Origin: Sandaracinus sp.
GTDB taxonomy: Bacteria > Myxococcota_A > Polyangia > Polyangiales > Houyiibacteriaceae
Direction: 5' to 3'
Length of the DNA: 64,000 nucleotides
Assembly: GCA_002699025.1 (NCBI GenBank)
Contig: PABA01000075.1
Location: forward strand, 1-64,000
Notes under the pieces: model-generated
What the model was told of the DNA's origin: nothing
Seen by the model: only the letters and a program-made list of their open reading frames with translations
Database searches by the model: none
Shown: positions 1 to 64,000 of the stretch, one piece after another
How positions within the stretch are numbered: position 1 is the first letter of the stretch
How the letters are laid out: every line of letters starts with the position of its first letter
Made by a program: the position numbers and the translations under genes

Positions 1-114
1 CCGATGCGGGGAGCGCGCGCCGCTTCGCGTCGCCCGCCCCCGCGACCACCTCCGCCTCGCCGTCGACTATCGCGACGACGAGGCTGCGCAGCGCGTCCCG
101 TGTCGGGGCGCGTC

Positions 115-650
115 CGAGGTCGGCGTTCGCCTCCCTCGCCCGCTCTTCGACGGCGATGAGCGAAGGAGCGTCCGACCTCGGTCGTGCGCGACGTCGCGTG
201 GTCTCCGCGCACCGTGTCGGGGCGCGGAGACGAGGTCGGCGTTCGCCTCCCTCGCCCGCTCTTCGACGGCGATGAGTGAGGGTGCGTCCGACCTCGGTCG
301 GGCGCGACGTCGCGTGGTTTGGCGCGTCCCGTGTCGGGGCGCGTCCGAGGTCGGCGTTCGCCTCCCTCGCCCGCTCTCTCGGCACGATGACGAGGTCGGC
401 GTTCGCCTCCTCGCCCGCTCTCTCGGCACGATGAGCGAGAGGGCGTCCGACCTCGGTCGGGCGCGGCGTCGCGTGGTCTCCGCGCACCGTGTCGGGCGCG
501 GTACGAGGTCGCCTCCCTCGCCCGCTCTCTCGGCACGATGACGAGGTCGGCGTTCGCCTCCCTCGCCCGCTCCTTCGGCACGATCAGCGAGGGCGGGGCC
601 GACCTCGGTCGGGCGCGACGTCGCGCTGTCTCCGCGCACGGTGACGCTTC
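115..650. repeat. Imperfect tandem repeat array, unit about 115 bp
   Basis: The motif gaggtcggcgttcgcctcc starts near 116, 232, 346 and 392, recurs shortened near 505, and again near 543. A second motif, gacctcggtcg followed by gcgcgacgtcgcg, recurs near 174, 289, 450 and 601. Full units of about 115 bp alternate with partial units of about 40-45 bp. Each full unit carries gaggtcgg and the opposing ccgacctc, so it could fold on itself. Open frames across the array shift between units and look accidental. The array lies just downstream of the leftward lipoprotein gene and occupies this gene-free stretch. It has no CRISPR-like spacing. Function unknown. Confidence 0.75.
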
Positions 651-659
651 CGCGCCCGC

Positions 660-1781
660 TCAGAACACGCTGAGGCCGAGCATGAGCTCGGGGGCGACCC
701 CGTCGGCGTCGCCCCAGACGCCGCCGCGGAGGGTCAGCGCGAGGCGCGTGCTCAGGTCGAGCTGCACCAGCGCGCCGCCGGCCGCGTAGCCGCCCCGATC
801 GAGCTGCGTGCCTCCGTCGGTCTCGTCGGCGCGCACGGCGATGGCGCCGCCCTCGACCCAGGCGCCGAGGTGCAGGCGCCCGAGGGCCGGCGCGAAGAGC
901 TGCGCCTGGAGCCCGTAGCGCACGTCGAAGAGCCCGTCGGCCGCGCCGAAGCCGACGACGCCGTAGAGGCCGAAGAGCTCGTGCGGGAAGCCGCCGAACG
1001 CGAGCCGCGCGCCGCCGCCGAGGTCGTCCCCGCCGGGGCCGCGGAGGCCGCGCATGCCGCCCTCGAGGACCAGTGAGAGGCCGCGTCGATCGAGGGGGGC
1101 GCGCCCGAGCCGCTCGAGCGGTGCGCCGTCGGCTTCGTCGAGGAGCGCGCCGTCGGCCCAGGCGGCCAGCTCGGGCTCGAGCGCGTAGGCGGGGATGCTC
1201 AACCACTGGCCGTCGCGCCGGTAGAGGTGGAGCGAGCGCTTGGCGTCGGCGCCGAGCCAGCCGTCGTAGCGGGCGCCCTCGACGCCGGCGAGGACGAAGA
1301 CGCCGGTCGCGACGGCGGCCGTCGCGACGATGGCGATCCCGAGGGCCGCGCCGGTCCCGAGGCCGTCGCCGTCGCCGCCGTCGCCGTCGCCGCCGTCGCG
1401 CTGGCTGCGAACGGGGCGCGTGGAGGTCCGGGCTGCGCCGCCGCCGCTCACCTGCACGGTGGGGCGGCCGGAGGGGCCGCCCTCGGTCACGACGCGCGTG
1501 GGGCGGGGCGGGTCGATGCGGCGGCGCGACTCGGCGATGCGCACCTGCACGGCCGTGCTCACGAGGGGCGCCGGGTCCACGTAGACCCGCTCGCGGGGCG
1601 CGCGGGAGCGCCGCAGGGAGAGCTCCTGGGTCGCGCGGATGGCGTCGCAGCGCCGTTCGGGCGGGAGCTGCGCCAGGCGGGCGAGCTCCGCGTCGTCCAC
1701 GTGGTAGCGGGAGCTGAGGCAGCCGGTCGCGAGGGGCGCGGCGAGGAGGAGAAGGAGGAAGCGGGAGAAGAAAGCGTTCAC
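660..1781 (-). CDS. Putative lipoprotein with barrel-like C-terminal domain
   Basis: This 373-residue protein starts at GTG. A hydrophobic signal ends in LATGC, giving a probable lipidated Cys21. Residues 30-125 are Arg/Pro-rich. A Gly-Asp linker (about 129-140) precedes a hydrophobic segment at about 143-166. Residues 220-373 alternate polar and hydrophobic residues with many glycines and end in a hydrophobic residue and Phe, as outer-membrane beta-barrels do. No enzyme motif is visible and I do not recognise a named family. The gene is monocistronic and leftward, and the repeat array follows its stop codon. Lipoprotein status is fairly secure; the barrel is inferred from composition only. 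Confidence 0.7.
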   Translation of the reverse strand: MNAFFSRFLLLLLAAPLATGCLSSRYHVDDAELARLAQLPPERRCDAIRATQELSLRRSRAPRERVYVDPAPLVSTAVQVRIAESRRRIDPPRPTRVVTEGGPSGRPTVQVSGGGAARTSTRPVRSQRDGGDGDGGDGDGLGTGAALGIAIVATAAVATGVFVLAGVEGARYDGWLGADAKRSLHLYRRDGQWLSIPAYALEPELAAWADGALLDEADGAPLERLGRAPLDRRGLSLVLEGGMRGLRGPGGDDLGGGARLAFGGFPHELFGLYGVVGFGAADGLFDVRYGLQAQLFAPALGRLHLGAWVEGGAIAVRADETDGGTQLDRGGYAAGGALVQLDLSTRLALTLRGGVWGDADGVAPELMLGLSVF

Positions 1782-1793
1782 GCGGCCTGTCCT

Positions 1794-1809
1794 TGCAAGG
1801 GGCGTGCGC
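1794..1809 (-). promoter_or_regulatory. Weak sigma-54-like -24/-12 sequence
   Basis: Read leftward the sequence is GCGCACG, four C, then TTGCA, ending 12 bases before the GTG at 1781. The -12 half is perfect, but the -24 GG core is CG, so activity is doubtful. It is listed because stronger sites occur elsewhere in the window. Confidence 0.2.
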
Positions 1810-2012
1810 AGGAGCGGAGGCGGGGCGAAGCCCGGCGCGAAGCCCTCCTCCCCGGAGGGACTTCACGCCGTCATGAACGGCAGTTCGCGAGAGCGGCGTT
1901 CGTGCGCACGCGGTCCCGACCGCGGGAAGGGCGCGTTCGGCGACGCTCCACCGGCGGCGTTCCTTCAGCGGCGCTCACCTGGCTGCTCGCTCGGCCGCGC
2001 TCCCCTGGCGGC

Positions 2013-3518
<1,506 letters not shown>

Positions 3519-3581
3519 GGGGGCATCGTCGGCGTTGGGGGGCGGTGCGGCAAGGGGCGGGGCCCGCCTTGGGCGGGCGGG

Positions 3582-3690
3582 GGTCGGGGTTTCGTCGCCT
3601 TTGGCGACGAGCCCGCCTCGGGCGGGCGGGGGTCGGGGAACTGGGGTGAGGAGAGCGCGTGGGGAGGCGCGTCGGGCGCGCGTCGCTCGT
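3582..3690 (-). repeat. Dispersed element copy A with conserved hairpin
   Basis: Read leftward, this about 109-base stretch closely resembles 6254-6360 read rightward. Shared blocks include cgcgcccgacgcgcctcccc, ctcaccccag and a hairpin of stem TCGTCGCC/GGCGACGA with a three-base loop, followed by aaaccccgaccccc. In both copies the element points at the start codon of the following gene. Copy A has two further GCCCGCC/GGCGGGC hairpins flanking the shared one. Confidence 0.7.
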
Positions 3691-3711
3691 GAGGGGAGGG
3701 CGGGGCGGCGT

Positions 3712-3930
3712 GAGCTGTGGCTGTGGCGGTCGCTTGGGCTGTGGCTGTGGCTCTGGCTGTGGCTGTCGCTCTGGCTGTGGCTGTCACTCGAGCTGAGGCT
3801 GTCGCTTTGGCTGGAGCTGAGGCTGTCGCTGTCGCTCTGGCTGGAGCTGAGGCTGTCGCTCGGGCTGGAGCTGAGGCTGTCGCTCGGGCCGGAGGCTGTC
3901 GCTCTCGCCGTGGCTGTCGCTCTCGCCGCC
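3712..3930. repeat. TGGCTG-type microsatellite with higher-order unit
   Basis: The block consists of degenerate TGGCTG/TCGCTC hexamers. From about 3788 to 3900 the longer unit ggagctgaggctgtcgct recurs about four times. All units are multiples of three bases, so frames stay open on both strands (Ala/Val-rich rightward, Ser/Asp/His-rich leftward). It is probably noncoding. Confidence 0.7.
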
Positions 3931-4072
3931 GCCGCCATCGCCGCCGCCGCTCCCTCGCCTGCCGGGTCCACCCCGCGCCCCTGCGGGGTCCACCCCGCAC
4001 CCCCGGCCCGTTCCCCGCCCGCGCACCGGTGAAAGAGCCCCGGCACGCTTCTCGCTCTCTCGTCGCTCGCCC

Positions 4073-5485
4073 ATGCGACCGCTCTTCCTCCTCCCGCTCG
4101 CCCTCTCCCTCGCCGCCGCCGCGCCCCCGGCCCGCGCCCTCCCGACGGCCCCCGAGCGCCTCTGCGCCACCTTCCCGGACGCCGCCGATTGCCGCGGCCG
4201 CGTCGTCGGCTGCGAGACCTGCCACACCTCCACCTGGCCAGCCGCCTGGAACGGCTTCGGCGTCGACGTCGGCCTCGCGCTCCCCCCAGGCGACTTCAGC
4301 GCGGCGCTCCCCGCCGCCCTCGAGTCCCTCGCCGCCGAGGACGCCGACGGCGACGGCGTCTCGAACCTGGACGAGCTCCTCCAGGGCACGAACCCCGGCG
4401 ACCCGGCGAGCGCCTGGCCCTACTGCGCCGCGCCCCCCGATCCCCTCCCGGACGCCCCGGTCGCCGCGGGCTACGACTTCCGCCGCGCCTACCAGCGCCT
4501 GAGCGTCCTCTACTGCGGCCGCTCCCCGAGCTACGACGCCCTGGCCGCTTTCGACGCCGTCCCTCCCCCCGAGCGCCACGCCCGCCTCCACGCCGAGCTC
4601 GACGCCTGCCTCCAGAGCGCCTGGTGGCGCGACGAGGGCCTCCCCCGCCTCGCCGACGCGCGCATCCGCCCCCTCCAGGCCGTCGGCGCGGACTCCCCGG
4701 TCGGCATCGTCATCGGCGACTACGAGTGGGACTACCGCCTCTGGTCCTGGGTCCTCACGGGCGGCCGCGACGTCCGCGACCTCCTCCTCGCCGACTACCA
4801 CGTCGAGCGCCGTCCGGACGGCTCGCTCGCCCGCGTCGAGGGCCTCGTCGACCCGCCCGCCCCCGGCCGCGCCGGCGGCCAGCCCCTCGTGCCCGAGCGC
4901 CGCGCCGGCATGATCACCACCCAGTGGTTCATGAGCATCAACACGATGTTCAGCCCCCTGCCGCGCACCACCGCGGCCCAGGCCTACCGCGCCTACCTCG
5001 GCATGGACATCGCGCGCCTCGGGGGCATCGTCCCGGTCGCCGGCGAGCCGCTCGACGTCGACGCCAAGGGCGTCCGCGAGGCCCAATGCGCCGGCTGCCA
5101 CTCCACCCTCGACCCGCTCAGCTACGCCTTCGCCGAGTACGACGGCATCCGCGGTGATCGCACGGGCGCCTTCGTCCCCCAGCGCCCGGCGCTCCTCATC
5201 GAGGGCTGGGACGCCGCGGCGCCCGAGACCGTCCTCTTCGGCCAGCCCGTGAGCGCCCTCCGCGACCCGGACGCGGTCGACTTCGCCGAGGTCGCCGCCG
5301 AGAGCGACGCCTTCATGCGCAACCTCGGCCGGCTCTTCTTCCGCCACGCCTTCGAGCGCGATCCGACGCCGCGTGAACGCCCGGCCTTCGACGCGCTCTG
5401 GGCCGCGCTGCCGGAGGACGGCTGGTCCGCCGACGCGCTCATTCATCGGCTCGTCGACCTCGACGCCTTCGGAGGTGTGCAGTGA
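4073..5485 (+). CDS. Exported c-type haem protein, DUF1588/DUF1585-like
   Basis: This 470-residue protein has a cleavable signal peptide (about 1-22). Two haem c attachment motifs are visible: CETCH at 47-51 and CAGCH at 339-343. A calcium-binding-like loop, DADGDGVSNLDE, lies near 90-101. The region around CAGCHSTLDPLSYAFAEYDG resembles the DUF1588/DUF1585 cytochrome-like proteins of planctomycetes and myxobacteria, which usually sit beside DUF1501 or DUF1552 proteins. The next gene overlaps its stop codon and a DUF1501-like Tat substrate follows, so context agrees. It is probably periplasmic or outer-surface and handles electrons; the reaction is unknown. Confidence 0.8.
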   Translation: MRPLFLLPLALSLAAAAPPARALPTAPERLCATFPDAADCRGRVVGCETCHTSTWPAAWNGFGVDVGLALPPGDFSAALPAALESLAAEDADGDGVSNLDELLQGTNPGDPASAWPYCAAPPDPLPDAPVAAGYDFRRAYQRLSVLYCGRSPSYDALAAFDAVPPPERHARLHAELDACLQSAWWRDEGLPRLADARIRPLQAVGADSPVGIVIGDYEWDYRLWSWVLTGGRDVRDLLLADYHVERRPDGSLARVEGLVDPPAPGRAGGQPLVPERRAGMITTQWFMSINTMFSPLPRTTAAQAYRAYLGMDIARLGGIVPVAGEPLDVDAKGVREAQCAGCHSTLDPLSYAFAEYDGIRGDRTGAFVPQRPALLIEGWDAAAPETVLFGQPVSALRDPDAVDFAEVAAESDAFMRNLGRLFFRHAFERDPTPRERPAFDALWAALPEDGWSADALIHRLVDLDAFGGVQ

Positions 5486-6108
5486 GGCCGACGACGACGC
5501 TCTCCCTCGCGCTCTTCGCCCTCGCCGCCTGCCGCGGCGGCGGCGCCCCCATGGGCCCGGGCGAGGGCCCGCCTCCGGAGCCGCCCGGGGAGTGCGCGCC
5601 GGTCGAGGAGGCGCCCCGCGCCGAGCCGCTCCAGTGGAAGCGCGCCGCCGCCTTCGAGGCCGACCTGCACGCCGCTCTCGAGCTCGACCGGAGCAGCGGC
5701 TGCCGCGAGGTCGATCGCGTGCCCTGCGGCGCCGTCCACCTGGTCGCCCTCGGCGGCAACGACCCGCTCGGCATCGCCCAGTACGAGCCCGTCGCCGAGC
5801 CCCTCGCGACGACCCCGCTCACCGTCGATCGGATGGTGCTGGGCGCCTGCGCCAACCGGGTCGCCCTCGACGCCGAAGGCGCGCCGCGCGTCTTCGACCG
5901 GGTCGACCTGGGCGCCGCCGCTCTCGCCCCCGCCGATCCGGCCGTGCGCGCGCAGACCGAGGCCCTCTACCGGCGCCTCCTCCGGCGCGACGCCACCGAC
6001 GAGGAGCTCGCGATCGTCGCCGAGCTCGCCGAGGGGCTCTCCGCCCGGGACTGGGCCCTCGCCGCCTGCTTCGCCATCGGCACCACCACCGAGAACGTCC
6101 TCTTCTGA
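5482..6108 (+). CDS. Small lipoprotein coupled to the haem protein
   Basis: This 208-residue protein starts at a GTG overlapping the upstream TGA (GTGA), with GGAGGT at 5471-5476 as ribosome-binding site. A short hydrophobic signal ends in LAAC, giving lipidated Cys17. A Gly/Pro linker leads to a mature domain of about 165 residues without motifs I recognise. The C-terminal part (about 150-208) is helical, and its phrase YRRLLRRDATDEELA resembles the DUF1592/DUF1588-type helical segments. Tight coupling suggests it is a partner of the haem protein. Function unknown. Confidence 0.75.
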   Translation: MRPTTTLSLALFALAACRGGGAPMGPGEGPPPEPPGECAPVEEAPRAEPLQWKRAAAFEADLHAALELDRSSGCREVDRVPCGAVHLVALGGNDPLGIAQYEPVAEPLATTPLTVDRMVLGACANRVALDAEGAPRVFDRVDLGAAALAPADPAVRAQTEALYRRLLRRDATDEELAIVAELAEGLSARDWALAACFAIGTTTENVLF

Positions 6109-6124
6109 GCGGCCGCCCAGCCGC

Positions 6125-6250
6125 TTCGCCCAACCGCCGTCACCCCGCCGCCGTCACCCCGCCGCCTCGCTCAACCCTCACCCCGCCGCCTCGCTCCCCG
6201 CCGCCGTCACCCCGCCGTCGTCACCCCGCCGCCGTCACCCCGCCGCATTC
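6125..6250. repeat. Short tandem repeats, cgccgccgtcacccc type
   Basis: Degenerate units of cgccgccgtcacccc, or cgccgcctcgct variants, recur about eight times between the small lipoprotein and the DUF1501-like gene. The leftward frame through them is part of a spurious antisense frame. No function is evident. Confidence 0.6.
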
Positions 6251-6253
6251 CCC

Positions 6254-6360
6254 CACGAGCCACGCGCGCCCGACGCGCCTCCCCACACACTCCCCTCACC
6301 CCAGCTCCCCGAGCCGCCGAACGCGAGCTCGTCGCCCAAGGCGACGAAACCCCGACCCCC
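6254..6360 (+). repeat. Dispersed element copy B with conserved hairpin
   Basis: This is the second copy of the element at 3582-3690, here pointing right toward the start codon at 6390, 29 bases away. The hairpin stem TCGTCGCC/GGCGACGA (6329-6347) is identical, while the loop differs (caa, against aaa when copy A is read in the same sense). Conservation of the stem but not the loop hints at a structural role. Confidence 0.7.
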
Positions 6361-6389
6361 CATCGCCCGTGCCCCACCCCCGCCACGCC

Positions 6390-7880
6390 ATGACCGACCG
6401 CCCCTCCCGCCGCGCCGTCTCCCGCCGCGCCTTCCTCCGCCGCGCCGCCGCCTCCAGCGCTCTCGCCGCGCTCCCCGGCGGCATGCTCGCCGCCCTCGCG
6501 GGCCGCCCCCGCGCGAAGGCCCAGCCCCGCCCCGACGCGCGCTTCCTCTTCGTGATCACCGCGAGCGGCGGCGCCAGCATCCTCGACGGCTTCCTCCCGG
6601 TCGTGGAGACCGAGGTGTCGAGCCTCGAGCGCGCGCGCCGCCTCCTGACCTACCCGGAGGCCGCCGTCGCCCAGCCCGCCGGGAGCCAGCTCCGCTGCGT
6701 GCGGAACCTCGGCCGCCCGGGCCCCTTCCGGAACGGCTACGACCTCGAGGGCTTCCTCCGCGCCCACGCCGAGGACACGGCCGTCGTCACCGTCGAGAAC
6801 ACCTCCGTGAACCACGTCGTCGCGCAGAAGCGCGCCATCACCGGCGCCGGCATCCACGGTGGGCGCACGCTCATGGAGGCCATGGCCGAGGTCCACGGCG
6901 AGGGGCTGCTCCTGCCGAACTGCAACATGGGCGCGGGGGGCTACCTCGAGCCGGGCGACGCCGCCGACGTGCCCACCGCGGCGCGCGCGGAGATCATCGC
7001 CAACCCGATGCTCTTCGCCGTCTCCACCCACGGCAGCCGCGGCGTCCCCCGCGCGCCGGGCGCCGACGTGATCGCCCGCGCCCGCGCCACCCGCGAGCGC
7101 CTCGAGGGCGCCTCCCCCTTCGCCGCGCGCTTCGCGTCGAGCCGGCTCCGCGAGCGCTACCTGCGCCTCCGCCGCGAGCTCGCCCCGGACATCGAGGCCG
7201 CCGACCTCATCCACTCGCTCCTCCTCGTGCAGGAGAGCGAGGACGTCCCGCTCGGCGCGTTCGGTCTCCGCGAGAGCGAGGACGCCGCCGCGCTCCGCGC
7301 CGTCTTCCCCGGGCTCGGCGTGGACACGCTCCAGACCCAGGCCGCCCTCGCGTTCCTGCTGGCGAAGCACGGCGTCGCCACGGCGCTCACCTTCGGCCCG
7401 GGCTTCGCGCCGAACGTCCTGCCGAGCGGCCTCCCCGACACGCCCATCGCCTTCGACTTCAGCCATAGCGACCACCTCACGGCGCAGAACGTGATGTGGA
7501 GCCGCGTCATGGAGGCGGCGGACGGGCTGATCCGCCTCTTGAAGGACGCGCCCTTCGAGGAGGGCACGCTCTGGGACCGGAGCCTGATCTACGTCGCCAC
7601 CGACTTCGGCCGGAGCAAGGAGCGCCCCGCCGAGAGCCAGAGCTTCGGCTCGGGGCACCACCTCAACAACGGCAACGTGCTCATCTCGCCGCTGCTCCGC
7701 GGCAACCGCGTCTACGGCGGGGTCGATCCGGAGACCTGCCTGACCTACGGCTTCGACCCGGCGACCGGGGAGCCCGACCGCGACACCGTGATGCGCGAGG
7801 GCCACCTCTACAGCCTCGTCTGCCAGGCCATGGGCATCGACTTCCGCGGGCGCCACGACATGCGCGGCCTGCTCCGCTGA
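6390..7880 (+). CDS. Tat-exported DUF1501-like protein
   Basis: This 496-residue protein has a twin-arginine signal near the N-terminus (SRRAFLRR at 11-18), followed by a hydrophobic stretch and a cleavage region near AKAQ. The body begins with FLFVITASGGASI and contains DFSHSDHLTAQN and a late GSGHHLNNGN motif, as in DUF1501/DUF1552-type secreted proteins related to the alkaline phosphatase fold. Tat export suggests folding or cofactor loading in the cytoplasm. I chose the ATG immediately before the Tat motif. These proteins commonly pair with DUF1588-type haem proteins, as here (4073-5485). Substrate unknown. Confidence 0.75.
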   Translation: MTDRPSRRAVSRRAFLRRAAASSALAALPGGMLAALAGRPRAKAQPRPDARFLFVITASGGASILDGFLPVVETEVSSLERARRLLTYPEAAVAQPAGSQLRCVRNLGRPGPFRNGYDLEGFLRAHAEDTAVVTVENTSVNHVVAQKRAITGAGIHGGRTLMEAMAEVHGEGLLLPNCNMGAGGYLEPGDAADVPTAARAEIIANPMLFAVSTHGSRGVPRAPGADVIARARATRERLEGASPFAARFASSRLRERYLRLRRELAPDIEAADLIHSLLLVQESEDVPLGAFGLRESEDAAALRAVFPGLGVDTLQTQAALAFLLAKHGVATALTFGPGFAPNVLPSGLPDTPIAFDFSHSDHLTAQNVMWSRVMEAADGLIRLLKDAPFEEGTLWDRSLIYVATDFGRSKERPAESQSFGSGHHLNNGNVLISPLLRGNRVYGGVDPETCLTYGFDPATGEPDRDTVMREGHLYSLVCQAMGIDFRGRHDMRGLLR

Positions 7881-7973
7881 CTCCGGAGTGCGCTCTCGTC
7901 CGAGGGCGGCGCGTCCTCGCGTGTGGGGCTCCGCCCCTTTGAACCTCCCTCGCTCCCGTGTGAGCGTGCTCTC

Positions 7974-8945
7974 ATGCGTGGGCGCGCTCTCCTCTTCTCC
8001 TTCTCTCTCCTGCTGGCCTGTGGGGACGACGACGGCGGTGGCACGGACGCCGGGGCGCGGGACGCGGGCGGCGCGATGGACGCGGGGGAAGCGGACGCTG
8101 GCGGGGCGGTGGACGGGGGCGGCGGGGACGACGCCGGGCTCGCGGACGGGGGAGCCGCCGACGCGCGCATGGACGCGGGCCCGGACGCTGGCTCGACGGG
8201 CAGCCCCGGCTGCGTGGACGGCGCCGGCCTCGAGGAGGGGGAGCACACCTTCACGCTCGAGGACATCGAGCGCCGCTACCTCCTCTACCTGCCGACCGGC
8301 TACGACGGCTCGCGCCCCTGGCCGCTGATCTTCGCCCTCCACGGCAACGGCGGCAGCGTCGACTACTGGGACCGGACGAGCGGCGATCGGAACATCCGCG
8401 GCGAGGTCGAGGACGGCGCCATCCTGGTCATCGCCGAGGCCATCGACAACGCCTGGCGCGACTACGACATGCCGCGCGAGACCTGGCCGCCGCGCATCGA
8501 GCAGGAGCTCCGCTACTTCGATCACCTGAAGGACGAGCTCGGCGAGGCGCTCTGCGTCGACGAGGACGCCATCTTCTCCATGGGCTTCAGCGGGGGCGGC
8601 TCGTTCAGCGGCGTGCTCGGCTGCCGCCGGGAGTACGTCCGGGCCATCGCCGTGGGCGGCTCGGTGATCTACTTCGAGGAGGAGGACTGCGTGAGCACGC
8701 CGGCCGCCTGGATCACCATCGGCACGGAGGAGCTGACGGATGGGCGCGCCGCCTACCGCGACTTCTTCCGGGACCGCGCCGGCTGCGACGCGGAGTCGAG
8801 CGCCACCGATCCGGACCCGTGCGTCGCGTACGCGGGCTGCGATCCGGCGACGCCGGTGCACTACTGCCAGCACCCCGGGGGGCACGTCTGGCCCGACTTC
8901 GGGACCGAGGCGGCGTGGGCGTTCTTTCGGCGCTTCGTCGAGTAG
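7974..8945 (+). CDS. Esterase lipoprotein, PHB depolymerase/feruloyl esterase-like
   Basis: This 323-residue protein starts at the ATG before a short lipoprotein signal ending in LLAC (Cys16). Asp/Ala/Gly-rich linker repeats span about 25-75. The remainder is an alpha/beta hydrolase of the LpqC/PHB-depolymerase-like family: ALHGNGG near 120 supplies the oxyanion hole, GFSGGG near 203 the nucleophile serine, and HPGGHVWPD near the C-terminus the catalytic histidine. Several cysteines in the C-terminal half may form disulfides. It is probably anchored on the outer membrane and hydrolyses extracellular esters; the substrate is unknown. It is monocistronic. Confidence 0.85.
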   Translation: MRGRALLFSFSLLLACGDDDGGGTDAGARDAGGAMDAGEADAGGAVDGGGGDDAGLADGGAADARMDAGPDAGSTGSPGCVDGAGLEEGEHTFTLEDIERRYLLYLPTGYDGSRPWPLIFALHGNGGSVDYWDRTSGDRNIRGEVEDGAILVIAEAIDNAWRDYDMPRETWPPRIEQELRYFDHLKDELGEALCVDEDAIFSMGFSGGGSFSGVLGCRREYVRAIAVGGSVIYFEEEDCVSTPAAWITIGTEELTDGRAAYRDFFRDRAGCDAESSATDPDPCVAYAGCDPATPVHYCQHPGGHVWPDFGTEAAWAFFRRFVE

Positions 8946-9052
8946 GCGAGGGCGCGGAGGAGGCGAGCGGGGCGGCGAGCACGGGCGACGAGCACGAGCT
9001 CGAGCGTGAGCGCCGAACGGCGGCCCGAGCGGCCCAAGCGACGCGCGCCCGC

Positions 9053-10633
9053 TCAGAGCTGCAGCAGGTCCATCGCCTCGGCGTTCGCGCAGGCGCGCTG
9101 GCTGGCTTCGCCCCGGCCGCTCTCGCACGCACGCCGGTAGAACGCCCTCGCCGCCATGGGATCGAAGCGCGCGTTCCGCCCGAGGCGGTGCCGATCGCCG
9201 AGCTCTCCGCACGCGACGGCCGACGGGGGCTCGCCCACGCAGGCCGCGCGCAGGGTCGCCAGGGTCGCCTCGGGCTCCTCCCCCTCGCGAAGCCGCGCCC
9301 GTTGGAGGCACGCGCGCTCGTCGCCGAGCCCGCAGGCCCGGGCGAGCAGCTCGGCCGCCCGCGTGGCGTTCGTCTCGCCGAAGGTGCCCTCCCGATGGGC
9401 GCCCGCCGCCTCCACGCAGCGCTCGGCTTCGCCGGCCTCGCAGCGCTCTTCCATCCACACGAGCTCGCGCGGGCGGGGCCGCCTGGGCATCGCCGCCGGT
9501 TGCCGCCGCCCCGCGCCCTCGCCCCGCGAGACGTGCATCGCGTAGTCCGCCTGGTCCTCGGGGGGCACGGCGTAGAGGCGCAGCGGATCGCCCGGGCAGA
9601 AGGCGTCCTCGGCCACGGTGGGCGCCGGCCGCGCGAGCTCCTCGTCCGCCGCGCCGTCCTCCAGCACGACGCGCCGCACGTCCGCCGCCACGCCCGCGTC
9701 GCGTCGCGCGAAGCGCAGGCGCACGCAGGGCACCTGCCCGCTCTCCGTCGCCAGCGGCAGCGCGCCCGGATCGACGACGGCCAGCACCCGGAAGAGCGCC
9801 CGCCCGACCCGCGCGAGGGGGTCGTGGGGCGGCTCGGGCAGGCGGGGCAGGCGCGCGTCGAGCCCCGGTGAGCGCGGGGCGATGCGCGGCGCCGCGACCG
9901 CGAGCTCGAGGTCGGTCCCCACCAGCCCGGCGAGCCGGAGCGCGCGTTGCGTGGCGCGGCTGGCCGGGTAGAGGAGGGCGCCCGCGTCGACGTTCAGGGG
10001 GCGCGGCGCCTCGAGCGGCTCTCCGGGCGCCAGGCCGGCGAGCGCCGCCTCGGCCCGCGCCACGCGGTCCACGGCCCAGCGCGCCTCGAGCGCCGCGGGG
10101 ACCGGCCGGCCCGCGGGCAGCGAGTAGAGGTCGAAGGCCTCCGTCGGGCCCCGGTAGAGGCGGAAGGCGAGCTCCCCGCCGAGGTCGCGGGCGCTCGGGG
10201 GGACATGGTCGGCCACCTCGACGCGCGCCTCGAGCGTGAGCGAGAGTGGACGCTCCGCCGGCGCGCACCAGGCCACCGCCCAGGCGTGCCCGGAGCCCCG
10301 CGGGGCCGCGGACCCGGAGGCGAGCGCGCGCGGCCCCTCGGCGAGGCCGACGGAGATCGGGTACGCCGTGGCGGCGGTGAGGACGGCGCCGACGCATTCG
10401 CCCGCGGGGAGCGCGAGCTCCCGGCGCCAGACGCCGTCCACCAGCGCCTCGGTCCCCTCTTCGAGCTCGGGCAGCGTGCCCGCGAAGGCGGCTTCGAGCT
10501 GGCTCCGCTCCGGGCCGAGCCGCTCGAGCGCCCGGCGAGACGGCGCCGTGTCGGTGCCGAGCACGAAGGCGCAGGGCATGACGAGGATGGCCGCGACGAG
10601 CAGCGGGATCGCGATGGGGGGCCGGATGCGCAT
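9053..10633 (-). CDS. Membrane-anchored protein with C-terminal Sel1-like repeats
   Basis: This 526-residue protein starts at the ATG at 10633, which has a good ribosome-binding site (GGGAGG, six bases upstream); an ATG seven codons earlier lacks one. One N-terminal hydrophobic helix (about 4-26) is a signal or anchor. Residues 30-370 are an uncharacterised domain. From about 405, Cys-rich repeats such as CEAGEAERCVEAAGAHREG and CGLGDERACLQRA match Sel1-like repeats with paired cysteines of the HcpA type, which mediate protein contacts. It is divergent from the DUF1517-like gene. Function unknown. Confidence 0.75.
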   Translation of the reverse strand: MRIRPPIAIPLLVAAILVMPCAFVLGTDTAPSRRALERLGPERSQLEAAFAGTLPELEEGTEALVDGVWRRELALPAGECVGAVLTAATAYPISVGLAEGPRALASGSAAPRGSGHAWAVAWCAPAERPLSLTLEARVEVADHVPPSARDLGGELAFRLYRGPTEAFDLYSLPAGRPVPAALEARWAVDRVARAEAALAGLAPGEPLEAPRPLNVDAGALLYPASRATQRALRLAGLVGTDLELAVAAPRIAPRSPGLDARLPRLPEPPHDPLARVGRALFRVLAVVDPGALPLATESGQVPCVRLRFARRDAGVAADVRRVVLEDGAADEELARPAPTVAEDAFCPGDPLRLYAVPPEDQADYAMHVSRGEGAGRRQPAAMPRRPRPRELVWMEERCEAGEAERCVEAAGAHREGTFGETNATRAAELLARACGLGDERACLQRARLREGEEPEATLATLRAACVGEPPSAVACGELGDRHRLGRNARFDPMAARAFYRRACESGRGEASQRACANAEAMDLLQL

Positions 10634-10729
10634 CTCTGCCTCCCGGCGGCGCACCCCTCGTGGGAGAGGCGGCCGGGAGCCCCGAGCCTATCGCACCCCA
10701 GGGGGACTGTGCGCGCCGGCGCGGCGCGG

Positions 10730-10735
10730 TATCGT
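10730..10735 (+). promoter_or_regulatory. Candidate -10 element for a leaderless start
   Basis: TATCGT ends seven bases before the ATG at 10743, so transcription would begin at or within a base or two of the start codon. No -35 match is visible. The same arrangement recurs at 20979, 23660, 24779 and 50625. Confidence 0.35.
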
Positions 10736-10742
10736 CGGCGTC

Positions 10743-12116
10743 ATGCGCCGGCTCACCGCGATCCTGCTCGTGCTCCTGATCGCACCCGTGAGCGAGGCGG
10801 CGGCGCAGCTCAGCGGCGGCAGCTTCGGGGGCTCGCGCGGCTGGGGCGGCTCGAGCTCCTCGGGCTCGAGCTCCTCGGGCTCGTCGTGGGGTGGGTCGTC
10901 CTCGGGCTCGTCGTGGGGCGGGTCGTCCTCGGGCTCGTCCTGGTCCGAGCAGAACCGGCGCCGGCGCGAGGAGGAGCGGCGCCAGCGCGAGGAGGAGCGG
11001 CGTCGGCGCGAGGAGGAGGCCCGGCGACGCGAGGAGGAGGCTCGGCGACGCGCCGAAGAGGCCCGGCGTCGACGGGAGGCCGCCCAGCTCGCCGCCGACC
11101 GCGCCCTCGCGCCGGCCGCGCGGGCGCGCCTCGCGCGGCGCTTCGAGACGGGTTTCGTGGAGCTGCCGAGCGGCGGCCGACCCCTGCCCCGGCCGACCCG
11201 CTTCGAGCGGCCCGCGCCCTCCGTCGCGCGACCGCCGGGCCCGGCGCTCCCCCCGGCGCCTGCGCTGATGCCGGCCCGCCCCGTCGCGCTGCAGCCGAGC
11301 TGGGCCCTCGGCGCCGCCGCGGGGGCGGTGGCCTTCCTCGTCCTGGCGCTCCTCGGCTGGGGCGTGCGGGCCCTCCGCGCCGCCACCCGGTCGATCGGGA
11401 GGCGGCTCGGGGAGTCGACGAAGGGCGCCGCGCCCCGCGGGAGCTGCGAGGTCCGGCGCCTCTCCATCGCCCTCGATTGGACCGCCCGTGCGCGCATCCA
11501 GCGTGGCCTGGAGCAGCTCGCCGGGCGCCACGACCTGAGCACGGCGCGCGGCATGCACGCCGCCGCGGCCGCCGCCGCCGACCTGCTGCGCGCGAGCCTC
11601 GGCGCCGTCCGCTACGCCTGCTGGCAGCGCCTGCCGGTCTCCTCGTCGCAGGCCGAGGGCCGCTTCCGCTCGCTCGTCGCCGACCTGAAGTCCCGCTTCC
11701 GCGTCGACGTCGTCCGCGGGGATCGCGCCCCCGGCTCGCTTCGGGCCCGCGCCGACGAGGGCGAGGGCCTGGTGGTCGTCAGCCTGGTCCTCGGCGCGAC
11801 CGCGCCCCTCCCGGCGCTCCCCGGCCGGCTCGGCCCGGCGACCCTCGCGCAGGCCCTCGGCCAGCTGCACACCGTCGCTCCCCGCGACCTCGTCGCGCTC
11901 GAGGTCGTCTGGTCGCCAGCGCTCGAGCGCGACCGCATGAGCTCGCTCGAGCTCGAGCGCCTCTACCCGGAGCTGCTCCGGCTCGGGGCCGGCGTCGGTG
12001 CGACCGCGTGCCACTACTGCCAGGCGGTCCACGCCGCGGAGCTCCCGCGCTGCCCGGCCTGCGGCGCGCCCACCCGGCCCGCGGCCCCGGCGGCGCCGAG
12101 CCCGAGGAGGGCCTGA
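10743..12116 (+). CDS. DUF1517-like membrane protein with coiled coil and zinc ribbon
   Basis: This 457-residue protein has a signal peptide (1-20), then a Gly/Ser stretch built of GGSSSGSSW units (about 28-65), then a strongly charged Arg/Glu helix (68-120) likely to be a coiled coil. A transmembrane segment follows at about 195-215. The cytoplasmic part resembles DUF1517, including VVVSLVLGA and the phrase LVALEVVWSP before a Leu/Glu-rich segment. A C-terminal CxxC...CxxC zinc ribbon (CHYC, CPAC) is present. The ATG coincides with the signal peptide. DUF1517 is known from cyanobacteria and plastids without a settled role. The 125-residue gene follows nine bases later. Confidence 0.75.
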   Translation: MRRLTAILLVLLIAPVSEAAAQLSGGSFGGSRGWGGSSSSGSSSSGSSWGGSSSGSSWGGSSSGSSWSEQNRRRREEERRQREEERRRREEEARRREEEARRRAEEARRRREAAQLAADRALAPAARARLARRFETGFVELPSGGRPLPRPTRFERPAPSVARPPGPALPPAPALMPARPVALQPSWALGAAAGAVAFLVLALLGWGVRALRAATRSIGRRLGESTKGAAPRGSCEVRRLSIALDWTARARIQRGLEQLAGRHDLSTARGMHAAAAAAADLLRASLGAVRYACWQRLPVSSSQAEGRFRSLVADLKSRFRVDVVRGDRAPGSLRARADEGEGLVVVSLVLGATAPLPALPGRLGPATLAQALGQLHTVAPRDLVALEVVWSPALERDRMSSLELERLYPELLRLGAGVGATACHYCQAVHAAELPRCPACGAPTRPAAPAAPSPRRA

Positions 12117-12125
12117 CCTCGACCC

Positions 12126-12503
12126 GTGTTCGAGCCCCTCTCCCACGACCTGCTGATCGGGCTCATCGCCCCCATGGCCCGGGTTGCGACCCCGGCCTTC
12201 GGGGGAGACGCCGACCGGGCCGAGGACTTCGCCCGGAACCTCCTCCAGGGCCTCCAGGACGGCGAAGTGCCGGACTGCCTGGCCTGCGTCCATGACGTGC
12301 TCGCCTACCGGAGCGGCGTGCCGCCTTCGAGGCCCGGCCGGCTCGAGCGACGCCTGGTCGCGCTCTACGTCGACGCCATCTGGCGCGGACGCGGTCGTAC
12401 GCCCGAGCCCCACGAGTGGAACCTCTCCCTCGTCGAAGCGGGCTTGAGCCCCGCCGAGGCCGTGGGGATGCTTCGGCCCACGCGCTCGTCGAAGGGCGCC
12501 TGA
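12126..12503 (+). CDS. Conserved-looking small protein of unknown function
   Basis: This 125-residue protein starts at GTG nine bases after the DUF1517-like gene and is probably cotranscribed. It has no signal peptide or membrane segment. Two cysteines in a DCLACVHDV phrase (about 50-58) could bind metal with the upstream zinc-ribbon protein or independently, which is inference only. The sequence is otherwise helical with a charged C-terminus. Third-position GC is high, as in neighbouring real genes, which supports coding. I recognise no family. Confidence 0.6.
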   Translation: MFEPLSHDLLIGLIAPMARVATPAFGGDADRAEDFARNLLQGLQDGEVPDCLACVHDVLAYRSGVPPSRPGRLERRLVALYVDAIWRGRGRTPEPHEWNLSLVEAGLSPAEAVGMLRPTRSSKGA

Positions 12504-12622
12504 GCGGGCCCCTCCCGGCCCGCCGGCGAACGTCGCCCCCGCTGGACGATCGGGAGCTTCGTGGGTTCCGGTTCGGGTCCGCCCACGCGGTGGGACCGCG
12601 CGTTCGTCCGCGCGGAGCGCTC

Positions 12623-12638
12623 CGGCACGGCGTTTGAA
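12623..12638 (+). promoter_or_regulatory. Possible sigma-54-like promoter
   Basis: CGGCACG, four bases, then TTGAA, with GG-to-GA spacing of ten bases. The -24 half is strong, but the -12 GC is GA. A start about 12 bases on would lie just before the GTG at 12655, which favours that start over the TTG at 12634. Confidence 0.25.
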
Positions 12639-12654
12639 AAGCTCCGCTCCCATC

Positions 12655-14289
12655 GTGACCCGCTCCCCCCTTCTCCCCCTCCTCCTCGCCGCCTTCGTCC
12701 TCCCGCTCGCCGCCTGCGACGGAGGCGGCTTCACGCCCAGCCGCGACGGAGGCCTCTTCGGCGACGCCCCCGCGCCCTGCGAGGAGGGCCTCGTGCAGTG
12801 CCGCGGGCGCGAGAGCTGGGTCTGCGAGGACGGCGTCCTCACCCTCGACGCCACCTGCAGCGAGGAGCAGGTCTGCGCCCTCGGCCTCGGCTGCCGCGAC
12901 TGCCAGCCCGGCCGCCCGCTCTGCGTCGACGGCGACGTCCACCTCTGCGGTGAGGACGGCACGAGCACGACGCCCGATCGGACCTGCGAAGGCACGTCCT
13001 TCTGCAGCATGGGCGCCTGCATCGACCCCTGCGCCGACGCCGCCGAGTACGGGGGCGAGGAGGGCTGCGCCTTCGTCGCCCCGGCCGGCGGGGAAGAGGC
13101 GACGGTCGTGAACCGGAACGACGCCGACGTGGAGGTCGTGCTCGAGGTCGACGGCGAGGAGGTGGCCCGGGAGACGCTCGCGCCCGTCTCGCACGTCGCG
13201 ATCACGCTCCCGGAGGCCGGCCTCGCGACGCTCCGGACGACCCGGCCCGTCACGGCCGTGCGCCAGGGCGCCGAAGACGCCGCCCTCTGGCGCCCCGCGC
13301 ACACCTTCGCCGAGCGGCATCGGGTCGTCTCCTGGCCCGGCGAAGAGGAGAGCCGCGCGCGCCTGGTCGCCCTCGACACCGCCGCCGCGCAGATCACCCT
13401 CGCCGCCGCCGCGCGCGTCGGGGAGGTCGAGGCCGCCGCGGGCGAGACCGTCATGGCGACCCTCGAGCCCGGCGCGCCGCTCGACCTGATCGCGGCGCCC
13501 GGCGTGGATCTGACCGGCACGCTCGTCGAGGCCGACGGACCCGTGGGGCTGTTCGTGGAGGTCCGCGGCGCCCTCGCTCCCCGGATCGATCCGGAGGCGG
13601 ACCCGGAGGCCGAGCCGACGATCCCCGCGCCGCCCGAGGGCGCGCCCGAGGAGATGTGCTGCGGCGCGACGCTGCTCACCCAGCCGACCGCCATGAGCTG
13701 GGGGACGCGCTTCCTCGCCACGCCGAGCCCGGCCCGCGCCGAGAGCTGGCGCGAGCCCGACCTCTTCCGCGTCGTCGCCGACGTCGACGTCGAGGTGCGC
13801 ACGACGCTCCCCGCGCCGCACGACACCTTCACCCTCGAGGCCGGCGCGGCCCGCGACCTCCCGGCCCAGGCCGCCTTCACCCTCGAGGCCGACGAGCCGG
13901 TCGCCCTCGCCCAGGTGCTCGTGGCGCAGGGCTGGCTCGGGGAGGCGCGGGAGGGTCGCGGCGGCTCGCCGGCGCTCGCCCTGCTGACGCCCCTCGAGGG
14001 CGCGCGTCGCTTCGTCTACCTGGCGGGCCTGGGCACGCTCGGCGAGCGCCACGCCCGCGTCCTCGTGCCCGTCGGCACCCTGCCCCGGCTCGACGGCCGG
14101 CCCTTCGACAGCGCGAGCTGCGCGGCCGACGGCACCCTCGAGATGGGCGGCACGGCGTGGGAGAGCTGGACCTGCCTCGTCGCCCCCGGCGCCCACCTCG
14201 TCGCCGCCGACGCCGGCATGCTCGTCACCGCCTTCGGCCACGACGGCGTGCGCAGCTACGCGGCGACCGCCGGCTACGCGCCCTTCTGA
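12655..14289 (+). CDS. IgGFc-binding-like lipoprotein
   Basis: This 544-residue protein starts at GTG 12655, giving a compact lipoprotein signal ending in LAAC (Cys21); a TTG at 12634 would add seven residues. The first 110 residues after lipidation are Cys-rich (CEEGLVQC, CRDCQPG, CSMGACIDPC). The larger domain (about 130-540) resembles the IgGFc-binding N-terminal domain widespread in myxobacterial lipoproteins; EEMCCGATLL followed by MSWGTRFLATPSPAR is diagnostic. In mammals the domain occurs in FCGBP; its bacterial role is unsettled, though surface exposure is likely. It converges on the next gene with 39 bases between stops. Confidence 0.8.
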   Translation: MTRSPLLPLLLAAFVLPLAACDGGGFTPSRDGGLFGDAPAPCEEGLVQCRGRESWVCEDGVLTLDATCSEEQVCALGLGCRDCQPGRPLCVDGDVHLCGEDGTSTTPDRTCEGTSFCSMGACIDPCADAAEYGGEEGCAFVAPAGGEEATVVNRNDADVEVVLEVDGEEVARETLAPVSHVAITLPEAGLATLRTTRPVTAVRQGAEDAALWRPAHTFAERHRVVSWPGEEESRARLVALDTAAAQITLAAAARVGEVEAAAGETVMATLEPGAPLDLIAAPGVDLTGTLVEADGPVGLFVEVRGALAPRIDPEADPEAEPTIPAPPEGAPEEMCCGATLLTQPTAMSWGTRFLATPSPARAESWREPDLFRVVADVDVEVRTTLPAPHDTFTLEAGAARDLPAQAAFTLEADEPVALAQVLVAQGWLGEAREGRGGSPALALLTPLEGARRFVYLAGLGTLGERHARVLVPVGTLPRLDGRPFDSASCAADGTLEMGGTAWESWTCLVAPGAHLVAADAGMLVTAFGHDGVRSYAATAGYAPF

Positions 14290-14328
14290 CTCTCGAAGGG
14301 CGTTCGTGGGGTCCGGCCCGCCGCCGAG

Positions 14329-15003
14329 CTACGCGCCTTCGCCCCCGCCGGCCTCGTCCTTCTTGCGTCGGCGGCCGCGGAGCACGACCACGGCGATGAC
14401 GATGTTGATGAGCCCGGCGAGGGAGACGTAGAGCACCGGCGAGGACCAGACGCTCGGCGTGCGCGTGGGCGGCGCGCCGGCCGGCCGCGTCTCGAGCTCC
14501 CCATCCTCGTACTCGTAGGTGACGTTCGCGTAGCTCATCGCGAGCGCCCCGCCCTCGAGCCCGTCGACGCGGAGCTCGTGCACGATGCGCCGGACCGGGC
14601 TCGCCTCGTCGACCGTGCCGATGGGTGTCGCTTCCGTCTCCGCCGGGATCAGCCGCGGGTCGCGGGTCTCCCCCTCGAAGAAGGCGTAGAGCGTCTCCTG
14701 CTCGCCGTCCGCGTCGGGGAGCGCGTCCCGCTCACCCTCCGGGAAGGCGTAGAAGGTGACCGTGCCGCCGCGCCGACCGATCGGGTGGATCGCCTCGCCG
14801 TCCTCGAGCACCAGGTAGGTCGGCATCGGCGCGCCGTTCGAGGTGTCGTAGGGGAACGCGAGGAGCAGATGCCCCTCGAGCGCCTCGGGGTTGGTGACCC
14901 GAAAGCCGTAGCGCACGTAGCGGCGCCCGTCCGGCGGCGGCGCGTCGGCGAGCGCGGGCGCGGCGACGAGGAGCAGGGCGAGGGCGGGGAGCAGGCGACG
15001 CAT
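14329..15003 (-). CDS. Exported single-pass membrane protein of unknown function
   Basis: This 224-residue protein starts at the ATG before a signal peptide (MRRLLPALALLLVAAPALA). An exported domain of about 160 residues follows, with YVRYGFRVTNPEALEGHLLL near its start and several aromatic-rich strands. A transmembrane helix near 190-212 ends in the basic stop-transfer sequence RGRRRKK. The topology is therefore type I: outside domain, one helix, short basic tail inside. I recognise no family. A CATGCT sequence nine bases upstream is a weak -10 candidate. The frame continues upstream only through repeat DNA. Confidence 0.7.
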   Translation of the reverse strand: MRRLLPALALLLVAAPALADAPPPDGRRYVRYGFRVTNPEALEGHLLLAFPYDTSNGAPMPTYLVLEDGEAIHPIGRRGGTVTFYAFPEGERDALPDADGEQETLYAFFEGETRDPRLIPAETEATPIGTVDEASPVRRIVHELRVDGLEGGALAMSYANVTYEYEDGELETRPAGAPPTRTPSVWSSPVLYVSLAGLINIVIAVVVLRGRRRKKDEAGGGEGA

Positions 15004-15092
15004 GCGAGCCGGAGCATGACACGCGCCCGCCGCGCTCCAACCGCTCGGCTTCACGTCGGTGTGCGGATCGAGGGTAGGGCTCCGCCCCGCTT

Positions 15093-15280
15093 CGACCGCG
15101 TGTCTTCCCCGGGTCGGTCCTTCGGCCTGCGGGCATGGGCAGGGGCACAGGCAGGGGCACGGGGTTTCCGCTCCTGCCCGGCGGGCAGCGCGTCGAATCG
15201 ACCGCGAGTCTCTCCCCGGTCGGTGCTTCGGCCTGCGGGCATGGGCATGGGCAGGGGCACAGGCAGGGGCACGGGGTTTC
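15093..15280. repeat. Two direct repeats of about 76 and 82 bp
   Basis: Copies at 15093-15168 and 15199-15280 share cgaccgcg, a ccccgg(g)tcggt block, cttcggcctgcgggcatggg and aggggcacaggcaggggcac, then ggggtttc. The second copy has an extra atgggc hexamer. They fill most of the spacer between the leftward membrane-protein gene and the dnaK terminator. No coding role is supported. Confidence 0.75.
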
Positions 15281-15295
15281 GGCTCCCGCTCCAAC

Positions 15296-15335
15296 GCGAA
15301 GAGGGCGCCCCCCTCTCGGGGAGCGCCCTCTTCGC
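15296..15335 (-). terminator. Strong hairpin terminator after dnaK
   Basis: A 13-bp perfect stem (GCGAAGAGGGCGC / GCGCCCTCTTCGC) with an inner CCCC/GGGG pairing lies 17 bases past the dnaK stop. There is no T-run, as is usual in very GC-rich genomes. Confidence 0.75.
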
Positions 15336-15352
15336 TGGGGTCCGGTCGCGGC

Positions 15353-17260
15353 TCAGTCGCTCTCTTCGAACTCGGCGTCGATGACGTCGTCGTCGTCGTC
15401 GTCCGAGCCCCCGGCGGCGCCGCTCGCCGCATCACCGGCCTCGCCGCCCGGCGCCGCGCCACCCGTCGCCGAGTAGGCCTCGGCCGCGATGTCGCGCATG
15501 GCCGTCTCGAGCGCCTCCGTGCGGCTCGCGATGGCCTCCGGATCGTCCTGCTCGATGGCCTCGCGGAGCGCCTTCAGCTTCTCCTCGACGGGCGCGATCT
15601 TCTCCGCCGGGATCTTGTCCTTCAGCTCACCGAGGCTCTTCTCGACGCTGTGCGCCAGCGAGTCGGCCTTGTTGCGCGCCTCGACCTGCTCGCGCTTCTT
15701 GCGGTCCTCCTCGGCGTGCTGCTCGGACTCCTCGACCATGCGCGAGATGTCGTCGTCGCTCAGGCCGCTGTTCGAGGTGATCGTGACCTTCTGGTCCTTG
15801 CCGGTCGCCTCGTCCGTCGCCGTCACCGAGAGGATGCCGTTGGCGTCGATGTCGAAGGTCACCTTCACCTTCGGCATGCCGCGCGGGGCGGGCGGGATGC
15901 CGTCCAGGTGGAAGCGGCCGAGGGTCCGGTTGTACTTGGCCTCGGCGCGCTCGCCCTGGAGCACGTGGATCTCGACCTTCGTCTGGTTGTCCTCGGCGGT
16001 GGAGTAGATCTCCTCCTTGCGCGTCGGGATGGTGGTGTTCCGGGGGATCATCACCGTCATGACGCCGCCGAGCGTCTCCACGCCGAGGCTGAGCGGCGTG
16101 ACGTCGAGCAGGACCATGTCCTTCACGTCGCCGCTGAGCACGCCGGCCTGCACGGCCGCGCCGAGCGCCACGACCTCGTCCGGGTTCACGCCCCGGTGCG
16201 GGTCCTTGCCGAAGAACTTCTTCACCTTCTCCTGGACCAGCGGGATGCGCGTCGAGCCGCCGACGAGCACGACCTCGTCGATGTCCTGCGGCGACTTGCT
16301 CGCGTCCGCGAGGGCCTTCTTGACCGGCTCGAGCGAGCGGTCGACGAGGTCCTCGATCATCGACTCGAGCTTCGCCCGCGTCAGGCGCAGGTTCAGGTGC
16401 TTCGGGCCGGCCTGGTCGGCGGTCAGGAAGGGCAGGTTGATGGTCGTCTCGAGGCTCGAGCTCAGCTCGATCTTCGCCTTCTCGGCCGCGTCCTTCAGGC
16501 GCTGCAGGACCATCTTGTCGTTGGAGACGTCGATGCCCGTGTCCTTCTTGAACTCCTCGATGAGGTACTCGATGACCTTCTCGTCGACGTCGTCGCCGCC
16601 GAGGTGCGTGTCGCCGTTCGTCGAGACGACCTGCACCATCTCGTTGGACACCTCGAGGATCGAGATGTCGAAGGTGCCGCCGCCGAAGTCGTAGACGGCG
16701 ATCAGCTCCTCGTTCTTCTTGTCGAGGCCGTAGGCGAGGGCGGCCGCCGTCGGCTCGTTGACGATGCGCTTCACCTCGAGGCCGGCGATCTTGCCGGCGT
16801 CCTTCGTGGCCTGGCGCTGGCTGTCGTTGAAGTAGGCCGGGACGGTGATGACCGCCTCGGTCACGGGCTCGCCGAGGTAGTCCTCGGCCGCCTGCTTCAG
16901 CTTCCGCAGCACGTGGGCGCTGACCTCGGGCGGCGCGATCTCCTTGTCGCGCACCTTGAAGCCGACGTCGCCGTTCTCCCGGCGCACGCAGTCATAGGGC
17001 ATGCGCGAGATGTCCCGATCGGCCTCCTCGTAGCGGCGGCCGATGAAGCGCTTCGCCGAGAAGATCGTCCCCATCGGGTTCGTGATGGCCTGGCGCTTGG
17101 CGGAGACGCCGACGAGCACCTCGTCCTGCTCGCTCCAGGCGACGATGGACGGCGTCGTGCGATCGCCCTCCTGATTCGGGATGACCTTCGGCTCGTCACC
17201 TTCCATCACGGCGACGACGCTGTTCGTCGTACCGAGGTCGATTCCGATGATCTTGGCCAT
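15353..17260 (-). CDS. dnaK: Molecular chaperone DnaK (Hsp70)
   Basis: This 635-residue ATP-dependent chaperone has near-canonical length and sequence. The nucleotide-binding domain opens with [15 protein letters not shown] and contains [12 protein letters not shown] and [11 protein letters not shown]. The substrate-binding domain follows [14 protein letters not shown], and the acidic C-terminal tail ends [12 protein letters not shown], close to the EEVD-like ends of bacterial DnaK. It acts in the cytoplasm with DnaJ and GrpE, neither of which is in the window. The ribosome-binding site GGAGAGG precedes the ATG. No CIRCE operator is visible upstream. A strong terminator follows. Confidence 0.98.
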
Positions 17261-17393
17261 GCGTGTCCTCTCCAGTGAGATCGTGCGCGGCCTCGATGGG
17301 GTCGCGCGGAGTGTGTAGTTCGGGGCCGCGGCGGCGAGCCCGCGTGGGGTCCGACGGCGCGGATTAGCTGACTTTCGGGGTCGGTGTCTACCT

Positions 17394-17409
17394 GGGGGCT
17401 GGGGCCCCC
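17394..17409 (-). terminator. Possible hairpin between K+ channel gene and dnaK
   Basis: GGGGGC and GCCCCC flank a four-base loop about 94 bases past the channel gene stop and 134 bases before the dnaK start. It may end channel transcription. No T-run follows, so support is weak. Confidence 0.3.
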
Positions 17410-17502
17410 GACTCCGACGCAGCGCAACCTAAGCACGCGACCTCGCGGATCAACCGCCGTCGGCCGAGGAAGCGCTCCTCGCGGCCCTCGGCGTGCGCTC
17501 GA

Positions 17503-18564
17503 TCACGCTCCGCGGAGGAGGGTGTCCCGGGCGAGGCGTTCGCGGAGCCGGCGAACGTCCTCCGTGTGCGCGATCACGATGAGGGAGGAGCCGGCCTCGA
17601 GGCGCTCTCCGCCCTGCGGGTTGTAGATGAAGGTGCCGTCGGGCTTGCGCACGGCGATGACGAGCGCGCCCGTCGCGCGGATCTCGGCCTCGGCGAGCGT
17701 GTGGCCGACGAGGTTCGACACGTCCGGGATGCGCACGTCCTCGATGCGGAGCTTCCGGTCGTCCTTCAGCAGCCGGTCGAGGAACTCCATCGCCGTCGGG
17801 CGGATCATCTCGCTCACGAGGCGCAGCCCGCCGATCTGGTTCGGCGAGACGATGGCGTCGGCGCCGGCGCGCTGGAGCTTCGGGATGGTCGAGCTCTCGA
17901 CGGCCTTCGCGACGATGCGGGCGTTCTTGTTCAGGTGCCGCGCGGAGATCGTGACGAAGAGGTTGTCCTTGTCGTCGTGCAGCGCGGCGATGACCCCGCG
18001 GGCGCGTTCGACGCCGGCGCCGGTCAGGCTGTGGTCGTCGGTGGCGTCGCCGGCGATGTGGAGGATCTCGGCGCCGAGGTCCTCGCCGAGGACCCGGATG
18101 CGCTGCGGGTCGAGGTCGATGACGACGAAGTGGGCGCCGACGTCGAGGAGCTCGCGGATGACGTGCTCACCCGTGTTGCCCGCGCCGCAGACGACGATGT
18201 GTTTCTCGAGGTTGTCGATGCGTCGCTGCATGCGTCGGATGCGGAGGATACCTTGCAGATCGCCTTCGACGACCAGCGCGGTGAGGTTGGAGAGGAAGTA
18301 GAGGAGCGTGCCGCTGCCGACGACGATGAGGACGAGCGTGACGGCGCGCGCCTCCGGGATGTCGTGCATCCCGTCGAGCGTCTCGCCGAAGCCGACGGTC
18401 GAGAGGGTGATGACCGTCATGTAGACGCAGTCGAAGAACGTCCAGCGGCCCTCGCCGAGGTGGTAGTAGAGGGTCGCGCCGAGGACGACGACGCAGGTCA
18501 GGATGAAGGCCGCGCTGAGCAGCCGTCCGTAGACGGAGCTTCGGGGATCGGTCGCGTCGGCCAT
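17503..18564 (-). CDS. Two-helix potassium channel with RCK (TrkA-N/TrkA-C) domains
   Basis: This 353-residue protein has two transmembrane helices (about 13-34 and 73-97) flanking a pore loop with selectivity filter TVGFGE at 56-61. The cytoplasmic part starts with a Rossmann fold (VVCGAGNTGEHVI, 124-136), the RCK/TrkA-N ligand-binding domain, followed by a TrkA-C domain (about 270-345). This is the MthK/Kch-type architecture, in which ligand binding to the RCK ring gates K+ flow. It starts at an ATG just before the first helix. It lies 50 bases downstream of the flippase gene on the same strand and may be cotranscribed. Confidence 0.92.
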   Translation of the reverse strand: MADATDPRSSVYGRLLSAAFILTCVVVLGATLYYHLGEGRWTFFDCVYMTVITLSTVGFGETLDGMHDIPEARAVTLVLIVVGSGTLLYFLSNLTALVVEGDLQGILRIRRMQRRIDNLEKHIVVCGAGNTGEHVIRELLDVGAHFVVIDLDPQRIRVLGEDLGAEILHIAGDATDDHSLTGAGVERARGVIAALHDDKDNLFVTISARHLNKNARIVAKAVESSTIPKLQRAGADAIVSPNQIGGLRLVSEMIRPTAMEFLDRLLKDDRKLRIEDVRIPDVSNLVGHTLAEAEIRATGALVIAVRKPDGTFIYNPQGGERLEAGSSLIVIAHTEDVRRLRERLARDTLLRGA

Positions 18565-18614
18565 GAGTTCGCGCGGGGCGCCCGGTCCAGGGGAGCCCGA
18601 AGGGGTGGGGCGCG

Positions 18615-20201
18615 TCAACTTCGTGGGGCTCCGGCGTCGTCTCCGCCAGGGCCCTTCGCGTCGCCGCGCGCGAGGAGCGTGCGGGCGGCGGCGAGGTCGG
18701 CGGGGCCGAGCTCGCGGAGGAGGACGAGGGCGAGGAGGTAGGCGGCGAAGCCGGCCGCGAGGGCGACCAGCGCCATGAGGCGCGTCCCGTGGGGGACGAA
18801 GTGGGCGACGGCCCAGGCGGCGCCGGCGGCGAGGGCGGCGCGGAGCACGCTGAGCGGCGGGAGGAGCGCCTTGAAGCGCATGCGGACGGCGACCGCGGCG
18901 AGGAGGAACGCGAGGCCCATGCCGATGGAGGTGCCCGTGGCCGCGGCGGGGAGGGCGGCCACGCCACCGCCGGAGGCGCGGACGAGCAGGCGCGTGGAGA
19001 GGACGACGACGCCGACGCCGAGGACGGCGATGCCCGCGGCGAGGGCGGGGCGGCCGGCGCTCGAGAGGGCGGTCGCGCAGAGCACGAAGAGGGTGAAGGC
19101 GACGACGCCGAGCACCAGGATGGCGAGGGCCGGGGCGCCGGCGAGGAACTCCTCGCGGAAGGCGATGCGGAGGACGCCCGCGGCGGCGCCGGCGATGGGG
19201 GCGGCGATGGCGAGGAGCGCCAGGAGGGCGACGCGCATGGCGCCCCGGAGCGTGCGCTGGGCGGCGGCCTCGTCGCCGGCGCTCGTGGCGCGCGAGATCA
19301 TCGGGAAGATGATGAAGGTGAGGCTGAGGATGAGCTGGTAGGGGACGAAGGCGAAGGTCTGGGCGGCGCCGTAGTAGCCGACCTGCGTGTTGACGGCCTC
19401 GGCGGCGGCGGCGGCGCTCGCGCCGGTCTCGAGGGCGAGCTCGGCGAGGGTCTTCTTGAGGACCTGGAGGTCCACGAGGAGCATGGCGTTCAGGCCGAGC
19501 TGGTAGATCCAGATCGGCGCCATGAAGGCGAGCCAGCGGCGCATCGGGGGCGCCTCGCTCGTCGGGCCCCCGCCGACGATCTCCCGGCGGACGGCGAAGA
19601 GGCCGAGCGAGCCGACGGCGATGACGGCGCCGGCCCAGCCGAAGAGGGCGCCGAAGGCCGAGGCGCCGAGGAAGGCGCCGCCGAGGATGCCGCTGAGGCG
19701 GAGCGTGGAGAAGGAGGCGTCGAGGCCGGCCTGGCCGACGAAGCGGCGGCGGCCGTTGAGGGAGCCGACGCAGGCGGCGTAGAGCGCGTTGACGAAGAGG
19801 ACGACGCAGGCGATGCGCAGCAGGGGCGTGAGCGCGTCGTCGAGGAGGAAGCCGGCGAGCCAGGGGGCGGCGAGGTAGAGGGCGAGGGCGAGGGCGCCGC
19901 CGAGGAGGGCCTGGAGCTTGAGGCCCTGGCGGAGGACGGCGCCGGAGGCCTCCTCGCGCTCGGAGACGAACTTCGAGACCGACTGGATGGTCGCGACGAC
20001 CAGGACGTTGTTGAGGATGGAGACGCCGCTGAGCGTGCCGCGGAAGAGACCGAAGTCGCTGGTGGCCGGGAGGATGGCCGGGAGCGAGAGCTGGATGCCG
20101 TAGCTGGTGAGGATGAACCAGACCTTGGCGCCGATGATCGCGAGGGCGCCGCGCCCCGCGCCGCGCGCGTTCTCCGCGCCCTGCCGATCCTCGTCCGCCA
20201 C
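18615..20201 (-). CDS. Polysaccharide flippase-like (Wzx/MATE superfamily) membrane protein
   Basis: This about 528-residue protein has some 12-14 hydrophobic segments separated by short basic loops. The first contains GAKVWFILTSYGIQ, and FGLFRGTLSGVSILNN resembles the Wzx/O-antigen flippase signature region of the MOP superfamily. Such proteins flip lipid-linked sugars across the inner membrane. No glycosyltransferases are adjacent, so the substrate is open; the capsule cluster 30 kb away uses an ABC exporter instead. The start is uncertain: GTG 20201 is used, without a clear ribosome-binding site. MurJ-like or drug/MATE transport is the alternative. Confidence 0.75.
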   Translation of the reverse strand: MADEDRQGAENARGAGRGALAIIGAKVWFILTSYGIQLSLPAILPATSDFGLFRGTLSGVSILNNVLVVATIQSVSKFVSEREEASGAVLRQGLKLQALLGGALALALYLAAPWLAGFLLDDALTPLLRIACVVLFVNALYAACVGSLNGRRRFVGQAGLDASFSTLRLSGILGGAFLGASAFGALFGWAGAVIAVGSLGLFAVRREIVGGGPTSEAPPMRRWLAFMAPIWIYQLGLNAMLLVDLQVLKKTLAELALETGASAAAAAEAVNTQVGYYGAAQTFAFVPYQLILSLTFIIFPMISRATSAGDEAAAQRTLRGAMRVALLALLAIAAPIAGAAAGVLRIAFREEFLAGAPALAILVLGVVAFTLFVLCATALSSAGRPALAAGIAVLGVGVVVLSTRLLVRASGGGVAALPAAATGTSIGMGLAFLLAAVAVRMRFKALLPPLSVLRAALAAGAAWAVAHFVPHGTRLMALVALAAGFAAYLLALVLLRELGPADLAAARTLLARGDAKGPGGDDAGAPRS

Positions 20202-20324
20202 GACCGCGGCGTGGTGGCACCGTCGTAATTCGGGCGCAAGACGAAAGGGCGGGGGCGGCTCTCCATGGGCGGGCTCTCGGGAGGCGGGCTTTTCGCAGGC
20301 GAGCCGGTCGGCTATGGCGAGGGC

Positions 20325-20861
20325 ATGGCAGAGGACGACGGAGGCCGGGGCGACGGGGGCCGGGGCGACGGGGGCCGGGGCGACGGGTTGACGCACCTGG
20401 ACGCCGAGGGGCGCGCGCACATGGTCGACGTGGGCGCGAAGGCGACGACGGAGCGGCTGGCGCGGGCCGAGGCGCTCGTGCGGATGGCGCCGGCGACCCG
20501 GGCGCGGATCCTCGCGAAGGACGCGCCGAAGGGGGACGTGCTGGCCGTGGCGCGGGTGGCGGGGATCCAGGCGGCGAAGAAGACGCCCGAGCTCATCCCG
20601 CTCTGCCACGCGATCGCCCTGACGAGCGTGAGCGTGACCTTCGAGCCCGAGGGGGACGACGCGCTCCGCGTGGAGGCGACGGCGCGCTGCCGGGATCGCA
20701 CGGGCGTGGAGATGGAGGCCCTGACGGCGGCGAGCGTCGCGGCGCTCACGGTCTACGACATGCTCAAGGCCAAGGACCGGGGCATGACGATCGAGCGCGT
20801 GCGTCTGCTCGCGAAGAGCGGCGGGCGCTCCGGGGACTGGTCCCGGGGCGAGGGCGAGTAG
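20325..20861 (+). CDS. moaC: Cyclic pyranopterin monophosphate synthase MoaC
   Basis: This 178-residue enzyme of molybdenum-cofactor synthesis converts the MoaA product (3',8-cyclo-GTP) to cPMP. Typical motifs are [45 protein letters not shown] and [20 protein letters not shown], then the C-terminal KSGGRSGDW. The start is the ATG at 20325. The first 21 residues are an unusual DGGRG-type extension encoded by perfect 15-bp tandem repeats, absent from E. coli MoaC (161 residues). No other moa gene is nearby. It is divergent from the flippase gene. Confidence 0.95.
20341..20389 (+). repeat. 15-bp tandem repeat in the MoaC N-terminus
   Basis: The unit gaggccggggcgacg/ggggccggggcgacg recurs about three times in frame, encoding GGRGD units. 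Length changes in multiples of 15 would keep the frame. Confidence 0.75.
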
Positions 20862-20978
20862 GGGGCCGGCGCCGGGCTCGCGGCCGATCGTCCTGCGAAA
20901 CCCGGACGCCGCGGCCGCTTTCCCCGGTCGCCGCGCCGGCTCGCCGAAGGAGGTCCCCCGCCGAGGCTCGCGGCTGGG

Positions 20979-20984
20979 TATTCT
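20979..20984 (+). promoter_or_regulatory. Candidate -10 element for a leaderless kinase mRNA
   Basis: TATTCT ends eight bases before the ATG at 20993. No -35 is visible and no ribosome-binding site lies close to the start, which fits leaderless translation. Confidence 0.35.
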
Positions 20985-20992
20985 GGCGGGCG

Positions 20993-22843
20993 ATGGGCAC
21001 TTCCGTCGCGCCGACCGCCCCGCCGACGAGCCCGAGCGTCGGCGAGGTCCTCGAGGGGCGTTACCGCCTCGAGGGCGAGCTCGGCGCGGGCGGGGTCGGG
21101 CAGGTCTTCCGCGCGACGCACCTCCGGCTCGGCCACTCGGTCGCGATCAAGATGCTGCACGAGACCTTCGTGCACAGCGCTCAGATGCGGCCGCGCTTCC
21201 TGCGCGAGGCGCAGGCCCTCGGCGCGTTGAAGCACCCGCACATCGTCACGCTCACGGACTTCGGCGTCGCCGGGGAGCGGCCCTACATCGTCATGGAGCT
21301 CCTCGAGGGGCGCTCGCTCCGCGCCGAGCTCGAGCACGGGCCCCTGCCGCCGGCGCGGGCCGCCCGCATCACGCGGCGCATCCTCGACGCGCTCGCCTTC
21401 GCGCATGCCCGCGGCTTCGTGCACCGCGACCTGAAGCCGGACAACGTCTTCCTCCTCGACCTGCCGAACGACGACGCCTTCCCGAAGCTCCTGGACTTCG
21501 GCTTCGTGAAGCTCACGGAGGAGACCGGGCCGACCCTCCCCCAGGGGGACGCGGCGGCCTTGACGCGCTCGGGCATCACCTTCGGGACGCCCGCCTACAT
21601 GTCGCCGGAGCAGGCCTCGGGCGCGCCGGCGGACGCGCGGAGCGATCTCTACGCGCTGGGCGTCGTGCTCTTCGAGATGCTCTGCGGGCGGCGGCCCTTC
21701 GAGGGGACGCTGCCGGAGATCGTGCGCCAGCACATCACGGCGCCGCTGCCGACCTTCAAGGCGCGGGGGGCGCTCGCGCGGGAGAGCCCGATGCTGCGGG
21801 CGGCGCTCGAGCGGGCGACGGCGAAGGAGCCGCGGGACCGCTACCCGAGCGCCGAGGCGATGCGCGAGGCGCTGGACGCGCTCGGCGGCGACTGGCTGCG
21901 GGCGGCGGACTCGGGCGTGGGCCCGGCGCCCTCGGGGGAGGCGCCGACGGTGGCGGCGGTGCCGGCGAGCAAGAAGGTGGCGCGGCGGCGTGGAGCGCTC
22001 GGGCCCGTGCTGGCGGCCTTCGGCGTGTGCGCGCTCGTCGGGGGCGTGGCCGTGGGCGTGGCGACGCTCGGGAGCTGGGGCGAGGAAGAGGACGCGGCCC
22101 CGCCGGCGATGGCGGCGGGGGGAGCGGCCGAGGGGAGCGCGAACGAAGGGGCCGGGCGGGCGACGGGGGACCCGAGCGCCGACGGACCGGCCGGGGCCGC
22201 GCCGAGCGGGGACGCGCCGAGCGGGGACGAAGCCGGCGGTGGCGCGGCGAGGAGCGACGAGCTCGGCGGTGGCGAAGCGAGCGGTGGCGAAGCGAGCGGT
22301 GGCGAAGCGAGCGGTGGCGAAGCGAGCGGTGACGAAGTCGGCGGCGAGACGAGCGGCGATGGAGCCCGCAGCGACGCGAGCGAGAGTGGCGACGAAGCCA
22401 GCGGCGCCCTCGATCCGAGCCGGAGCCCCTGGCGCACGCATCGGGCCGTCGGCCTGCTCAGCCGCACGCGGCGCCGCGTGCTCCGCGGCGGTGAGCTCAG
22501 CTCGGCGAACGAGCGCGGCCTGAAGCGCTTCGTGCGCAGCCACCGCGACGATCCCCGCCCGCACCTCCTGCTCGCCCAGGGCTACGCGAACCGCGGCTGG
22601 GCCACGGCGGCGCTCCAGCGCTACGACCTCGCGCTCCGCGTCGACGAGGAGGCGCGCCACGACCCGCGCATGATCCGCGACCTCGTCGCGCTCGCCGCGG
22701 ACTCCTCCGTGCAGGGCGAGGCCTCGGCGCGCCTCCACCGCCTCTACGGCGCCGCCGCGCGCCCCGCCGTCGAGTCCGCCCTCGGCGAAGCGACCGACCC
22801 GGACGTCCGGGCCCGCCTCGAAGCCCTCCGCGACGCGCTCTGA
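20993..22843 (+). CDS. Transmembrane Ser/Thr protein kinase
   Basis: This 616-residue Hanks-type kinase has a cytoplasmic catalytic domain at about 24-295: Gly loop GAGGVGQV (31-38), Lys53 in VAIKML, HRDLKPDN (144-151), DFG (168-170) and SPEQ in the P+1 region. It appears catalytically intact. A basic stretch and one transmembrane helix (about 334-358) lead to an exported part with a Gly/Glu/Ala/Ser linker containing GGEAS repeats and a helical TPR-like C-terminus (about 500-616). The architecture suggests sensing outside the membrane; the signal and targets are unknown. It is followed by a hairpin terminator. Confidence 0.95.
   Translation: MGTSVAPTAPPTSPSVGEVLEGRYRLEGELGAGGVGQVFRATHLRLGHSVAIKMLHETFVHSAQMRPRFLREAQALGALKHPHIVTLTDFGVAGERPYIVMELLEGRSLRAELEHGPLPPARAARITRRILDALAFAHARGFVHRDLKPDNVFLLDLPNDDAFPKLLDFGFVKLTEETGPTLPQGDAAALTRSGITFGTPAYMSPEQASGAPADARSDLYALGVVLFEMLCGRRPFEGTLPEIVRQHITAPLPTFKARGALARESPMLRAALERATAKEPRDRYPSAEAMREALDALGGDWLRAADSGVGPAPSGEAPTVAAVPASKKVARRRGALGPVLAAFGVCALVGGVAVGVATLGSWGEEEDAAPPAMAAGGAAEGSANEGAGRATGDPSADGPAGAAPSGDAPSGDEAGGGAARSDELGGGEASGGEASGGEASGGEASGDEVGGETSGDGARSDASESGDEASGALDPSRSPWRTHRAVGLLSRTRRRVLRGGELSSANERGLKRFVRSHRDDPRPHLLLAQGYANRGWATAALQRYDLALRVDEEARHDPRMIRDLVALAADSSVQGEASARLHRLYGAAARPAVESALGEATDPDVRARLEALRDAL
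22262..22340 (+). repeat. 15-bp tandem repeats encoding GGEAS
   Basis: ggtggcgaagcgagc recurs about four to five times almost perfectly in the periplasmic linker of the kinase. It is in frame and could vary in length. Confidence 0.8.
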
Positions 22844-22844
22844 C

Positions 22845-22865
22845 ACCCAGTGGAATCCACCGGGT
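22845..22865 (+). terminator. Hairpin after the kinase gene
   Basis: ACCCAGTGG, loop AAT, CCACCGGGT, then TT, starting two bases after the kinase stop. One mismatch in a 9-bp stem. A second hairpin, CCGGCC-AGG-GGCCGG, follows at 22879-22893 and may serve the converging LuxR gene. Confidence 0.6.
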
Positions 22866-22912
22866 TTCGCCAGAGCGGCCGGCCAGGGGCCGGGCTAGTA
22901 CCCCTGCCCGGG

Positions 22913-23485
22913 CTAGTTCGACGTGCCGGCGAGCCGCGCGACCAGCTCCACGCGCGAGTGCACGCCGAGCTTCGCGAAGATCCGCTTCATGTACGTGTTG
23001 ATCGTCGAGACCGTCAGGCCGGTCTTGCTCGCGATCTCCCGCGTGCTGCAGCCGCCGACGAGCAAGCGCACCACGTCCCGCTCCCGCGGCGTCAGCGGCG
23101 TCCGCTTCAGCGTCTCCTCGAGCGTCTCGTCCCCGCGGCGCCCGCCCTCGGTCGCGAGCCGGTCCGCGTAGGCCAGCCCGCGCGCGTAGAGCCGCGCGGC
23201 CCAGCGCGCGACGCGCAGCTCGTCCTCCGCCAACCGCTGCCGCTCCTCGAGCCAGAGCCCGAGCGCACCGACGATCTCCCGACCGTGCCTCAGCGGCAGC
23301 GTCACGGTGGCGCTCCCATCCGGCGCGGGCTCACTCGTCCAGCGCGTGCTCCCGTTCTGCTCGACCGTGTAGGCCGACGCCCGGACGGCGCGCGCCACGT
23401 TCTCGGCGCCTCGTTGCGGATACGTGCGGACCGGGTCCAGCGCGAGCAGACCTTCCGCGATGTCCATGATGTGAAATAGCGACAC
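22913..23485 (-). CDS. LuxR-family transcriptional regulator
   Basis: This 190-residue protein starts at GTG, preceded by a G-rich GGGAG ribosome-binding site. The C-terminal 60 residues are a LuxR/FixJ-type helix-turn-helix: LTPRERDVVRLLVGG, then STREIASKTGLTVSTI and VHSRVEL. The N-terminal 110 residues may be a small GAF-like sensor: ATVTLPLRHGREIVGALGLW resembles the GAF core strands. There is no receiver domain with conserved Asp, so it is not a classical response regulator. It is divergent from the cNMP-binding gene across 187 bases, so the two may share control. Targets unknown. Confidence 0.85.
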   Translation of the reverse strand: MSLFHIMDIAEGLLALDPVRTYPQRGAENVARAVRASAYTVEQNGSTRWTSEPAPDGSATVTLPLRHGREIVGALGLWLEERQRLAEDELRVARWAARLYARGLAYADRLATEGGRRGDETLEETLKRTPLTPRERDVVRLLVGGCSTREIASKTGLTVSTINTYMKRIFAKLGVHSRVELVARLAGTSN

Positions 23486-23659
23486 GGCTCCCCCCCATCC
23501 CGGGCCGGCCCCCCAGCCAGGATCGCTTGATGACCTCCATCATGCACAGAAACACCGTTCACCCTCAACCGGGGAGGGGTCTTTTCTCGAACGACACCCC
23601 GGGGAAGCCCCCGAAGACGAGGTTTCGCGCGCTTCTGGCGGTGAGTGGCGGGACTTCGA

Positions 23660-23665
23660 TACCAT
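23660..23665 (+). promoter_or_regulatory. Candidate -10 element for a leaderless start
   Basis: TACCAT ends seven bases before the GTG at 23673. No good ribosome-binding site lies between. Confidence 0.3.
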
Positions 23666-23672
23666 CGCCGCC

Positions 23673-24155
23673 GTGAGCGACGCCGCCGAACGGGAGCGCA
23701 TCGTGGACGCGCTGGCGAAGATCCACCTCTTCGAGGGGATCACGCCCGCGGGCCTGCGCGAGATCGCGGCCATCGCCAGCGAGGAGTCGTTCCGCCTCGG
23801 GGACGTCATCTTCAAGGAGGGCGACACGGGCAGCGCGCTCTACCTGATCCTCGACGGGAAGGTGCGCATCTCCCGCGAGGTGAGCGGCATGGGCGAGGAG
23901 GCCCTCGCCGTGCTCGGGGCCGGCGACGCCTTCGGCGAGATGTCGCTGATCGACGCGGCGCCCCGGAGCGCGGACGCGCGCGTGCACGAGCGCTGCCGCC
24001 TGCTCGTGATCAGCAAGGACGCCCTCGAGGACCTGCTCTTCCTGAACCGCGACCTCGCCTACGAGATCCTCTGGAACTTCGTGAAGATCTTGAGCGCGCG
24101 GCTCCGCGAGACGAACGACAAGATGACGTTCCTCTCGGTCACCGGGAAGTTCTGA
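23673..24155 (+). CDS. Stand-alone cyclic nucleotide-binding domain protein
   Basis: This 160-residue protein is almost entirely a CAP/PKA-type cNMP-binding beta-roll (about 15-140). The phosphate-binding cassette FGEMSLIDAAPRSADARV (89-106) has the expected Gly-Glu and Arg, so nucleotide binding is plausible. There is no helix-turn-helix or enzyme domain, unlike Crp. Similar lone domains in myxobacteria may regulate partners through contact. It starts at GTG and is probably monocistronic. Ligand (cAMP, cGMP or other) and partner are unknown; the divergent LuxR regulator is the only contextual lead. Confidence 0.88.
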   Translation: MSDAAERERIVDALAKIHLFEGITPAGLREIAAIASEESFRLGDVIFKEGDTGSALYLILDGKVRISREVSGMGEEALAVLGAGDAFGEMSLIDAAPRSADARVHERCRLLVISKDALEDLLFLNRDLAYEILWNFVKILSARLRETNDKMTFLSVTGKF

Positions 24156-24247
24156 GGCCGGTCAGAGCGCGGAGGGCCCGCCCCGCTCCGGTCCGCGGAG
24201 TCGATGCGGCGCCGACGCGCGGGCCGTCGTGGGGGGAGCCGGAGGTT

Positions 24248-24264
24248 CGCCGCCCGAGGCGGCG
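24248..24264. terminator. Hairpin between converging genes
   Basis: CGCCGCC-CGA-GGCGGCG, a perfect 7-bp stem, lies between the cNMP-binding gene and the sixA-like stop. It could work in either direction. No T-run follows. Confidence 0.45.
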
Positions 24265-24272
24265 CGGGCGGC

Positions 24273-24770
24273 TCAGCGGCCCGCGGTGGCGAGGTCGCGG
24301 TGGAGCTGGAGCGTCTCCGGGTCGAGCATCCACTCGAAGCGGCCGCCGGCCTCGCCGAGCTCCACGCAGCACACGCTCCCGGTACGGAAGCCGGGCATGT
24401 GCCCCTGCCCCGAGAGGTGCCCGGCGAGGACGCGCACCTTGGGCGCGTGCGTGACCAGCGCCACCACCGCGTCCGCCGGCATCTTCTCGAGCACCGCGAG
24501 CGCCTGCGCCGTCGTCCCGTACTCGACGGCGAGCGGTGGGTGCACCTCGAGGGGCCCCTCGAAGCCGCCGACGCCCGCCAGGATCTCCGCCGTCTGCACC
24601 GCGCGTACGAGCGGGCTGGTGAAGATCCGCGTCGGCGCGGCCTCGCCGGCCACCCGCTCGGCGACGCGCCGCATGCGCGCCCGGCCCGCCGCCGTCAGCC
24701 AGCGCGTGTCGTCGGTCGGCGCCTCGTAGGGATCGACGGCGGTGGAGTGGCGGACCAGCAGCACCTTCAT
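24273..24770 (-). CDS. sixA: SixA-like phosphohistidine phosphatase
   Basis: This 165-residue histidine-phosphatase-superfamily protein has the catalytic RHS motif at residues 7-9 (VRHSTAVD), an Arg in FTSPLVRAVQTAEIL and a second His in ALVTHAPKV. The length matches E. coli SixA (161), which removes phosphate from His residues of phosphorelay or PTS proteins. No histidine kinase or PTS gene is adjacent, so the target is unknown. A TATGCT box eight bases before the ATG suggests leaderless expression. A general phosphoglycerate-mutase-like phosphatase is the alternative. Confidence 0.85.
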   Translation of the reverse strand: MKVLLVRHSTAVDPYEAPTDDTRWLTAAGRARMRRVAERVAGEAAPTRIFTSPLVRAVQTAEILAGVGGFEGPLEVHPPLAVEYGTTAQALAVLEKMPADAVVALVTHAPKVRVLAGHLSGQGHMPGFRTGSVCCVELGEAGGRFEWMLDPETLQLHRDLATAGR

Positions 24771-24778
24771 GGCGCGCG

Positions 24779-24784
24779 AGCATA
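24779..24784 (-). promoter_or_regulatory. Candidate -10 element for leaderless sixA-like gene
   Basis: Read leftward, TATGCT lies eight bases before the ATG at 24770. A second TATGCT at 24827-24832 reads rightward toward the giant lipoprotein gene, so this spacer may hold divergent promoters. Confidence 0.35.
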
Positions 24785-25007
24785 GCCGCTGGGCGAGCCG
24801 CCGCCGTGTGCCGGGTCACGACGCGGTATGCTCGGCGCGAGGGGGCGACTCGCGAGGGTCGCGCGTATCAGCGAGAGCGGGCCGTCGGCGAGCGGCCAAG
24901 GTCCGCGGGGCGTCCGGTGTCGGAGACGGGACCGCGGTCGCGACGGAACTTCCGGGCGGCCGAGACGTCCGCAGGGGAGCGGCCCGCGGGGGCCGATGGG
25001 GAGACAC

Positions 25008-28000
25008 ATGGGATCGACGAGCGCGCGCATCGAGGGAGCACCGCGGAGGGCGGCGCGAGCGGGAACCGGCCTCTTCGGGCTCGTGATCCTGCTCGCGGCC
25101 TGCGGCGGGAGCACCGAGACCCTGGGCGAGATCAGCGTGGCGACGCTCGAGCCGATCCGCGGCGACGGCGCGCGCATGCGCGTGGCGGCCGGGGAGAGCG
25201 TCGAGAGCGGCTCGCTGGCGCGGCTGCGGCTCGACGCCGGTCCCTGGCTGCTGCTCGGCGACGCGGCGCTCACGATCGGGGAGGAGGGCGAGGTGCAGCT
25301 CGCTTCGGGTCGGGCCTTCGTGCACGTGCCCGCGGACGGCGCGCTCGTCCTGCGGGTCGGCGAGGCGCAGCTCACGGCGCGCGACGCGGCCTTCTCGATC
25401 GAGGACGGCGCGCTCTACGTCGTGGACGGAGAGGTCAGCCATCGCCAGGGCGAGCAGCTCCGGCGCGTGCGGGCCGGCGAGCGGCTCGCGGGGGGCGCCG
25501 TCGAGGCGGCCGCGCTCTGGGAGGACTGGACCGGTGGGCTCGCGCGACCGGGGCCGGGGCTGGCCGGCGACGTCGCCATCGGCGCGCTCGAGGGGCGCGT
25601 GCCGGATGAGATCGGGCAGGCGCGCTGGCCGCTGGTCATCCGCCGCCTCGACGTGAAGGTGCGTGTCGTCGAGGACCTCGCGATCACGGAGGTCGAGCAG
25701 GTCTTCTTCAACCCGGCGAGCGAGACCGTCGAGGGGCTCTACCGCATCCGCGTGCCGCGCGGGGCCGTGCTCCAGCGCTTCGCCGTCGACCGGGACGGGC
25801 GCCTCGTGGACGGCTACGTGCGCGAGAAGGCGCAGGCGCGGCAGGCCTACGAGGCGCAGGTCTACCGCGGCTCGACGCTCGACCCGGCGCTCCTCGAGTG
25901 GGTGGCCCCCGGGGCCTACCAGGCGCGCATCTACCCGATCGCGCCGGGGGAGACGCGGCGCATCGCCGTGCGCTACGCCGAGTGGCTCGAGCGCCCCGGC
26001 GCGCCGAGCGAGGAGGGCGAGCTCGCCCCGCGCGTCTACCGCTTCCCCATGGCGCCGGGAGGCGCGACGCCGCCGCACGTGCAGGAGCTCGCCTTCGAGG
26101 CGGACCTCTCGGAGGCGGGCGCGGGGCGCGTGCGCGCGGGCTTCGGGGCCGAGGTCGACGGCGACGTGGTGCGCCTCCGCAAGAGCGACCTCCGCCCGCG
26201 GGCCGACCTGGTGCTCGAGCTCTGGGATGGCGAGGAGCGCGCGGAGGGGCTCCGGGCCTGGCGCGCCGAGCACGATCCGCCCCCGCGCGATCCGCGGGCC
26301 GGCGCCATGCCCGACGAGCAGGAGCTCGACTACGTCTACGTGCCGGTCGTGCTGCCCGAGCGCCTCTTCGCCGAGGCCGGCGGCGCGCAGGGCATGGACC
26401 TGGTCGTCGTCGCGGACGTCTCGGCGGGCACCGATCGCTCGCACCTCGAGCTCGGCCGGAGCGTCATCGAGGCGCTCGCCGCGCACCTCGAGCAAGGCGA
26501 CCGGGTGGCGATCCTCGCCGGCGACGTCTCGCTCCGGCCCCTGGCGGGCGACGGCGCGCTCGGGCCCGCGGAGCCGGCGCGGGTGGAGCGGCTCCTCGAC
26601 GCGCTGGCCCGCGAGCCGGCCGGCGGCGCGAGCGACCTCGGCGGCGCCCTCGCGGAGGCGGCGGCGCTGCTGGATCCGGAGAGGCATGGCGTCGTCGTCT
26701 ACGTGGGCGACGGCGCGCCGACCGTGGGCGAGCTCGGCGCCGAGGCGCTCCTCGAGCGGGTCCAGCGCCTGCCCCATCCGCTGCGCGCCTACGGCGTGGG
26801 CGTGGGCGGCGACGCGAACCTCGACCTTCTCGACGCGGTGACGCGCGGCGGCGGGCTGGCGCTCCGCGTGGAGACGCGCGCGGCCGCGGCGGAGGCGGCC
26901 CTCGAGCTGCTCGCCCACGCGCGCCGGCCGGCGGCGCAGCGCGTGAGCGTCGAGCTCGCTGGCGCCGAGCAGGTCTTCCCGCGGGCGGCGACGGATGTCG
27001 TGCGCGGAGCCGTGCTCCCGGTGGTCGGGCGCGTCGAGGAGAGCCTCCCCTCGGAGATCGTCGTGCGCGGCCTGGTCGCCGGGAGCGAGTTCGAGGAGCG
27101 GCTGGCGATCCGCGAGGTGCGGGTCGAGGACGAGGGCGACCTCCGGCTCCGCTGGGCCGGGGAGCGGCTCCGGCAGCTCCTGCTCGGGGGCGGGCAGCGC
27201 GAGGAGATCGCCGACCTCGGCGTGCGCTACGGGCTGATCACGCCCTTCACCAGCTTCTACGTGCCGAGCGCCGCCGAGCTCGCTTCGCTCGGGCCCGCGG
27301 CGCGCGAGCTCTACCGCGATCTGAGGCACCTCCGCGCGCGCCCGTCGAGCGTGCCTGCGCTCCTGCCGACGACGGCGCTCTTCGCGCTCCCGGGCTGCAC
27401 CCTGAGCGACGCCGAACCGCCGGCCTCGGAGGCCGCCTCGAGCGCGGCGCCCGAGCCGGAGGAGGTCGAAGAGGAGGCCTGGGCCGACCAGGAGGGCCAG
27501 ATGGGCGCGAACCAGGACCGGGGCGAGGCGACCGCCAACCGCTACGCGATCCAGGGGCCCTCGGACGACATGGATCCGCAGATGGCGCGCGAGCAGGCGC
27601 GCCCGACGACCGCGGCGCGTCGCCCGGCGCCCCCGCCCGCGGCCAGCGCCGAGGCCGAGCCCGCGCCGGAGGTCGCCACGGCGGCCGTCGACGAGGTGCC
27701 GAACGAGCCCGCGCCGGGGGGCCTCGACGGGCTCGCGGACGGGAGCGGCTCGAGCGCCGGCTTCGGCGGCCTCGGGCTCCGCGGGAGCGGGAGCGGCGGG
27801 GGCGGCGCGAGCGCCATGGGCTCGCGCACCAGCAGCACGCGCGGCCCGCGCCGGTCGCGCCGCCGCGCGCGCCCGCGGGGCGCCGAGGAGCGCGAGCGGA
27901 GCGAGGCGGACGAAGCGCAGGCGCGGATCGTCGGAGCGCTGGGGGCGCTGAGCGGCGAGGAGGGCGGGAGCGTGCTCGAGGACATCCTCGGGGGCGACGC

Positions 28001-29444
28001 CCGCGATCTCGACGTCCCGAACGGCTGGACCGGCCGGGCGGACCTGACGGTCTCCCCGAACGCCGCGCGCATCGTCGTCGAGCTCCAGCAGCACCACGAC
28101 GCGAGCGCCCACCGCACGCGCCGCTGCTCCGACGCCGCCGACCTGCTCCTCGACGACCGCGTCGCCCTCTGGCGCGAGCGCCTCGGCCGCGCGAGCGGCG
28201 TGAGCGGCTTGCTCGAGGTCTACCGGGAGGCCCGCCGCGACTGCGAGCTCCCGCGCTGGCGCGACCGGCGCGCGCTCCTGAACCTGATGCTTCGCCACGC
28301 CGGCAACATCCGCCGCATGGTGCAGCTCTACCGCTTCCTCGACGACGGGAGTGCCCGGAGCTACCTCCGCGGGGCCATCCTCCGGCGCGTCCGCAGCCCC
28401 GCCGACCTGCGCGTCGCGCGCGAGGCCTTCGGCGCCGTCGCCAACGATCCGGAGCTCGTCGCCCAGGTGCTCGAGCGCGCCGGCGAGGGGCCCGGGCGCA
28501 TCCGCGCGCTGCGCCGGCTCACCGAGCAGTTCCCCGGCAACGTGGACCTGAAGCTCCAGCTCCTCGAGGAGCTCGAGCGCCAGGGACGCGTCGCCGAGGC
28601 GCGCCGGCTGGCCGCCGAGCTCCGCGCCGATCCGCTCACGGACGCGGGCGTGCGCACGGCCATCGGCGAGATGTTCCTGCGCTTCGAGGACGAGCCGGAG
28701 GCGCGCCGCGTCTTCAGCGAGATCGTCGAGTTCGCGCCGGAGGACGCGCTCGCGCGCCGGCGCCTCGGCGACCTCTACCGGGCCCACGGCTGGTTCGAGG
28801 ACGCCTACCGCCAGTACCAGACGCTCGCCGCCATCACGCCCGACGACCCGAGCGTGGCGCTCCTCCTCGCGCAGGCGGCGGCGGGGGCCGGGCGCGTCGA
28901 CGAGGCGCTCCGGCTCGAGCAGGGGCTCGCGGCCACCAGCGACCCGGGCGCCGTCGGCGGCCTCGGGCGCGTGGCGCTCCTCTGGTCGTCGGTGCGCTTC
29001 GCCGAGCTCCGCAAGGAGGCGCGCGCCGAGGGCGACGCCGAGCGGCTCGAGGCGCTCGAGGCGCGCATGCGGCGGAGCGGCGTGCTCCGGCAGGCGAGCG
29101 GGCTCCGCGCCACGCTGACCTGGTCGCACCCGGACGCGGGCCTCTCGCTCTGGGCCGCGCACCCGCGCCTCGGTCTGACGCGGCCGACCGATCTCGCGCC
29201 CGAGTACGGCCTCGAGGCCTTCGACGTCGAGGAGCAGGAGGACGGTCGCTACGAGCTCGAGGTGCGCCGGGCCGAGCCCGCGCGCCAGCGGCACCGCACG
29301 GACGTCGTGGCGAAGCTGGTCGTCGTCTGGAACGAAGGCCAGGAGGACGAGAAGGTCGAGGTGCGCGAGCTGCGCTTCGACGGGGAGCGGGAGCGACTCG
29401 CCTTCCACCTCGAAGGTCGCGAGCTCGAGGAGGTGAGCCGATGA
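25008..29444 (+). CDS. Giant lipoprotein A: FecR-like, VIT, vWA and helical-repeat domains
   Basis: This 1,478-residue protein starts at the ATG behind GGGGAG. A signal ending in LLAAC lipidates Cys32. Domains in order: a FecR-like beta region (about 45-160), a VIT domain (211-327), a vWA domain (462-640) opening with MDLVVVADVSAGTD, a Gly/Ser/Arg-rich disordered region (about 870-990), and a long helical TPR-like tail (1038-1400). The MIDAS motif is DxSxG, not DxSxS, so metal binding may be weakened. VIT plus vWA recalls inter-alpha-trypsin inhibitor heavy chains. It overlaps its paralogue downstream (ATGA). It is probably surface-exposed; ligand and role unknown. Confidence 0.85.
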   Translation: MGSTSARIEGAPRRAARAGTGLFGLVILLAACGGSTETLGEISVATLEPIRGDGARMRVAAGESVESGSLARLRLDAGPWLLLGDAALTIGEEGEVQLASGRAFVHVPADGALVLRVGEAQLTARDAAFSIEDGALYVVDGEVSHRQGEQLRRVRAGERLAGGAVEAAALWEDWTGGLARPGPGLAGDVAIGALEGRVPDEIGQARWPLVIRRLDVKVRVVEDLAITEVEQVFFNPASETVEGLYRIRVPRGAVLQRFAVDRDGRLVDGYVREKAQARQAYEAQVYRGSTLDPALLEWVAPGAYQARIYPIAPGETRRIAVRYAEWLERPGAPSEEGELAPRVYRFPMAPGGATPPHVQELAFEADLSEAGAGRVRAGFGAEVDGDVVRLRKSDLRPRADLVLELWDGEERAEGLRAWRAEHDPPPRDPRAGAMPDEQELDYVYVPVVLPERLFAEAGGAQGMDLVVVADVSAGTDRSHLELGRSVIEALAAHLEQGDRVAILAGDVSLRPLAGDGALGPAEPARVERLLDALAREPAGGASDLGGALAEAAALLDPERHGVVVYVGDGAPTVGELGAEALLERVQRLPHPLRAYGVGVGGDANLDLLDAVTRGGGLALRVETRAAAAEAALELLAHARRPAAQRVSVELAGAEQVFPRAATDVVRGAVLPVVGRVEESLPSEIVVRGLVAGSEFEERLAIREVRVEDEGDLRLRWAGERLRQLLLGGGQREEIADLGVRYGLITPFTSFYVPSAAELASLGPAARELYRDLRHLRARPSSVPALLPTTALFALPGCTLSDAEPPASEAASSAAPEPEEVEEEAWADQEGQMGANQDRGEATANRYAIQGPSDDMDPQMAREQARPTTAARRPAPPPAASAEAEPAPEVATAAVDEVPNEPAPGGLDGLADGSGSSAGFGGLGLRGSGSGGGGASAMGSRTSSTRGPRRSRRRARPRGAEERERSEADEAQARIVGALGALSGEEGGSVLEDILGGDARDLDVPNGWTGRADLTVSPNAARIVVELQQHHDASAHRTRRCSDAADLLLDDRVALWRERLGRASGVSGLLEVYREARRDCELPRWRDRRALLNLMLRHAGNIRRMVQLYRFLDDGSARSYLRGAILRRVRSPADLRVAREAFGAVANDPELVAQVLERAGEGPGRIRALRRLTEQFPGNVDLKLQLLEELERQGRVAEARRLAAELRADPLTDAGVRTAIGEMFLRFEDEPEARRVFSEIVEFAPEDALARRRLGDLYRAHGWFEDAYRQYQTLAAITPDDPSVALLLAQAAAGAGRVDEALRLEQGLAATSDPGAVGGLGRVALLWSSVRFAELRKEARAEGDAERLEALEARMRRSGVLRQASGLRATLTWSHPDAGLSLWAAHPRLGLTRPTDLAPEYGLEAFDVEEQEDGRYELEVRRAEPARQRHRTDVVAKLVVVWNEGQEDEKVEVRELRFDGERERLAFHLEGRELEEVSR

Positions 29445-32400
29445 GGCGCGCGATCGTCACGGGGCTCCTCTTCGCCCTCGCCTGCGGCGGCGCCGAGGCG
29501 CCCCCGCCTTCCCCCACGGTCGCCACGGCCGAGCCCGTGCGCGGCGGCTTCGCCATCGAGCGCGAGGGCTACACCTGGAACGTGCGCGGCCCGGTCCGCG
29601 TCGAGAACGAGGCGGCGGCCATCACCGCCGAGGACGGCCGCGGCGCGCTCCAGCTCGACGGCGGCGGCTGGGTGCTGCTGGACCGGCAGAGCCGCGCCAC
29701 GCTCACGCTCGAGGCGCTCACGCTGCAGACGGGCCGCGTGTGGGTCGACGCGCGCGACGTGGAGGTGCGCGTGCAGACCGAGGAGGGCGAGCTCCGCGGC
29801 GTGGACGCCACCTTCGCCGTGGACCGCACGGGCGAGGGCACGGAGGTCTACTGCGGCTCGGGCGAGGTCGCCTGGGTCGCCGGCGGCGAGGACGGGCGCC
29901 TGGCCCAGGGCGAGACGCTCGCCATGCGGGGCGGTGGCGCCGAGGTCGCGCCGGCCGAGCTCTGGAACGACTGGACCGGGGGCCTCGCGGATCCGACGCC
30001 GCGCCACGAGGCCGTCCCCGGCTACGTGGGCGTGCTCGCCGGGCGCGCGCTCCACGAGCTCGGCAAGGCGCGCCGCCCGCTCTCGCTCCGCGCCCACGAG
30101 GTGGACGCCAGCGTGCGCGGCGACCTCGCCGAGACCGAGGTCGTACAGACCTTCTTCAACGCCGAGAGCCAGGCCCTCGAGGCCGAGTACCGCATGCGCG
30201 TCCCCGAGGGCGCCATCGTCGCCGGCTTCGCCGTGGACCTCGGCGGCGGCTGGGTGGAGGGCGAGATCCGTCCGCTCGCCACGAGCGGCTACGCCCTGAG
30301 CTGGGCGCCCTCGAGCGCCGAGACGAGCCGCCTCTCCTACGACGGGCCCGGGCGCCTGCGCGCGCGCGTGCACCCCATCGGCCCGGGCCAGACGGTGCGC
30401 GTGAAGGTGCGCTACGTGGAGTGGCTCGACCGGGAGGGGGACATGCGCAGCTACGCCTACCCGATGGTCACGGAGGGCGCCGCGCCGCCCCTGGTCGGCG
30501 AGCTCCGCCTGCGCCTCGACGCCAGCGAGGCGAACGTCGGCGCCTTCCGCGCCGGCATGGGAGCGCGGGTCGAGGAGCAGGCCGTGATCGTGCGGCGGAG
30601 CGACTACCGCCCGCTCGCCGACTTCGTCGTGGACCTGGTCGACCCGGAGGAGGTCGAGCGCGCCGAGGGCGCGGCCGCGTACGTCGTCGACGCGCCGGAC
30701 GCCGCGCCGGGGCAGGAGGCCGCCGACGGGGACGAGCGCTTCGTGCTCTTCGACGTGCCGACGAGCGAGATCGTGGCGGAGCTCGAGGAGGACGCCTGGG
30801 AGGATCCGGGGCTCGACCTGGTGGTCGTCGTGGACGCCTCCGGGGCCACCGAGGCCGAGGACCTCGAGCTCGCCCGCGCCGTCGTCGAGACCGTGCTCCA
30901 GCAGCTCGCCCCGAGCGATCGCGTCGCGCTCCGCGTGGGCGACGTGACGGCGCGGGCCCCCGAGGGCACGGACGCGGGGCTCCAGCCGGCGACGGACGAG
31001 ACCCGCGAGGCGCTCCTCGGCGCGCTGGCCGAGGTGCCGCTCGGCGGGGCGACCGACCTGGCCGCCGTGCTCCGCGACGCCGCCGACGTGGTCGCCGGCA
31101 AGCCGCGCGGCGCCGTGCTCTACGTGGGCGACGCGATCCCCACGACCGGCTCCATGGACACGCCGGCCATCCGCCGGGCGCTCGCGACGCTCGAGGACGC
31201 GCCGCGCTTCTTCGGCCTGGCGGCCGGCGAGGGCGCGAACCTCGATCTCCTCCGCGCGCTCTTCGGGGAGGACCAGGCCTTCGCCGTCGCCGAGCGCACG
31301 GAGGCCTCCCGCACGGTGATGCGCCTGCTCGCCGACGCGGCGCGGCCGATGCTGCGCAACGTCGAGGTCGACCTCGGGCCGGCCGTCGAGCGCGTCTACC
31401 CGCGGCCGCCGATCAGCGTCGCCGAGGGCGCGCCGCTCCGGCTCGTCGGGCGGCTCCGCGACGACCTGCCGACCGAGATCGAGGTGCGCGGCACGCGCGA
31501 CGCGCGCCCCTTCGAGCTCACCATGAAGGTGCACGCCGAGGCGCTGGAGGACGGGGGCGACATCCGGCGGCGCTGGGCCTCGGCGCGGCTCCAGGAGCTC
31601 CTCGCGGAGGACGCGGGGCGCGAGGCGCTGGTCGAGCTCGGCGTGCGCTTCGGCGTGCTCACGCCCTGGACCTCCTTCGTCGCCGTCGGCGGCAAGGTCG
31701 AGGGGAGCTACCCGCCCGTGCGTGGCTTCGACGTGGATCCGCGCACCATCGACTGGGCCCTCGGCGGCGGCGCGGCCTCGCGGCGCATGCCCGAGCGCGG
31801 CGGCTGGCGGCGGCGCGTGCCCGAGGCCTCCGCCGAGGAGGCGCCCGCCGTGGCCGTCGAGCGCACCTGGGTCTCGCGGGTGCGGGACGTCGCCGACGCA
31901 GGTGGGGGAAGCGGCGATGGGGGCCTCGCGCGCGCGGCCGTGAGCCGGGCCCTGAGCCGCGGCACGCGCGGGCCGAACGCCTGCTTCGAGCGCCGCCTCA
32001 CCGTGCGCCCCGATCTCCGCGGCAACGTCGCCGTCGAGGTCGAGGTCGAGGGCGACGGCACGGTGAAGGACGCGAAGCTCCTCTCCTCGAGCCTCGGCGC
32101 GGCCGACGTCGACGCCTGCATCCTCACGGAGGTCCGGGGCCTCCGCTTCCCGGCGACCGGCGGGGCGACCGTCTCCGTGACCCACACCTACCGCTTCGAC
32201 GGCGGCGGCCGGGCCATCGGCGTGCGCCGCCAGTGCTCGGACGCCTCGCGCCAGTCCCTCGAGGTGCGCGCGGGGCTCTGGCGGGAGCGGCTCGCGGCGA
32301 ACGCCGGCGTGCGCGGCGCGCTGAGCGTGTGGCGGGAGGCCCAGCGCCAGTGCGAGCTCTCGAGCTGGCGCGCGCGGCGGACGCTCCTCGACCGGATGAT

Positions 32401-33547
32401 CCGCCACGTCGGCGGCGTGCCCGGGCAGGTGCGGCTCTACCAGGCGCTCGCGGGGAACGCGGCCATCGCGCGCTACCTGAGGCGGGCGATCCTGCGGAAC
32501 GTGCGCACGCCGCGCGACGTGGTGGCCGTGCGGGCCGGGCTGGGGCTCGACGCGCCGGTGGACTGGGACGTCTTCGCGCGGCTCTGGAAGCGGAACGACG
32601 ACCCCGCGGCGCGGCTGCGGCTCGTGCGGCGCTGGCTCGAGGTGCTGCCCGAGGAGATGGATCTGCGGCTCCGGCTGCTCGCGCTGCTCGAGGAGACCGG
32701 CGCCCTCGCCGAGGCCAAGCGCGTGGCGCGGGAGCTCCGGGCCGACCCGCTGGCCGACGCGCGCGTGCGGACGGCCGTGGGCGAGTTCTGGCTGCGGCAG
32801 GAGGACGAGGCCGAGGCGCGGCGCGTCTTCAGCGAGCTCGTCGAGCGGACGCCCTACGACCCCTGGGCGCGGCGGAGACTCGGGGATCTCTACCGGGCGC
32901 ATGGCTGGTACGACGACGCCTACCGGGAGTACGGCGCGCTGGCGCGGCTCCGGCCGGACGACCCGGCGGTGCTGCTGATGCTCGCGCGGGCGGCGGCGGG
33001 GGCCGGGCGCGTGGACGAGGCGCTGAGGCTCGAGCAGCGGCTCGGCGAGTCCGTCGAGGAGGGCGCGCAGGGGGGCGCGGCCGGCGTGGCGCGGCTCTGG
33101 TCGACCGTGCGGCTGGCGGCGCTGAAGGGGGAGGCCGACGCGGCGACGCGGGCGATGATCCGGCGGCGCGAGCGGCAGACCGGGGTGCTGCGGGAGCCGC
33201 CGGCGGTGCTGGCGGCGCTGACCTGGGCGCACCCGGAGGACCGGCCCGAGCTGCACGTGAAGCTGCCGAGCACGCCCGAGGACGTGGAGTGGGAGCGCGC
33301 GGAGGTGCAGGCGGCGGCGCACGGCATGGAGGCGCAGGCCGTGCCGCAGCGGGCGGAGGGCGAGGCGCTGCGCTTCGAGGTGCGGCGCGTCGAGGAGGAC
33401 GCGCTGCGGGACCTCGAGGCGACGCTGACGGTGATCGTCGGGCTCGGGAGCGAGGGGGAGCGCGTGCATCGCGTGCCGCTGGTGCTCGACCGGGAGACGC
33501 GGAAGGCGACGTTCGTGCTGGAGGGGGGCGAGCTGCGGCGGGAGTGA
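29441..33547 (+). CDS. Giant lipoprotein B: FecR-like, VIT, vWA, AgmX-type and helical-repeat domains
   Basis: This 1,368-residue paralogue starts at an ATG overlapping the upstream stop (ATGA), behind GGAGG. A short signal ends in FALAC (Cys15). Order: FecR-like region (about 30-165), VIT (216-330), vWA (458-620) with LDLVVVVDASGA, again lacking the second MIDAS Ser. Residues about 830-920 resemble the AgmX/PglI C-terminal (TonB-like) domain: ACFERRLTVRPDLRGNVAVE and VSVTHTYRF. The helical tail (928-1368) aligns with A through matching phrases such as RRLGDLYRAHGW. AgmX-type domains occur in gliding-motility proteins of Myxococcus. Function is inferred only as a surface or envelope complex. 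Confidence 0.85.
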   Translation: MRRAIVTGLLFALACGGAEAPPPSPTVATAEPVRGGFAIEREGYTWNVRGPVRVENEAAAITAEDGRGALQLDGGGWVLLDRQSRATLTLEALTLQTGRVWVDARDVEVRVQTEEGELRGVDATFAVDRTGEGTEVYCGSGEVAWVAGGEDGRLAQGETLAMRGGGAEVAPAELWNDWTGGLADPTPRHEAVPGYVGVLAGRALHELGKARRPLSLRAHEVDASVRGDLAETEVVQTFFNAESQALEAEYRMRVPEGAIVAGFAVDLGGGWVEGEIRPLATSGYALSWAPSSAETSRLSYDGPGRLRARVHPIGPGQTVRVKVRYVEWLDREGDMRSYAYPMVTEGAAPPLVGELRLRLDASEANVGAFRAGMGARVEEQAVIVRRSDYRPLADFVVDLVDPEEVERAEGAAAYVVDAPDAAPGQEAADGDERFVLFDVPTSEIVAELEEDAWEDPGLDLVVVVDASGATEAEDLELARAVVETVLQQLAPSDRVALRVGDVTARAPEGTDAGLQPATDETREALLGALAEVPLGGATDLAAVLRDAADVVAGKPRGAVLYVGDAIPTTGSMDTPAIRRALATLEDAPRFFGLAAGEGANLDLLRALFGEDQAFAVAERTEASRTVMRLLADAARPMLRNVEVDLGPAVERVYPRPPISVAEGAPLRLVGRLRDDLPTEIEVRGTRDARPFELTMKVHAEALEDGGDIRRRWASARLQELLAEDAGREALVELGVRFGVLTPWTSFVAVGGKVEGSYPPVRGFDVDPRTIDWALGGGAASRRMPERGGWRRRVPEASAEEAPAVAVERTWVSRVRDVADAGGGSGDGGLARAAVSRALSRGTRGPNACFERRLTVRPDLRGNVAVEVEVEGDGTVKDAKLLSSSLGAADVDACILTEVRGLRFPATGGATVSVTHTYRFDGGGRAIGVRRQCSDASRQSLEVRAGLWRERLAANAGVRGALSVWREAQRQCELSSWRARRTLLDRMIRHVGGVPGQVRLYQALAGNAAIARYLRRAILRNVRTPRDVVAVRAGLGLDAPVDWDVFARLWKRNDDPAARLRLVRRWLEVLPEEMDLRLRLLALLEETGALAEAKRVARELRADPLADARVRTAVGEFWLRQEDEAEARRVFSELVERTPYDPWARRRLGDLYRAHGWYDDAYREYGALARLRPDDPAVLLMLARAAAGAGRVDEALRLEQRLGESVEEGAQGGAAGVARLWSTVRLAALKGEADAATRAMIRRRERQTGVLREPPAVLAALTWAHPEDRPELHVKLPSTPEDVEWERAEVQAAAHGMEAQAVPQRAEGEALRFEVRRVEEDALRDLEATLTVIVGLGSEGERVHRVPLVLDRETRKATFVLEGGELRRE

Positions 33548-33696
33548 GGCGGGAGCGAGGGAGCGGGGCGCGGGTGTGAAGCCGTTGCCTCGGTCGCGGG
33601 GGCCTGAGCCGCGCGCGGCACGCTTCGGCGCGCTCGCTTTCGTGGAGAGCCGGGGGATGGGCGGCGCGGGCGTCCGGGCCCGGTCGGCGTGCGCGT

Positions 33697-33712
33697 CGGC
33701 ACGCGCCTTGCC
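33697..33712 (+). promoter_or_regulatory. Sigma-54-type promoter before the DUF3943 gene
   Basis: CGGCACG-CGCC-TTGCC matches TGGCACG-N4-TTGCW except at the first and last bases. GG-to-GC spacing is ten bases as required. Predicted transcription start is near 33723, 21 bases before the ATG at 33744. Confidence 0.6.
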
Positions 33713-33743
33713 ATGACGGACCCTCGCCGGCCGGCGACCCGTC

Positions 33744-35399
33744 ATGCTTCGCTTCTCCCTCAGCTTCGTGATCGCGCTCGCCGCGGTCGCCCCCGCGCGC
33801 GCCCAGCCGGGGGAGGGCGGCGCGGCGCCGTCCGAGTCGCCGCGCCCCGCCGCGCCCCCGAGCGAAGCCGCGACCGAGCGCGCCGCCGTCTCCTCGGCTG
33901 ACGGCGCGCCCTCCGACTCGCCGATCGCCCGGGAGGGAGCGCGCGACCCCGCGCCCTCCGAGCTCGAGGCCGAGCGCGCCGCCACCGAGCGCGCCGCCAG
34001 CACCCGCCCCGCCAGCACCCGCCCCGCCGCCACCCGCGACCCCGACTACCTCCGCGCCTTCTTCGAGGAGGTCCTCTTCCTCGCTGGCGGCACCGCCTGG
34101 TACTGGATCGAGAAGGACGACAACTCGGTCGACTGGGACTACGACGCCTGGGCGCAGCGCTTCGAGCGGGAGGCCTTCCGCTTCGACAACAACCGCTTCG
34201 CCATCAACTGGGTCTTCCACCCCTTCAGCGGCTCCGCCTTCCACGGCTTCGCCCGCGCCAACGACCTCAGCGTCGGCGCCGCCTTCCTCTACGGCTTCTT
34301 CACCTCCTTCGCCTGGGAGTGGCTCCTCGAGTTCCGCGAGCGCGTCTCCATCAACGACCAGATCGCCACGCCGCTCCCGGGCCTCGCCATCGGCGAGTTC
34401 TTCATCAAGCTCGGCCGCTACCTCCACGCCCGCGCGCTCACCCCCGCCCGCCGCGCCGCGTCCTGGACCCTCGGCTTCCCGGTCCAGATGCACCGCGCCT
34501 GGGACGACCGCGCCCCCGACCCCGACGAGCGCGCGCAGCTCCACGGCGCCTTCCGCGTGGCCTACGGCGCGACCCTCGCCCGCGGGGACACGGGCCAGCG
34601 CTTCGGGCTCCACACCATGGCCTTCGAGGGCCGCCTCGCCGACCTCCGCGGCTACCTCCGCCCGGGCCGCCGCCGCACCTTCTTCGCCGACGCCGAGCTC
34701 GCCGACCTGCGCGCCCGCGCCACCCGCGGCCCCGGCGGAGGCGGCTTCGAGCTCGAGGCCGACACCGTCGTCCTCGGCCTGCACGCGCAAGACCTCGAGG
34801 ACGCGCCCGGCGGCCTCCGCGGCGCCGCCGGCCTCGTCGGCGCCTCCATCGCCTACCGCTACGCCCGCCAGTCCTACGCCGACTGGACCGACCGGCTCGG
34901 CGTCGTGCACCTCCCCGGTCTCGCGCTCGAGGGGCACCTCTTCGGCGGCCCCGTCGCCCTCCACCTCGGGGCGCGCGTGCACGCCGACTTCGCGAGCGTC
35001 CACGCGAAGGCCCCCTTCGACGCCTGGTTCGCCGCCCAGCCCGAGGGCACGCGCGCCAAGACCATCCTCGAGCGCGAGGGCTACTACTTCGGCTGGGGCC
35101 TCAGCACCGAGAGCCGCGTCGCGCTCGCGCTCGGGCCCGTCGAGCTCGGCGTGCGCACGCGCTTCGGCAGCTGGTGGTCCGACGAGGGCCTCGACCGGAG
35201 CCAGGAGGAGGTGAACGCCGACGTCCGCGTCCGCGACCGCGCCCTCGACGTCGCCACCTGGGCTCGCCTCGACCTGCCCCGCGGCCTCCAGCTCGAGGCC
35301 CGCCTCGACCTCACGCGCCGCGACACGGACGTCGCCGCCAGCGTCCGCACCTCCCGCACCCTTCGCCGCGCCACCCTCCTCCTCGCCTGGCGCCGCTGA
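33744..35399 (+). CDS. DUF3943 outer-membrane-type protein
   Basis: This 551-residue protein has a signal peptide ending near ARAQ (about 1-20) and a low-complexity Ala/Glu/Ser/Arg region to about 95, including TRPASTRPA repeats. The core carries the DUF3943 signature: FDNNRFAINWVFHPFSGSAF, SVGAAFLYGFFTSFAWEW and INDQIATPLPGLAIGEFF. The C-terminal third has alternating strands, fitting a beta-barrel or membrane-associated lipid-active protein. DUF3943 proteins are uncharacterised but usually envelope-located. A sigma-54-type promoter lies just upstream, two kb before an FHA-type sigma-54 activator gene. No terminator is visible downstream. Confidence 0.85.
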   Translation: MLRFSLSFVIALAAVAPARAQPGEGGAAPSESPRPAAPPSEAATERAAVSSADGAPSDSPIAREGARDPAPSELEAERAATERAASTRPASTRPAATRDPDYLRAFFEEVLFLAGGTAWYWIEKDDNSVDWDYDAWAQRFEREAFRFDNNRFAINWVFHPFSGSAFHGFARANDLSVGAAFLYGFFTSFAWEWLLEFRERVSINDQIATPLPGLAIGEFFIKLGRYLHARALTPARRAASWTLGFPVQMHRAWDDRAPDPDERAQLHGAFRVAYGATLARGDTGQRFGLHTMAFEGRLADLRGYLRPGRRRTFFADAELADLRARATRGPGGGGFELEADTVVLGLHAQDLEDAPGGLRGAAGLVGASIAYRYARQSYADWTDRLGVVHLPGLALEGHLFGGPVALHLGARVHADFASVHAKAPFDAWFAAQPEGTRAKTILEREGYYFGWGLSTESRVALALGPVELGVRTRFGSWWSDEGLDRSQEEVNADVRVRDRALDVATWARLDLPRGLQLEARLDLTRRDTDVAASVRTSRTLRRATLLLAWRR

Positions 35400-35805
35400 G
35401 CCGCCCTCCGATGGCGCCTCGCGCGCGCCGTCCATCGCCCCGTCCGTCTGTCCGCCCGTCTGCCCGTCCGCCTGCCCACTCGCCTGCCCGCCTCCTCGCT
35501 CCGCTCCGCTCTCCCTACCCACCCGACCGTCTCGCCTGATCGCCCCCGACCATGGTGACCTCCGCCACGACCCCGCACCCTTCCTCCGAGCTGCCCTCCC
35601 GCCGTCCGCCGCGCCGCCTCCGCCTCGCCCGCCTCCCGCGTGGGCCGGGCCTCGCCGCCTTCGCCTCACGCCGGCCCTTGCTTCGGCCCGCCCGGCGACC
35701 CAACTTCCCCGCGCCGCGGCGCCTCCCCCCGTCGCGCCCCCCTCTCCTCGGACCCTCCCCCGCGAAGCGCGCCCGCGCAGCGACCCTCGCGGCCCCCGTG
35801 ATCCG
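35400..35805. other. Gene-free spacer before the FHA/sigma-54 activator gene
   Basis: This 406-base stretch starts with degenerate ccgtctgcccg-type repeats (about 35440-35510). I see no convincing small gene, hairpin terminator or promoter consensus. Short frames here have no codon bias or ribosome-binding site. Confidence 0.6.
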
Positions 35806-39511
<3,706 letters not shown>

Positions 39512-39524
<13 letters not shown>

Positions 39525-40795
39525 GAGCCACCTGCGCGCTCGCGCTCCTGGTCGCCTTCGCGTCCCCGGCGGCGGCCCAGCCGCCCGCGGTCGAAGACGC
39601 GGAGACCGCTGCGTCCCCCGCCGAAGATGCGGCGGGCTCGCCTCCCGCCGCCGAGCCCGCGGCGAGCCCCTCGGCCGAGGAGGCCTCGGAGCGGCCCGTC
39701 GAGGCGCGCGCTCGCCGGGCGTTCGAGGACGGCGTCGCGGCCGCGGAGCGCGAGGACTGGGCGGCGGCCGCCGCGCGCTTCCGCCGCTCTCTCGAGCTGG
39801 CCCCGCGCCCTCCGGCGGCCTTCAACCTGATCATCGCGCTTCACCACCTCGAGCGCCCCGCCGAGCTCGTCCGGGCCGCCGAGCGCTTCCTCGCGGACGC
39901 CGCTCCGCTCCGCTACGCCGACCAGCGCGACGAGGTCCGGCGGCTCCGGGACGCGGCGAGGCCGCGGGTCGCTCGGCTCCAGCTGCGCGACCTGCCGGAG
40001 GGCGCCGAGGTGCGCGTCGACGGCGCCGCGGTCGAGGTCGTCGATGGCCTCTGGCTCTCGCCCGGCGTGCACGTGATCGAGCTCGTCGCCGGGCCCCGCC
40101 GCGCGCGCCTCGAGCGGACCTTCGTGGCCGGCGAGCGCGTCGAGGAGCAGGTGCCCTGGGAGGTCGAGGCCGCGCGCGCCGCCGACCCCTCCCGCGAGCT
40201 GCCCGAGGCCGACGCGAACGGGTCTTCGGGAGCGGCCGCGCGCGGCCCCATCGAGGAGCTCCCCCTCGCCCCCCTCCGCGTGGCCCAGGCGGGCGGCCCT
40301 TCGCCCGCGCCTTCCCGTCTCGCGGCGGGCGCGGGCGCCCTCGCGGTCAGCGGCTTCGGCAGCGCGCTGGTCCTCAGCGCGCTCTCTTTCCGGCAGGCGA
40401 ACGCCCTCGCCGAGGACGACCCGACCCAGGGCGGCTTCCTCGGCGACGCCCTCCGCTACCGCCGCACGCGCGCCGCCTCCGTCTACCTCTCCCTCTCGAG
40501 CAGCGTGTTGGCCCAGCTCGCCGTCCTCCTCGGGCGCGGCTGGCGCTCCCGCGGGCCCTGGCGCCACGTGCTCGGCGGCGTCGGCGCGGCGCTCGTCCTC
40601 GCGGGTGCCATCGTCGGCCTCCGCCGGCCGCCGCGGCTCGGCGAGAGCGCGCTCACCGGCGCGCACCGCACGGTGGGCGCGCTCCTTGTCGCCACCGGGC
40701 TCCCCCTCGCCCTCGCGCCCCTGGTCCACGCCATCGACGACTCGGACCCGCGCGCCGCCGCCGCGCCCGGGCTCACCGTGGAGGCGCGCTTCTGA
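39512..40795 (+). CDS. Membrane protein with TPR and PEGA-like domains
   Basis: This 427-residue protein starts at a GTG inside the kinase gene (13-base overlap). It has a signal peptide (1-22), an Ala/Glu/Pro linker, a short TPR-like helical region (about 65-145) and a PEGA-like beta domain (about 150-205; VRVDGAAVEVVDGLWLSPGVHVIEL), then four hydrophobic segments (about 275-405). TPR+PEGA proteins often follow Ser/Thr kinases in myxobacteria and are thought to relay or anchor envelope signals. The gene overlaps its neighbours on both sides, so it belongs to the activator/kinase operon. Exact function unknown. Confidence 0.8.
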
Positions 40796-42381
40796 TGCGG
40801 CCCGCCGCTGCCTTCCTCGCGCTGCTCCCGCTCTTCGCCGCGGGCTGCCTGCGGAGCGCGAACCCCTGCCCGCCGGGCCTCCGCCCGGACGAGTCGCAGG
40901 ACCGCTGCGTCGGCCCGGACGCCGGCGTCGAGGCGGACGCGGGGCCGGACGCACCCGGCGCGCGGGACGACGGGGGCAGCGACTGGGGCAGCGACGCCGG
41001 CCCGCTCTGCGTGCCGGACGACGTGGCGGCCTGGCGCGCGATCCATCTCGGCGACGCGCTCGTCGCGGAGGTCACGCGCTGCAGCGAGAGCGGCTGCCGC
41101 GCGAGCCCCTGCGACGTCGGCGGCTGCCTGGCCGACGCCGCCGGCTTGGCTCCCTGCGACGCCTGCGCGTGCCGCGACTGCGCGCGCGCCGAGACCGACT
41201 GCGCCGCCGACCGCTGCGCCAGCGCCTGCACCAACGGCACGGACCTCGACTGCCGCCGCTGCCTCTGCGAGGCCGGCTGCATCGCCGCCTTCGAGCGTTG
41301 CGCGCGCCGCGACACGGGCATCTGCGAGGGCGCCTTCGGGCGCGACGCGAGCGCCGAGGAGCTGCGCCTCGCCACGCCCATCGTCTTCCGTCGCAAGTCG
41401 GCGACCGGCTTCTCGCGCGCCGCGCCGTTCTTCTTCGAGGAGCCGGCGCGCGTCGAGGCGCGCGACGCCCACCACGCCATCGGCTGGACGGCGCTCGCGA
41501 GCTTCGCCGTGGCCGGCGTGGACTACCTCTTCGAGCACATGGACGACTGCCCGGAGGTCCGCTGCCCGGCGCGCGTCGCGCCCGTGCTCGCCGACGGAAC
41601 GCTCGGCCGCCCGGTCTGGGAGGCCCGCTGGGGCCGCGGCTTCGACGTCTTCACCCCCTTCCGGCTCGGCGGCGCCACCTACCTCCTCGCCTACAAGTCG
41701 GGCACGCGCCCCGCCGAGATCGAGCAGCGCGGCGCCGGCCGCATCGTCCGCTTCGCCCCGACCGGCGAGGGCCCCGACCTCGAGGCCGAGGTGGTCTTCG
41801 ACGCGGCCTGGAGCCCCTCCATCGGGCCCACCTGGTCGCACGTGCGCGCCTTCGCCTTCGAGGGCGACGTCCATCTGCTCCAGTACCGGGGCGGCGAGAG
41901 GCATGCGGTCGAGGTGGTCCAGGTGCGGGAGGAGTCGGGTGCGCTTCGTTTCCGGGAGGCGGCGCCGGGCCTCGCGTGGGGACCCGACTGGGACGTGCTG
42001 GAGACCTTCCCCGTGGGGAGCGGTCCGGCGCCCCGCTGGTTCGTCCTGCAGTACGCGGGCCAACGCGGCGACACCCCACCCCGCGTCGAGGTGAGCGCCT
42101 GGGCACGCGACGACGCCGGGGAGCTCGTCCAGACGCTCCCGCTGCTCGCCGCCGAGTGGCCCGACGCGCTCGTCGCCGTGCACCCCTTCCGCAGCCCGAC
42201 CGCCACCTACCTGCTTCGCCGCGCCCCCAGCCGCGCCGACGTGGACGTGCTCCGCCTCGACGGCGACCCGGCCGCCTGGGCCGACGCTCCGGGCGAGGTC
42301 GTCGCCACCCGCCGTTGGGGAGCCTTCCCGCCCTGGGACCTCGTCACCATCGCCGGCGCCCGCCTCTGGGAGACGCCATGA
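40795..42381 (+). CDS. Cys-rich lipoprotein with probable beta-propeller body
   Basis: This 528-residue protein starts at an ATG sharing one base with the upstream stop (TGATG). Its signal ends in FAAGC (Cys18). A Gly/Asp linker is followed by a Cys-rich module (about 60-165) with paired motifs CDACACRDC, CAADRCASAC and CRRCLCEAGC, probably disulfide-bonded. Residues 185-528 contain repeated strands with aromatic ends (FDVFTPFRLGGATYLLAYK, WDVLETFPVG), consistent with a WD-like or propeller fold, but I recognise no family. The Cys-rich module is shared with the next gene. It is probably a surface protein of the activator/kinase operon. Confidence 0.75.
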   Translation: MRPAAAFLALLPLFAAGCLRSANPCPPGLRPDESQDRCVGPDAGVEADAGPDAPGARDDGGSDWGSDAGPLCVPDDVAAWRAIHLGDALVAEVTRCSESGCRASPCDVGGCLADAAGLAPCDACACRDCARAETDCAADRCASACTNGTDLDCRRCLCEAGCIAAFERCARRDTGICEGAFGRDASAEELRLATPIVFRRKSATGFSRAAPFFFEEPARVEARDAHHAIGWTALASFAVAGVDYLFEHMDDCPEVRCPARVAPVLADGTLGRPVWEARWGRGFDVFTPFRLGGATYLLAYKSGTRPAEIEQRGAGRIVRFAPTGEGPDLEAEVVFDAAWSPSIGPTWSHVRAFAFEGDVHLLQYRGGERHAVEVVQVREESGALRFREAAPGLAWGPDWDVLETFPVGSGPAPRWFVLQYAGQRGDTPPRVEVSAWARDDAGELVQTLPLLAAEWPDALVAVHPFRSPTATYLLRRAPSRADVDVLRLDGDPAAWADAPGEVVATRRWGAFPPWDLVTIAGARLWETP

Positions 42382-43061
42382 GCTCCTCCCCGCCCGCCCG
42401 CCGCTTCGTCTCCCGCCCTCTCTTCGACCGCCGCTCCGCCATGCCGCCCTCGACGCTCCTCCGCTCCATCGCCTGCCTGGCGCTGGCGCTCCTCACCGCC
42501 TGTCCGAGCGACCCGCCCGACGACTGCGCCTCCGACCCGGCCCGCTGCCTGCCCGACGCCGGCGACGCTGGCGAGGATTCGCCAACCGACGCGGGCGACG
42601 CTGGCGAGCTCTCGCCAGCCGAGCGGGACGCGGGCCCGGGCTCGGGCCCCGACGCCGGGCCGCCGCCCCCCTCTTGCTCCGAGGAGGACGTCGCCGCCTG
42701 GACCGCTGCGCACCGGCGCATCGACCTCCCGCGCGTGCTCGCCGCCTGCGCCGCCGATCCGCGCTGCGCCGAGCCTCCGTGCAGTTTCGAGCAGTGCCTC
42801 CGCGAGCGCGCCGGCGTCACCGCCTGCGAGGCCTGCACGTCGCGTGAAGTCGCCTGTGTTCTCGGGGAGTGCCGCACCGCCTGCGCTCCCTCCAGCCCCA
42901 GCGATCGCTGCCGCGGCTGCATCTGCGCGAGCGGCTGCTTCGACGCCTTCGAGACCTGCGCCGGTCACGCCACGTCCCTCTGCGAGGCCTGCGACCCCGA
43001 CGCCGCCACCTGCCCGCCCTTCGTCCTCTCCCCGGCGCTGATCATGACCATCACCCACTGA
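42378..43061 (+). CDS. Small Cys-rich lipoprotein, paralogous module
   Basis: This protein is 227 residues from the ATG at 42378, which overlaps the previous stop (ATGA) behind GGGAG; an internal ATG at 42441 would give a shorter, more usual signal. The lipobox LLTAC is followed by a DAGDAG-type linker. The mature part repeats the Cys-rich module of the previous protein: EEDVAAWTAAHR against PDDVAAWRAIHL, then CEACTSREVAC and CRGCICASGCFDAFETC. It has no propeller, ending soon after the module. Duplication and truncation from the neighbour is likely. Function unknown; probably surface-located. Confidence 0.75.
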   Translation: MSSSPPARRFVSRPLFDRRSAMPPSTLLRSIACLALALLTACPSDPPDDCASDPARCLPDAGDAGEDSPTDAGDAGELSPAERDAGPGSGPDAGPPPPSCSEEDVAAWTAAHRRIDLPRVLAACAADPRCAEPPCSFEQCLRERAGVTACEACTSREVACVLGECRTACAPSSPSDRCRGCICASGCFDAFETCAGHATSLCEACDPDAATCPPFVLSPALIMTITH

Positions 43062-43085
43062 GCCGCGAGCCCGCCCGACCCGCCC

Positions 43086-43101
43086 TGGCACGCCCCCTGC
43101 T
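43086..43101 (+). promoter_or_regulatory. Sigma-54-type promoter before the HELVH gene
   Basis: TGGCACG-CCCC-CTGCT has a perfect -24 element and GG-to-GC spacing of exactly ten. Only one base of the -12 element differs (CTGC for TTGC). The predicted start near 43112 is two bases before the ATG at 43114, implying an almost leaderless mRNA. Confidence 0.65.
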
Positions 43102-43113
43102 GAACGAGGGGGC

Positions 43114-44163
43114 ATGGATCGCTCTCCCCGCCTTCGCCGCGCGCTCGCCCTCGCCGCCTTCGCGCTCGCCCTGGCGTCCTCGGCGCGCCCCGCCGCCGCC
43201 CAGGACTGCGCTGCGACCTTCGTTCCGCCTCCCCACGAGCTGAACGTCTGCGAGCGCCTCGTCCGCGAGCTCACCGTCGAGCGCCTCGTCCCGCGGGAGA
43301 TCGAGCAGTGCCGGAGCGGGCCCACCTGCGTCTTCCAGCCCGAGTGCTGCGTGCCGGGCGCCTGCATGGCCATCCCCCACTGCGTCGTGACGGAGACCAT
43401 CGAGGAGGTCGTGCGGACCGTCTACCACCGCGGCGACCTCTACTGCGATCCCCACGAGCTCGCGCCGCGTGAGCTCCTCGAGGCCTTCCTCCAGGAGCGC
43501 CTCATCGATCCCGACTCGGGGGCCGTCGCCGACCCGCTCGCCGTCGGGGTCGAGGGGCTCACGAACGCCTTCACCTGGGGCGAGCAGCTCATGCGCTGTC
43601 GGGGGGAGCGTCTCCCGGAGCCCATCGTCCAGCTCGTCCTCGACATCATCCGCGACCTCCCGGGCGTCGGCTTCTCTCCGGCGGACGTGCGCGCGCTGCG
43701 CCTGATCGAGCGCGACGGCTTCCCCTCGAACGTCTTCCTCCGCGAGGGGTACGGCGCGATCACGCTACGGAGCTCGGTGATCATCCGACCAGACCGCTAC
43801 GCGGCGCTGATGGGCGCACACGGCTTCTACACGCTCGACGACCTCGTCCAGCAGCGCGTTCCGTGGGTCTTCCTGCGCGCCATCGACACGCTGATCCACG
43901 AGCTCGTGCACGTCCGCCAGTACCGCGAGCAGGGCGAGCGCGACTTCCTGACCATCTACCTCCAGCAGATGGCGCTGCAGGGCTACGACCACGCGCCCCT
44001 CGAAGACGAGGCCTACGGCTGGGCCTCCGACGTCGCGCACCACACGGGCGGCTTCTACTGCCTCGACCTGGTGCGCCGCTACGACCTCGAGGGCGAGGAG
44101 CGGGACCAGGATCTCGACGTCCGGGCCTGCACCCTGCCCGCCGCCCTCATCGAGATCCTCTGA
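43114..44163 (+). CDS. Secreted HELVH protein, putative zinc peptidase (DUF4157-like)
   Basis: This 349-residue protein has a signal peptide (about 1-29, ending AAAQ). An N-terminal Cys-rich segment (CRSGPTCVFQPECCVPGAC) should be disulfide-bonded. The motif DTLIHELVHVRQYRE contains HExxH, and downstream AYGWASDVAHH could supply a third ligand, as in DUF4157-type zinc peptidase-like proteins. The start is fixed by the signal peptide. Activity is inferred; the third ligand is not certain. The gene sits after the Cys-rich lipoprotein operon but has its own sigma-54-type promoter. Confidence 0.75.
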   Translation: MDRSPRLRRALALAAFALALASSARPAAAQDCAATFVPPPHELNVCERLVRELTVERLVPREIEQCRSGPTCVFQPECCVPGACMAIPHCVVTETIEEVVRTVYHRGDLYCDPHELAPRELLEAFLQERLIDPDSGAVADPLAVGVEGLTNAFTWGEQLMRCRGERLPEPIVQLVLDIIRDLPGVGFSPADVRALRLIERDGFPSNVFLREGYGAITLRSSVIIRPDRYAALMGAHGFYTLDDLVQQRVPWVFLRAIDTLIHELVHVRQYREQGERDFLTIYLQQMALQGYDHAPLEDEAYGWASDVAHHTGGFYCLDLVRRYDLEGEERDQDLDVRACTLPAALIEIL

Positions 44164-44218
44164 GCGGCCCCGGGTCGCTCGCTCGTGCGCCGCGCCGGCG
44201 CGAAGGGAGAGCTGCATC

Positions 44219-45505
44219 ATGCGCATACGTTCGACACTTCTGGTCCTGCTCCTCGCGGGTCTCGGGCCGACCGCCCGGGCCGACGTCGTCAACTCTTGGG
44301 TCGCCTCCCGCGGAGTGGACGGTCCGGGCCAGGTCTGCGGGTACGGGGACGCGGCCTGCAACCGCTGCGTCGAGGACGTGCCCGGCCAGGTCCGAGCACT
44401 CGAGTCGTTCTCCGACGCCTGGAACGACCAGCCGCTCACCGGGCGCTTCCGCGTGGAGATGCAGGTCGGCGAGCGCCTCGGCGCCTACGACCCGATCGTC
44501 GGGATCAACCGCTCGCGGCACATCCAAGGGCTGGCGCGCGTGCCGGGCGTCGGCGACGAGGACTGGCTCGTCCTCACCCGAGCCACCGGTTCGAGCGACG
44601 GCTGGGCGGGTTTCATCACCATGCGCCTCGAAGACTTCGACGGGCGCGGTGGGCGCGCCTTCTTCCACTCCCCCGACATCCACACCTACGACGCGCCGGC
44701 CCCCGCCGAGCGGAGCTTCCGCCGCTTCGTGCAGATGCCTGGCACGAACCACGCAAGTGGAATCCAGATGCTGGGCCGGACGCTGGTCGTGGGGGCCGCA
44801 TGCGAAGACGGCGCTCCGGGTTGCCCCGTGGTGCCGGGGGGCAAGGCGTGGGTCGAGCTCTGGGATCTCGCGGACCCCGTGAACCCCTCCATGCCGACCC
44901 GTTTCGCCGCGCCACCCGAGAGCAGCGGGCACTATGCCGCTGCGACGCGCCTCCGCAACGGGAGCACGCTCGTGCTCCTCAACGCCCAGGACGCCGGCTG
45001 GTTCGACCTCTTCGTCGCGCCGGAGGCGACCCTCGGAGCCGAGACCGAGTGGGTCTACCTCGGCGGCGCCGACTTCGGCGACCTGGATCCGGAGTGGCAT
45101 GATGGTGACGACCGCCTCATCGACAACCACGCCTATCAAAACGCGAGCCTCGTCACCGAGTGCGGCAGCGGGGACCTCTACCTCGTCACGCTCCGCCAGG
45201 TTGGCGATGGCGGCGTGGACACCTGGGACAACTGGAACGAGCTCGAGCTCTTTCGCCTCGACCTCCGGGTGCGCCCCGACCAGCTCTTCACCCGGCGCGG
45301 TGCCGTCACGTCTCGCGACCCCTTCGAAGGCGACATCGCCCTCTCGTACGAGGAAGGGTTCGACTTCCGGGAGCAGAGCGGATGCTTGATGCGCGGGGGT
45401 TCCTCCGTCCACGTCACCCCTGACGGGCGCATGGTCCTCTACTGTGGTCCGAAGGAAGGGGAGGGCGACGGGCAGATCACCCTCGGCGAGATCCGTATGC
45501 CCTGA
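44219..45505 (+). CDS. Secreted protein of unknown function, possible beta-propeller
   Basis: This 428-residue protein has a signal peptide (about 1-21; MRIRSTLLVLLLAGLGPTARA). GGGAGAG lies upstream of the ATG as ribosome-binding site. Repeated strand-like segments with aromatic and acidic residues (SRHIQGLARVPG, DWLVLTRATG, SVHVTPDGRMVLYCG) suggest a beta-propeller, but no family is recognised. It has several cysteines. It is 55 bases after the HELVH gene and could be cotranscribed from the sigma-54-type promoter. GC bias is slightly weaker than in the previous operon. Confidence 0.65.
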   Translation: MRIRSTLLVLLLAGLGPTARADVVNSWVASRGVDGPGQVCGYGDAACNRCVEDVPGQVRALESFSDAWNDQPLTGRFRVEMQVGERLGAYDPIVGINRSRHIQGLARVPGVGDEDWLVLTRATGSSDGWAGFITMRLEDFDGRGGRAFFHSPDIHTYDAPAPAERSFRRFVQMPGTNHASGIQMLGRTLVVGAACEDGAPGCPVVPGGKAWVELWDLADPVNPSMPTRFAAPPESSGHYAAATRLRNGSTLVLLNAQDAGWFDLFVAPEATLGAETEWVYLGGADFGDLDPEWHDGDDRLIDNHAYQNASLVTECGSGDLYLVTLRQVGDGGVDTWDNWNELELFRLDLRVRPDQLFTRRGAVTSRDPFEGDIALSYEEGFDFREQSGCLMRGGSSVHVTPDGRMVLYCGPKEGEGDGQITLGEIRMP

Positions 45506-45644
45506 ACCTGGCGCCCTCTCTGGACGCGTCGCGGGCTTCGCCGCCTCGGGGGGGCGAGTGCACTGGCGCTTCCGTGTAGCCATGGTGAGAAGCGTTCACT
45601 GGCGCTCGGGGTGAGGTTGGTTCAGACCGCGCCCCGAGCGCCTC

Positions 45645-46712
45645 ATGCCGCATGTCGACCTTCGCTTCTTCGCGGTCCTCCTCGCCTCGAGCCTCTGCCT
45701 CGCCGGCTTCGGCCCGCCCGGCGCTGGCCCCGCCCGGGCCGAGGCGCAGGTGGTCGAGTGGGCCGCCCACACGCGCGGCCGGATGATCGACGTCTTCGAC
45801 GCCGAGGCCAGCCCCGAGCACCTCGTCGCCATGGGCCTGACGATGATGCAGCTCGCCCGGGCGACCTACGACCACGGCGAGGCGGGCCGGGCGCGCAAGA
45901 CCGAGGCGGCTCGGTTCGACTACGAGCGCTTCGTGGTGCGGGAGCGCGTCTCCGCCCAGGCCGTCGTGTCCCGCGATCGGGAGCACGCCGTCGTCGCGAT
46001 CCGCGGCTCGAGCCACGTCGCCGATTGGTTCTTCGACGCCATGGTGATCGACGAGCGCGCCTCCCGCTTTCGCGGCGCGCACCAGGGCTTCGCCTGGCTG
46101 AGCGAGGCGCTCCTACCCCGGGTGCGTGACCAGCTCGACCGGCTCCGCCGCGACGGCGTCGAGCACGTCTGGCTCACCGGCCACAGCCTCGGGGGCGCCA
46201 TGGCGCAGATCATGGCCCAGGACCTCGACCGGCGCGGCTACCCCGTCGAGGGCGTCTTCGCCTTCGGCGCTCCGGCCGTCGGGAAGGAGACCTGGTCGTC
46301 CATCTATCGGCTCCCCGGCCGCACCCACCTCTTCGAGCTCGAGGGCGACCTCGTCCCCTGCCTGCCGCCCAACCAGGCCCAATGGCAGAAGAACGGCCAC
46401 CTCCATCGCATCCGCGACGACGGCCGCGTCGAGCTCTACGCCTTCTCCGACGTCTGCGCCGCGCGCATCCCCGAAGCCGCCTTCGGCCGCCCCGTCTGCG
46501 ACGCCCCCTCCCGCGTCCGCCGCGCCCTCGCCGTCTTCGCGCCGCACACGCGCCTCATGTGCGAGACCCCGGACCCGCTCCGCGCGCTCGCCGACGTCCT
46601 CGCCGACGCCCTGAACGGGAACCGCCACAGCCGCCACAGCCCGAGCGTCTACCAAACCCACCTCCGCCTCGGCCGCGAAGAGACAGCCACGCGCCTGATC
46701 GGCCACTACTGA
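45645..46712 (+). CDS. Secreted class 3 lipase
   Basis: This 355-residue alpha/beta hydrolase has a signal-like N-terminus (to about 33). The nucleophile elbow GHSLGG lies near 177-182, with the lipase class 3 context VWLTGHSLGGAMAQIMAQDL. VVAIRGSSHVADWFFD near 115 is the conserved oxyanion-side motif, and FAFGAPAVG follows. The catalytic Asp and His are probably within ELEGDLVPCLPP and HLHRIRDD. It hydrolyses acylglycerols or similar lipids outside the cell, which fits a predatory or saprophytic lifestyle. It is monocistronic, with no obvious promoter consensus. Confidence 0.9.
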   Translation: MPHVDLRFFAVLLASSLCLAGFGPPGAGPARAEAQVVEWAAHTRGRMIDVFDAEASPEHLVAMGLTMMQLARATYDHGEAGRARKTEAARFDYERFVVRERVSAQAVVSRDREHAVVAIRGSSHVADWFFDAMVIDERASRFRGAHQGFAWLSEALLPRVRDQLDRLRRDGVEHVWLTGHSLGGAMAQIMAQDLDRRGYPVEGVFAFGAPAVGKETWSSIYRLPGRTHLFELEGDLVPCLPPNQAQWQKNGHLHRIRDDGRVELYAFSDVCAARIPEAAFGRPVCDAPSRVRRALAVFAPHTRLMCETPDPLRALADVLADALNGNRHSRHSPSVYQTHLRLGREETATRLIGHY

Positions 46713-46809
46713 CCAGTTGCGTTGCCCGTGGCTGGCCAGAAATCACCAGTCTCGTGTTCGGTTGTCTGCGAAGATATCGCATTGCCGCGAATCCTCAGCA
46801 CGCGAGGCT

Positions 46810-46825
46810 TGGCCTGGTCATTGCT
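46810..46825 (+). promoter_or_regulatory. Sigma-54-type promoter before the small secreted protein
   Basis: TGGCCTG-GTCA-TTGCT has a perfect -12 and the TGGC core of -24, with GG-to-GC spacing of ten bases. The predicted start near 46836 leaves a leader of about 63 bases before the ATG at 46899, which has a GGAGATAGGG ribosome-binding region. Confidence 0.5.
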
Positions 46826-46898
46826 GTTGGCTGAGTAGCGAGGAACCAGAAGTCTGGGCGACCTCGTCATTCACATAGCTGACTATGGAGATAGGGAA

Positions 46899-47255
46899 AT
46901 GAAGCTGAAGAACATTCTCGCGGCTGCTTGCTGCCTGCTTCTCGGAACGCCGCTGATCGCGCATGCGTGGGACAACGGAGGCGTGAACAACGTGACCATC
47001 GAGCGGGTCGTCGTGCAGCAGGACGGGACGTTCTACATCGAGGCGGACCGAGATCTCTGCGACTCCGGCGACAACCGAGTCGGGTACGTCTACAAGGACG
47101 TCACGCTCGAAGGCCGACCGTGGACGCAAGAGGGGGCTGAGATGATGCTGAGCACCGCGATGGCCGCACACTTGAGTGGTCGCACGGTTACGGTCTACGC
47201 CGACAACTCGGGATCGCGGTGGGGCTGCCAGATGGGCGCCATCGCGCTGGAGTGA
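46899..47255 (+). CDS. Small secreted protein of unknown function
   Basis: This 118-residue protein has a clear signal peptide (MKLKNILAAACCLLLGTP...AHA, cleavage near 23). The mature 95 residues hold three or so cysteines (CDSGD, WGCQMG) and look like a compact beta domain. Local base composition is clearly less GC-rich than the surroundings, and codons are less biased, which suggests acquisition or weaker selection. The metzincin lipoprotein gene starts two bases after its stop, so they form an operon. A secreted partner, substrate or inhibitor of that protease is a reasonable guess, no more. It has a candidate sigma-54 promoter. Confidence 0.75.
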   Translation: MKLKNILAAACCLLLGTPLIAHAWDNGGVNNVTIERVVVQQDGTFYIEADRDLCDSGDNRVGYVYKDVTLEGRPWTQEGAEMMLSTAMAAHLSGRTVTVYADNSGSRWGCQMGAIALE

Positions 47256-47257
47256 GC

Positions 47258-48109
47258 ATGAGCGACTCCTTCATTGATTTCGGAGCGCCAAGAGCTCCGG
47301 TGGGGGCTGCGCTACTACTGACGCTCATGTCGGCCTGCGGAACCTCAACCTCCGAGTGGGAGGAGTTCCGGGCGAGCGCCGAGGCGCTCGAGGATGGCCG
47401 GCTGGTCGCGGACCACGACATGGTCTTCGAGGACGAGGCCGAGCTCTACGCCTACTGGGAGGAGATGAGCTTCGGCTCGCCCCTCGCAGAGGACGAGGTC
47501 GGCGCCGCACGCCAGCCGCTCACACAGAGCACGCCCGGTGGGGTGCCCGAGGTCTGGGAGTTCCCCCAGAGCATGCGCCTCACCTACTGCGTCGAGGACG
47601 ACTTCGGGAGCCGGGAGGCCACGCTGCTGGCGGCCCTGGACCGGGCCGCCGGCTTCTGGTCGCAGCGCGTCGGCGTCCGCTTCGAGCGGGTCGACCTCAC
47701 GGACTGTGGAACGGACAGCGACGAGGTCGTCTTCAACGTCCAGCGCCACACGGGGGTCGCCTACAACGCCATCGCCTTCTTCCCGGATGATCCCCGCTCG
47801 CAGCGCGTGGTCGGGGTGGCCGACTCGGCGTTCACGACCAGCTCCGGCGGCCGTGATCTGGTCGGTATCCTCGCCCACGAGCTCGGCCACGTGCTCGGCT
47901 TCCGCCACGAGCACATCTGGACCGCGTGCACGGGCGAGGGTCCGGCCGACGCCACCGCGCTCACCTCCTACGACCCCAACTCCGTGATGCACTACCCGAG
48001 CTGCCGCCCCCCCGGCAGCGCCTCGGGCTACCGCCTCACCGAGTTGGACTACGAGGGGGCCATCCAGGTCTACGGCCTGGCCCCGGCCCTCATCGGCCTC
48101 GTCACCTGA
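47258..48109 (+). CDS. Metzincin zinc metalloprotease lipoprotein
   Basis: This 283-residue protein starts at the ATG two bases after the previous stop. The signal ends in LMSAC. A propeptide-like region (about 30-95) precedes the catalytic domain. HELGHVLGFRHEH gives the metzincin zinc site HExxHxxGFxHE, and SVMHYPSC supplies the Met-turn, as in astacin/matrixin-type enzymes. YGLAP near the end matches the C-terminal strand of such domains. It is probably anchored at the outer surface and cleaves extracellular proteins. It is cotranscribed with the small secreted protein and followed by a strong bidirectional terminator. Confidence 0.92.
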   Translation: MSDSFIDFGAPRAPVGAALLLTLMSACGTSTSEWEEFRASAEALEDGRLVADHDMVFEDEAELYAYWEEMSFGSPLAEDEVGAARQPLTQSTPGGVPEVWEFPQSMRLTYCVEDDFGSREATLLAALDRAAGFWSQRVGVRFERVDLTDCGTDSDEVVFNVQRHTGVAYNAIAFFPDDPRSQRVVGVADSAFTTSSGGRDLVGILAHELGHVLGFRHEHIWTACTGEGPADATALTSYDPNSVMHYPSCRPPGSASGYRLTELDYEGAIQVYGLAPALIGLVT

Positions 48110-48134
48110 CGGCGCTGGCTCCGAACACCCCGCC

Positions 48135-48167
48135 GTGCGCGCCCGGGCCCACAGCCCGGGCGCGCAC
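48135..48167. terminator. Strong bidirectional hairpin terminator
   Basis: A 14-bp perfect stem (GTGCGCGCCCGGGC / GCCCGGGCGCGCAC) with loop CCACA sits in the 92 bases between converging stops at 48109 and 48202. It can serve both genes. Confidence 0.8.
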
Positions 48168-48201
48168 GCACTTCTGTGGGGCGAGCTGACGGCCGGCGTG
48201 T

Positions 48202-50577
48202 TCAGCTCGGGCGCGCTTCCACGATGTAGTCGAGGACGGCCTCGAGCTCGCAGACGCGCTGGGAGCGCGGGTCGAAGTAGCGACTCGACTCGATGTAGGC
48301 GAAGTGGAACACGTCCTCGAGCGTTCGGCGGCGCGTGCGTCGGGATATGGCGATCGCATCCTCCGTGAGACCCCACCCCGCGTAGAACGGCGCGCCGAAG
48401 CAGCGTACGGGCTTGCCCGCCATGAGGGCCTCGAAACCCATGCCGGAGGTCACGACGAAGACCTCATCGACCTGGTCCAGGATCGCGTACGGATTCACCG
48501 AGTCGTATATGGCCCGTATGCGACCGCCCTGCGCGGCCTCACGCAGCGTGCGCTCATCGAAGCTGCTCTGCTTCCCGCCTGAGATTGCGTCGGGGTGGCG
48601 CTTGACGACGATGGTGGAGTCAGGGCGCTCGCGCAGCGCGAACCGCAGCATTTCGTCGAAGCTGCTCGCGTTTGCCAGTCCGGATTCGATTGACTGGTCG
48701 CCGCGGCGCTGGTCGACCAGCAACACCTTGTGTCCAGTCGGTAGGTCCAGGTTCGGTGCTTCGCGGGGGGTGTGGTTGTACTTGCTGATCCTCTCTCGAA
48801 CGATCCGAGCCATGAGGGCGCGAGCGCGTTCCCGCTCGGTCTCGCTCGGATCCCGCTCGGACTGCAGGAGGCGCTCGAGTCGAGAGGGTCGCGTGGCGTC
48901 GTAGTAGGCCGTGGTGTCGTCGAGGATCAGGGATAGCCCCGGTTCACCGCTCAGGCCGATGTCGATCGAACGTACGAAGCCATCCTCGACGATCAGCTTC
49001 GGGCGCCCGAGCGCCACCCGCACTTCCTCCATTCTGACCTTGCCATGCGTCGGCGTGATGCCCCATTGAACGAAGACATCGGCGGCACCCATCTTGACGA
49101 TGTCTTTCATCCCACGGCCGCCGTACACACGGGTCCGCGCCCGGAGCATGGGGAGAAGGTACCGATGCGCATCGTTCTCTGGAGAGGCTATGGCGATCAC
49201 GTCGACGCCGTTGTCTTCTCCGTCGTCCAGGATGCGCTTCAGCGGATCGCTCCGGAGCTCGATCGGCGAGCCCTGGTCACCGATCGTCGCGAGTAGCTCG
49301 GCGATTCGCTTGGAGGCACGACCATCGAAGCGACCTATGGAGAACTGGCGCGAAGCCCACTCGAGTCCCTCCTCGGAGCAGCGGTCGAGCCGACCCTCCA
49401 GGAGAGCGGCGGCGCGATCGAAGAGCTCGGCCCTGTGAGATGCCTTGGGGATGCCTACGCTCTCCCAAATGCGGACGAAGTCGATGTAGCAGGCCGAGAG
49501 GGCGGGGACACCGGCAAGCACGGCCTCGAAGAGCATCGTGCTGTTGACCGAGCTCACGAGTGAAGCGTGCAGGACCGCCTCCTCGGGCTCGACGAGATAG
49601 CAGACGGCGTCGTCCACGGATGCCGAGCTCGACGAGCTGAGCCGCTCACGCAGACGCGCCGGGAGAATGTCGTCCTTCGAGGGGGGCAGACGTACGAGGA
49701 GCTGCCGGTGCGTCTGCTCGGCGAAGTCGAGCAGATCCTCGATCGCGCGAGCCTGTGCGTCGAGGGCGGCGCTCTGGTCGAGCTGAAGATCCATCGGCTG
49801 CGCTGCGAAGAGCAGTAGCTCACGATCGGGATGGAGGCCGAAAAGCCGGCAGAACTGCCGGTACGCGAGCTTCGGTTGCGCTTCGTGATATCGGTCGAAC
49901 TTGGGAGCGCCCGTACGGTGGATGCGGCTTGGCGGAAAGCCCCTCGACTCGAAGATGTCGCGCTGCAGATCACCCCAGCAGAAGACGACGTCAGCGGTGG
50001 GACACGCGGCTCCGCTGATGTCGTCTCGGTAGTACTTGTCCTTGTCGAAGAATACGGATTCGTGCGGAACGAGTATGCGAGGAATCTCCAGCTCTTCGCA
50101 CACGTTCGCGAATCCCCGCATCACGGGATGCCAGTCGAAAGTGAAGATGGCACCGGATATGCGGTCTCGAATCGGAGTCAGGCGATGGAGGAGCATCCGC
50201 CGATACATGTCCGGCCGCTTTCGAACGTAGCGGCTCACGGAGCGACGGCGGCCTGGGGCGTCGAAAGATGGGAATAGGTCTAGCGGCGCAATGGCATACT
50301 CATCCGACCGAGAAAACGAATCGATCAATCGATCGCCGTGCTCTCGAATCCAAGGAATGAACAGGTACACGGGACCCTCGGCGTCTAGCGCGCGCGAGAG
50401 CTCGGAGCCGGGCTTCGCGTGAAACCACTTCGGCGGCTTCGGTCGTTGTGGGGGGCCGTCGGTGGGCTTCGGGGCCTTGAGCCAGGTCGCTCCCGTCCAT
50501 TCGATGGCGCTCCGGACGACGCGGGAATCGCGGACGAAATCGACGGGATGGTTGATGAGTTTGCTGAGCTTGCTCAT
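48202..50577 (-). CDS. Two-domain glycosyltransferase: unknown GT-like half fused to a KpsC module
   Basis: This is a 791-residue protein. Residues 450-791 match one KpsC-type beta-Kdo transferase module: EDGFVRSIDIG (531-541), LSLILDDTTAYYDATRPSRL, HPDAISGGK and the C-terminal FGAPFYAGWGLTEDAI. Residues 1-430 are a different GT-B-like half (LVPHESVFFDKDKYY, FCWGDLQRDIFESRGF, SSVNSTMLFEAVLAGVP) resembling capsule/CDP-glycerol-type transferases. It starts at ATG, divergent from the FkbM gene by 62 bases. GC bias is weaker than in the capsule operon next door, hinting at separate acquisition. It probably adds Kdo-like or other sugars to a surface glycan. Confidence 0.8.
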   Translation of the reverse strand: MSKLSKLINHPVDFVRDSRVVRSAIEWTGATWLKAPKPTDGPPQRPKPPKWFHAKPGSELSRALDAEGPVYLFIPWIREHGDRLIDSFSRSDEYAIAPLDLFPSFDAPGRRRSVSRYVRKRPDMYRRMLLHRLTPIRDRISGAIFTFDWHPVMRGFANVCEELEIPRILVPHESVFFDKDKYYRDDISGAACPTADVVFCWGDLQRDIFESRGFPPSRIHRTGAPKFDRYHEAQPKLAYRQFCRLFGLHPDRELLLFAAQPMDLQLDQSAALDAQARAIEDLLDFAEQTHRQLLVRLPPSKDDILPARLRERLSSSSSASVDDAVCYLVEPEEAVLHASLVSSVNSTMLFEAVLAGVPALSACYIDFVRIWESVGIPKASHRAELFDRAAALLEGRLDRCSEEGLEWASRQFSIGRFDGRASKRIAELLATIGDQGSPIELRSDPLKRILDDGEDNGVDVIAIASPENDAHRYLLPMLRARTRVYGGRGMKDIVKMGAADVFVQWGITPTHGKVRMEEVRVALGRPKLIVEDGFVRSIDIGLSGEPGLSLILDDTTAYYDATRPSRLERLLQSERDPSETERERARALMARIVRERISKYNHTPREAPNLDLPTGHKVLLVDQRRGDQSIESGLANASSFDEMLRFALRERPDSTIVVKRHPDAISGGKQSSFDERTLREAAQGGRIRAIYDSVNPYAILDQVDEVFVVTSGMGFEALMAGKPVRCFGAPFYAGWGLTEDAIAISRRTRRRTLEDVFHFAYIESSRYFDPRSQRVCELEAVLDYIVEARPS

Positions 50578-50601
50578 GGGTCGAGGTGCATTGGGGGTGG
50601 G

Positions 50602-50630
50602 TTGATGGCTGGCGAGGCGGGAGCTAGGAT
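50602..50630 (+). promoter_or_regulatory. Sigma-70-type promoter for the FkbM gene
   Basis: TTGATG and TAGGAT are separated by 17 bases. The predicted start lies within a few bases of the ATG at 50640, so the mRNA is probably leaderless. The leftward gene's promoter must share the same 62-base gap. Confidence 0.55.
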
Positions 50631-50639
50631 CTTCCGCTC

Positions 50640-51824
50640 ATGAACCGCCCCCACCCAGAAACCCTGGACGAGACGATGGCCAAGTGCGAGCGGCTTCGGA
50701 GGCCACTCAGCCGGGAGTTGGACCAGGGAAAGAGGTTTGTCGTCGGGGGGAGGCACGGAGATTGGGTCACGGCCGCCGAGCGGGTGAAAGACATCGGCGG
50801 AGAGGTGGCTGCGTTCCACGACAGCAGGAAGAAGACGCGCGGGGGCAAGAAGAACGGGATCGACGTGCTGCGTGGTAAGTTGCCTCGAAGGTTCGCGGGG
50901 CTTCCTTATTTGTTTGCCGGAGAGCCCTCAAAACAATGGTTCAGCCCTGCTCCTTCGTTCGTCGAGTCGTGTATCTGGGACGTGGAGCCCCGCGAGGCGC
51001 ATCAGCGCGGTAAGGCGATGCCGCGCCTTCTCCAACAGCACCGTGAGAGAGTCGAGCGCGTCTTTCAGCACTTGGCAGATGGGCCATCACGGCTGCAGTT
51101 TGCTTCGATCGTCAAGGCGAGAGTGGAGGGAGATACTTCCTTCCATCGGATATCACGATACGCGGAGTACGACCATCCGATCGTGCGCCCCACGCAAGGA
51201 GACGTCGCCATCGACGTCGGCGCGTTCAGGGGTGAAACGACGGTTCGCTTTGCACGAAGCGTGGGTGCCCGAGGGCGGGTCTATTCGCTCGAGCCGGAGC
51301 CGTCGAACCACGCGAGGCTCTGCGCGGCGACGAGCGACCTGTTCAATGTCGCTCCGATCGCGTTTGGGGCCTGGGACGACACCCGGGTGTTGAGCTTCCA
51401 GGGTGGCCGGGGAGGAGCGTCGCGCCTCTCGTCCGAAGGGGAGATCCGCGTGCCCGTGACATCGATCGATCGGCTCGTGCGGCGCTACCGCATCCCACGC
51501 GTCGATCTCATCAAGCTGGACGTCGAAGGCGCCGAGAAGCGGGTGCTCGAGGGGGCCCGACAGACGATCCGGCGTCACCGGCCGAAACTGCAAGTCAGCA
51601 TCTATCACCACAAGCCCGATCTGTTCGAGTTGCCGGAGTTGCTGATCGATTGGCTCCCCGGGTATCGCTTCTATCTGGGGCACCACAGCTACTACCACGT
51701 CGAGACGGATATCTACGCCGTTCCTGTCGAGAAATGGGCGCGGGGGTATCTGGCGCGCTCGAGCAGGCGCTGGGCTCTTCGGCTGTTGGGGCGGTCTCCA
51801 GAGCGAGGGACTTCCACGAGTTGA
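50640..51824 (+). CDS. FkbM-family SAM-dependent methyltransferase
   Basis: This 394-residue protein has an N-terminal region (1-175) without recognised motifs, including a charged DSRKKTRGGKKNG stretch. The methyltransferase domain (about 185-370) has the SAM loop DVAIDVGAFRGET, YSLEPEPSNHARL, and the diagnostic FkbM phrase RVDLIKLDVEGAEKRVLEGA. FkbM enzymes make O-methyl ethers, often on sugars or polyketides. Given adjacent glycosyltransferases, a surface-glycan methylation is likely. It starts at ATG with a leaderless promoter. Codon bias is weaker than in most of the window, as in the divergent neighbour. Confidence 0.88.
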   Translation: MNRPHPETLDETMAKCERLRRPLSRELDQGKRFVVGGRHGDWVTAAERVKDIGGEVAAFHDSRKKTRGGKKNGIDVLRGKLPRRFAGLPYLFAGEPSKQWFSPAPSFVESCIWDVEPREAHQRGKAMPRLLQQHRERVERVFQHLADGPSRLQFASIVKARVEGDTSFHRISRYAEYDHPIVRPTQGDVAIDVGAFRGETTVRFARSVGARGRVYSLEPEPSNHARLCAATSDLFNVAPIAFGAWDDTRVLSFQGGRGGASRLSSEGEIRVPVTSIDRLVRRYRIPRVDLIKLDVEGAEKRVLEGARQTIRRHRPKLQVSIYHHKPDLFELPELLIDWLPGYRFYLGHHSYYHVETDIYAVPVEKWARGYLARSSRRWALRLLGRSPERGTSTS

Positions 51825-51955
51825 GGTGAGGGCGGAATCCGAGGACGGCTGTCGCGGGTTTCTGGTCAAAGCAATCCTCGTGCCATCGAACTGATGCGTC
51901 TCCCTTCGCTCTCGCCCGAGTCGAACGTGTCGCGGTGTGCCACTCGCGCGACAAC

Positions 51956-53242
51956 TCAACGTGCCTCAGGGGCGTGGGCTCGCGTAGGCTGGCTGCGTCT
52001 CGATGGGGGAGGCTTCGGGAACCAGCGGATGCCGGTTGGAGAGCTTCGGCCACGAAGCCGCACGTAGAAGTTGCCATTCGCTTGGTTGTGATGGAGGAGC
52101 CAGCGCCGGAAGGATCGGTAGAGTTGCTCGTCGGGCGCGGGGCCGGGGACCTGTAGGAACTCAGCCAGGGAGCTGCCGTCGACGAGCCCCTTCATGTCGT
52201 AGACGGCGGTTCCGAGCACTTTCACGGGCGTGCCGTGGTGGACCGACTGGAGCCCGACCGTGCTGTTGATGGTGATCGTGCCCTTCGCGTGCTGGAGGAG
52301 CGTCGGCAGGTGGAGGTCGTGGCAGTAGTGGAGGCGCTCGCCGAGGCCGTGCGTGCGGCGGAGCTCGGCGAAGAGGGGGCCGTACTCCCGGTACGCGCGG
52401 TCCATCGGGTGGTGTTTGAAGACCAGGTGGTCGTCCGGGCGTCCGTGCTCGGCGAAGGTCTCGACGACCTCGTGGACCATCTCGAGGACGTCGTCGTAGG
52501 GGGAGTGGCGGAGCTGGAAGTCGCAGTGCACCTGGAGGGGCACGAAGAAGTAGCGGCCCGATAGCTCCCCGGTGAAGCGCTGGAGCATGCCGCGCTCGGC
52601 CCGGCCGAAGCGCCACTTCCGCCAGGCGCTCCGTACGTGCCAGCGGGCGTGGCGCCAGCAGTTCAAATCGCGGTGGTGCGCGTAGAAGCGGAAGTCGCCG
52701 TTGGCCAGGGTGAAGGCCATGGCGTTCAGGGTGGAGTACCAACCGTTGTATCGGAACGAGGGGCCTGGCGGCGTGGAGGGGGGAGTCTCGCCGGGATCGT
52801 GCTCGCGATAGAACGCCGGGTCCCGCGGCATGCGCGAGAAGCCGTTGACGCCGTGCTCTTCGAGGGTGATCCAGTCCGGGCGGAGGTACCCCTCCTCGAA
52901 GACCCAGACCTTCGCGCCGAGCGCTTCGGCGGCCTCCACGGCGCGACGGTGGAGCCAGCGGCAGTCGCCGAAGACGAAGACGCCGTCGATGTGTCGCTCT
53001 CGGATGAGCTGGCGGACGAAGCCGTCCCAGGCGGCGAAGGGCTCCCTGAAGGGCACGACGTCCGCGAAGCCGGTCGAAGGAGGGAAGAAGAGCCGGTCGC
53101 CCGCGTGGAAGTTGACCTTGGTGACGCGAACGCCGGAGGCGTGAAGCTCGTGGGCGAAGCGCAGCATGAAGGGACCGGCGGGGCCCTGGAGGAGCAAGGC
53201 GTGGCGCACGCCGAGATCGGGGAGGGTGCCCTCAGCGGTCAT
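51956..53242 (-). CDS. kpsS: Capsule polysaccharide beta-Kdo transferase KpsS
   Basis: This 428-residue cytoplasmic or inner-membrane-associated protein matches KpsS: ALLLQGPAGPFMLRFAHEL at the start, VFVFGDCRWLHRRAVEAA, VWVFEEGYLRPDWITLE, then HPMDRAYREYG and INSTVGLQSVHHGTPVKVLG. KpsS adds the first beta-Kdo to the phosphatidylglycerol acceptor of group-2 capsules, and KpsC extends it. The start ATG lies within the end of kpsC (11-base overlap). It is the last gene of the leftward operon. The C-terminus is basic (RRSQPTRAHAPEAR). Confidence 0.92.
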   Translation of the reverse strand: MTAEGTLPDLGVRHALLLQGPAGPFMLRFAHELHASGVRVTKVNFHAGDRLFFPPSTGFADVVPFREPFAAWDGFVRQLIRERHIDGVFVFGDCRWLHRRAVEAAEALGAKVWVFEEGYLRPDWITLEEHGVNGFSRMPRDPAFYREHDPGETPPSTPPGPSFRYNGWYSTLNAMAFTLANGDFRFYAHHRDLNCWRHARWHVRSAWRKWRFGRAERGMLQRFTGELSGRYFFVPLQVHCDFQLRHSPYDDVLEMVHEVVETFAEHGRPDDHLVFKHHPMDRAYREYGPLFAELRRTHGLGERLHYCHDLHLPTLLQHAKGTITINSTVGLQSVHHGTPVKVLGTAVYDMKGLVDGSSLAEFLQVPGPAPDEQLYRSFRRWLLHHNQANGNFYVRLRGRSSPTGIRWFPKPPPSRRSQPTRAHAPEAR

Positions 53243-55304
53243 GGTGCAGAACTTCTCGGAGCTGCAGGGAGAGCGAGCGCAAGCCGTAGCGTGCCACGTT
53301 GCGGCCCTTGCGCAGCTGGCGTGCTGGCCAGGAGCGCAGGAGCCGGCTGTCCGGGCCGCCTCGCGCCTCGAGGAGCTGGTCGATGACGACTTCGGGGGTC
53401 GTGTACCGGTCCGTTACGCGACTCACGTATCTGGGGTAGCGCAGCAGAGCCGCCGCGACGAGCTCGTCGAGGGTGCGGCGGCGCGTGCGTCGTGGATGCG
53501 GGTGCCGATCTTCGGTGAGGCCCCAGCCGGCGTAGAAGGGCTGGCCGTAGGCGACGACGGGCAGCTCGCGCAGGAGCGCTTCGAAGCCGACCAGGGAGGT
53601 CATGGTATGCACCTCGTCGGCCACGGCGAGGCAGTCGGCGAGGGCCGCGTGGCGGACGACCTCGTCGGCGAGGGTCGCCTCGGTCGCGGGTGGGATCTCG
53701 CCGCGTCGGTTGCCGCTCACGACGTCCGGGTGCGGTTTGTAGACGACGAAGGCGTCCGGGCGAGCGCGTCGGGCTTCGCGCAGCAGCTCCTCGTTCCGAC
53801 GCACGTCGAGGCAGCCGAGCCGGATGGAGGCGTCATCCTCGACCTGTCCGATCACCAGCACCACGTAGCGGTTGGTGGCGCGCTCTGCCACGGGGCGACG
53901 CCGACCGACGTTGTACTTGCTCAGACCGGACGCAACGATGCGCTGGCGCAGGCGGGCCGCGCGCGCGAGCTCGGTCTCGTCGAACTCCGCCTCCTGCAGG
54001 AGCACCTCGAGATCGCTGGGTGTGGCGGGGTCGTAGTAGAGCCCGCGCTGGTCGAGCACCAGCGACGCCGGCGCATAGAGATCGCTGCCGAGCCCGACGC
54101 TCCGCAGGAAGCCGTCCTCCATCCGCCAGATCGGCACGTCCCGCTGCCTCGCCACGGAGGCGAGCTCGTGGTCGCGCCCCGTCCCCCACACCACCAAGCG
54201 CCCTCCCTGCCCGAGGTGGGGCGCGGCCTTTCGGGCGTTCGCTGCGAAGCGCACCCGAGTCTCGGGGCCTTCGAGGAATGCGGGGAGGAAGCCCCGTTTC
54301 CATGCCGAGAAGCCCACGCATACGACGGTCCCGCGGGTGGCCTGGCCGCAGCGCCGCTGCACGTCGAGGTGCTCGACGACGCGCTCGACCTCGCAGCGCT
54401 CCCCGGTCTCCGGATCGAGGTAGCGCGCGTAGCGGAGGTAGGCGGCGGCGACCAGCTCGGTCAGCGAGCGGGTGCGGCCTCGCCGCGGCGGTATCGCACC
54501 CCGATCGTCCGTGAGCCCCCAGCCGGCGTACCAGGGCACGCCGAAACAGGTCACGGGGAGGCCGTGGACCAGGGCCTCGAAGCCCATCTGCGAGGTCATG
54601 ACCCAGACCCGGTCCACCTGGGCGAGCAGGGAGGCGGGGTGCGCCGGTTCGGCGACCACGCGTACGCCGCCCGCGCGCTCCAGGTGGCCGCGCTTCGCGC
54701 CCGCCAGCACGTCCGGGTGCGTCTTCACGACGATCTCGGCGTCCGGGTGCTCGCGCCGGGCCGTCTCGAGCAGCGCCTCGAAATCCACCGCGCAGAGGCC
54801 GAGGCGCAGGGATTGATCCCCGGCCGTCTGGTCGACCACCAGGACGCGTTCGCGCTTCTTCGGGCCGAGGTCGAGGTCGGGCTGGTGGTTGTACTTGGAG
54901 AGCCCCGTCTTCCGGAGCTGTCGGATCAGCGCCTCGGCGCGCGCGAGCTCGCCGCCCTCGAAGTCGTCTTCGGCAAGCCAGCGCTCGAGGCGTGAGGGGC
55001 GAGTCGCGTCGTAGTAGATGCCGACGTCGTCGACGACCAGCGAGAGCGGCGGCTCGGCAGCGCCCCGCCGCACGCTCCGAAGAAAGCCGTCCTCGAGACC
55101 CAGATACGGTACGCCCTCCCGCCGGGCGCGCGCGCGCGGGCGGGCCGTGTTCGGCTTCCGTCCCCAGCCGGCCCAGGCCTCGACGGAGCGGAGCAGGGGC
55201 CGGAACCGGAGGCGCTCGGCCCCCAGGAAGGCAGCCAGGTGGGGCACCCGGCGCACGCCGGGCGACCAGATGCCCACGGTGCGCGGCTGGGGCGGCTCCA
55301 TCAT
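53232..55304 (-). CDS. kpsC: Capsule polysaccharide beta-Kdo transferase KpsC
   Basis: This 690-residue protein has the double architecture of KpsC: two related modules with EDGFLRS at 71-77 and 396-402, each followed by a YYDxxxPSxLE-type phrase and a K(T/P)HPD motif. The modules correspond to the beta-2,4 and beta-2,7 Kdo transferases that build the poly-Kdo linker of ABC-exported capsules. The length agrees with the E. coli protein. The start is one of two adjacent ATGs (55304 or 55301); no strong ribosome-binding site is visible. It is 50 bases after kdsB and overlaps kpsS. Confidence 0.95.
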   Translation of the reverse strand: MMEPPQPRTVGIWSPGVRRVPHLAAFLGAERLRFRPLLRSVEAWAGWGRKPNTARPRARARREGVPYLGLEDGFLRSVRRGAAEPPLSLVVDDVGIYYDATRPSRLERWLAEDDFEGGELARAEALIRQLRKTGLSKYNHQPDLDLGPKKRERVLVVDQTAGDQSLRLGLCAVDFEALLETARREHPDAEIVVKTHPDVLAGAKRGHLERAGGVRVVAEPAHPASLLAQVDRVWVMTSQMGFEALVHGLPVTCFGVPWYAGWGLTDDRGAIPPRRGRTRSLTELVAAAYLRYARYLDPETGERCEVERVVEHLDVQRRCGQATRGTVVCVGFSAWKRGFLPAFLEGPETRVRFAANARKAAPHLGQGGRLVVWGTGRDHELASVARQRDVPIWRMEDGFLRSVGLGSDLYAPASLVLDQRGLYYDPATPSDLEVLLQEAEFDETELARAARLRQRIVASGLSKYNVGRRRPVAERATNRYVVLVIGQVEDDASIRLGCLDVRRNEELLREARRARPDAFVVYKPHPDVVSGNRRGEIPPATEATLADEVVRHAALADCLAVADEVHTMTSLVGFEALLRELPVVAYGQPFYAGWGLTEDRHPHPRRTRRRTLDELVAAALLRYPRYVSRVTDRYTTPEVVIDQLLEARGGPDSRLLRSWPARQLRKGRNVARYGLRSLSLQLREVLHHDR

Positions 55305-55354
55305 CGGGCGGAGAGGGTGAGGGGCACCGAGGCCATCGCCAAGCCGCCGCCGCG

Positions 55355-56149
55355 TCAGTCGAGGGCGGCGCGCACGCGCTCGAGGTCCTCGGGTGTGTCG
55401 ACGCCGTGGGGAGGGGCCTCGTCGACCACCGTGACGTGGATGCGCACGCCGAGGTGCATGGCGCGGAGCTGCTCGAGGCTCTCGGCGCGTTCCAGGGGGA
55501 CGGGGGGCGCGCCGGCGAGCGCCTCGAGGGTCGCGACCCGGTAGGCATAGAGGCCGAGGTGGCGGAGGAAGGGGGCGCCCTCGGGGAGCGCGTCGGGCGG
55601 GCCTCCGGCGAAGGCGTCGCGCACCCAGGGGATGGGTGCGCGGCTGAAGTAGAGCGCGTAGCCGTCCTCGTCGAGCACGGTCTTGACGACGTGGGGCGAG
55701 AAGAGCGTCTGCGGATCGGTGATGGGCACGGCCATGGTGGCCACGCCCGCGTCGGGGTGGGCCTCGAGGGCCTCGGCGAGCCGAACGAGCAGCTCCGGGG
55801 GCATGAGCGGCTCGTCGCCCTGCAGGTTCACGACCATGGCGCCCGGGCGCCACTCGCAGGCGCGGGCGACCTCGGCGATGCGGTCCGTGCCGCTCGTGTG
55901 CTCGGCATGCGTCATGCGCGCCTCGCCGCCGGCGTCGACGACGGCCGCGTAGACACGCTCGTCGTCCGTCGCGACGATCACCTCGCCGGGCTCGGCCGTG
56001 GTGGCGATGGACTCAGCGCCCAGGGCGATCGCCTCGCGTGCGCGCTCCAGCACGTGGAGCACCATGGGCTCGCCGCCGATCTCGGCGAGGGGCTTGCCGG
56101 GGAGGCGCGTCGAGGCGTAGCGCGCCGGGATGACGACGTGGAAGCTCAT
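55355..56149 (-). CDS. kdsB: 3-deoxy-manno-octulosonate cytidylyltransferase (CMP-Kdo synthetase)
   Basis: This 264-residue enzyme joins Kdo to CTP, giving CMP-Kdo for the transferases KpsC and Kps[24 protein letters not shown] is the nucleotide-binding N-terminus; the conserved [26 protein letters not shown] and [11 protein letters not shown] motifs follow. The start overlaps the kdsC stop (ATGA), so translation is coupled. In group-2 capsule loci the paralogue is called KpsU; whether another kdsB serves LPS elsewhere cannot be seen here. Confidence 0.96.
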
Positions 56150-56715
56150 GCTCCCGAGGATGGCTTCGCGCCGGCCCGGCGCGCCAGGTGATCCTCCACC
56201 GCGCCCTCGAGGCGTCCGCGCGCGTCGAGGAGCGCGTCGGCCACCTCGCGGACGGCGCCCCGGCCGCCCTCGCCGAGGGTCACCCAGTCGGCCTCGGCGC
56301 GCACCAGCGGGTGCCCGTCGGCCGGCGTGATACCGAGCCCCACGGCGCGCATCACGGGGAGGTCGAGGACGTCGTCCCCCATGAAGGCGACCTCGCTGGC
56401 GTCGACCTCGAGCTCGCCGAGGAGCTCGTGCAGGGCGGCCAGCTTGTCGCCGCGCCCGAGCTGGGCGCGCTCCACACGGAGCTCTTTCAGGCGCCGCTCG
56501 AGGGCGGGGGCGCGGCGGGCGCTGATCACGGCCACCTCGACGCCCTCGTCCATGAGCAGGCGAAGGCCCAGGCCGTCCTTCACGTGGAAGACCTTGAGCT
56601 GCTCGCCGTCCGGGCCGTAGTGGAGCCGCCCGTCCGTGAGCACGCCGTCGACGTCGAGGATGAGCAGGCGCGTGGCCGCCGCGCGCTCGCGGAGCGTGTG
56701 GGGGAGGCCGCTCAT
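56146..56715 (-). CDS. kdsC: 3-deoxy-manno-octulosonate-8-phosphatase
   Basis: This 189-residue HAD-family phosphatase releases phosphate from Kdo-8-P. The catalytic motif is [14 protein letters not shown] (nucleophile Asp in DVDG), with [33 protein letters not shown] and [11 protein letters not shown] completing the HAD core. The length and sequence match KdsC. Its start overlaps the kdsA stop by four bases and its stop overlaps the kdsB start, so the three genes are translationally coupled in pathway order A-C-B. Confidence 0.95.
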
Positions 56716-57554
56716 GCCTCTCCGAGGCCGTCCTCGGCGTAGGGGCGGCTCTTCACCAGCCGGTCGAGCTCGACGAGCATACCGAGCAACTCCTCCATGC
56801 GGCCGAGGGGCCACATGTTCGGGCCGTCGCTCAGCGCCTGGTCCGGGTTCGGGTGCGTCTCCATGAAGAGCCCGCTCACGCCCGCGCCGACGGCAGCGCG
56901 CGCCAGCACGGGCACGTGGCGCCGCTCGCCGCCGCTCGCCGTGCCCTTGCCGCCCGGCTGCTGCACCGAGTGGGTCGCGTCGAAGACCACCGGGCAGCCC
57001 GTCTCGCGCATGCTCGCGAGGCCGCGCATGTCGCTGATCAGCGTGTTGTAGCCGAAGCTCGCGCCACGCTCGCAGACCATGATCTGCTCGTTGCCGACGG
57101 CGCGGCACTTCTCGACCACCGGGCCCATGTCCCAGGGCGCGAGGAACTGGCCCTTCTTCACGTTCACCGGCTTGCCGGCGCGCGCGACGCGCTGGATGAA
57201 GTTCGTCTGGCGCACGAGGAACGCCGGCGTCTGGAGCACGTCGACGACGGAGGCCACCTCGTCGATGGGCGTGTCCTCGTGCACGTCCGTGAGCACGGGA
57301 ACGCCGACCTTCGCGCGGATCTCCTCGAGCACGGCGAGGCCCTCCTCGAGGCCCGGGCCGCGGAAGGAGCTCGCGCTGGTGCGGTTGGCCTTGTCGAAGC
57401 TCGCCTTGAAGACGTAGGGCACGCCGAGCTTCGCGCAGAGATCGCGCATGGTCTCGGCGACCTCGAAGACGAGCTCGCGGCTCTCGATGACGCAGGGGCC
57501 GGCGATGAGGAAGAGGGGCTGGTCGGGACCGATGTCGTGTCCGGCGAGCTTCAT
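56712..57554 (-). CDS. kdsA: 3-deoxy-8-phosphooctulonate synthase (metal-dependent type)
   Basis: This 280-residue enzyme condenses PEP with arabinose-5-phosphate to Kdo-8-P. Motifs include [51 protein letters not shown] and [14 protein letters not shown]. The Cys in AGPCVIES (residue 21) is the metal ligand of class II (Aquifex-type) enzymes; class I enzymes such as E. coli KdsA have Asn here. It is 32 bases after kpsD. It starts at the ATG and overlaps kdsC. Confidence 0.97.
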
Positions 57555-57586
57555 GGCGGTGCTCCTGGAGGCGGGGGAAACGGGGA

Positions 57587-59185
57587 TCAGATGCGCAGCA
57601 GGACCGAGGCGGCCACGGCGATCTGGTAGATGATCTGGGAGAGGTCGACGGCGTTCTGGAAGACCTTCCGGTCGATGCGCGGCGGGACGAGGATCTCGTC
57701 GCCGGGGCGGATCGGCGTGTCGTCCGGCGCGAGGAAGACCTCGGCGTTCGGGCGGAGGACGATGACCGCGTCGGTCTCGGCGCGGTTCGTGTAGCCGCCC
57801 GCCATCTGCACGTACTCGCGAACGGTCAGGTCCGGGCGGTACATGACGGCCTGGGCGACCTGCACCTCGCCGCCGACGCGCACCACGTTCGTCCGCGGCG
57901 GGATGATGATCGTGTCGCCGTCCCGGAGGAGCACGTTCAGCTGGGTGCCGGCGGTGCTGGTGACCACGCGACCGAGCGGCTGCACGTTGCGGGCGCGCTG
58001 CACGAAGGCTTGGACGAGCTCGGCCTCGCGCACGCGGATCTGCGCCTCGCCGGTCGTGTCCGAGAGGGCGAGCATGGCGCTCCGCTCGAGCCGGTCGAGG
58101 CTGTCCTGAATCGTCTGGCGCTGCTGGCGCGCCACGCGCTCGCGCTGGAGATGCACCGCCTCCATGTGCGCGAGCTCCGGATCCACCGGGACCCAGTTGA
58201 GCAGATCTTGCAGCCGCGTCCCGCGACGGACGGCGAGCTCGGCGGGGCCGTCGAACTCCCCCTCGAGGCGCACGACGATGTGCTCGGCTCGGCCCTCCTC
58301 GCGAAAGGTGATCACGTCACCGTCGCGGAGGGGGGCGCTGGCGAGGGTGGCGGCTTCGAGCGTGCGGACGACCGGCTGACCTTCGCGCACGCCCCGGAGC
58401 GTGACCTCGTTCGCGCGCGCCGCGCGGGCGACGACCTCGAGCACCTGCGCGCCGGTGGCGGTCTCGCCCGCGAGCTCGACGAGCACCGGGCCGCGGCCGC
58501 CGCCGCGGACCTCGACGGTGGGTCCCCGGCGGCCGACGAGGATCGTGTCGCCATCCGTCAGCTGCGGCGTCGGCAGCGTGCCCCGGAGGAGGAAGTCGTA
58601 GAGGTCGATCTCGGCCAGCGGTTGACCCTGCCGCATCACCGTGATGTCGCGGAAGCTACCCGCCCCTGGATCGACGCCGCCGGCCTGGGCGAGGAAGAAG
58701 AGCACCGAGTCCGACGGGATCCCCGCGTAGCGCCCGGGCCGCTCGACGCCGCCCGTGACGAAGACGGCCACCGGGCTCGCGTTCAGCAGGTTCGTGTAGA
58801 CGCCGAAGGTGCCGCGGTAGACCCGCCGGATGGCCGCTTCGACGGTCGGCGTGAGCTGGTCGCTCGCCACCCCCTCGAGCTGGATGGGGCCGATGCCCGG
58901 GAGGAAGATGTTGCCCTGCGTGTCGACGGCGAAGACGTCGTTGATCGTGACGGCGCCCCAGGCGTTCACCATCACCCGGTCGCCCGGGAGGATGCGGTAG
59001 TCGGGGTTGAGGCCGTTCTCGCGCTCGGCGGCGTAGTTGCCCGAGAAGAGGTTCGCGCCGAAGGGCTGCGGACCGCGCGCGACCTCCGCCTGCGCGGCGG
59101 CTTCGGGCGAAGGCGGGGCCTCCTCCTGAGCGAGCGCGGGTGAGGCGACGCCCAGCGCGAGCAGCAGCGGGGCGAGGTGGCGCAT
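57587..59185 (-). CDS. kpsD: Outer-membrane capsule export protein, KpsD/Wza family
   Basis: This 532-residue exported protein has a signal peptide (1-19, ending ALAQ) rather than a lipobox, as in KpsD. The Poly_export domain begins with [15 protein letters not shown] (about 64-150). SLBB-type beta-grasp segments follow (for example [20 protein letters not shown] and [19 protein letters not shown]). A charged helical region (about 345-410) precedes the C-terminal domain, which ends with a hydrophobic helix. It should form the outer-membrane channel with KpsE and KpsMT. Its start shares one base with the kpsE stop (TGATG). Confidence 0.9.
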
Positions 59186-60326
59186 CAGACGTTCGCGTGC
59201 TCGCGGACCGAGGCGACCAGCAGCGTGCCGATGCCGAGGCCGGCGAAGCTCAGGACGAGCACCGTGAGGATCGACCAGAGCACGTTCGGGTGGCTCGGCT
59301 CGTCGGAGCGCGAGGGACCCGAGATGGTCGCGAGGTAGCGGTGCTGGCGCGCCGCCTCGACGCGCGCCATCTCGAGGGAGGTCACGGCGGAGGCGTAGGC
59401 GCGCTCCGCGAACTCCTTCTCGGCGGCGAGCGGCTCGAAGCGGGCGATGGCGGCTCGCAGGGAGGCGGCGTCCTCACCGGCGAGGCGCTCGGCCTGCTGC
59501 TCGAGCTGGCGCTCGAGCACGGCGACGCGGCGGCGCTGGGCGACGACCTGGGGGTCCGTGCGCGGCATGGTCGCGCTCAAGGCGCTGAGCTCGGCGCGGG
59601 CCGAAGCCAGCTCCCCCTCGATGCGTGCCCGGAGCTCGTAGAGCGCGGCGGCCGAGCGCGTCGGGTCGAGCTCGGTCTGATCGCCCTGGGCCTCCGCGAC
59701 GGCCTGGCGCGCGGCGGCGAGGCGCTGCTCGGCGCGCTCGAGCTCACGGCGAGCGAGGGCCGTCTGGTCGCTCCGCGCCCGCTCGGCGAGCTGATTCACC
59801 ATCGCTTCGCTCTTGGTGAGGATGGCGCGGGAGAGGCGCTCGGCCGTCTCGGCGTCGAAGGCGCGCACCGTCAGCGTCAGGATCCCCGAGGCGCTGTCGA
59901 AGTCGACCGTCACCTTGTCGCGGTAGTAGTCGTAGAGGGTCTCGCTCGCCGCGTCCGCGGGGAGGCGCGAGAAGACGTCGATCTCGCCGCTCCGGAAGTG
60001 CTCGAGGAAGCCGTGCTCCTCGACCAGGTGGCGGAGCATGTCGCGGCTCTGCACGTGCTCCTGCACGAGGCGCGCGTCGCGGCCGCCGTTGCCCGGCACG
60101 GAGGCGAAGAGGAGCTCGAGCTGGGGGGCCGCCGGTCCGTCGGCCGCCTGCACGGTGAAGCTCGAGACCGACTCGTACTGGGGCGTGATCACGGCGCCGT
60201 AGTAGACGGCGGCGAGGAGGGTCGGCAGGCCGACGCCCAGAAGCAGCCTTCGCACCAGGCGACGGGCGCGGAGGGTGCGGAGGTCGCGGGCGGTGGCGGC
60301 CCGGCGGTCGCTGGGGACGGGTCCGG

Positions 60327-60330
<4 letters not shown>
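59185..60330 (-). CDS. kpsE: Inner-membrane capsule export adaptor, KpsE family
   Basis: This 381-residue polysaccharide co-polymerase/export-type protein is anchored by two transmembrane helices (about 27-47 and 352-373). The periplasmic segment between has a Wzz-like beginning (TPQYESVSSFTVQ) and a long Arg/Glu/Ala coiled coil (about 180-330; LERAEQRLAAARQAVAEAQ, VAVLERQLEQQAERL). It bridges the ABC transporter with KpsD. The first ATG is used; the N-terminal 25 residues are basic and cytoplasmic. It overlaps kpsT and kpsD, so it is coupled to both. Confidence 0.9.
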
Positions 60331-60973
<643 letters not shown>

Positions 60974-60977
<4 letters not shown>

Positions 60978-61756
60978 GTCAGCTGCACCTTGCGCCGGAC
61001 GACGCGCTCGAGGGTGAGGCCGAAGAAGAGCAAGGCGACGATCCACAGGCCCACGTAGCCGGGGTTGGCGTGGGGGGAGTCGAAGGAAGGGAACCAGCCA
61101 TCCCGGACGAGCTCGATGCAATGGAGGATGGGGTTCCAGAGCAGGATGTCGCGAACACGCTGCGGCATCGAATCCGCGGTGAAGAAGAGGCCGCTGATCC
61201 AAAAGAGCGGCCGGAAGAGGGGCCCCCGGACGCGGTCCACGGTGCTCGAGAGCACTCCGAGCGAGCACAGTACGAGGCCGAGGGACATGCCGAGGAGCCC
61301 CGAGAGGCCCAGGCCTCCGACGAGAGTGAGCAGGTCGTCGATTCGCACTCGCTCCACGGTCAGCGCCCAGCCTCCGGTGATGAGGGCGAAGACCACGCCG
61401 TAGGTCGCGAGCTCCAGCGCCCCGCGGGCGAAGATCAGATCGAGCGTCTGGACTTGTGGATAGAAGAGGAGCGCCTTGTTGCCGTTGATGGCCTGGCTGC
61501 CCTTCTCGGCCGTCTTCATCACGAGGTGGTAGGGGACGATGCCCGTCGCCAGAAAGGGGATGATCTCCATCCCGTTGGGGGCGTGCCGATCGACGACGCG
61601 GAAGAGGCCCCAGAAGGTTCCGATCCAGAAGAGGGGCTCGAGGAGTGCCCACAGGTAGCCAAGCTGGTTCGCACCGAACCGGGTGCGCGTCTCCCGAAGG
61701 GCGAGCGCCTGCACGACGCGGAGCTGGGTCATCAAGCCACGTGCGAAGATGCTCAC
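60974..61756 (-). CDS. kpsM: Capsule ABC transporter permease KpsM
   Basis: This 260-residue inner-membrane protein has six predicted transmembrane segments. The N-terminal ALALRETRTRFGANQLGYLWA is characteristic of ABC-2-type polysaccharide exporters, as is the late ILLWNPILHCIELVRDGWF. It forms the transport channel with KpsT. Its start overlaps the stop of the preceding small lipoprotein gene (ATGA) and its stop overlaps the kpsT GTG, so the three are translationally coupled. Confidence 0.95.
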
Positions 61757-62223
61757 GAAGCACCCCCGTCGCCTGCAGTGGGACCGGGGGACGGGGTCGG
61801 CGTCGCCGTCTCGGAAGGGGTCGACGTGTGGGCCGGCGCTCGGTCCGTGAACACGTCGGGCACGAAGACCCAGCCGCCTGCTTGCCCATCCTCGCAGGCG
61901 AGGCGGGGCCGCGACGGGGTCTGCACGCGCCGGCAGCGCCGTGCGCTCGCGGCGGTGTAGATGGGTCCGGCGACGAACGTCTCACCAGCCAGCTCGACGG
62001 GTTCGTCCACCGGAAGAGAGCTCATCCGTTCCAGCGCGCGCTCCTCGCCGGGTGAGACGGCGAGCTCCACGCCGGGCCGCAGGGACTCGGCGTACCAGAT
62101 GTCGGCTTCGCTCGGAGGGGCACTCGCGCCGCAGGCCGTCAGGGCGCAAGACACCACGCCGGCACCCAGGAGGCGTGCCGAGAGGCGTGGCTTGAGCCGG
62201 CGCGGGTGGGGCGCGAAGGACAT
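61753..62223 (-). CDS. Uncharacterised lipoprotein in the capsule operon
   Basis: This 156-residue protein has a basic n-region, a hydrophobic stretch and lipobox ALTAC (Cys31). The mature part includes an acidic/aromatic segment (ADIWYAESLRPGVELAV), a compact strand-rich domain with two cysteines (RRCRRVQ, RLACEDGQAGGW) and a Thr/Pro/Ser tail (TSTPSETATPTPSPGP). I recognise no family, and it is not part of the E. coli kps locus. It sits 19 bases after kdsD and its stop overlaps the kpsM start, so it is expressed with the exporter. A periplasmic accessory to capsule assembly or attachment is a plausible inference. Confidence 0.75.
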   Translation of the reverse strand: MSFAPHPRRLKPRLSARLLGAGVVSCALTACGASAPPSEADIWYAESLRPGVELAVSPGEERALERMSSLPVDEPVELAGETFVAGPIYTAASARRCRRVQTPSRPRLACEDGQAGGWVFVPDVFTDRAPAHTSTPSETATPTPSPGPTAGDGGAS

Positions 62224-62242
62224 TCTCGAAGTGATGGAAGGG

Positions 62243-63241
62243 TCAGCTGCGATGTAGCAGCATGCCGCAGACCTGCCCGTCGTCGTCCACGACGACGAGT
62301 GCAGGGAGACCGGCGCGTTCCATGAGCGCCTCGGCGTCCACGACCAACGCGTCTGCGGCGATGACCGGGGGGTCGGCCTTCATGAAGGACGCCACCGGGG
62401 CGTTCAGACCATCCGATGCGTCGAGCGCGTCGCGGAGCTCCGCTTCGCCGATGACACCCCGAAGGCGACGCCCCTCGAGCACCAGCACCATGGGCACGCG
62501 GGATCGAGCGAGGGCTAGCGTGCAATCGCGTGCGCTGGCGTCGGACTGGATGGCGGGGAGGAGGTCCCTGCTCATGGCCTCGTCGACGCGGGCGAGCCGG
62601 CGTCCGAGTGAGCCGCCCGGGTGGAAGCGCGCGAAGTCGGCGGCCTCGAACCCTCGAAGCCGGATGAGCGACACGGCGAGCGCGTCGCCCATGGCGAGGG
62701 TGGTCAGCGTCGAGCTCGTGGGCGCGAGGTTGTTCGGGCAGACCTCCCGGTCCACACCGACGTCGAGGGCGATGTCCGCGCCGCGGGCGAGCGTCGAGCT
62801 CGGGTTGCCGGCCAGCGACACCGTGGGGATGCCCCGGCGGCGGAGGTGCGGGAGGAGCTGCACGACCTCCTTCGTCTCGCCCGAGTAGGAGATGAGGATC
62901 ACGGCGTCGCGCTCGGTGATCATCCCGAGGTCGCCGTGGAAGGCCTCACCCGAGTGGACGAAGAAGCTCGGCGTCCCGGTCGAGGCGAGCGTCGAGGCGA
63001 TCTTGCGGCCGATGAGCCCGGACTTGCCGAGGCCCGTGACGATCACGTGGCCCTCGACGTCCCGAAGCATGCGTACGGCTCGGCCGAAGTCGGGGCCGAT
63101 GCGCGACGAGACGGCCGCGAGCGAGCGCGCCATCTCGGCGAAGCAGTCGCGGGCCTCGTGGGCCAAGGGGTCGAGGACGGTGACGGTCGCGCCGTCACCG
63201 GGCGCCCAAGCTCTCTGCGTCGATCCTGCGCCGTCAGGCAT
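62243..63241 (-). CDS. kdsD: Arabinose-5-phosphate isomerase KdsD/KpsF
   Basis: This 332-residue enzyme interconverts ribulose-5-P and arabinose-5-P, the first step toward Kdo. The SIS domain (about 45-190) has GHVIVTGLGKSGLIGRKIAS, the STGTPSFFVHSGEAFHGDLG motif with its conserved His, and ILISYSGETKEV; TLALARSRVPMVLV starts the two CBS domains (about 205-332). The length matches KpsF/KdsD. It is the first gene of the leftward operon, whose promoter must lie in the 570-base spacer to its right. Confidence 0.96.
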   Translation of the reverse strand: MPDGAGSTQRAWAPGDGATVTVLDPLAHEARDCFAEMARSLAAVSSRIGPDFGRAVRMLRDVEGHVIVTGLGKSGLIGRKIASTLASTGTPSFFVHSGEAFHGDLGMITERDAVILISYSGETKEVVQLLPHLRRRGIPTVSLAGNPSSTLARGADIALDVGVDREVCPNNLAPTSSTLTTLAMGDALAVSLIRLRGFEAADFARFHPGGSLGRRLARVDEAMSRDLLPAIQSDASARDCTLALARSRVPMVLVLEGRRLRGVIGEAELRDALDASDGLNAPVASFMKADPPVIAADALVVDAEALMERAGLPALVVVDDDGQVCGMLLHRS

Positions 63242-63812
63242 TCCTGAGCTCCTGAGTGGCCGTGGGGGGCTCGCCGTGGAGGCGTGCGGGGGCGTGCCAA
63301 GCTGGCACTCGGTTGTCGGATGCGTGACGCGAGGGCCACGCGACGATGACGCCGCCTAGCCCGCGTTCTTCCAACCGGCAACCTGACGCAGCGCGTCGAT
63401 GCGATGACCCAACCAAGCGAAACATGCCCGAAACCAAGGGGAACCGTGAAGTTTTCGGCCACCCTGTGGGAGGTCTACGAAGCAGGTTCCGTACCATGGT
63501 GGCTTCGATGGGCGTGAGAATGACGCGTTGCGTCGTGCCGGGCGTCTTCACCCCGTCACAGACGGCGAAAACGCACGCTCGCGCGTCAGCATGTGCCGTT
63601 CCGGGCTCGCTGTGCCTCTGCAGGCGCGGGGCCGAAAGCGCGACATCGATGTCAGGGGGGAGCATTCCGCGTGCCTCGGTGGCGACGCGCGACGCCGGCC
63701 ATGGCGCGTCGAGGCGTCCCTCCTTCGGGGGGTGAGGGGCCTCGGACGGCTCACCCGCCGGGCGCGCGCCCGGAAGTTGCGCGGGCGGGCGGCCGTTGGT
63801 AGCAGCGTGACC
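63242..63812. other. Gene-free divergent spacer, likely capsule operon promoter region
   Basis: This 571-base spacer separates kdsD (leftward) from the new lipoprotein gene (rightward). Its composition is less GC-rich than the coding DNA, and its short frames lack codon bias. Read leftward, TGGCACG at 63299-63293 is a good -24 element, but the following -12 is poor and one base too close, so a sigma-54 promoter is not supported. No hairpin or tRNA-like fold stands out. Confidence 0.6.
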
Positions 63813-64000
63813 ATGACGCATGTTCAGGGGTCGCGCCGGATGGCGTGGGTCGGTGCCTTCCTCGCCCTCGCGGGCCTCGTCGCCTGCGGCGGCTCGGAGG
63901 AGGAGAGCAGCAGCAGCGAGGGCGAGAGCAGCTCGTCGATGAGCGCCTCGGCCATGGGCGAGAGCGGCGAGAGCCCGAGCGCGATGGGCGAGAGCGGCGG
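63813..64000 (+). CDS. Lipoprotein, cut by the window end
   Basis: Only the first 62 codons are present. MTHVQGSRRM precedes a hydrophobic signal ending in LVAC (Cys25), so it is probably a lipoprotein; an internal ATG at 63840 is an alternative start. After the lipobox the sequence is Glu/Ser/Gly-rich with SAMGESGES-like repeats, which looks like an extended linker. No domain is visible before the window ends, and no family can be named. Confidence 0.65.
   Translation, partial: MTHVQGSRRMAWVGAFLALAGLVACGGSEEESSSSEGESSSSMSASAMGESGESPSAMGESG

Follow-up and report, generated by a model that had tools for sequence, protein, structure and literature searches.

Two overlapping giant genes, here called A and B, encode diverged proteins of the cell envelope whose VIT-vWA body resembles that of the human chain HC1, and the two genes were found side by side in 57 pairs within the class Polyangia. 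With moderate confidence, we propose that A and B are the two parts of an obligate heteromer in the envelope, a periplasmic scaffold or receptor. The window, i.e., the whole stretch of DNA that was analysed, comprises 64,000 nucleotides from Sandaracinus sp. (contig PABA01000075.1).

Gene Layout and Domain Architecture

According to the ORF list and the sequence, gene A covers positions 25008-29444 (+) and encodes 1478 amino acids, while gene B covers 29441-33547 (+) and encodes 1368 amino acids. Coordinates and lengths given by the first-pass annotation were exact, and the overlap noted there amounts to 4 bp, with an ATGA at 29441..29444 (+) that places the start codon of B over the stop codon of A. 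Using ORF, Pfam and NCBIfam evidence and the A and B clades of our trees, A was described as a lipoprotein with FecR-like, VIT and vWA domains, linker, TPR and C-terminal beta domain, and B as a lipoprotein with FecR-like, VIT, vWA, AgmX and TPR domains and a C-terminal beta sandwich. Neighbours seen at this locus only are a downstream DUF3943 gene, an FHA-sigma54 activator and kinases. Sigma-70 promoters and terminators were not found around A and B in a search that is uninformative at 74% GC.

The VIT domain was strongly recognised by PF08487 in both A (25641..25976, +; E 5.5e-22) and B (30089..30415, +; E 1.2e-14). The sequence profiles for vWA were weak (0.088 in A, 0.0012 in B), as were those for FecR (0.053 in A, 1.6e-4 in B, both below the Pfam cut-off); the TPR profile was found in both proteins. 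Among 26 family members, VIT was detected in 26, TPR_19 in 24 and FecR in 19. The domains that were weak by sequence were settled by AlphaFold2 and Foldseek, using single-chain models of A 36-756 and B 742-1368 that gave high-confidence folds (mean pLDDT 91.1 and pTM 0.90 for A). The FecR-like beta domain of A (25125..25508, +) matched the putative anti-sigma factor 4m0n (Foldseek, 2.3e-6). Its vWA domain (26382..26930, +), model residues 424-606, aligned with many vWA domains, for example with 8fz4_A at a Z of 21.8 and an rmsd of 2.2 over 169 residues. The tail of A is a TPR region (28110..29057, +; Pfam) with Cys1040 and Cys1079, both of which are present in 60/60 A proteins. In B, AlphaFold2 and Foldseek matches to TPR proteins revealed a TPR superhelix (32240..33181, +). 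Cys932 and Cys971 lie where it begins or close by; this pair is retained in 56 of 58 B proteins and both cysteines are gone together in the other two. A beta sandwich (33206..33544, +; model residues 515-626, pLDDT mostly >90) closes the protein. Thus, the FecR-like region, VIT, vWA and helical-repeat tail ascribed to both proteins from the sequence were all recovered by profiles and structure prediction, and C-terminal beta domains were added to them.

A and B could be aligned with 39% identity over 758 columns (E = 2e-114) and 49% over 447 columns (8e-83), and on this ground we regard them as paralogues. The alignment covers most of their length, so the helical tails align as well, which agrees with their earlier reading as a diverged pair.

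Conservation and History of the Pair

In all 57 pairs A precedes B on one strand, and a compatible 4-bp overlap was found in 45 of them. A divergent pair is also present in another order of class Polyangia. In the trees A and B form separate clades that go back to one duplication and show matching main groupings. Judged from these sequences, the pair is ancient, its adjacency having been kept since before the Polyangiales families diverged. The proposed conserved pairing of diverged paralogues therefore held up in the survey, and its order-wide conservation excludes chance. No flanking gene was conserved beyond the pair among the compared loci, and the neighbourhood provided no functional clue; since the flanks vary while the pair persists, selection keeps A and B together. 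An intact B lacking A directly upstream was not found, the exceptions lying at contig ends, plus L103, a divergent locus whose second gene could be assigned to neither A nor B. Extra A copies with no adjoining B were observed (L049, L051, L053, L137, L144) in addition to the pair of the same genome. In view of such lone copies, A could also function by itself or as a homomer, or several A could be served by a single B.

The vWA Metal Site

A complete MIDAS consists of five ligands, contributed by DxSxS, T and D. In an alignment of 60 A, the first motif of A is D470-V-S-A-G474 (26415..26429, +), with Gly in place of the second Ser, and in an alignment of 58 B, that of B is D465-A-S-G-A469 (30833..30847, +), with Ala in place of the second Ser. 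As had been noticed at the outset, DxSxG/A replaces DxSxS at the equal position in both proteins; DVSAG and DASGA share one alignment column. The second-Ser position is occupied by Ala in 45, Gly in 12, Asp in 3 and Ser in none of the 60 A proteins, and by Ser in 27, Ala in 17, Gly in 12 and Glu in 2 of the 58 B proteins. The second Ser is absent from all A, yet 27/58 B are canonical, so the double loss seen here is a derived, lineage-specific state. No complete five-ligand MIDAS exists in A or B here, and A has Ser for Thr at the fourth ligand. The Asp and first Ser of the motif, the Thr/Ser and the last Asp are present in 118/118 proteins (60 A and 58 B), which rules out simple decay as the cause of the double change. 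The term degenerate, which had been applied to both sites, is thus appropriate for the second Ser, gone in both, but not for the other four ligands, which are kept. Judging by the residues present, metal binding at a MIDAS lacking the second Ser may perhaps be absent altogether. The anchor type of B appeared to be tied to the MIDAS state, with 21/21 transmembrane B canonical and 27/33 lipobox B not. This link was discarded as giving no independent evidence, because the transmembrane B belong to one clade whose lipobox members (L107, L114, L119, L135, L145) are canonical too.

AgmX Domain and the Linker of A

B contains an AgmX/PglI C-terminal-type (TonB_C-like) domain at 31931..32197 (+), scored by NF033768 with 60.9 bits (cut-off 40). 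For A of this genome no match to NF033768 was listed. An AgmX profile of our own, built from the B-type domain and not NF033768 itself, matched 58/58 B and 34/60 A. A low-complexity Gly/Ser/Arg linker (27276..28097, +; approximately residues 757-1030) occupies the equivalent place in A, just as the first reading had it, and other A orthologues carry an intact AgmX there. It includes AGFGGLGLRGSGSGGGG (27756..27806, +), a remnant of the pre-AgmX glycine linker that reads FGFGGLGLRGTGRGGGGTGEGTIGLG in the orthologues. The linker of A is thus what remains of a lost AgmX domain, and restriction of AgmX to B, true in this genome, is secondary in the family. An internal lipobox-like LPGC with Cys797 follows a hydrophobic stretch within the linker (27387..27398, +); a linker Cys was present in 36/60 A, 7/7 single-copy relatives and 3/58 B.

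Anchoring and Cellular Site

A starts with a signal peptide and the lipobox LLAAC with Cys32 (25008..25103, +). A lipobox-like motif was detected in 55 of the 57 A proteins having an N-terminus, and in the remaining two it is visible by eye. B has the lipobox LFALAC with Cys15. In 21 B of one large clade a single N-terminal transmembrane anchor replaces the lipobox, so that the initial description as lipoproteins holds for A and B here, but not for B in general. The residue at +2 after the lipobox Cys is Gly in both proteins, which fits outer-membrane placement according to the lipoprotein sorting pattern of Myxococcus xanthus (PMC3222651). A and B may be exposed at the cell surface. The FecR-like and TonB_C-like domains, the Cys pair that is lost only jointly and the swaps between lipid and transmembrane anchors in B point to a periplasmic site, which we consider the probable one.

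Comparison With Known Systems

Human ITIH1 (HC1; 6fpy, 6fpz) provided the top Foldseek matches for the A model, with an E of 1.1e-30 over 607 columns for 6fpy_B. Superposition on HC1 gave a VIA Z of 20.9 with 497 aligned residues and an rmsd of 6.0. VIT, vWA and the following beta region share order and arrangement; however, ITIH1 is a secreted proteoglycan chain with intact MIDAS, which has no FecR, AgmX or TPR region and is no lipoprotein. The C-terminal DPHF motif of ITIH proteins, the site of the chondroitin sulfate ester, was absent from A, B and all 126 bacterial proteins checked. Of the curated bacterial models, TIGR03788, the marine proteobacterial sortase target, comes closest to the vWA region. 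Membership was rejected at 84.6 (A) and 97.4 (B) bits versus a cut-off of 551.65; A and B are anchored N-terminally and no C-terminal LPxTG-type signal (LPx[TA][GS]) was found in either. Among AgmX/PglI proteins (NF033768; GltG and GltJ of M. xanthus), B scores above the curated cut-off and A is related through the 34 proteins that match the derived profile. In GltG and GltJ, AgmX ends a membrane-embedded transducer, whereas in B, a protein anchored by its N-terminus, it lies internally, after vWA and before TPR. The vWA relatives Cachd1 and alpha2delta have one intact and one disrupted MIDAS, and they gave strong structural matches to the vWA domain. They differ as eukaryotic channel subunits with Cache domains whose genes are not neighbouring, and the MIDAS of Cachd1 is described as highly disrupted, while the sites of A and B are one ligand short.

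Single-copy Myxococcota proteins with FecR, VIT, vWA and TPR (L071-L077 and most of L155-L165) have a domain order equal to A and B. They differ as lone genes, many of them membrane-anchored, and AgmX was absent in 7/7 tested. Their closer clade lacks the second Ser and has the tail Cys pair, as A does; in L084, a more distant relative in this genome, DxSxS is canonical and the tail Cys pair is missing. In the open-access literature on VIT/vWA, AgmX and these taxa we found no described system of such form, an absence that agrees with the first-pass annotation and that we take as weak evidence.

Possible Function and Alternatives

According to the proposed heteromer, the two genes would form a single unit with coupled translation of A and B. 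Both subunits would be anchored N-terminally, by lipid or, for B of some lineages, by one transmembrane helix, and would reach into the periplasm with an ITIH heavy-chain/integrin-beta-like VIT-vWA body, while the TPR superhelix and beta cap would bind partners. The vWA faces would mediate A-B assembly, modelled on human HC1, whose dimers depend on MIDAS and Mg/Mn (PMC7170535). In the likely ancestral state, the complete MIDAS of B would bind an acidic ligand that A might supply. With the second Ser missing from B of this lineage too, the contact here would depend on a metal site that is incomplete or on a surface free of metal, and with about half of B in this state a MIDAS-centred interface cannot be universal. 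The AgmX of B, the only arm never lost, would link the complex with some other part of the envelope. A more far-reaching version, which we regard as rather doubtful, makes the pair a bacterial counterpart of two-subunit integrin/ITIH receptors: a periplasmic obligate A-B heterodimer, with the vWA of A permanently one ligand short and that of B ancestrally complete, whose assembly, gated by metal or ligand, drives the arms formed by the TPR and TonB_C-like domains across the envelope.

We are aware of the fact that shared regulation can also explain co-inheritance and coupling of A and B. The two might be co-transcribed paralogues with separate related jobs, alone or homomeric, with structural vWA domains and an operon that serves common regulation only. 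The extra A copies would fit, as would the wide distribution of single-copy proteins of equal layout in the phylum, and tandem duplicates often remain neighbours for some time. Nevertheless, adjacency, order and 4-bp overlap survived order-level divergence while other neighbours changed, and intact B was never clearly seen lacking A, so that we judge this explanation possible but unlikely. The loss of the second Ser in every A and its retention in many B would also suit a pseudo-receptor, whose crippled MIDAS occupies or caps the ligand face of B and thereby regulates it. A precedent is Cachd1, a VWA protein that remains active in spite of a disrupted MIDAS and is a competitor of alpha2delta-1, its relative with an intact site (PMC6231325). 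We consider such a role for A improbable: B lacks the second Ser here and in many relatives, which leaves no intact partner to regulate, and the other four ligands of A are conserved, needless for a mere cap.

Least of all do we expect adhesins at the cell surface that serve a machine for gliding or predation, a role for which the vWA lipoprotein CglB and the Glt complex of M. xanthus would be the parallel. The combination of vWA lipoproteins with an AgmX/PglI-type domain suggested this role, as GltG and GltJ (PglI, AgmX) are parts of the gliding machinery, GltG with a TonB-like motif (PMC3169522). However, the GltG model (NF033760) scored 47.5 versus a cut-off of 650, covering the AgmX part only, and membership was rejected. 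At least 10 other matches elsewhere in the same genome are confined to the AgmX region of B, so that AgmX is not peculiar to gliding. Moreover, the genes next to the pair included none recognisable as a motility gene, and the transmembrane-anchored B orthologues are at odds with surface display.

Pairs of integrin-like vWA proteins are well understood in animals and, to our knowledge, hardly studied in bacteria. The natural series found here, with a complete MIDAS in some B and one ligand short in all A, makes the role of a four-ligand MIDAS testable, and the pair is present in cultured organisms. For the Polyangia, known for predation and large genomes, the A-B pair adds a conserved component of the envelope.

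A conserved pair of paralogous genes

Gene A (25008–29444, + strand, 1478 aa) and gene B (29441–33547, + strand, 1368 aa) lie exactly where the first-pass annotation had placed them, and the ATG of B and the TGA of A share ATGA at the gene junction. The two proteins were 39% identical over 758 columns on the N-terminal side and 49% identical over 447 columns in the tail; judged by these alignments, they are paralogues over nearly their full length. Using Pfam and NCBIfam, VIT was found in both, together with weak FecR and vWA matches and a TPR tail; B alone exceeded the cut-off of NF033768 (AgmX/PglI C-terminal domain). Among 26 A and B proteins VIT was present in 26, TPR_19 in 24 and FecR in 19. 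No full-length model from either database fitted A or B, and no account of the pair was found in the literature searched on VIT, vWA, AgmX and myxobacterial terms.

Within the same order, several families had close A-B pairs (76 related genomes searched), and a scan of named genomes yielded 68 loci, these two sets overlapping in genomes and not being independent. The 68 loci, labelled mostly Myxococcales, Sandaracinaceae, Polyangiaceae and Deltaproteobacteria, included Minicystis rosea and a Sorangium MAG. With A-clade and B-clade profiles 57 pairs were called within them, and in every one A precedes B, with both genes on one strand. In 45 of the 57 an in-frame B start codon overlapped the A stop by 4 bp, taking the codon nearest to the A stop as the start, with the true start possibly further downstream in a few pairs. 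At E 1e-30 or better 26 of 235 sampled genomes of the phylum gave a match, single-copy relatives included. One genome from a different order of the same class carries a very divergent A-type plus B-type pair (L154), and at L103, another divergent locus, the second gene had a score closer to A but received neither an A nor a B call.

A and B formed separate clades in the trees, with the same main organism groupings inside both and the single-copy relatives as outgroup; the deepest nodes of the larger tree had moderate to low support. These trees indicate that one duplication, before the families split, gave rise to A and B. Extra A copies without an adjoining B were observed at L049, L051, L053, L137 and L144, in genomes where the pair is present too or where a B gene sits at the end of a contig.

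No recurring flanking gene family was found across the loci compared, and the DUF3943 protein gene directly downstream of B (33744–35399) was not a conserved neighbour there. Signalling genes are dense around the pair (20993–24770 and 35893–39524), namely two Ser/Thr kinases, LuxR-type and cNMP-binding proteins, a histidine phosphatase and an FHA-sigma54 activator.

Predicted structures and the AgmX domain

The model of A 36–756, based on an alignment of 52 A sequences, reached a mean pLDDT of 91.1 and a pTM of 0.90. Its top PDB matches, with Foldseek E values from 1e-30 to 2e-29, were the wild-type and D298A forms of inter-alpha-inhibitor heavy chain 1 (HC1). VIA-align gave Z 20.9 over 497 aligned residues with an rmsd of 6.0, so the domain orientation may differ. 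The FecR part resembled the putative anti-sigma factor 4m0n (Foldseek 2.3e-6). For B 742–1368 (53 B sequences; mean pLDDT 85.8, pTM 0.80) the model opens with a disordered stretch, followed by a TonB_C-like AgmX domain and a TPR superhelix matching consensus TPR and O-GlcNAc transferase TPR (Foldseek), and closes with a C-terminal beta sandwich.

A profile built in this analysis detected AgmX in 58/58 B and 34/60 A proteins. The spread of A proteins lacking it across the A tree implies that the domain was lost repeatedly. A disordered linker had been described in A at the place equivalent to AgmX; the position holds, and its nature is better explained as the scar of a lost AgmX, since A retains AGFGGLGLRGSGSGGGG (27756–27806), the counterpart of the glycine linker preceding AgmX in orthologues. 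A second, internal lipobox-like motif follows the vWA domain in the A linker (27387–27398), a hydrophobic stretch and then GC (e.g. LFALPGC), also seen in A orthologues and at L071–L077. Outside AgmX, a linker Cys occurs in 36/60 A, 7/7 single-copy relatives and 3/58 B; the internal motif is possibly a second lipidation site, a disulfide site or a fusion scar.

Ligands of the vWA metal site

MIDAS residues were tallied per alignment column for 60 A and 58 B proteins. Three residues, the first Asp, the first Ser and the last Asp, were invariant in all 60 A and also kept across the 58 B; the Thr position held Thr in 57 and Ser in 3 A proteins, and Thr in 42 and Ser in 16 B proteins. At the second-Ser position A had Ala (45), Gly (12) or Asp (3) and never Ser; B had Ser (27), Ala (17), Gly (12) or Glu (2). 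The change in A is old and universal, that in B lineage-specific. The second Ser is missing from all 7 single-copy relatives, is present in the distant paralogue of the same genome (L084), and the B motif of L154 reads DLSGSI. The tree is compatible both with a complete MIDAS in the common ancestor of A and B, the Ser being lost in several lines, and with a later regain of it in some B. One ligand gone with four fixed is unlike decay. Apart from the pair, the genome has three more VIT loci (C82, C169, C179), and C169 encodes a FecR-VIT-vWA-TPR protein with canonical DASQS.

Anchoring and compartment

A lipobox-like N-terminus was recognized in 55 of 57 A proteins by script and in the other 2 by eye. 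Of 55 B proteins examined, 33 had a lipobox and 21 a single transmembrane anchor. Transmembrane B proteins (L108–L110, L113, L118, L122, L124–L127, L129, L130, L136, L140, L147–L153) fall in one large clade; in these a single N-terminal anchor replaces the lipobox, and A is still a lipoprotein. In the pattern described for M. xanthus, Lys at +2 goes with the inner membrane and Ala at +7 with the matrix (PMC3222651). A (CGGSTET) and B (CGGAEAP) have neither residue, pointing to the outer membrane by default, if this pattern applies to the present host. A tail Cys pair is conserved in 60/60 A and 56/58 B and lost only together: in B of L117 and L102 both are gone at once (Arg and Gly), as expected if the two form a disulfide. 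The FecR-like and TonB_C-like domains, the tail Cys pair and the exchange of lipid for transmembrane anchors argue, by inference, for a periplasmic location of A and B.

Proposed function

Self-association of HC1 runs through its MIDAS and involves Mg or Mn; the authors of that work suggest that one molecule offers an acidic side chain to the metal of the other (PMC7170535). The vWA protein Cachd1 can still act on its target although its MIDAS is disrupted (PMC6231325). By analogy, a heteromer of A and B is proposed and seems likely; the vWA faces would share in its assembly, and the TPR and AgmX arms would bind further envelope components. Alternatively, A and B might serve separate functions, A might regulate B, or the proteins might act as surface adhesins. 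Whether as a heteromer or otherwise, A and B, both ITIH-like proteins of the envelope, make up a two-gene system that is real, ancient and conserved.
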